Positions 1 through 23,714 of a stretch of DNA of 23,714 bases are shown piece by piece. Below the pieces are notes generated by a model. That model was not told the origin of the DNA. It saw nothing but the letters and a program-made list of their open reading frames with translations, and made no database searches. This stretch comes from a virus, in IMG/VR virus record IMGVR_UViG_3300027754_000445, positions 1 to 23,714 of that record. The stretch is one strand, 5' to 3'. Every line of letters starts with the position of its first letter. Within the stretch, counting starts at the first letter, position 1. Position numbers and translations under genes: made by a program.

Positions 1-666
1 CCGACGCCGGCCATGGTGTTTGGCACCGTCGTGCATAGCCTTGTCCTGGAGCCCGAGCGGCCTGCGTTCGCGGTCAAATATCTGAACTGGGCCAGCAAAG
101 AGGGCAAGGCCGAGCGCGAGCGCCTCGAGGCAACCGGGCTGCCGATCCTGTCGGAAGCTGACGGCGACCGCGCAACCGCGATTCGCGACGCGCTTTGGTC
201 CAATGCAGTGATCGCAGAGATGCTTGAGGCCGCTGCAAAAGAGCAGGTGATGCTTTGGGATCAGCACGGCGTGAAGTGCAAAGCCAAGGCCGATGCGATC
301 GGAGACGGCATCGTCATCGACCTCAAGACCACGATCGATGCCGGCATTAAGGATTTCGGGCGCTCGGTGGCGACGTTCTCATACCATCTCCAGGCTGCTC
401 ACTACCTTGACGGCTATAGAGCGACGCGCGGCGGCGCGGCTGATTTTATCTTCATCGCCGTCGAGTCTGCCGCACCGCATGCGTTCGCGCTTTACCGCCT
501 CGATCACGAAACGCTGGCAGCCGGTGCGCGCGAAATGAAACGCGCTGCGGCCGTGTATCGCGACTGCATGCAATCAGGCAACTGGCCCGGATACGAGGCG
601 GGCATTGCAACCCTGGCACTGCCCAGATGGGCCATGCCGGCCGACGAGTGGAGCGACGCGGCGTAG
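1..666 (+). CDS. RecE-like PD-(D/E)XK exonuclease (DUF3799/YqaJ type), 5'-truncated
   Basis: This is the C-terminal part of a phage recombination exonuclease that would resect double-stranded DNA to leave single strands for annealing. The frame is open from base 1 (PTPAMVFGTVVHSLVLEPE), so the ATG at 13 is internal and the true start lies upstream of the window. The GT-x-x-H signature of RecE/DUF3799 nucleases is at the very start. The active-site core follows: Asp at 292-294 in KADAI, then IVIDLKTT with Asp at 319-321 and Lys at 325-327. A tyrosine/glutamine helix (YHLQAAHYLDGY) comes after it. The next gene encodes a single-stranded DNA-binding protein, the usual partner in such modules. 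The family call is confident. Whether it acts like RecE with an annealase outside the window is inference. Confidence 0.88.
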   Translation, partial: PTPAMVFGTVVHSLVLEPERPAFAVKYLNWASKEGKAERERLEATGLPILSEADGDRATAIRDALWSNAVIAEMLEAAAKEQVMLWDQHGVKCKAKADAIGDGIVIDLKTTIDAGIKDFGRSVATFSYHLQAAHYLDGYRATRGGAADFIFIAVESAAPHAFALYRLDHETLAAGAREMKRAAAVYRDCMQSGNWPGYEAGIATLALPRWAMPADEWSDAA

Positions 667-722
667 CGGTTGCCACGCGCTCCAATAATCAAGAACCGCG
701 AAACGTAAAAAGGAAACCGACC

Positions 723-1289
723 ATGATAATAAACGATGTCAGGCTTGATTGGGTGCACCTCGAAGAGCCGCGGGCGGCGGCAGAGGGCGCGGAGCCGAAA
801 TACTCCATCACGATGATTGTGCCGAAGCAGCACAGGCAACTGCCCGAAATCAAGGCCGCGATGCAGGCGGCGATTGCCGCCAAGTGGAACGGCAAGCCGC
901 CGAAGGGCCTCAGGTCGCCACTGCGCGACGGCGATGCCGTTGACGACACTGGCGAGCGGGTCAAGAGCGCGGAATACACCGACTGCTATTTTATCAGTGC
1001 GGCGAACAAGAAGCCCGTCGAAGTTCTCGCGGGCAAGGATCGCAGCCGCGCCACCAGCGAGCATATGCGGAGCGGAAACTACGCCAGCGTGAAGGTGGGG
1101 TTTTACGGCTACGACACGGCCGGCAACCGCGGAGTCGGCTGCGGTCTGAACGGCGTCTGGATCACACGCCGAGGCGAGCCGTTGGGCGCCGCAAGCGAAC
1201 CCTGGGCTGAGACGACAGAGGCCGAGGACTTTAGCGCGGTTGTGGCAAAAGCCCAGGCCGGTGGGCAGCAGGCTGACGACGTGTTCTGA
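723..1289 (+). CDS. Enc34-type single-stranded DNA-binding protein (DUF2815)
   Basis: A protein of 188 residues predicted to coat single-stranded DNA during phage replication and recombination. The order of conserved segments fits the Enc34/DUF2815 OB-fold family: an N-terminal strand with W and EP, then AKYS-like PKYSITMIVPK, a helix with IKAAMQAAI, LRSPLRDGD, the YFISAANKKP strand, YASVKVGFYGYD, and GVGCGLNGV. It ends in an acidic, flexible tail finishing DDVF, as is common in phage SSBs, where such tails contact partner proteins. I chose the ATG at 723 because AAAAGGAAA at 707-715 sits about 7 bases upstream. An in-frame start at 627 would lie inside the exonuclease gene and add an unconserved, arginine-rich leader. 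A strong hairpin terminator follows the stop. Confidence 0.88.
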   Translation: MIINDVRLDWVHLEEPRAAAEGAEPKYSITMIVPKQHRQLPEIKAAMQAAIAAKWNGKPPKGLRSPLRDGDAVDDTGERVKSAEYTDCYFISAANKKPVEVLAGKDRSRATSEHMRSGNYASVKVGFYGYDTAGNRGVGCGLNGVWITRRGEPLGAASEPWAETTEAEDFSAVVAKAQAGGQQADDVF

Positions 1290-1304
1290 GCGCGCTGAGA
1301 ATAT

Positions 1305-1338
1305 CCCGGCGGCCGGGAAACGGTCGCCGGGGTTCTTT
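1305..1338 (+). terminator. Intrinsic terminator after the ssb gene
   Basis: CCCGGCGGCCG (1305-1315) pairs with CGGTCGCCGGG (1321-1331): an 11-bp stem with one G-U pair and the loop GGAAA. It is followed by GTTCTTT, a short U-rich tail. It starts 15 bases after the ssb stop, so it likely ends or attenuates the exonuclease-ssb transcript. Confidence 0.7.
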
Positions 1339-1357
1339 GCACCAATCCCAGATTGAT

Positions 1358-1954
1358 ATGCCGCTGCGGAAAAACTCAGGCGTTCTTACCAAGAAAGCTA
1401 GCATGGAAATGCTTCGCTGCCGTATCGATGCGAACGTAATCGGCGCGCCCTGGTTGGTGGACGATGTGGATTTCTTCAATTTGATTTGCGGCACCAGTTT
1501 TCATGGCGTCAAGCGGATGAACAATCCGAGCTATCCGAGCGACCCGAGGCATATTCACACCTGCGATTTCGGCGGCGAATGGCGCGAATTTAGCTGGAAC
1601 AAAGCCATCAACGGCGAAGGCAAGCGGCCGTTGCATAAGGTGTTGCGGGATGCGGTGGCGGACGATCTTAGAACCTATCGCAGCGACAACGCGGCGGCCG
1701 GGTGTCAGCAATGCGCCGGCGCGGACGACCTCACGACGGATCACGTAGACCCAACGTTTTTCGACATTGCGGAAGAATTCACAGCATTGGAGCGCGACCT
1801 ACCGCTGTCGCGCGGTGCATCGGGCAGGGGCGCAATCCTGGCAGACCTTGATCAGGAGGCACGATGGATAGCGTTCCACGCCAGCCGCGCGATTTATCAA
1901 GTGCTGTGCCGGTCATGCAATTCGGCAAAGGGCCGCAAGGTGGCCGCGCAATGA
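1358..1954 (+). CDS. HNH-type endonuclease with CxxC...DH...CxxCN zinc-nuclease core
   Basis: A predicted DNA endonuclease of about 198 residues. The C-terminal half carries a treble-clef HNH pattern: C116-x-x-C119, then DH with H129, then C184-x-x-C187-N188 followed by AKGRK. The middle segment (GEWREFSWNKAING, then VLRDAVADDLRTY) resembles the region preceding the HNH core in DUF3223/DCL-type phage nucleases; this part is recognition from memory and less certain. A TTG at 1337 would lengthen it, but that codon lies in the U-tract of the terminator. ATG 1358 lacks a clear ribosome site, and ATG 1403 (AAGAAAG upstream) is a credible alternative that keeps every nuclease residue. The stop overlaps the primase start (ATGA). 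Its place just behind a terminator suits a mobile homing-type nuclease or moron, but no split host gene is visible. Confidence 0.68.
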   Translation: MPLRKNSGVLTKKASMEMLRCRIDANVIGAPWLVDDVDFFNLICGTSFHGVKRMNNPSYPSDPRHIHTCDFGGEWREFSWNKAINGEGKRPLHKVLRDAVADDLRTYRSDNAAAGCQQCAGADDLTTDHVDPTFFDIAEEFTALERDLPLSRGASGRGAILADLDQEARWIAFHASRAIYQVLCRSCNSAKGRKVAAQ

Positions 1955-4272
1955 GCCACACGGTCACAATCATCGACAGCATCAAGCCGGCCGTGATCCG
2001 CAAGAAGTACACGATGACCGATGACGGGATGAAAAAGACCGTGATCGCCAGCATCACGGAAGGCGTCGGCGTCTCGCGCGAGATCACTACGGCGCGCGAA
2101 TTTGCCGACTTGCTTGCCGAGGTCACGGAATCGGAAAGCCTCGTGATCTGTGCCGGCGAATGGATGGGGGCGGACGATAAGCCGTTCCGCATCATTCCCG
2201 AAGAAGAGCTGGCCCGCATTCTCAACAGCCGCGTCGGTGAAGTTGCCGGCGGCGTGATCCATAAGGACGGCAAGCGCATTTCCGCACGCCTCAAGCGCGG
2301 CATTACGCCGTCAGTGTACGCGCTGTTTGACGCCGACAACCCGCCAGGTATGCCGGCGGCTTGGGCTGCAATGGATATCGGCGCCCGGCTGCGGATGTGG
2401 GAAAGCATTTTGCCGGGCATTTCAAGCTGCGAGCGCATCGAACTGCGCGGATCCTCGGCGCGCGTGCGCCGCGAGGGTGAGCCCGGCCAACAGGCCACGC
2501 ACGCATGGATCAAGGTCAGCGACGCCAGCAAGATCGGCTTGATGAAAGCCCACGTGGGCGTCGAGATGGTCAACCGCGGGCTTTCGTTTGCCTTTGAGAA
2601 GCTCAGCCGTAGCCCGAAGACCAAAGGCAAGGTGATCGGGATCGAGCATCGCAGCCTCTTTGACCTGGCGGTGTTCGATACCGGGCGGCTTGTGTTCTGC
2701 GCGCAACCAGATGTCAGCGATGCGCCAGGCTATGTGTGCGACGACGCCGCCATAACGGTTGCCAATGAAGGCGGCGGGATCCTCGATCTATCGTTCCTGA
2801 CAATCCCCAAGCCGAGCGCCCTGCGTGAGTACTGCCGCAACACCGGCATCAAGCTGGAGATCAAAGCGACACCAAACGGCGGCGGCCTGTCGGTCGTATC
2901 GTGTGGCCAACTAAGCGCGACGACTGAAATCACGCGGCGCGGCAGCACGCAGACGCTGGCGGCATGGGTTGACGGGTTGCAGCCGGGTGACAAGTTGAGG
3001 TGCGAGGCGCCGTTTCGCGAGAGCTATTCGGAGGCCGCCTTTATCCGGCTTTCCGACAGCGGACAGCCTTTTATCTACGATGTGGGCAACGGGACGACCT
3101 ACCGAATTGCGGAGGATTGGGGAGACACTGCGGAGGGCGTGGAGGACTTCGAAGAGCCAAATACGGGCAGCACATCGGAGGGTGAACCGAAGCCAAAGGC
3201 TAAGCCCGCCGTCCTCATGCCAGCGGCCGAGTTCCTGGCGCGCTATGTGCCCGCCGACTACATCGTGGACGGCCTCCTGCTGCGCGGCGCCATGTATTCC
3301 CTCACCGCGCCGACAGGCACCGGAAAGACGGCCGTGGCGCTGCTGCTTATGCAGTGCGTGGCCGCAGGCGCGGCATTCTCCGAGCGCGCTGTAGACCCCG
3401 GAGCGGTGCTGTATTGCGCCGGTGAAAACCCCGACGACCTGCGCCACCGCATGATAGCGGCAGCGGACAACGCATTTGGCGGCATCGCGCTAGACCGAAT
3501 GCACGTCTACGAGCCGTCTGGGCCGCAGTCGCTGCTGCAACGGGTAGCGGAGATGAAAGCCTATGCCGAGCGCATCGGCGGCCTGCGGCTGGTCATCGTG
3601 GACACCGCGGCGGCCTTTTTTGAGGGCGACAACGAGAACGACAACACGCAGGCCGGCAACTATGCCCGCGAGCTCCGGGCGGCCCTGTGCAACCTGTCGG
3701 GGCGGCCTGCCGTTATCGTCCTGGCGCATCCCATCAAGCGGCCGGCCAATGCAGCCGACTGCCTCCCGCGCGGTGGTGGCGCCTTCATAGCCGAGGTGGA
3801 CGGCAACCTGACGCTCTGGGGCCAGGACGGCGAGATCGCTCTGCATTGGGCCGGCAAGTTCCGGGGCGCCGAGTTTGCCCCGATCCCGCTTGCGCTCGAG
3901 AGCGTCGAAACATCCAGCGTGAAGGATGCCAAGGGGCGGCCGGTCAAGACGGTGATCGCGCGGGAAGGGCGGCCTGGAGCGGCCGAGGACAAGGAGAGCC
4001 GCCGGCGCCGCGAGATAGAGCAGATCATGATGGCGCTCAGCCGCATCGCGCGAGCGCGCGGCCCTATGCAGTTGGGGCAGGCGGCCGGGCTTTTGACGGA
4101 CGGCGCCAAGGCCGAGCAGCGCAACGAATATCAGGCGGTCGTGGGACATGTCGCCAAGCTCAAGATCGACGGCCTGCTGAGCGACGCCGGCGACGTGATC
4201 GAGATCACCGCGAAGGGCAGGAAATGGGTGGCGGGACTTATTAATTCAGGAGGTAAAAGTGACAAGTTTTAA
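1951..4272 (+). CDS. Primase-helicase: AEP-like primase domain fused to RepA-like hexameric helicase
   Basis: A protein of 773 residues predicted to prime and unwind DNA at the phage origin. Residues about 110-260 look like an archaeo-eukaryotic primase core: ALFDADN with D127/D129 as the metal-binding DxD, THAWIKV with H184, and a late Asp (FDLAVFD, D238 or D243) before GRLVF. Residues about 420-680 form a RecA-fold ATPase of the AAA_25/RepA type: Walker A APTGTGKT (K459, T460), Walker B LRLVIVDT (D551) and the VIVLAHPIKRP segment (H593). The last 90 residues look like a winged helix. I chose ATG 1951 because AAGGTGG at 1937-1943 precedes it and it overlaps the previous stop; ATG 1864 would overlap the nuclease gene by about 90 bases. 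The helicase is certain as a family. The primase call rests on motif spacing only. Confidence 0.85.
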   Translation: MSHTVTIIDSIKPAVIRKKYTMTDDGMKKTVIASITEGVGVSREITTAREFADLLAEVTESESLVICAGEWMGADDKPFRIIPEEELARILNSRVGEVAGGVIHKDGKRISARLKRGITPSVYALFDADNPPGMPAAWAAMDIGARLRMWESILPGISSCERIELRGSSARVRREGEPGQQATHAWIKVSDASKIGLMKAHVGVEMVNRGLSFAFEKLSRSPKTKGKVIGIEHRSLFDLAVFDTGRLVFCAQPDVSDAPGYVCDDAAITVANEGGGILDLSFLTIPKPSALREYCRNTGIKLEIKATPNGGGLSVVSCGQLSATTEITRRGSTQTLAAWVDGLQPGDKLRCEAPFRESYSEAAFIRLSDSGQPFIYDVGNGTTYRIAEDWGDTAEGVEDFEEPNTGSTSEGEPKPKAKPAVLMPAAEFLARYVPADYIVDGLLLRGAMYSLTAPTGTGKTAVALLLMQCVAAGAAFSERAVDPGAVLYCAGENPDDLRHRMIAAADNAFGGIALDRMHVYEPSGPQSLLQRVAEMKAYAERIGGLRLVIVDTAAAFFEGDNENDNTQAGNYARELRAALCNLSGRPAVIVLAHPIKRPANAADCLPRGGGAFIAEVDGNLTLWGQDGEIALHWAGKFRGAEFAPIPLALESVETSSVKDAKGRPVKTVIAREGRPGAAEDKESRRRREIEQIMMALSRIARARGPMQLGQAAGLLTDGAKAEQRNEYQAVVGHVAKLKIDGLLSDAGDVIEITAKGRKWVAGLINSGGKSDKF
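4248..4254 (+). promoter_or_regulatory. Near-perfect Shine-Dalgarno AGGAGGT
   Basis: AGGAGGT lies inside the last codons of the primase-helicase gene, four bases before a GTG at 4259. It is the closest match to the anti-SD consensus that I noticed in the window and supports translation of the repeat-spanning frame that follows. Confidence 0.6.
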
Positions 4273-4582
4273 GAGTTTCGCATTAGAAAAGCTCGGGCAA
4301 GAATGCCGGGCAAAGGTACCTGTTTTTACCCCCCCCTTTGCCCGCCTCTTTGCCCGGGGCAAGAAAACAGGCAAAGCCGGGCAAGGGCCGAAAAGGCTTT
4401 GCCCGCAGCGCGAATTAATTAATGGGAACAATGGCTTAGCTGTTTTGGTTTTGTGCCCGGGGTTTGCCCGGTTTCCCATATCCAGCCGTCCGGGCAAGCG
4501 CCGGGTATTACTTAATACCCGGCCTTTGCCCGGCTGGATGGGCGCGTGTGTTTTAATTATTCCTGCCGCAGGCCCGGCATGA
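4259..4582 (+). CDS. Possible 107-residue ORF spanning the repeat region
   Basis: This reading frame has no recognisable domain, but its borders look like those of a real operon member. A strong Shine-Dalgarno (AGGAGGT) precedes its GTG start, it overlaps the primase stop by 14 bases, and its TGA overlaps the next ATG as ATGA (4579-4582), the same junction type used elsewhere in this operon. The peptide is rich in Gly, Pro, Arg and Lys. It contains FAR repeats where the heptamer TTTGCCCG happens to fall in frame. Other heptamers fall in other frames and on the other strand, so repetition was not selected at the protein level. Translation may exist mainly to couple the downstream gene, or may be coincidental. 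I cannot assign a function. Confidence 0.35.
   Translation: MTSFKSFALEKLGQECRAKVPVFTPPFARLFARGKKTGKAGQGPKRLCPQRELINGNNGLAVLVLCPGFARFPISSRPGKRRVLLNTRPLPGWMGACVLIIPAAGPA
4294..4533. repeat. Cluster of nine TTGCCCG/CGGGCAA heptamers (candidate iteron origin)
   Basis: Nine exact copies of the heptamer occur in 240 bases. Four read CGGGCAA (starting 4294, 4307, 4378, 4491) and five read TTGCCCG (4338, 4350, 4399, 4464, 4526); near-copies lie at 4355-4362 and 4454-4460. Several extend to TTTGCCCGG. Pairs form palindromes such as TTGCCC-G-GGGCAA (4350-4362) and the 9-bp arms GGCAAAGCC (4370-4378) and GGCTTTGCC (4395-4403). AT-rich stretches lie at 4411-4423 and 4551-4561. Dense short repeats with AT-rich DNA, directly after a RepA-like helicase-primase gene, are what an iteron-type replication origin looks like. 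The origin role is inference. This repeat array accounts for the stretch between the primase stop (4272) and the next well-supported start (4579). Confidence 0.6.
4475..4542. repeat. Large interrupted inverted repeat beside the next gene
   Basis: The core CCGGGTATT (4501-4509) and AATACCCGG (4514-4522) form a perfect 9-bp stem with a 4-base loop. Moving outward, CCGGGCAA (4490-4497) pairs with TTGCCCGG (4526-4533), ATCCAG (4480-4485) with CTGGAT (4534-4539), and CCCAT (4475-4479) overlaps an ATGGG (4538-4542), giving about 25 paired bases per arm with small bulges. T-rich TTTTAATTATT follows at 4551. It could be a replication-origin dyad, a protein-binding site, or a terminator-like RNA hairpin. 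Confidence 0.7.
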
Positions 4583-5163
4583 CCCGGCTTCTGGCGCACG
4601 GCCGCACCAAGCCGGCCACCGCCTCCAGCATCACCGAGGCCGAGAGCAGGGCATGGGCCGCCGCCAGCGCCGCCCTCGATCGGGTGGCGGTAGACCTCGA
4701 GCGGACCTGGGGCGTCAACCGCCTACCCGAGCTCGTACCGGCCGACCTGGCCGCTCGCTTCGCGACCGCCCAGGAGCAGTGCGACATGGAGATCGCCGCC
4801 GGCGACATCGAGGCCGCCGCCCAGAAGGCCGCCGCCTTGGCGCGCGGCTGGAAAGCCCTCGACGCCGCCGCCCGCGCGGCAGGCCACCAGCCCAACGACC
4901 TGGGCGCCGTCTGGACCGCATCCGTAGAAGGCCAGGCATTCGCCGTCTGCCTGCATACCGCCGATGTCGGGGCTACCGCCGACCGATATCCCGGCCACAC
5001 CGCTGTGGCGCTTCAGGAGCTGCTGCGGGTGCTGATGGCCCGCGAGGCCGCCATCTACCGCAAAGCCAAGACGCTTTGGCCTGGCGCCGAGATCACCGCC
5101 GCACGTCCCGCATCAACCAAACCGCCCGCCGACTGGAAAGCCGGCGACGCGCTGCCGTTCTGA
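4579..5163 (+). CDS. Hypothetical phage protein
   Basis: A 194-residue protein that I cannot assign. It is alanine-rich and mostly helical in appearance, with no signal peptide or membrane segment. Visible segments are an N-terminal basic stretch (MTRLLAHGRTKP), a long helical middle with many Ala and Glu residues, and a tail ending DWKAGDALPF, an acidic/aromatic end like those used by single-stranded-DNA-associated proteins for partner contacts. The ATG at 4579 was chosen because it forms an ATGA overlap with the upstream frame and because a GTG at 4546 would run through the T-rich end of the inverted repeat. It sits between the primase-helicase and a resolvase-like nuclease, so a role in replication or recombination is plausible but unproven. 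Confidence 0.75.
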   Translation: MTRLLAHGRTKPATASSITEAESRAWAAASAALDRVAVDLERTWGVNRLPELVPADLAARFATAQEQCDMEIAAGDIEAAAQKAAALARGWKALDAAARAAGHQPNDLGAVWTASVEGQAFAVCLHTADVGATADRYPGHTAVALQELLRVLMAREAAIYRKAKTLWPGAEITAARPASTKPPADWKAGDALPF

Positions 5164-5175
5164 GGAGAGGCCACG

Positions 5176-5508
5176 ATGGGCAAAGCCAGCCGAGACAAGG
5201 GCAAACGCGGCGAGCGCGAGGTGGCGCAGCTCCTGCGCGACCACGGCATTCCTGCCCGCCGCGGTGTGCAGTATGCCGGCGGCAACGACAGCCCCGACGT
5301 GATTGGCCTCGACGGCGTGCATATCGAGGTCAAGCGCGCCGAGACGCTTGCGCTCTACCCGGCGCTTGAGCAGGCGCTGACCGACGCCAAGCCGGGCGAC
5401 ATCGCCACGGTCTGGCACCGCCGATCGGGCCGGCGCTGGGTCGTGGTGCTGCACGCCGACGATTTCCTGGCGGTGCTGCGGGCCTCACGAGCAGGGACCG
5501 CAGCATGA
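5176..5508 (+). CDS. Holliday-junction-resolvase-like PD-(D/E)XK nuclease (Hjc-like fold)
   Basis: A 110-residue nuclease predicted to cut branched DNA or recombination intermediates during replication or before packaging. The restriction-endonuclease-like active site is complete: E13 in KRGEREVAQLL, D41 in NDSPDVIG, then the E51-V-K53 strand (HIEVKRAE). The N-terminal KASRDKGKRGE stretch matches archaeal Hjc and phage resolvase-like proteins, and the size is right for the family. A clear ribosome site, GAGGAGAGG, lies just upstream. The stop overlaps the next start as ATGA. Exact substrate specificity cannot be read from sequence; a nicking or general branched-DNA nuclease is the main alternative. 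Confidence 0.8.
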   Translation: MGKASRDKGKRGEREVAQLLRDHGIPARRGVQYAGGNDSPDVIGLDGVHIEVKRAETLALYPALEQALTDAKPGDIATVWHRRSGRRWVVVLHADDFLAVLRASRAGTAA

Positions 5509-5762
5509 GCGCCACCACCCTCTTCGACCAGGCCGCATACGTTCAGCGCGACCGGCAGGCGGCCTACGGCGACGCTAGCAAGGCAATGGCCGCCATCGCG
5601 GCCCGCTGGTCCCTCACGCTGGGCCACCCCGTCACGGCGGCCGAGGTCGTGCTGTGCATGATGGACCTCAAGCTGACGCGCCTGACGCGCGATCCAGGGC
5701 ACCAGGACTCGATCCTCGATCTGGTGGGCTACGCCGCCATCCTGCACGAGGTGACGAAATGA
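5505..5762 (+). CDS. DUF6378 family phage protein
   Basis: An 85-residue protein that fits the DUF6378 pattern: an early R-x-x-x-YG (RQAAYGDA), then AIAARWSLTLGHPVTAAEV, MMDLKLTRL, and the closing HQDSILDLVGYAAIL. The D-S-x-x-D-x-x-GYA ending is the most distinctive part. It is mostly helical and soluble. Proteins of this family are common in phage replication regions, but their biochemical role is not established as far as I know. The helical arrangement with an acidic DS-x-x-D motif recalls all-alpha nucleotide pyrophosphatase folds, which is only a suggestion. It overlaps its neighbours by ATGA at both ends, so it is part of the coupled operon. Confidence 0.72.
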   Translation: MSATTLFDQAAYVQRDRQAAYGDASKAMAAIAARWSLTLGHPVTAAEVVLCMMDLKLTRLTRDPGHQDSILDLVGYAAILHEVTK

Positions 5763-5971
5763 ACGGGCGCGCTTGGACAGCCGACGATGACGCCAAGCTC
5801 CGCATGCTGGCGCGCGGTGGTTACACTGACGGACAAATTGGTAAGGCCATGAAAAGAACCAGAACCTGCGTGCAGAAAAAACGCAACCTTCTGAACGTCA
5901 GCCCAGGCGAGCCGCGGCAGTATCGTGCTATGATGATGCGGATCGCCAAGCGCAGGAAAGCGAGGGCGTGA
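5759..5971 (+). CDS. Small Myb/GcrA-like helix-turn-helix protein
   Basis: A 70-residue basic protein likely to bind DNA. The N-terminal 45 residues read as one three-helix SANT/Myb or GcrA-type unit: W-T-x-D-D-D-A-K-L at the start, then MLARGGYTDGQIGKAM, then RTRTCVQKKR as the recognition helix. The C-terminus is strongly basic (RIAKRRKARA). It begins with an ATGA overlap. Since it lies immediately before the terminase genes, it could regulate late genes or help recognise packaging sites. This is inference from position; the fold call is from the residue pattern only. Confidence 0.72.
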   Translation: MNGRAWTADDDAKLRMLARGGYTDGQIGKAMKRTRTCVQKKRNLLNVSPGEPRQYRAMMMRIAKRRKARA

Positions 5972-6009
5972 TGCCATTCAAAACCGCAGAGGGCACTGAC
6001 CATGGCTGA
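5971..6009 (+). CDS. Possible 12-codon minicistron ahead of the small terminase
   Basis: TGATG joins the end of the HTH gene to an ATG at 5971. The resulting frame encodes MPFKTAEGTDHG and stops at 6007-6009, just past the next gene's ATG (6002). It could keep ribosomes on the message for the terminase gene, or be chance. No upstream ribosome site of its own is needed if reinitiation occurs. Confidence 0.2.
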   Translation: MPFKTAEGTDHG

Positions 6010-6313
6010 TCTCAGCCACAAACAGCGAGGCAAGGGCAAACCCTTCCAGAAGGGCGTCAGCGGCAATCCTGGGGGCCGCCCAGGTGTTTCTGGACCGCTC
6101 AAGGAGATGGCACGCGCCCATACGGCCGAGGCTCTGACGACGCTCGTAGCCGCCCTGGCGGCGAAGGAGAGCCGCACGCGCGTTGCCGCCGCCGAGGCGC
6201 TGCTGGACCGCGGCTGGGGTCGCCCGTCCCAGCACCTCGAACTCGACGCGGGCGACGAGCTGGTCAAGCGCATGAACGATGCCGCGAAAAAGCTGGCGGG
6301 CGATGCTGGCTGA
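6002..6313 (+). CDS. DUF5681 protein, candidate terminase small subunit
   Basis: A 103-residue protein likely to recognise phage DNA for packaging. The N-terminus carries the DUF5681 hallmark, basic and glycine-rich: KPFQKGVSGNPGGRPGV. A helical region follows (AEALTTLVAALAAKES, then RVAAAEALLDRGWGRP). DUF5681 proteins are regularly found directly before large terminases, as here, and are often annotated as small subunits on that basis. A GCAGAGGG ribosome site lies about 8 bases before the ATG. The gene overlaps the large-terminase start. Direct DNA binding is not demonstrated by sequence; the call relies on family plus position. Confidence 0.75.
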   Translation: MADLSHKQRGKGKPFQKGVSGNPGGRPGVSGPLKEMARAHTAEALTTLVAALAAKESRTRVAAAEALLDRGWGRPSQHLELDAGDELVKRMNDAAKKLAGDAG

Positions 6314-7823
6314 ACGGCGTGATCCCGAGCAGGAACTGATCGAGATTCTCGCCAGCTTCGCGCATGACCCTCTGCGCTTCGTGCGCTATGCGTTCCCGTG
6401 GGGCGAGGAGGGCACTGAACTGGCGGGCGAAGCCGGGCCTCGCCCGTGGCAGATCGAGACGCTGAAGCTGATCGGCGATCGGCTGTCGGCCGCCGACATC
6501 GACGGCGCCCTGCGCATTGCCACGGCTTCGGGCCACGGCATCGGTAAATCCGCCCTCGTGTCGTGGATTATCCTGTGGGGCCTATCCACTGCGCCGCTGA
6601 CCAAAGTCGTCATCACAGCGAATACCGGCGACCAGCTCCGCACAAAGACGTGGCCGGAAGTCTCCAAGTGGTTCAACCTGCTGATCTGCAAGCACTGGTT
6701 CAAATTCGAGGCGACCAGCATATCCCGCCGCAATTCCAGCGGCTCAAAGGAATGGCGATGCGATGCCGCCACATGGTCGGAGAACAACACGGCGGCCTTC
6801 GCCGGCCTGCACAATAAGGGCAGGCGCCTGATCCTGTTGTTCGATGAGGCCTCCCAGATCGCGGACAAGGTTTGGGAGGTGGCCGAGGGCGCCATGACTG
6901 ACGAAGACACCGAGATCCTGTGGTGCGCCTTCGGCAATCCGACCGAGAACACGGGCCGGTTCCGCGAGTGCTTTGCCGGCGGCCGTTTCTCCCATCGCTG
7001 GAGCCCACGCCAGATCGACTCTCGCAAGGTGCGCGGCACGAACAAGGCCGAGATCGACAAGTGGATCGCCGACTATGGCGAGGACAGCGATTTCGTTCGC
7101 GTCCGCGTCAAAGGCGAGTTCCCGCGAGGAGGATCTATGCAGTTTATCGACAACGAGACCGTGGAGCAGGCCGCCAGCCGCGAGGCCGTGAGCCATATCT
7201 ACCAGCGTCTGGTGATGGGCGTGGACGTGGCTCGCTTCGGCGACGACCAGGCGACGTTCTATTTCCGCCGAGGGCTCGACGCCAAGACCATCGATCCACT
7301 CAAGTTCAGGGGCCTCGACCTGGTCTCGCTTTCAGGCAAAGTGGCTGAACAGGCCATGTTCCACAACGCGGCGGCGGTCTTCATCGACGAGGGCGGCATG
7401 GGCGCTGGCGTGGTCGATATGGTTCGCAAGATGCTGCCCAGCACCCTGGTGCTGGGCATCAACAACGGCGGCAAGGCCGATCGATATACGATGGGCGACG
7501 GCTTCCCCGCCACCGCCAACAAAGGCGCGGAGATGTGGGCCAGCATGAGGGAATGGCTGAAGACCGGCGCGATCCCCGCTGACAGCGAGCTGCGCGCCGA
7601 GCTGATCGGCCGGCAGTACGGCTTCAACCTGCACAATCAAATCCTTCTCGAAAAGAAGGAGGACATGAAAAGGCGCGGGCTTTCCTCGCCCGACAATGCT
7701 GACGGCCTGGCCCTCACATTCGCCTATCCGGTGGCCGACCTGCCGCAGGGCTCGGTATTCAGCGCGCCCGGCGTGTTGCAGAGCGCCACCCAACACGACT
7801 ACGACCCGCTCGCGGATGCCTAA
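6303..7823 (+). CDS. terL: Terminase large subunit
   Basis: A 506-residue packaging motor that pumps DNA into the prohead and cuts it. The N-terminal ATPase shows Walker A GHGIGKS (residues 77-83, K82), a coupling segment KVVITANTGDQLRTKTW, and Walker B LILLFDEAS (D181, catalytic E182). The C-terminal RNase-H-like nuclease shows VMGVDVARFGDD (D308), FIDEGGMGAG, and the late NADGLALTFAYP acidic motif. Length is normal for the family. Two starts are possible: ATG 6279 (35-base overlap with the small subunit) and ATG 6303 (11-base overlap). I prefer 6303 for the shorter overlap, though neither has a clear ribosome site. What follows is odd: no portal gene, but a tail gene after 67 bases. Confidence 0.95.
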   Translation: MLAERRDPEQELIEILASFAHDPLRFVRYAFPWGEEGTELAGEAGPRPWQIETLKLIGDRLSAADIDGALRIATASGHGIGKSALVSWIILWGLSTAPLTKVVITANTGDQLRTKTWPEVSKWFNLLICKHWFKFEATSISRRNSSGSKEWRCDAATWSENNTAAFAGLHNKGRRLILLFDEASQIADKVWEVAEGAMTDEDTEILWCAFGNPTENTGRFRECFAGGRFSHRWSPRQIDSRKVRGTNKAEIDKWIADYGEDSDFVRVRVKGEFPRGGSMQFIDNETVEQAASREAVSHIYQRLVMGVDVARFGDDQATFYFRRGLDAKTIDPLKFRGLDLVSLSGKVAEQAMFHNAAAVFIDEGGMGAGVVDMVRKMLPSTLVLGINNGGKADRYTMGDGFPATANKGAEMWASMREWLKTGAIPADSELRAELIGRQYGFNLHNQILLEKKEDMKRRGLSSPDNADGLALTFAYPVADLPQGSVFSAPGVLQSATQHDYDPLADA

Positions 7824-7855
7824 AAAGGCTTGCATTTCAAAGCGACAATAAACAT

Positions 7856-7883
7856 CCGTAGTGGTTAGCTTTTAACCACGCGG
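7856..7883. promoter_or_regulatory. Hairpin/dyad between terL and the tail genes
   Basis: GTGGTTA (7861-7867) and TAACCAC (7873-7879) form a perfect 7-bp dyad around GCTTT. It is extended by CCG (7856-7858) and CGG (7881-7883) across small bulges. It ends just before the GGAGGGG ribosome site of the tail gene at 7891. There is no U-tract, so it is not a classical terminator; an operator or a translation-controlling hairpin fits better. TTGCAT (7830-7835) upstream is a weak -35-like match only. Confidence 0.5.
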
Positions 7884-7890
7884 AGGGGCA

Positions 7891-8532
7891 ATGCCCACCG
7901 AGGTCGATATTGCTAACATGGCGCTGTCGCGGCTGGGCACGCGGGCGACGATAGCGAGCCTAACCGAGAACAGCACCGAGGCCCGCGCAATCAGCACCTG
8001 GTACGCCGCGATCCGCGACGACCTGCTGCGCGCCGCCGATTGGAATTTCAGCCGGGTTTATTTGTCGCTCGCAACGAGCGGCACGCCGCCTGACCGCTGG
8101 GCCTACAGCTATGCGTATCCGTCCGACTGCCTGAAGATCTGGAGCTTCGACATCGGCCTGCCGGCATACATGCAGACGATCCCTCCGCTCTACGAGGTAG
8201 CGTCGGATGGAACCGACCGGCTGATCTACACCAACCTGTCGCCGGCCACGGCCGTCTATTGCCAGCGCGTCCTCGATCCCAACCGCATGGACCCGGATTT
8301 TGTCACTGCCTTTGCCGTGGCCTTGGCCGCTGCCGTGGCTTTGCCGATCACGCAAAAGGCCGACACCGCGGCGCGGATGCATGCCATGGCCAAAGATATC
8401 CTTGAGACTGCCATCGCGCACTCGGCGAACGAGCAGATGACAGCCGAGCGGTTCCGCCTCGCCGAAAGCCTGAACATCCGCAACACACAGACTGACGTGC
8501 GGTTCATCGACGGCGCGGTGTGGACGCCCTGA
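7891..8532 (+). CDS. Tail tubular protein A-like (T7 gp11 family adaptor)
   Basis: A 213-residue protein predicted to form the ring between the portal and the tail nozzle in podovirus particles. The N-terminus matches the gp11 family pattern: IANMALSRLGTRATIASL, then ALSRLG-type helix, a Y-A-x-I-R-D-D-L-L segment (YAAIRDDLLRAADWNFSR) and YAYPSDCLKIW. A helical C-terminus with a long alanine-rich helix follows, as in known adaptors. The start is secure: GGAGGGG lies 3-9 bases upstream. The TGA overlaps the ATG of the nozzle gene (TGATG), so the two are likely made in linked amounts. A head-tail connector would normally be encoded next to portal and capsid genes; those are missing here. Confidence 0.85.
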   Translation: MPTEVDIANMALSRLGTRATIASLTENSTEARAISTWYAAIRDDLLRAADWNFSRVYLSLATSGTPPDRWAYSYAYPSDCLKIWSFDIGLPAYMQTIPPLYEVASDGTDRLIYTNLSPATAVYCQRVLDPNRMDPDFVTAFAVALAAAVALPITQKADTAARMHAMAKDILETAIAHSANEQMTAERFRLAESLNIRNTQTDVRFIDGAVWTP

Positions 8533-11500
8533 TGCCGGTGCCCGTCGCGCTGCCCAGCTTCGCCGCCGGAGAACTCAGCCCCGCCCTGCACGGTCGCGTC
8601 GATCTCGCCAAGTACCAGGTCGGCCTTGCGACCTGTCTCAACTGGTTCATTCATCCCTTCGGTGGCGCCAGCACGCGCGCGGGTACAGCGTTCGTCGGCG
8701 AAGTCTTCGACAGCGCGGCACGTTCCCGCCTGATCCCGTTCCAGTTCAGCACCACCCAAACGTACATGCTGGAGTTCGCCAACCAGAAAATGCGGGTAAT
8801 TTATTCCGGTGGTTATTTGCTGGAAACCGCAACCGCAATCACCGCAATCACCAATGCAAGCCCAGGTGTCGTGACGGCGGCGGCCCACGGTCTCAACGAC
8901 GGCGACCACGTCTGGCTGGATGGCATCGCAGGCATGACGCAGCTCAACCGGCGCCGCTTTACCGTGGCAGGCGCGACGGCCAACACCTTCCAGATCTCCG
9001 GCATCGACACCACGGCATACACCGCATGGGCCTCGGCCGGCACGGTGGCGCGGTTCTACACCATCAATACGCCCTATGTGACGGCTGATCTGCCGTTGCT
9101 CAAGTTCGTTCAATCAGCCGACACGATGACGATTACCCATCCGTCGTATGCTGTGCGGTCATTGGTTCACGCAACAGCGGAGACGTTTACGCTCTCCACG
9201 ATTACCTTTTCGTCCAGCGTCTCGCCCCCGACGAACGTCGCGAGCGACGCGGTCGGCACCGCAGAATACTACGTTATGACATCCGTTAACGACACGACTG
9301 GCGAAGAAAGCCTGCAAAGCACCACTGCGGGGTCCGCCACGGCTGTATCGAATATTAGCTTCGTCGCTGTAGGTGGGTGTTCATATTACAACGTCTATAA
9401 ACTCAAGCAGGGGATATATGGATTCATTGGCCGCGTAAAAGCGGGTAGTGTTTTCACTGACAATACAATCATCGCTGACACCAGTGACACGCCGCCGACA
9501 CAGAAAAACCCGTTTGGCGGATACCCGCTGCTGTCGGCAACTATCAATGCGGCAGGCGCGGGCTATGCCGGAGCAACGCTATCGATCGCTGATCCAACCG
9601 GATCGGGTGCCACCGTCTCCGCGACCTACACTGGACCCGGCGGTTTCTCCACGATCACGCTGCCGACCAAAGGCAGCGGATATACGAATCCGACTCTTAC
9701 TATTTCAGGCGCTGGGGCGGGCGGTAGCGGCGCGATTTTTACAATCAACTATACGAGCGGCGGCACCGTGATCGTCGGCACAGACGGTGACGGCAACCCT
9801 GTCTCCACCGACTGGTATTATATCAGCAGCGTCACCGTGAATGCCGGCGGCGCCGGCTACGGCACAGGATCGACGGTTAATACACAGTACCTGGGCGTTA
9901 CAAATTATGGCGGAACAATCCTGACGCCGACCATTGTTTTGGGTGTCATTACGGCGGTGGCCGTGACAAATGCCGGAAGCGGGCAATACGCCGATGCTTT
10001 AGGCGGGTTCCCCGCGGCGTTTGTCAATGACGCCCCAGGTACTGGCGCGTCGATCACTATCAATCTCGACACGTCTTTGTCTAACAATCCGGGGTGTTCC
10101 ACATACTTTGACGGGCGCCAGTGGTTTTCGCGAACAAACATACGGCCGCAAACGCTGTGGGCGAGCCAATCCGCGAATTTCAAAAACATGTCAACCAGCT
10201 CTCCGACGCGCGACAGCGACGCAATAACCCGCACGATTGCCAGCCGAGAGGTTAACGAAATACGATTCCTGTTGGCACTCAACGTCTTGCTGTTGTTCAC
10301 AAGTGGGGCGATCTGGAAAGTATGGGCCGGCGCCCAGGCCGATGTCGTCACGCCCGCGAATTGTGCGGCCAAGCCGCAAAGCTATGAAGGCATTGCCAAT
10401 GTGCCGCCGATCCACACTCAAAGCGGCGGTCTTTATGTCGTTGCCAGTGGCAAGGCCGTTCGCGATGTGGCCTATGAATACACGTCAGATAATTATCAGG
10501 GTCGAAACCTGTCGATCCTCGCCGGCCACCTGTTCGAAGGACAGACCATCGAGGAGTGGGCCTATGCCCGCGATCCAGATGGCATTGTCTGGTCAGCGCG
10601 TTCCGATGGTGTGCTGCTGGGCTTCACCTACCTCAAAGAACACGATGTCTATGCATGGAGCCGGCACACGACAGACGGCACGGTCGAGAGCGTCGCGGCG
10701 GTGCAGGAAAGCAACGAAACGATCCTCTACCTGTCGATCAAGCGCACGATCGGCGGCGTCACGAAGCGCTATGTCGAACGCATGGCAAGCCGGTATTTCC
10801 CCGATATTTACGCCGCATGGTGTGTTGACAGTGGATACCGCTACGACGGCTGGAACACGACGACCACGCAGCTCCTGACGATCAGCGGTGCGACCTACAA
10901 TGCCGGAGACACCGTCACGCTGGCGGCCACGGGTTACACGCCCTTCACCGCGGCCAGCGTCGGCAACAAGTACATTCTGAGGAGCGGCCAGAACCAGGTC
11001 ACCGTCACTGTCACGGCCTACTCGACCACCAGCAGCGTTTCCGCCACGCTGGACATCGCGCCGCACAGCAGCTTGCAGGCGACAACCGTTTCCGATTGGG
11101 CGCTCGCGACCTCGACGCTCTCAGGCCTCTGGCATCTTGAGGGCCGGACTGTCGCCATCCTGGCCGATGGATCGGTGCAGCCATCCTCAGTTGTTGCGAA
11201 TGGCAGCATCACGATCCCCCGCGCCTCGGGGCGCATCCTGGCGGGCCTACCCTATACCTGTGATTTTGAAACCCTCAACATCGAGCAGGGGCAACCCACG
11301 ATGCAGGGCCGATACAAGGCCGTGAACGAGGTTATCATTCGCGTGAAGGATACGCGCGGTCTCGCCATTGGCCCAGATGCCACGCGCCTCGTCGATGTTA
11401 AAGAGCGGTTCGACGAGAACTACGGCTATCCCACGACTTTAAAAACAGGCGACGAGCGAGTGCTGCTGGACCCGAGCTGGAACAGCAACGGGCGCGTCTT

Positions 11501-11573
11501 CGTTCGTCAAAGTTATCCGTTGCCCGCGACCGTCGTCGCGCTCTTTCCTCGCATTGACGTGGGAGTTCCATAA
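8532..11573 (+). CDS. Tail tubular protein B-like nozzle (T7 gp12 family) with inserted repeat domains
   Basis: A 1013-residue tail nozzle protein, longer than T7 gp12 (794). The N-terminus (LPSFAAGELSPALHGRVDL, then RLIPFQFSTTQTYMLEF) is typical. Residues about 95-175 form a small beta domain with AAHGLNDGDHVWLDGI. Residues about 225-325 look fibronectin-III-like (YYVMTSVNDTTGEESL, then YYNVYKLKQGIYGFIG). Residues about 333-515 hold glycine-rich repeats (GAGYAGATLSI, GSGYTNPTLTISGAG, GAGYGTGSTV, GSGQYADA). The C-terminal half resumes the nozzle propeller. I chose ATG 8532 because it overlaps the previous TGA; a GTG at 8520 is the alternative. The inserted domains probably decorate the tail surface and may touch host sugars; this role is inference. 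Confidence 0.85.
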   Translation: MPVPVALPSFAAGELSPALHGRVDLAKYQVGLATCLNWFIHPFGGASTRAGTAFVGEVFDSAARSRLIPFQFSTTQTYMLEFANQKMRVIYSGGYLLETATAITAITNASPGVVTAAAHGLNDGDHVWLDGIAGMTQLNRRRFTVAGATANTFQISGIDTTAYTAWASAGTVARFYTINTPYVTADLPLLKFVQSADTMTITHPSYAVRSLVHATAETFTLSTITFSSSVSPPTNVASDAVGTAEYYVMTSVNDTTGEESLQSTTAGSATAVSNISFVAVGGCSYYNVYKLKQGIYGFIGRVKAGSVFTDNTIIADTSDTPPTQKNPFGGYPLLSATINAAGAGYAGATLSIADPTGSGATVSATYTGPGGFSTITLPTKGSGYTNPTLTISGAGAGGSGAIFTINYTSGGTVIVGTDGDGNPVSTDWYYISSVTVNAGGAGYGTGSTVNTQYLGVTNYGGTILTPTIVLGVITAVAVTNAGSGQYADALGGFPAAFVNDAPGTGASITINLDTSLSNNPGCSTYFDGRQWFSRTNIRPQTLWASQSANFKNMSTSSPTRDSDAITRTIASREVNEIRFLLALNVLLLFTSGAIWKVWAGAQADVVTPANCAAKPQSYEGIANVPPIHTQSGGLYVVASGKAVRDVAYEYTSDNYQGRNLSILAGHLFEGQTIEEWAYARDPDGIVWSARSDGVLLGFTYLKEHDVYAWSRHTTDGTVESVAAVQESNETILYLSIKRTIGGVTKRYVERMASRYFPDIYAAWCVDSGYRYDGWNTTTTQLLTISGATYNAGDTVTLAATGYTPFTAASVGNKYILRSGQNQVTVTVTAYSTTSSVSATLDIAPHSSLQATTVSDWALATSTLSGLWHLEGRTVAILADGSVQPSSVVANGSITIPRASGRILAGLPYTCDFETLNIEQGQPTMQGRYKAVNEVIIRVKDTRGLAIGPDATRLVDVKERFDENYGYPTTLKTGDERVLLDPSWNSNGRVFVRQSYPLPATVVALFPRIDVGVP

Positions 11574-12995
11574 ATGGCCTTAACTACAACGGTAAATAAG
11601 GTCATCTTCTCCGGCAACGCCAGCGCGACGGTGTTTTCATTTACCTTTCCAATTCCCGATGCCACGTACCTGTCGGTGATCTACACTGACGCGGCTGGCG
11701 TCGAAACCACCCTGTCGGCCAGCCTCTATAGCGTAACCGGCATCGGCACGACGACGGGCGGCACCGTCACCTATCCGCTGACCGGGTCACCGATCGCTGT
11801 CAGCACCAAGCTCACCCTAGTGCGCACGGTGCCATATACGCAGCCCACCGTGTTTTCTAACCAAGGCGGCTATTTCCCCGAAATCGTAGAGGGAGCTTTT
11901 GACCGCGTTGCGATGGAGATCCAGCAACTCGCAGAGATTGTGAGCCGCTACACGGTCTCCAGCATTAGTAATCCCGCGACCGAGCAAACCAACTATACGC
12001 TGATTCAGGCGCTTCAGACTTTTCAAACCGGCATTGATAAGTTGACCACGGCGGGTGATTCTTTGTCGTTCAACGGCAGCTCGTATATCAGGTTGGCGCG
12101 GGGCTCATCCGGGCAGTACCTGGGCGTCAGCGGCACGGCGCTGGCGTGGCAGACCCCAACGATCTACAGCAACAGTGGCGTGCGCCAGACCGTGCAGGGC
12201 GGCCCGGTCGATACGGCGGGGCTGCCGACGTTCCTGCCCTCGACCAATGCAGCCTTGAGCATCACGACGCAAAACCTGACCACGACTTCGATGGTGTTGT
12301 CAGCGGCCAACGGGTTCGGTGCCAGTGGGCCGACCGATATCATCGGCATCTCGGCGGCCAATCTCACCTTCTCGGGGTTGACCGCGAACAGGGCGGCGGC
12401 CACGCCGAATTTCCTTTATGGCACGATCTCGGCGGCGGGCGTCATTACTGCCGCTTCGACCATCCTGGCGCCGCTCTACCAGTGGGGTGGCACGCCATCG
12501 TCAACGTCTGGTCAAATCACTTTTAATATTTCTGAAATGAAATGCTATGTGGGCAACGGTTCGACCGCGCAGCAGACCTACCTCGTGGTGATCGGTGAGG
12601 CCGCAACCGACGCCACGACAGTGATCTCGACCGTGGCCTATGCTTACAACGGCCGATATCAGTCTGCCTTCGTGGCAACGCTGCCGGCGATTGGCACGTT
12701 CACTTCGGCGAATCACAATATCGGCGTTGTGCCGCAGTTTCGGAAGTTCGGCATCCGCTGCAACACCATTGATCGCGGCTACGCGGTTGGTGATGTGCTG
12801 ATGAATGACGACCTCGGCGCCTACGACGGAGGAAACGAAATCCCGCTGGCTATAATGACGACCAGTAAACTCATCGGAATTACTGCTGGTTCAAATCAGG
12901 CATTTAACGCGATGACCAAAACCACCGGCACTGTCGTCGGTACGCTCACTCTCGCGAGCTGGGATTATCAGTTCATCGCTAGCAGGCAGTGGTAG
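11574..12995 (+). CDS. Tail fibre with T7 gp17-type N-terminal anchor
   Basis: A 473-residue fibre or tailspike-like protein for host recognition. The first 140 residues match the T7 tail-fibre anchor domain that docks onto the nozzle: VNKVIFSGNASATVFSFTF, the TDAAGVETTLSASLYSVTG strand, LTLVRTVPYTQPTVF, then FPEIVEGAFDRVAMEIQQL. A short helical linker (TLIQALQTFQTGIDKL) leads into a serine/threonine/glycine-rich beta region without a recognised depolymerase motif; it ends ASWDYQFIASRQW. The anchor is well supported; the receptor-binding half is typically unique to each phage. The ATG directly abuts the previous stop, with GGGAG inside the upstream gene as a likely ribosome site. Confidence 0.85.
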   Translation: MALTTTVNKVIFSGNASATVFSFTFPIPDATYLSVIYTDAAGVETTLSASLYSVTGIGTTTGGTVTYPLTGSPIAVSTKLTLVRTVPYTQPTVFSNQGGYFPEIVEGAFDRVAMEIQQLAEIVSRYTVSSISNPATEQTNYTLIQALQTFQTGIDKLTTAGDSLSFNGSSYIRLARGSSGQYLGVSGTALAWQTPTIYSNSGVRQTVQGGPVDTAGLPTFLPSTNAALSITTQNLTTTSMVLSAANGFGASGPTDIIGISAANLTFSGLTANRAAATPNFLYGTISAAGVITAASTILAPLYQWGGTPSSTSGQITFNISEMKCYVGNGSTAQQTYLVVIGEAATDATTVISTVAYAYNGRYQSAFVATLPAIGTFTSANHNIGVVPQFRKFGIRCNTIDRGYAVGDVLMNDDLGAYDGGNEIPLAIMTTSKLIGITAGSNQAFNAMTKTTGTVVGTLTLASWDYQFIASRQW

Positions 12996-12997
12996 CA

Positions 12998-13471
12998 ATG
13001 ACGGTCATCAGCATCGAATCAGCCACCGAAGCCGACGCCCGCGAGCTGGCGCCAGTGCTGCGTGCGGCCGATCGGCTGGAGATCGAGCGGCTGCTGGGCC
13101 AACATGATCCGCTAGAGCCTCTGCTTGCCTCGGTGCATGGCGCCCGCGAGGCATGGACCGGGCGCGCTGACGGCGAAATCGTTTGCATGTGGGGTGTATG
13201 CCCGGCAACTCTGATCGGCCCGACCGGCATCCCGTGGCTGCTCGGATCCGACCTGGTGCCTCTGCACCGCAAGGCGTTCCTGCGCGAGAACAAGCGCTGG
13301 GTGGCCCATGCGCTCGACCTGTTCCCCTTGCTGCGAAACGTCGTAGACGCCCGCTATGCCGAGGCCATCCGCTGGCTACGCTGGCTGGGCTTCACGCTGC
13401 ACGCGCCGAGGGCCATGGGCGTTCATGGCGAGGACTTCATCCCCTTCACGATGGAGGCCGTCCATGCGTGA
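12998..13471 (+). CDS. DUF2833 protein, T7 gp13-like
   Basis: A 157-residue protein like T7 gp13, a small protein needed for proper virion assembly. It follows the DUF2833 pattern, which has a GNAT-like fold: ATEADARELAPVLRAAD at the start, GEIVCMWGV, then the strand/helix WLLGSDLVPLHRKAFLREN, and the closing AIRWLRWLGFTLHAP. The L-K/R-x-G-F/A segment before a final strand is the same as in gp13. Classical GNAT acetyl-CoA residues are not obvious, so it is probably not an active enzyme. ATG 12998 is used, since the upstream GTG at 12989 overlaps the fibre stop. The following gene overlaps by ATG within its end. Confidence 0.78.
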   Translation: MTVISIESATEADARELAPVLRAADRLEIERLLGQHDPLEPLLASVHGAREAWTGRADGEIVCMWGVCPATLIGPTGIPWLLGSDLVPLHRKAFLRENKRWVAHALDLFPLLRNVVDARYAEAIRWLRWLGFTLHAPRAMGVHGEDFIPFTMEAVHA

Positions 13472-13940
13472 TACCGCAGGACTGCACGTCGCGCCTTGCT
13501 CCATCGCCGATATTGAGGGCGCCCCAAACCTAGCCAGCCTCGCCGAGGAATTTGCCGACGAGAGCCTGGTGCCGGGCCTGCCGCGGACCGATCCGAACTG
13601 GAGCGCCTATCGGGCCATCGAGGCGGCCGGCATGCTGCATGCCTTTGCTGCCCGGCTCGACGGGGTGCTGATCGGCTTTATCGGCGTGCTGGTCGCCCCG
13701 CTGCCGCGCCATAGCGTGCCGGTGGCGACGACCGAGCGTTTCTTCGTCGCCAAGGCGCATCGCAAGACCGGAGCCGGGTTGATGCTGCTGCGCGCTGCGG
13801 AGGAGAAGGCCCGCGCGCTGGGCTCGCCCGGCCTGCTGGTGACGGCGCCGTTCGAGGGCGACCTGTTCCGCGTCCTGCCGAGGGTCGGCTATCGTGAAAG
13901 CAACCGGGTATTCTTCAAGCCGATTGCGGCGACGGCATGA
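13464..13940 (+). CDS. GNAT-family N-acetyltransferase
   Basis: A 158-residue protein predicted to move an acetyl group from acetyl-CoA to an amine. Motif A is intact: TERFFVAKAHRKTGAGLMLL, with R100-x-x-G103-A104-G105 as the pyrophosphate-binding loop, then a helix AAEEKARALG and the strand GLLVTAP. The final VLPRVGYRESNRVFFKPI is the usual GNAT beta-6/7 ending. It overlaps both neighbours by a few bases, so it is a genuine member of the structural operon rather than an inserted moron. The neighbouring DUF2833 protein shares the fold, which suggests duplication of a GNAT-like ancestor with one copy keeping its active motif. The substrate is unknown: a virion protein or a host protein are both possible. 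Confidence 0.85.
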   Translation: MRDTAGLHVAPCSIADIEGAPNLASLAEEFADESLVPGLPRTDPNWSAYRAIEAAGMLHAFAARLDGVLIGFIGVLVAPLPRHSVPVATTERFFVAKAHRKTGAGLMLLRAAEEKARALGSPGLLVTAPFEGDLFRVLPRVGYRESNRVFFKPIAATA

Positions 13941-14380
13941 ACGACATTGCCCTCCGCACCGCGATCCCGGCGATGCGCCCCGAGGCCATCGACCTGGTCT
14001 ACCGTCTTGAAGCTATTAACCTCGCGCGGCCACAGACCGAACTGCGCTTCGAGCATGATTTCCATGCCGGCGTCTATGCCCGCACCATGATCGTGCCGGA
14101 CCTGCCGGAAGGCCGGTGCTGTCTAATCACAAGCGCCTTCATCCGCATTCCGACATTGCTGATCGCCCAAGGCGAGGCGTTGTTCTACATCGGCGAGGAC
14201 CAGCCGCGCGCCTTGACCGGCTCGTCGATCGTACAGGCCACCGCTGGCCGCAAGCATGCGATCCTCGCACAGGCGAATTTCCGCATCACGATGATCTTCG
14301 CAACATCGTCCAGGACAATCGAAGACGCCGAAGAAGAATTTACCAACGAGGCTTACATGCTCCAGTCGAGGCATCTCTAA
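13937..14380 (+). CDS. Small cupin-like structural-operon protein
   Basis: A 147-residue beta-rich protein. The order of strands is that of a single cupin barrel: FEHDFHAGVYARTMIVPDL, RCCLITSAFIRIPTLLIAQG, EALFYIGEDQPRAL, SSIVQATAGRKHAI, FRITMIFAT. The usual cupin metal histidines (H-x-H near the Thr-Leu-Leu strand) are not present, so it is unlikely to be a metal enzyme. Then TIEDAEEEFTNEAYML forms a C-terminal acidic helix. The start is an ATGA overlap with the acetyltransferase gene and the stop overlaps the next ATG (TAATG). I recognise this as a phage-type cupin-like protein of unknown job; a role in virion assembly follows only from position. Confidence 0.68.
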   Translation: MNDIALRTAIPAMRPEAIDLVYRLEAINLARPQTELRFEHDFHAGVYARTMIVPDLPEGRCCLITSAFIRIPTLLIAQGEALFYIGEDQPRALTGSSIVQATAGRKHAILAQANFRITMIFATSSRTIEDAEEEFTNEAYMLQSRHL

Positions 14381-14979
14381 TGTCCGGGTCGATCAGCGCC
14401 AGCACGATTGCGATGGCGGCCAGTTTGGCCACGGCCGCCGCCGGCACCGGCCTGTCTTTCGTTGGCCAAATGAACGCAAATGCCGCCCAAGGCGCGCAAG
14501 CCAATTACATGCGCGATATTGCCCTCCGAAATCGTCAGGTTTCGGAATGGCAGGCCGCCGATGCCGTCTCTCGCGGCGAGGTTGGCGTTGATGCCCAGAA
14601 CCGCAAGACCGCGCAGGTGATCGGCACGCAGACGGCGGCACTGGCGGGACAGGGGACCGACCTGAGCGGCAGCGAACAGGACATCCTGGGCGACACGGCG
14701 GCGGCGGGCAAACTCGACGCGCTCACGATCCGCAACAACGCAGCGCGTGAGGCATGGGGTTACAAGGTCCAAGGCGTCAACATGGAGAGCAACGCCGCGC
14801 TGTCGGCGGCCAAGGGCCAGACCAGCATGCTTGGAGCCGGTGCATCGCTGCTCTCCGGCGCCTCGTCGCTGGGCGAGAAGTGGTGGAAGTTTCAGCAGAA
14901 CAGTCCTGGCGGCGGCAGTGTCAATCCCGCTGCTGGCCAAGGAGGCGTCGGTGAAAATTATAATCTTGGTTACATGTAA
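14380..14979 (+). CDS. Internal virion protein B-like (T7 gp14 position)
   Basis: A 199-residue protein expected inside the capsid and ejected to build the first part of the DNA-transfer channel. The N-terminus is a small, hydrophobic Ala/Gly segment (STIAMAASLATAAAG, then TGLSFVGQMNANAAQ), like the membrane-active start of gp14 proteins. The middle is a long Ala/Gln/Asn-rich helix (NYMRDIALRNRQVSEWQAAD, GTQTAALAGQGTDLSG, TIRNNAAREAWGY), the classic gp14-like pattern. A glycine-rich tail ends it. It starts by TAATG overlap with the preceding gene. Length matches T7 gp14 (196). The call is from residue pattern, length and gene order combined. Confidence 0.8.
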   Translation: MSGSISASTIAMAASLATAAAGTGLSFVGQMNANAAQGAQANYMRDIALRNRQVSEWQAADAVSRGEVGVDAQNRKTAQVIGTQTAALAGQGTDLSGSEQDILGDTAAAGKLDALTIRNNAAREAWGYKVQGVNMESNAALSAAKGQTSMLGAGASLLSGASSLGEKWWKFQQNSPGGGSVNPAAGQGGVGENYNLGYM

Positions 14980-15017
14980 TGGCGCTGGCGGTCCGCCGAC
15001 TTAAAGGATTGTTGTAA
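14979..15017 (+). CDS. Possible 12-codon minicistron between the gp14-like and gp15-like genes
   Basis: The gp14-like stop overlaps an ATG (TAATG at 14977-14981). The frame encodes MALAVRRLKGLL and its TAA overlaps the next gene's ATG (15015-15019). It thus exactly fills the gap, and both ends are one-base overlaps. AAAGGA (15003-15008) inside it can serve as ribosome site for the next gene. A coupling device or a chance arrangement; no protein role claimed. Confidence 0.3.
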   Translation: MALAVRRLKGLL

Positions 15018-17281
15018 TGGCCATTATCCGCCCATCGAATCTTCAGACGGTCGCCCCCCAGGCCGCGCCCAACGCGCTGTTGCGATCGGATGCTGATATT
15101 GCATCCTTTGGCGGAACGCAGGCGCGCGACCAGGTGGTGGCCGGTCAGCAGTTGGAAAGGGCGTCGGATTCGCTCGCCAATGTTGCGCTTGCCGAAATGC
15201 GGGACGCCAACGAGAAGCGCGTGCAGGATCTGAACAATCAGTTCATTAACGCGCAGCAAGCCGCGCTCTACACGTCGCCTGATGCCTTCTATCGCCTCAA
15301 GGGTGCAGACGCCATCAACGGCGCGGAGAAGGCAACCGACAGGCTGATCGAACTGAAGAAGCAGACCATCGATGCGGCGGCCAATCCGTATCAGCGTCAA
15401 CGGCTTTCCGGCATTATCGACTCGCACGTCAACGGCGCTACGGCCGGCATATCGCGGCACGTTGTTTCCGAGCAGGCGACATACGACAAAAGCGTGGATA
15501 TTGCTTCAATCGAAACCGCGATCCATTCGGCGATTCTAGACCAATCCCAATTGCCGCTTGCGATAGAGCGCGCACGCGCCGCGGCGGCGTCCCTCAACAA
15601 AGGCCAGTCCGCCGAGGTCATCGCCAATGCCCAGCTAAAGGCGGAATCGGATGTCTATAGCGGCCTCATTCGGCACAAGATCAACACGAACGATCGTTCA
15701 GCTTTAGATCTATACAAAAAGGTCGGCGACCGGCTGGATCCCAAAGACAGGGAGAGGATCGAGCCCGCAATCAAAACGATGCAGACTGGCGTGACAGCAC
15801 AGGTGCAGGCGGCGGAATTTAAGCAGCTCGCCGGTTCCCCGCCAAACCCAAGGGATGCGGTCGGGGTCGTCAAGCATTTTGAGAGTTTGCTTTTAAAAGC
15901 AAAGATGGACACCGATGGCAAGTATCGTGTCGGCTACGGCTCCGACACGGTGACCCGCGCGGACGGAAAACCGGAAAAGGTCACGGCCGACACAGTGGTC
16001 ACGGAGGAGGATGCCGAGCGCGACCTTGCCCGCCGCCTCCCTCTGTTTCAAGACGATCTCAAGAAGAAGATCGGAACCGCGGCATGGGACGCCCTCACGC
16101 CGGAAGCCCAGGCATCGCTGTCGTCGATCGTCTACAACTACGGTTCGCTCCCTGACTCGTTGGTGAAGCCGGTGCAGAGCGGCGACCCGGCGCAGATCGC
16201 GCAGGCTATTCGGGGACTGTCGGGCCATAACGGTGGCATCAATGCCGGCCGTCGTGCGCGCGAGGCCGTCAGTGTCTCCGACGCCGCGCCGACCGATCCA
16301 AGCAAGCCAAACGGGCAAGCATATGTCGATCCCCACGTAATGCTGCAAAGGGCCAACAATCTTTTCGACGCCGCCACGCTTTTGAATCAGCAGAGAAACG
16401 CTAACGACGCCGACCAGCGTCGGCAAACGCAATTGCAACTAGACGTTGAACTTGCCAACAGCAAGCGTCAGATCGAGGCGGCGAAGAACGATCTTATTAT
16501 TGAAGTCGACAGGGTGATGAAGACTGGCGGCCCAAACGGCGGGGCGGTGACGAACCAAAACCAAATATCGCCCGACCTCTGGAGCAGGCTGGACTACAAC
16601 AAGATACGGGCCCTCGAAGGCGTGATCAAGCACAACGCTGGCGGCACGGACGCCACCACTGACTGGGGGCTTTACTACAAAATACAGCGCGGCCTCACGA
16701 GCTTGGACCCGAATGAGCGGGCAACGTGGGCCGCCTATGACCTACTGAATGATAAGCCGAATCTTGCGAAGGAACAGTTTAGCAAGCTGGCGGACATGCA
16801 GGGCGTTGCGCGCAAGGGAGATCCTGACAAGGAATTGAGCCGCGTTGCGAGCAACCAGAAGATGATCGACGAGCGGCTCAATTCGATCGGCATCAAGACC
16901 GGCGACAAGGCAACGCCAGAAATGCGCGAGCAAGAAATCCGCTTTAACGAGGCGGTGCAGGTCGAGATCACTAAACTGGAGAAGGCCAAGCCGGGCCACA
17001 AGGTCACCTCCGACGAGGTCACCAAGATACTGAAAGACTTGACCTACCTAGTGACCGGATCGGGTGGGTGGTGGAGTCGGAATGTCGGCATCGGTACCCC
17101 CAGGCGCGCATTTGAGGTTCCAAACCCAAATCCCGCAGACTTCGTGGTGACAATGTCCGACATCTCCAAGTCAGACATGGACAAGATCGCCTTGGCATTG
17201 AAGTTGGAAGGCATCTCGCCGACTGAGGAAAACATCATCAAGCGTTACAAAATTGTTCGTCTGTCGGCAGGCAAGCCATGA
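15017..17281 (+). CDS. Internal virion protein with GH24 lysozyme domain (T7 gp15 position)
   Basis: A 754-residue ejection protein that likely helps thread the tail channel through the peptidoglycan. Residues 1-270 are helical and Gln/Ala-rich with coiled-coil character (DANEKRVQDLNNQFINAQQ). Residues about 283-415 are a glycoside hydrolase 24 (lysozyme) domain: KHFES with E289, then D298 and GYGSD, ending in ALSSIVYNYGS and the INAGRRAREA closing helix. The E-to-D spacing of nine equals T4 lysozyme. The remainder is helical. In T7 the murein hydrolase sits on gp16, so this phage has placed it on the preceding protein. The start is clear (AAAGGA upstream, TAATG overlap) and the stop overlaps the giant gene (ATGA). 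GH24 function is well supported; the gp15 role comes from order. Confidence 0.85.
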   Translation: MAIIRPSNLQTVAPQAAPNALLRSDADIASFGGTQARDQVVAGQQLERASDSLANVALAEMRDANEKRVQDLNNQFINAQQAALYTSPDAFYRLKGADAINGAEKATDRLIELKKQTIDAAANPYQRQRLSGIIDSHVNGATAGISRHVVSEQATYDKSVDIASIETAIHSAILDQSQLPLAIERARAAAASLNKGQSAEVIANAQLKAESDVYSGLIRHKINTNDRSALDLYKKVGDRLDPKDRERIEPAIKTMQTGVTAQVQAAEFKQLAGSPPNPRDAVGVVKHFESLLLKAKMDTDGKYRVGYGSDTVTRADGKPEKVTADTVVTEEDAERDLARRLPLFQDDLKKKIGTAAWDALTPEAQASLSSIVYNYGSLPDSLVKPVQSGDPAQIAQAIRGLSGHNGGINAGRRAREAVSVSDAAPTDPSKPNGQAYVDPHVMLQRANNLFDAATLLNQQRNANDADQRRQTQLQLDVELANSKRQIEAAKNDLIIEVDRVMKTGGPNGGAVTNQNQISPDLWSRLDYNKIRALEGVIKHNAGGTDATTDWGLYYKIQRGLTSLDPNERATWAAYDLLNDKPNLAKEQFSKLADMQGVARKGDPDKELSRVASNQKMIDERLNSIGIKTGDKATPEMREQEIRFNEAVQVEITKLEKAKPGHKVTSDEVTKILKDLTYLVTGSGGWWSRNVGIGTPRRAFEVPNPNPADFVVTMSDISKSDMDKIALALKLEGISPTEENIIKRYKIVRLSAGKP

Positions 17282-20200
17282 GCGACATCGGCAGCACATT
17301 TGAAGCGCTAGTCAAACCCGTGGAAGTGGCGCAGGCGCCGCCGGCCGCTCCACCACCGTTGCTGGAGCCGTCCGCCGTCGTTCCGCTTCCTGGCGCCAAT
17401 AAGCTCCCCGCTCCGGGCAATGAGTTCTCGCTGCCGCCTGCCGATCAAGCCATCAACGAGTTCTCAATACAATCCATCCGCGATGCCGAAGAAACCAGAG
17501 GGCGTGCGAACGTCCTTAGCGCGCAAGGCGGCAATCCTGACGCTGTAGCGAAGGCTCTCGCCCTGTCGAAGAAGACGGGCGTGCCGGTAGATGTGATCGA
17601 AGCCGACCCCCGGCCAGCAGAGGAGCGGGTTGCGGTCAATGAGTTCTCCGCGCTTTCGCCGGGCGTGAAACGATGGCTGTCGCAGGATCCGATCAACGCC
17701 AAGCTGGTGGGTGACGAGAGAGCCAATCTGGCCGACATCGAGCGCATCCTGCGGCCTCCCCACCTTTACACGAAGCAGCCGAGCAAGGCTGCGCGTTCAA
17801 TCGACAGCGAGTCGGCGGATTGGGAGGCGACGGCATTCGGTCGCGCGGGAGGTATCGTCTATAACAATAAGGCGCCAGCCAGTGCGCCGCTCTACCAATC
17901 GCAATTGATGTCTGGCGTCGAGCAGATGGCGCAGAGCTTCAACAAAATGTCGAACCTCAATATCGCTCGCGATATTCGGACGTTTGATGCAATCGACCAA
18001 GGCAAGTCCGTCAATGTCGCGGACGATCCCTATGGCTACAAGGATATGTCGACCGATCAGCGCGTACAGGCGCGGGCTCTGGCTGAAGTTCAGATCGTCA
18101 AGAATGTCGCGGCCCTCAAGCGGTCGACTGCCCTCGTCGCCGATTTGCCGCGCAACCAGAACGTCCAGCCGTTTTTCGATGCCCTCGACGCCGTGCAAGC
18201 CAAGGACATGCTTGCCGTTCTGACGAATGCACTCGGCAATATATCGGCGGGGATAAATGGCGCTCCGCAGGCTGGCACTGCTGGCCCTTCACCGTTGGCC
18301 GCGGCCGGCCAGATATTTGCGTCCGATTGGCGGGGCATCATTCAGCAGCTTGCGGTAGAGACGACGCCCAATATGCTCCCAATTATCGTGGGTTCTATGG
18401 TGGGCGGCCCACCCGGCGCCTTCCTCGCGTCACAGGCCGTAGACTTCCCGTCGCGCACCGAAGACTGGATCAAGCAGGAACTGGCGAAAGAAAACACGAT
18501 CGGCAGCGTGGGCATTGATGTCAACGATCCCGAGGCTGTGCAGGCATATCTGCGCGCCAACCCCGCCTTCGCCGAGAAGGCGCAGAAGATGGGGTATGCG
18601 GGATCATTCGGCCCGTCCGTTGTCGACGCTGTCGCGTTCGGGGCGACGCGCCCATTCAAGCGTGGGGCGGGCATCGCCGCCAATGCCGGGCGAGTGGCCG
18701 GTAACATCGCAGTGGATACCGGCCTGGAAATGGTTGGCGAGGTTGCTGGGCAGATCATCAGCGGACAGGACGAGATCAAGCCCAGCGAAATTATAGCCGA
18801 GGGATTGGGCGCGTTCCCGCATGGTGCTGCCAATACCGTGGTGAAAACGGCGCAGGAGGCATCCCGCGCCAATGACGAGGTCAAGACCGAGGCCGCCGTC
18901 AAGGAGATCAAGGCGACCATCAAGGCTGCCAACGAGTTCCTGACCGACCTGCGGACGCACGTCGCCGAGAAGCAGACGCTCACGCTCGACGACCTGGTCG
19001 AAAAGGTGCAGGCGTCCAAATTGAACGAACGCTCGCCCGACAAGATGCGGGAGTTCCTCGAAACGGTGCTGGGGGCCGAGGAAGAGAAGACCGTCTTCGT
19101 GCCCGCCGAAACCGTCGCGACCTACATGCAGGACATGACGAGCATCGAGGCGGCCAACTTCGCCGATCGACTGGGCATCACCGAACAGCTTGCCCGCGCC
19201 CGCGTCAGCAACGAAGACATCGCCATCCCGCTCGCCCGCTACGTCACCGCCGCCAGCGAGGCGCACAAGGCATGGCGCGACGACATCCGCACCGAGGTCG
19301 AAGGGTTCTCCGTCAACCAGGCGAAGGACTACGAGAAGACCCGCACCGCCGAGACGCAGGCGATCCTCCAGCGGTTCGAGGAGGGGATCGCTGCCGGCGT
19401 TCAGCTTGAGCCGCGGCAGATCGTACAGGACAAGGTCTTCACCCAGTTGAAGGAGATGGGCCTACCCACCCGGCAGGCGGCATCAAACGCAGCCCTCCTG
19501 GCGGGCCACGCCAACGCGATGGCGACGCTGGAGCCGACCAAGTACGCCGACGCCCTAGACTTCTACGAGAAGCACCCCATCCGCTTCGAGAGCGAGAACA
19601 CGCGCCGCGTTCGCGAGCTGGCGCCTGACCGCCTCGACATCCTGCTGGATTCCATCAGAAGGGGCAAAGACCCTCTCTCGCCGCCGGTTCCCGACGCCCA
19701 TGTGAAGGCCCGCGCAGACGCCGCCGCTCTGGAATTGACGAGCGTTCTCGGCCCCGGCCCGGAGAAGACCCCGGCCCAGATCGCCAAGGAGAACCGCACG
19801 GCGGCGCAGGAACTGTTTAAGGCCGATCGAGAGAACCTCGCCGGCATGCTGGCCGAGATGGGCGTCGACCCCAAGGGGATGTCGAACGCCGACATTCGTG
19901 CGGCGATCCAGAAGGCGGTTGCCGAAAGGGCGGAAGGGCGGACTTTTGAGCAGGGCATCGGCCACAACAGCCCGCCGATGACCAACTCAGAAAAGGAGGA
20001 GGCGCTCACCGCCAACGCTTTGCTTGATCCCAACCATCCCAGAAACAAGCCTCGGTCGCGCACGGTCGAGGAGGTGGCGGGCGAATTGATGGCGCGGGGG
20101 CAGGCGGCCCTTCGGTCCCTCGGCATCAAGAACGGTCGCATTGAGGGGCCGAGCGAGGAGACGGACGCCCTCCTGTCCCGCGTCATCGCCTCCGAGATCA

Positions 20201-23200
20201 AGGGCGCGTTGCAGCGCGACGCCAAACGCAGCGCCCTCAACTGGTACACGCAGCGGGTGCGCGAGGCGATGGCAATCGCGAGCGTCATCTACCCTGAGAT
20301 CAATACCGACGAGCATGCCAAGTTTGCCTTCACCGTGGCGCTGGCGGTGACCAGCCAGGGCGAGATCGTCCCCAGCAACGTCCGCCTGACCGACGAGGTC
20401 TATGCTTACTTCCGCGAGCATCGCCGCTTTCCCACCGACGTGAAGGCCAAGGAGACTGCCGCAATCAACGGCAACTTCGTGAAGATGAACTACCTTCTGG
20501 ACGAGCTGGGCGAGGCGGGCACGCGCGAGTTCATGTCGGCAGAGTTCACGGTCGCGGAACTGGAAGCCGAAGGCTACGAGATCGGCGGCGAGCTTGTCTC
20601 CACGAGCGTGCGAGGGTCGGCCATCCTCGGGCCAAAAATCGGCGGCGGATTCTTCCAGAACCTCAACGGCAATTACGACCCTGTTACCATGGACCTGTGG
20701 TTCATGCGAGCATGGGGGCGCCTTACCGGCACGCTGGTCGGCAAGGTCGATACCTCCAAGCAGCGGGGGCGCCTTGAGAGGGCGCTGGCGGCGGCGGGCG
20801 AGAAAGTGCCCAAGCGCATCGACGTTCTGTCGCGGGTGGCCGACGAGATTGTCGCTGAACACGAACGCAATTTCCGCAATTTCCGCAGCGAGTACGACGA
20901 CGGAACGCGGGTGAAGAGCGAACTGGTAAACGCCGCCCAGCGCCTTCAGGCTGGTTTGAGCGGCATCAACCAGGCGCCGACCAGCGGCGGGCAACGAAAC
21001 TGGATGCGGGACGTTATCGCCGGGAGCCGAGCCATGCTGGCCGAGGCCGGGATGGAGATGACACCGGCTGATTTGCAGGCTGTGTGGTGGTATCCTGAGA
21101 AGGAACTTTATGGCAAACTGGGCGGGAAAGGACGGGCTTCCGATGAAATCAACGTCGATTACTCAGGCTCCCTCCGAGCCCTCGCCCTCACCAAGCCGGG
21201 GATCGATGCCGCTGCCATCGACGCTGCAGTACGCGCCTTGGATAACGGACCCGGATCCGCCGCTCAAGCCGATGACACCGGAGCAGGCGAAGGCCGCAGC
21301 GGAGGGAATCGCGCGGCTGATGGCGAAGCGCAAGGCGCAGGCGCCGGAAAAGGCGTAACTCTCGACCAGCAAGCCCGCGGCTCTATCACCTTCGACAACA
21401 CGGGCGCGCTCGTCCGTACCTTCGCGGGGCGTGACCCCTCAACCGTGCTGCATGAGCTGTGGCACTACTTCCACAACAACCTCGAGTTCATGGCCCGCGC
21501 GCCTGATGCCTCTTCCGAGGTCAAGGCGATGTACCAGGCCACCCTCGACTATGCCGGGGTGAAGGGCGGGAACCTGTCCCTGACCCCGGCAGAGTGGGAC
21601 CGCTACCGCGCTCTGGGCGACAAGATCAAGAAGAGCGGCAAGGGCAGCCTGGACGGCGGCGAGACCGCCGAGTGGACGGTGCTGCTGGGCCGCGTCGAGC
21701 AGAACGAGGTCGTGGCGCGGGCGGGCGAGGCCTTCCTGCTCACCGGCAAGTCTCCCAGCGAGGCCCTTGCGAACGCCTTCCGCGCCTTCAAGAACTGGCT
21801 GATCTCGGTCTACCGATCGGTCAAGCGGCTGAACGTCCCGGTGTCGGCAGAGTTCGATGCCGTGATGGCGCAGATGATCGCCACCAGGGAGGAGATCGAG
21901 GCCGCGCAGAACAGGCAGGGTCTCAACCCGGTTCTGGGCGACGCCAAGAATATGCTGACCGAGGCCGAACGCGACGCCTACACCAAGCGGGCAGAACAGG
22001 TTCTCGAGGAGGCCGACGACAAGGTGCGGGCCAAGGTCATGGCGCCGCTGCGCCGGGCCGCCAAGAGCCTCGTGGACGATGTCACCGGCCGCATCAAGGG
22101 CGAGGTCACCGCGGAGGCGATGAAAGACCCCGGCAACGCCGCGATGTACCTGCTGCGGAACGGGAAGCTGTTCGGGAGCGACGACGACGCAAAGAGCCTT
22201 CCCATCAAGCTGTCCCGCCCGGCGCTGGTCGCACTCGTGGGCGAAGACGGCCTGAAGAATCTCCCGACTGGTATCCACGCCGACGACGGCATGGACCTGA
22301 CGACCGTCGCCCAGATGGTCGGCCTCGGCAACGGGCAGGAACTGGTCGAGCGCCTGATGCAGGTGCAGACCGACCAGAAGCGGTACCAGGACGACGGCGG
22401 CAAGGGCCGGTACGTGGATGACCAGATCCACCGCGAGACCCACAGGCGCGTCCTGGAGGAGATTGGCGACCCCCTCAACGACGGCTCTCTGGAGAAGGAG
22501 GTCGAGGACGCCATCCGCTCCGACAAGCAGGGCGCCCTGATGGCGTTTGAGCTGAAGGTGCTGGCGCGCAAGGCCGGGCACTCCGGGGTGGTCAGCCTGG
22601 AAGACATCACCGCCTGGGCGGACGGCGCCATCGCGGAGATGTCGCAGTATCAGGCGGTGCAGTTCGCCAAGTACCAGCGTGCCGAGCGGACGGCCGGCAT
22701 CAAGGTGCAGCAGGCCCTTCTGAAGGGTGACATCGTGGCGGCCTTCAAGGCCAAGCAGGACCAGCTCGTCAACTTCGCGCTCTACAAGGCGGCGAAGAAG
22801 GCGGCCGAGGACACCGACAAGATCACGGGCTACCTTGACAAGCTGGCCGGCGCCCGCACCATCAAGGCGCTGGACCAAGACTACCTCGACACGATCCATG
22901 AGATGCTCGAGGAGTACGACTTCAAGCGCCGCAGTGGCCCGCTGCTGGCCGAGCGCACCTTGTTCAATGCCTACAAGGCAGAGCAGCTTGAGCGTGGTGT
23001 TGTCGTCCAGGAGCCGCCCAGGCTGAAGGGGGCCGATCGGAAGCACTTCTCGCAGATGTCGATGGAGGAACTGCGGGACTTCTACGACACGATCAAGCAG
23101 ATCGATCGTCTCGGCCGCAAGAAGAAGGAACTGTTCCTAGACGGCAAGAAGCGCGAGCTGGAAGCGACGCTGACCGAGATGGAGGCTGCTGCGGCGGCGG

Positions 23201-23714
23201 GCGTCCAGCGCGGGTCCAGCCTGAGTACGCGCGGCCTGTCTGAGCTGGAAAAGGCCGTGGGCAAGCCGAAGCACTGGCTGCGCGTCATGAACGCGGAATT
23301 GCTGAAGGTCGAACGCCTGCTTGAGTTCGCGGACGGCGACAAGACGGGCCGGGGTATCTTCACGCGCATGATCTATCGCCCCATTGCGGACGCGGCGGCG
23401 GCGACCAACGACCGCCGGATCGAACTCGGCAAGAAGCAGAAGGCCGTCTACGAGAAGGTGCCCGAGGCGCAGCGCCACTCGTGGGCGGAACTGCACGTCC
23501 TTCCCGAACTGGGCGGGATCAAACTCGACAAGGAGGCGATCATCGCCATCGCCCTCAACATGGGCAACGCATCCAACCTTGAGAAGCTGCTGCTGGGCGA
23601 GAAGTGGACCGAAGACGGCGTCCGCGCTGCGGTTAACAAGCACCTGACAAAGGAGGAATGGACCTTCGTTCAGGACATGTGGGATCTCATCGATTCGCAG
23701 TGGCCGGAAGCCGC
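17278..23714 (+). CDS. Giant ejection/polyvalent protein (T7 gp16 position) with zinc-protease motif, 3'-truncated
   Basis: The frame is open from ATG 17278 to the end of the window, over 2145 codons and still running, far longer than T7 gp16 (1318). Residues 1-60 are Pro/Ala-rich. Residues about 362-390 (MLPIIVGSMVGGPPGAFLA) and 442-500 are Gly/Ala-rich and may be membrane-active. Residues 1120-1150 contain GNYDPVTMDLWFMRAWGRL, which recalls an HhH-like domain of phage polyvalent proteins (uncertain). Residues 1392-1396 are HELWH, a zincin HExxH motif, followed by GEAFLLTGKSPSEALANAF and FKNWLISVYRS, typical of zincin domains in such proteins; E1477 or E1484 may be the third ligand. The rest is helical, with AKQDQL-type repeats. 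It starts by ATGA overlap. The protein probably enters the cell with the DNA; individual activities are inference. Confidence 0.8.
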   Translation, partial: MSDIGSTFEALVKPVEVAQAPPAAPPPLLEPSAVVPLPGANKLPAPGNEFSLPPADQAINEFSIQSIRDAEETRGRANVLSAQGGNPDAVAKALALSKKTGVPVDVIEADPRPAEERVAVNEFSALSPGVKRWLSQDPINAKLVGDERANLADIERILRPPHLYTKQPSKAARSIDSESADWEATAFGRAGGIVYNNKAPASAPLYQSQLMSGVEQMAQSFNKMSNLNIARDIRTFDAIDQGKSVNVADDPYGYKDMSTDQRVQARALAEVQIVKNVAALKRSTALVADLPRNQNVQPFFDALDAVQAKDMLAVLTNALGNISAGINGAPQAGTAGPSPLAAAGQIFASDWRGIIQQLAVETTPNMLPIIVGSMVGGPPGAFLASQAVDFPSRTEDWIKQELAKENTIGSVGIDVNDPEAVQAYLRANPAFAEKAQKMGYAGSFGPSVVDAVAFGATRPFKRGAGIAANAGRVAGNIAVDTGLEMVGEVAGQIISGQDEIKPSEIIAEGLGAFPHGAANTVVKTAQEASRANDEVKTEAAVKEIKATIKAANEFLTDLRTHVAEKQTLTLDDLVEKVQASKLNERSPDKMREFLETVLGAEEEKTVFVPAETVATYMQDMTSIEAANFADRLGITEQLARARVSNEDIAIPLARYVTAASEAHKAWRDDIRTEVEGFSVNQAKDYEKTRTAETQAILQRFEEGIAAGVQLEPRQIVQDKVFTQLKEMGLPTRQAASNAALLAGHANAMATLEPTKYADALDFYEKHPIRFESENTRRVRELAPDRLDILLDSIRRGKDPLSPPVPDAHVKARADAAALELTSVLGPGPEKTPAQIAKENRTAAQELFKADRENLAGMLAEMGVDPKGMSNADIRAAIQKAVAERAEGRTFEQGIGHNSPPMTNSEKEEALTANALLDPNHPRNKPRSRTVEEVAGELMARGQAALRSLGIKNGRIEGPSEETDALLSRVIASEIKGALQRDAKRSALNWYTQRVREAMAIASVIYPEINTDEHAKFAFTVALAVTSQGEIVPSNVRLTDEVYAYFREHRRFPTDVKAKETAAINGNFVKMNYLLDELGEAGTREFMSAEFTVAELEAEGYEIGGELVSTSVRGSAILGPKIGGGFFQNLNGNYDPVTMDLWFMRAWGRLTGTLVGKVDTSKQRGRLERALAAAGEKVPKRIDVLSRVADEIVAEHERNFRNFRSEYDDGTRVKSELVNAAQRLQAGLSGINQAPTSGGQRNWMRDVIAGSRAMLAEAGMEMTPADLQAVWWYPEKELYGKLGGKGRASDEINVDYSGSLRALALTKPGIDAAAIDAAVRALDNGPGSAAQADDTGAGEGRSGGNRAADGEAQGAGAGKGVTLDQQARGSITFDNTGALVRTFAGRDPSTVLHELWHYFHNNLEFMARAPDASSEVKAMYQATLDYAGVKGGNLSLTPAEWDRYRALGDKIKKSGKGSLDGGETAEWTVLLGRVEQNEVVARAGEAFLLTGKSPSEALANAFRAFKNWLISVYRSVKRLNVPVSAEFDAVMAQMIATREEIEAAQNRQGLNPVLGDAKNMLTEAERDAYTKRAEQVLEEADDKVRAKVMAPLRRAAKSLVDDVTGRIKGEVTAEAMKDPGNAAMYLLRNGKLFGSDDDAKSLPIKLSRPALVALVGEDGLKNLPTGIHADDGMDLTTVAQMVGLGNGQELVERLMQVQTDQKRYQDDGGKGRYVDDQIHRETHRRVLEEIGDPLNDGSLEKEVEDAIRSDKQGALMAFELKVLARKAGHSGVVSLEDITAWADGAIAEMSQYQAVQFAKYQRAERTAGIKVQQALLKGDIVAAFKAKQDQLVNFALYKAAKKAAEDTDKITGYLDKLAGARTIKALDQDYLDTIHEMLEEYDFKRRSGPLLAERTLFNAYKAEQLERGVVVQEPPRLKGADRKHFSQMSMEELRDFYDTIKQIDRLGRKKKELFLDGKKRELEATLTEMEAAAAAGVQRGSSLSTRGLSELEKAVGKPKHWLRVMNAELLKVERLLEFADGDKTGRGIFTRMIYRPIADAAAATNDRRIELGKKQKAVYEKVPEAQRHSWAELHVLPELGGIKLDKEAIIAIALNMGNASNLEKLLLGEKWTEDGVRAAVNKHLTKEEWTFVQDMWDLIDSQWPEA

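Follow-up and report, generated by a model that had tools for sequence, protein, structure and literature searches.

In classical plasmids, iterons are long repeats in direct orientation, recognised by Rep proteins that have two winged helices and are not helicases, and in the plasmid RSF1010 the iterons are bound by a separate protein, RepC. Iterons placed directly after the gene of an initiator helicase have been proven functional in the PICI and SaPI satellites (PMC6092414, PMC7581432). For PICI, Rep together with the ori drives plasmid replication (PMC6092414). In the case of SCCmec, the C-terminal DNA-binding domain of the Cch2 helicase has been shown biochemically to bind repeats of a putative origin lying just downstream of the gene (PMC7581432).

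Here we analyze a 23.7-kb stretch of viral DNA (IMG/VR record IMGVR_UViG_3300027754_000445, positions 1 to 23,714; hereafter, the window), in which a cluster of short repeats follows the gene of a helicase of the RSF1010 RepA type. With a probability that we put at roughly 0.85, this cluster is the replication origin of a tailed phage, or the initiator-loading part of that origin, and the upstream helicase is the phage's own initiator, its C-terminal winged helix binding the iterons. The case for this reading is built from sequence comparison and structure modelling.

Heptamers and helicase in the window

An earlier inspection of the letters of the window (the sequence-only reading) had proposed an iteron-type origin on the basis of nine exact heptamers crowded behind a 'RepA-like helicase-primase' gene, on both strands and in different frames. 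The repeats are as it described them: TTGCCCG or CGGGCAA occurs nine times at 4294–4532, with five copies on the + strand and four on the − strand, spread over several reading frames, and the first copy begins 22 bp past the stop codon of ORF 1864–4272 (Table 1). Three more copies with one mismatch lie inside the cluster, at 4356, 4368, and 4453. The whole window holds 19 exact copies, as against 6.3 ± 2.4 in dinucleotide shuffles, and none of 100 shuffles reached at least 19; the ten copies that are not in the cluster are scattered over the other 23.5 kb. The 239 bp of the cluster would hold 0.10 copies at the rate seen elsewhere in the window (Poisson P(≥9) = 3e-15). Equal density elsewhere in the genome had been named as an observation that would speak against the proposal; within the window, density outside the cluster is about 90-fold lower.

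The heptamers fall into two sets on either side of AT-rich DNA. The presence of such DNA beside the repeats, another element of the sequence-only reading, is borne out: 4406–4455 has an AT content of 60%, rising to 72% over the best 25 bp, compared with 38% for the window as a whole. The heptamers of the second set, together with GCCGGGTATTA/TAATACCCGGC, make up an inverted repeat that could possibly be extruded or form a terminator-like hairpin. This 60-bp near-palindrome (4482–4541) lies inside iteron set 2 and is centred around TATTAC/TTAATA. An origin is usually expected at the minimum of cumulative GC skew; the window instead shows a weak maximum at about 4.4 kb, and the skew does not serve as the origin marker that had been suggested.

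The 802-aa helicase matches Pfam AAA_25 (E = 1.3e-23, aa 453–625), the structure of RSF1010 RepA (1g8y; E = 4e-4, aa 456–586), and PHROG primase/helicase families. Because of the 1g8y and AAA_25 matches, the label 'RepA-like' is right. The 'primase' part of the earlier label was not confirmed by any search, and the N-terminal ~430 aa had no match in the libraries searched. Folding the C-terminus from a single sequence gave a pLDDT of 49 and was replaced by an AlphaFold2 model based on a 67-sequence alignment, which has a mean pLDDT of 86 and the order H-H-H-strand-strand-H. Foldseek neighbours of the modelled domain in the PDB are MarR-type winged helices (probability about 1, none at E ≤ 0.001), and the C-terminus is a winged helix in nearly all family members. 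It is this domain, in place of the N-terminal domain that the sequence-only reading had named for binding tests, that is the likely binder of the heptamers. Further downstream, 5505–5762 encodes a DUF6378 protein, which PHROGs groups with 'phosphofructokinase' families, an annotation that looks doubtful.

Table 1. Features of the helicase gene and of the repeat cluster, in window coordinates.
Feature	Position	Strand	Details
Putative RepA-like helicase initiator gene	1864–4272	+	802 aa; N-terminal domain, RecA-fold helicase core, C-terminal winged helix
Helicase core, AAA_25	3220–3738	+	aa 453–625
C-terminal winged-helix domain, putative iteron reader	3973–4248	+	AlphaFold2 model
Third (recognition) helix of winged-helix domain	4111–4167	+	helix 71–89 of model
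Block exchanged as a unit relative to L002	3153–4565	+	end of N-terminal domain, helicase core, winged helix, iterons
Exact heptamers	4294, 4307, 4378, 4491	−	
Exact heptamers	4338, 4350, 4399, 4464, 4526	+	
Iteron set 1	4294–4405	both	six exact (4294−, 4307−, 4338+, 4350+, 4378−, 4399+)
Iteron set 1, one-mismatch members	4356, 4368	−	
AT-rich spacer between iteron sets, candidate melting site	4406–4452		iterons on both sides
Iteron set 2	4453–4532		three exact (4464+, 4491−, 4526+), one with one mismatch (4453+)
Near-perfect inverted repeat	4482–4541		29-nt arms, 83% complementary, 2-nt gap

Exchange, position, and specificity of the repeats in relatives

The nearest relative of the window, IMG/VR contig 3300011334_000479 (hereafter, L002), is 92% identical to it over 1–3152 and 90% identical over 4566–5765 (blastn). 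Between 3152 and 4566, only the stretch 3559–3815, which contains the helicase motifs, aligns to L002, at 70% identity (blastn). The exchanged block starts inside the gene, where the N-terminal domain ends, and stops 33 bp past the last iteron; helicase core, C-terminal domain, and repeats therefore all lie within it. L002 has 12 copies of CGGACCA/TGGTCCG at the corresponding site, and a third relative (L003) carries a cluster of CGTAACA/TGTTACG. The helicase gene is a hybrid whose recombination border falls between domains, as its N-terminal part (1864–3152) shares about 92% DNA identity with L002 and everything after it in the gene has been replaced. The sequence-only reading had asked whether the heptamers persist in related phages; TTGCCCG is not kept in L002, where a GGTCCG cluster occupies its position. 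That reading had also held that loss of the repeats in relatives with the same replication genes would count against an origin. L002 is no such case, because the DNA-binding half of the initiator has been replaced as well. Helicase and iterons appear to form a single exchangeable cassette that carries its own specificity.

Relatives were gathered from viral contigs and genomes, yielding 121 nonredundant loci with enough downstream sequence; core relatives numbered 99, and a stricter filter kept 69 loci, both core and distant. The family is sparse, with a match in 4 of the 385 alphaproteobacterial genomes searched, and a first scan of genome contigs returned zero relatives. One relative (L022, CGGTACAG) resides in Shinella granuli DSM 18401. 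In 64 of the 99 core relatives (2.0 expected), no other stretch of the locus is as rich in repeated 7-mers as the 400 bp past the helicase stop, and the top 7-mer has at least five copies there and exceeds all 100 shuffles, again in 64 of 99. About a third of the core relatives have no detectable cluster in the 400 bp after the stop. In loci L007, L085, L087, L096, and L106, the same helicase and winged helix are present and no cluster was detected up to 400 bp from the stop.

The layout of the clusters is regular. Across the 69 filtered loci, the first iteron lies a median of 10 bp and the last a median of 216 bp from the stop, the two orientations are about equally frequent (393/357), and 58 of the 69 clusters include an AT-rich 25-mer with at least two iterons on each side (mean 71% AT vs 39% for the gene). 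A comparison covering some 120 relatives supports an iteron-type origin beside its initiator, as originally proposed, with the helicase itself as the probable binder. Among further phages with RepA-type helicases, a metagenomic phage fits the layout with eight copies of TGGGACA, and Roseobacter phage CRP-406 has seven copies of GCTGGAA that overlap the end of the gene. No cluster follows the helicases of the two actinobacteriophages checked, Mycobacterium phage Athena and Gordonia phage LittleMunchkin. Six copies of AAGTGAG stand directly past the stop of a 'helicase RepA family protein' in an E. coli element (L153:3448–3660) that also has PerC, Icd-like, and capsid genes.

The heptamers themselves vary widely from locus to locus, and most fit a single frame, 5'-NNNN-A-C-(A/G). 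Because frame fitting alone could produce the ACR pattern, raw unaligned top 7-mers were counted too: 57 of 69 contain ACR on either strand (21 expected). Among 56 nonredundant loci, similarity between iterons goes with the C-terminal domain and not with the helicase core, the partial Mantel correlation being 0.273 with C-terminal identity given the core (0/1000 permutations) and −0.03 with the core given the C-terminus (p = 0.75).

This covariation extends to single positions. Alignment column 301, which sits midway along the recognition helix, has the strongest association with iteron base 4 (mutual information 1.19 bits, z = 7.6); the next C-terminal columns have z = 6.5, 5.3, and 5.0, and the best core column z = 3.1. 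Gln is present in 11 of 11 loci with T at base 4 vs 3 of 42 others (p = 5e-9), and G is associated with Asp/Glu (p = 2e-4), C with Arg (p = 6e-4), and A with His/Asn (p = 7e-4). Locus L058, for example, combines CGATACG with Gln, and L141 combines TGGAACG with Phe. When read on the opposite strand, the pairings become Gln with A, Arg with G, and Asp/Glu with C, the usual contacts between side chains and bases. Explaining T at base 4 takes 7 changes on the core tree. Where branches are well supported, an average of 3.9 of the 4 independent pairs show agreement and none is opposed, four being too few for significance. An association between core column 243 and iteron base 7 (z = 8.3) was set aside, the column being nearly invariant.

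For a held-out test, the prediction rule was fixed before new loci were fetched, with a threshold of p < 0.01 set in advance. The sample comprised 22 new, dissimilar loci, 14 of them with clusters. Gln was present in 5 of the 5 loci with T, and T in 5 of the 7 loci with Gln; accuracy was 8/11 vs 4.8 by permutation (p = 0.045), and the Fisher p of 0.021 points in the same direction and misses the threshold. The exceptions point to a role for more than one residue. In the window, the code cannot be read with confidence, because both the recognition helix (EYQAVVGHVAKL) and the iteron frame (CCGGGCA or GGGCAAA) diverge from those of the family. We consider the chances about even that a common winged helix reads NNNN-A-C-R, with the recognition helix setting the variable bases, and that helicase and iterons move from phage to phage as one cassette under diversifying selection, such that coinfecting phages or satellites would be unable to fire each other's origins.

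Proposed mechanism and alternative readings

According to the mechanism that we propose, the C-terminal winged helix of the helicase would bind the 7-bp iterons on either side of the AT-rich spacer, and the helicase would assemble there. The spacer would then melt, and the hexameric helicase ring would be loaded on the melted DNA for replication. Specific pairing of helicase and iterons within each cassette would prevent cross-initiation between related phages.

The main rival to the origin reading accepts the winged helix as the binder and differs in what binding would do: the cluster would be a copy-control, incompatibility, or autoregulatory element, with replication starting elsewhere. Phage P4 provides a precedent, since analogous repeats just past its alpha gene form crr, a required accessory region, and ori lies 4–5 kb away; moreover, a second iteron field could sit outside the 23.7-kb record, whose completeness is not given. 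The heptamer count argues against an accessory element, with no second TTGCCCG cluster within those 23.7 kb, as does the layout of two sets around an AT-rich region, which matches functional PICI origins, where rep plus a 3' ori suffices (PMC6092414). We regard the accessory role as unlikely, while giving it more weight than any other competitor of the origin.

Less probable still is that the heptamers are operators for a separate protein that regulates transcription of the downstream operon, for example the helix-turn-helix (HTH) protein encoded at 5759–5971, which the sequence-only reading had offered as its chief alternative. This gene sits 1.2 kb downstream of the cluster, and its product is similar to a regulator PHROG (E = 1.3e-5); a crowd of sites in both orientations would also suit a regulator. 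In the first 151 loci fetched, however, the window excepted, no homolog of the HTH protein was found, and a search of the whole L002 contig, run with no positive control, gave no hit. Clusters nevertheless occur throughout the family, tied to the helicase stop. The HTH protein is disfavoured as binder because no homolog was detected in the L002 contig while the position of the cluster is tied to the helicase gene family-wide. That iteron sequence tracks the helicase C-terminal domain likewise argues against a separate regulator, and 3900–5200 contains no promoter-like site (sigma-70 consensus only).

A transcription terminator, or a pac or cos site near the terminase genes, would suit the strong inverted repeats (29-nt arms), and the gene for the terminase large subunit starts 1.75 kb downstream of the cluster. 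We think this very improbable: terminator-like sites are no commoner than in shuffles (1 vs 1.5), the iterons track the helicase C-terminus, and the E. coli element described above has the same arrangement past its RepA-type helicase in different surroundings. There is hardly any prospect that the repeats simply belong to a protein-coding gene. A 107-aa ORF at 4259–4582 (+) does cover the entire iteron field; it overlaps the helicase stop and has a strong Shine-Dalgarno-like sequence and a GTG start codon. It matched nothing in Pfam or PHROGs, however, and had no homolog among the first 151 loci fetched; the repeats run through it in both orientations and several frames, and relatives have other heptamers in its place.

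We know of no located replication origin for most environmental phages. If the origin does as a rule occupy the 250 bp behind the stop codon of a RepA-type helicase gene, sequence would be enough to find it throughout a large family that comprises phages and prophages. Site and reader protein appear to change together, which would make the family a natural, decodable set of initiator–origin pairs. Such pairs would be useful for studies of replication specificity, of incompatibility between phages, and of parasitism by satellites, and for the construction of orthogonal replicons in alphaproteobacteria.

Comparison with known replicons

Classical iteron plasmids share with the window repeated initiator sites beside an AT-rich region and differ in that the window has 7-bp sites in both orientations; no Rep_3/RepA-type family with two winged helices was found by Pfam among the proteins scanned. 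RSF1010 has a homologous RepA hexameric helicase core (1g8y), but the window helicase carries a winged-helix domain of its own, and general Pfam/PHROG scans found no RepC-type match among the neighbouring proteins. SCCmec Cch2 differs in its D5/Primase_Cterm helicase and its 5-nt repeats, present in three copies only.

Phage P4 resembles the window in having short repeats in both orientations right after an initiator gene (alpha; crr/ori type I repeats GGTGAACA), and its heptamer GTGAACA fits the NNNN-A-C-R frame, whereas its main ori is separate from the repeats after the alpha gene. Homology of the winged helix to the P4 origin-binding domain was rejected: the alpha C-terminus, aligned to the 67-sequence profile with hhalign, gave a probability of 0.1 (E = 0.68), with no sequence relation. 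In one relative with a RepA-type helicase (L013), the DNA after the stop at 2723 uses GGTGAACA, the same core as the P4 type I repeats.

The closest likeness is to the rep-ori of PICI and SaPI. Both have iterons directly 3' of the initiator helicase gene (at 22 bp in the window, at a median of 10 bp in the family) and two iteron sets around an AT-rich region, as seen in the window and in 58 of 69 relatives. Recognition of the iterons by the C-terminus, a trait of PICI and SaPI, is suggested here by the covariation and the joint swap. The element in the window is nonetheless not a PICI, because its helicase belongs to a different family and it has a terminase large subunit: SaPI Rep is a DUF927/D5-type helicase and the window helicase has the AAA_25/RSF1010-RepA RecA fold, and a PICI, as a satellite, lacks virion genes and a terminase large subunit of its own, whereas the window carries a terminase large-subunit gene (6279–7823) whose product is 51% identical to phage TerL. 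In the PICI and SaPI literature consulted, we found no per-lineage covariation of recognition helix and iterons, and the literature searched, mostly outside subscription journals, yielded no description of an iteron origin for RepA-type phage helicases. The layout is thus already known from PICI and SaPI satellites and partly from P4; its occurrence across phages with RSF1010-RepA-type helicases, with interchangeable specificity, is new.
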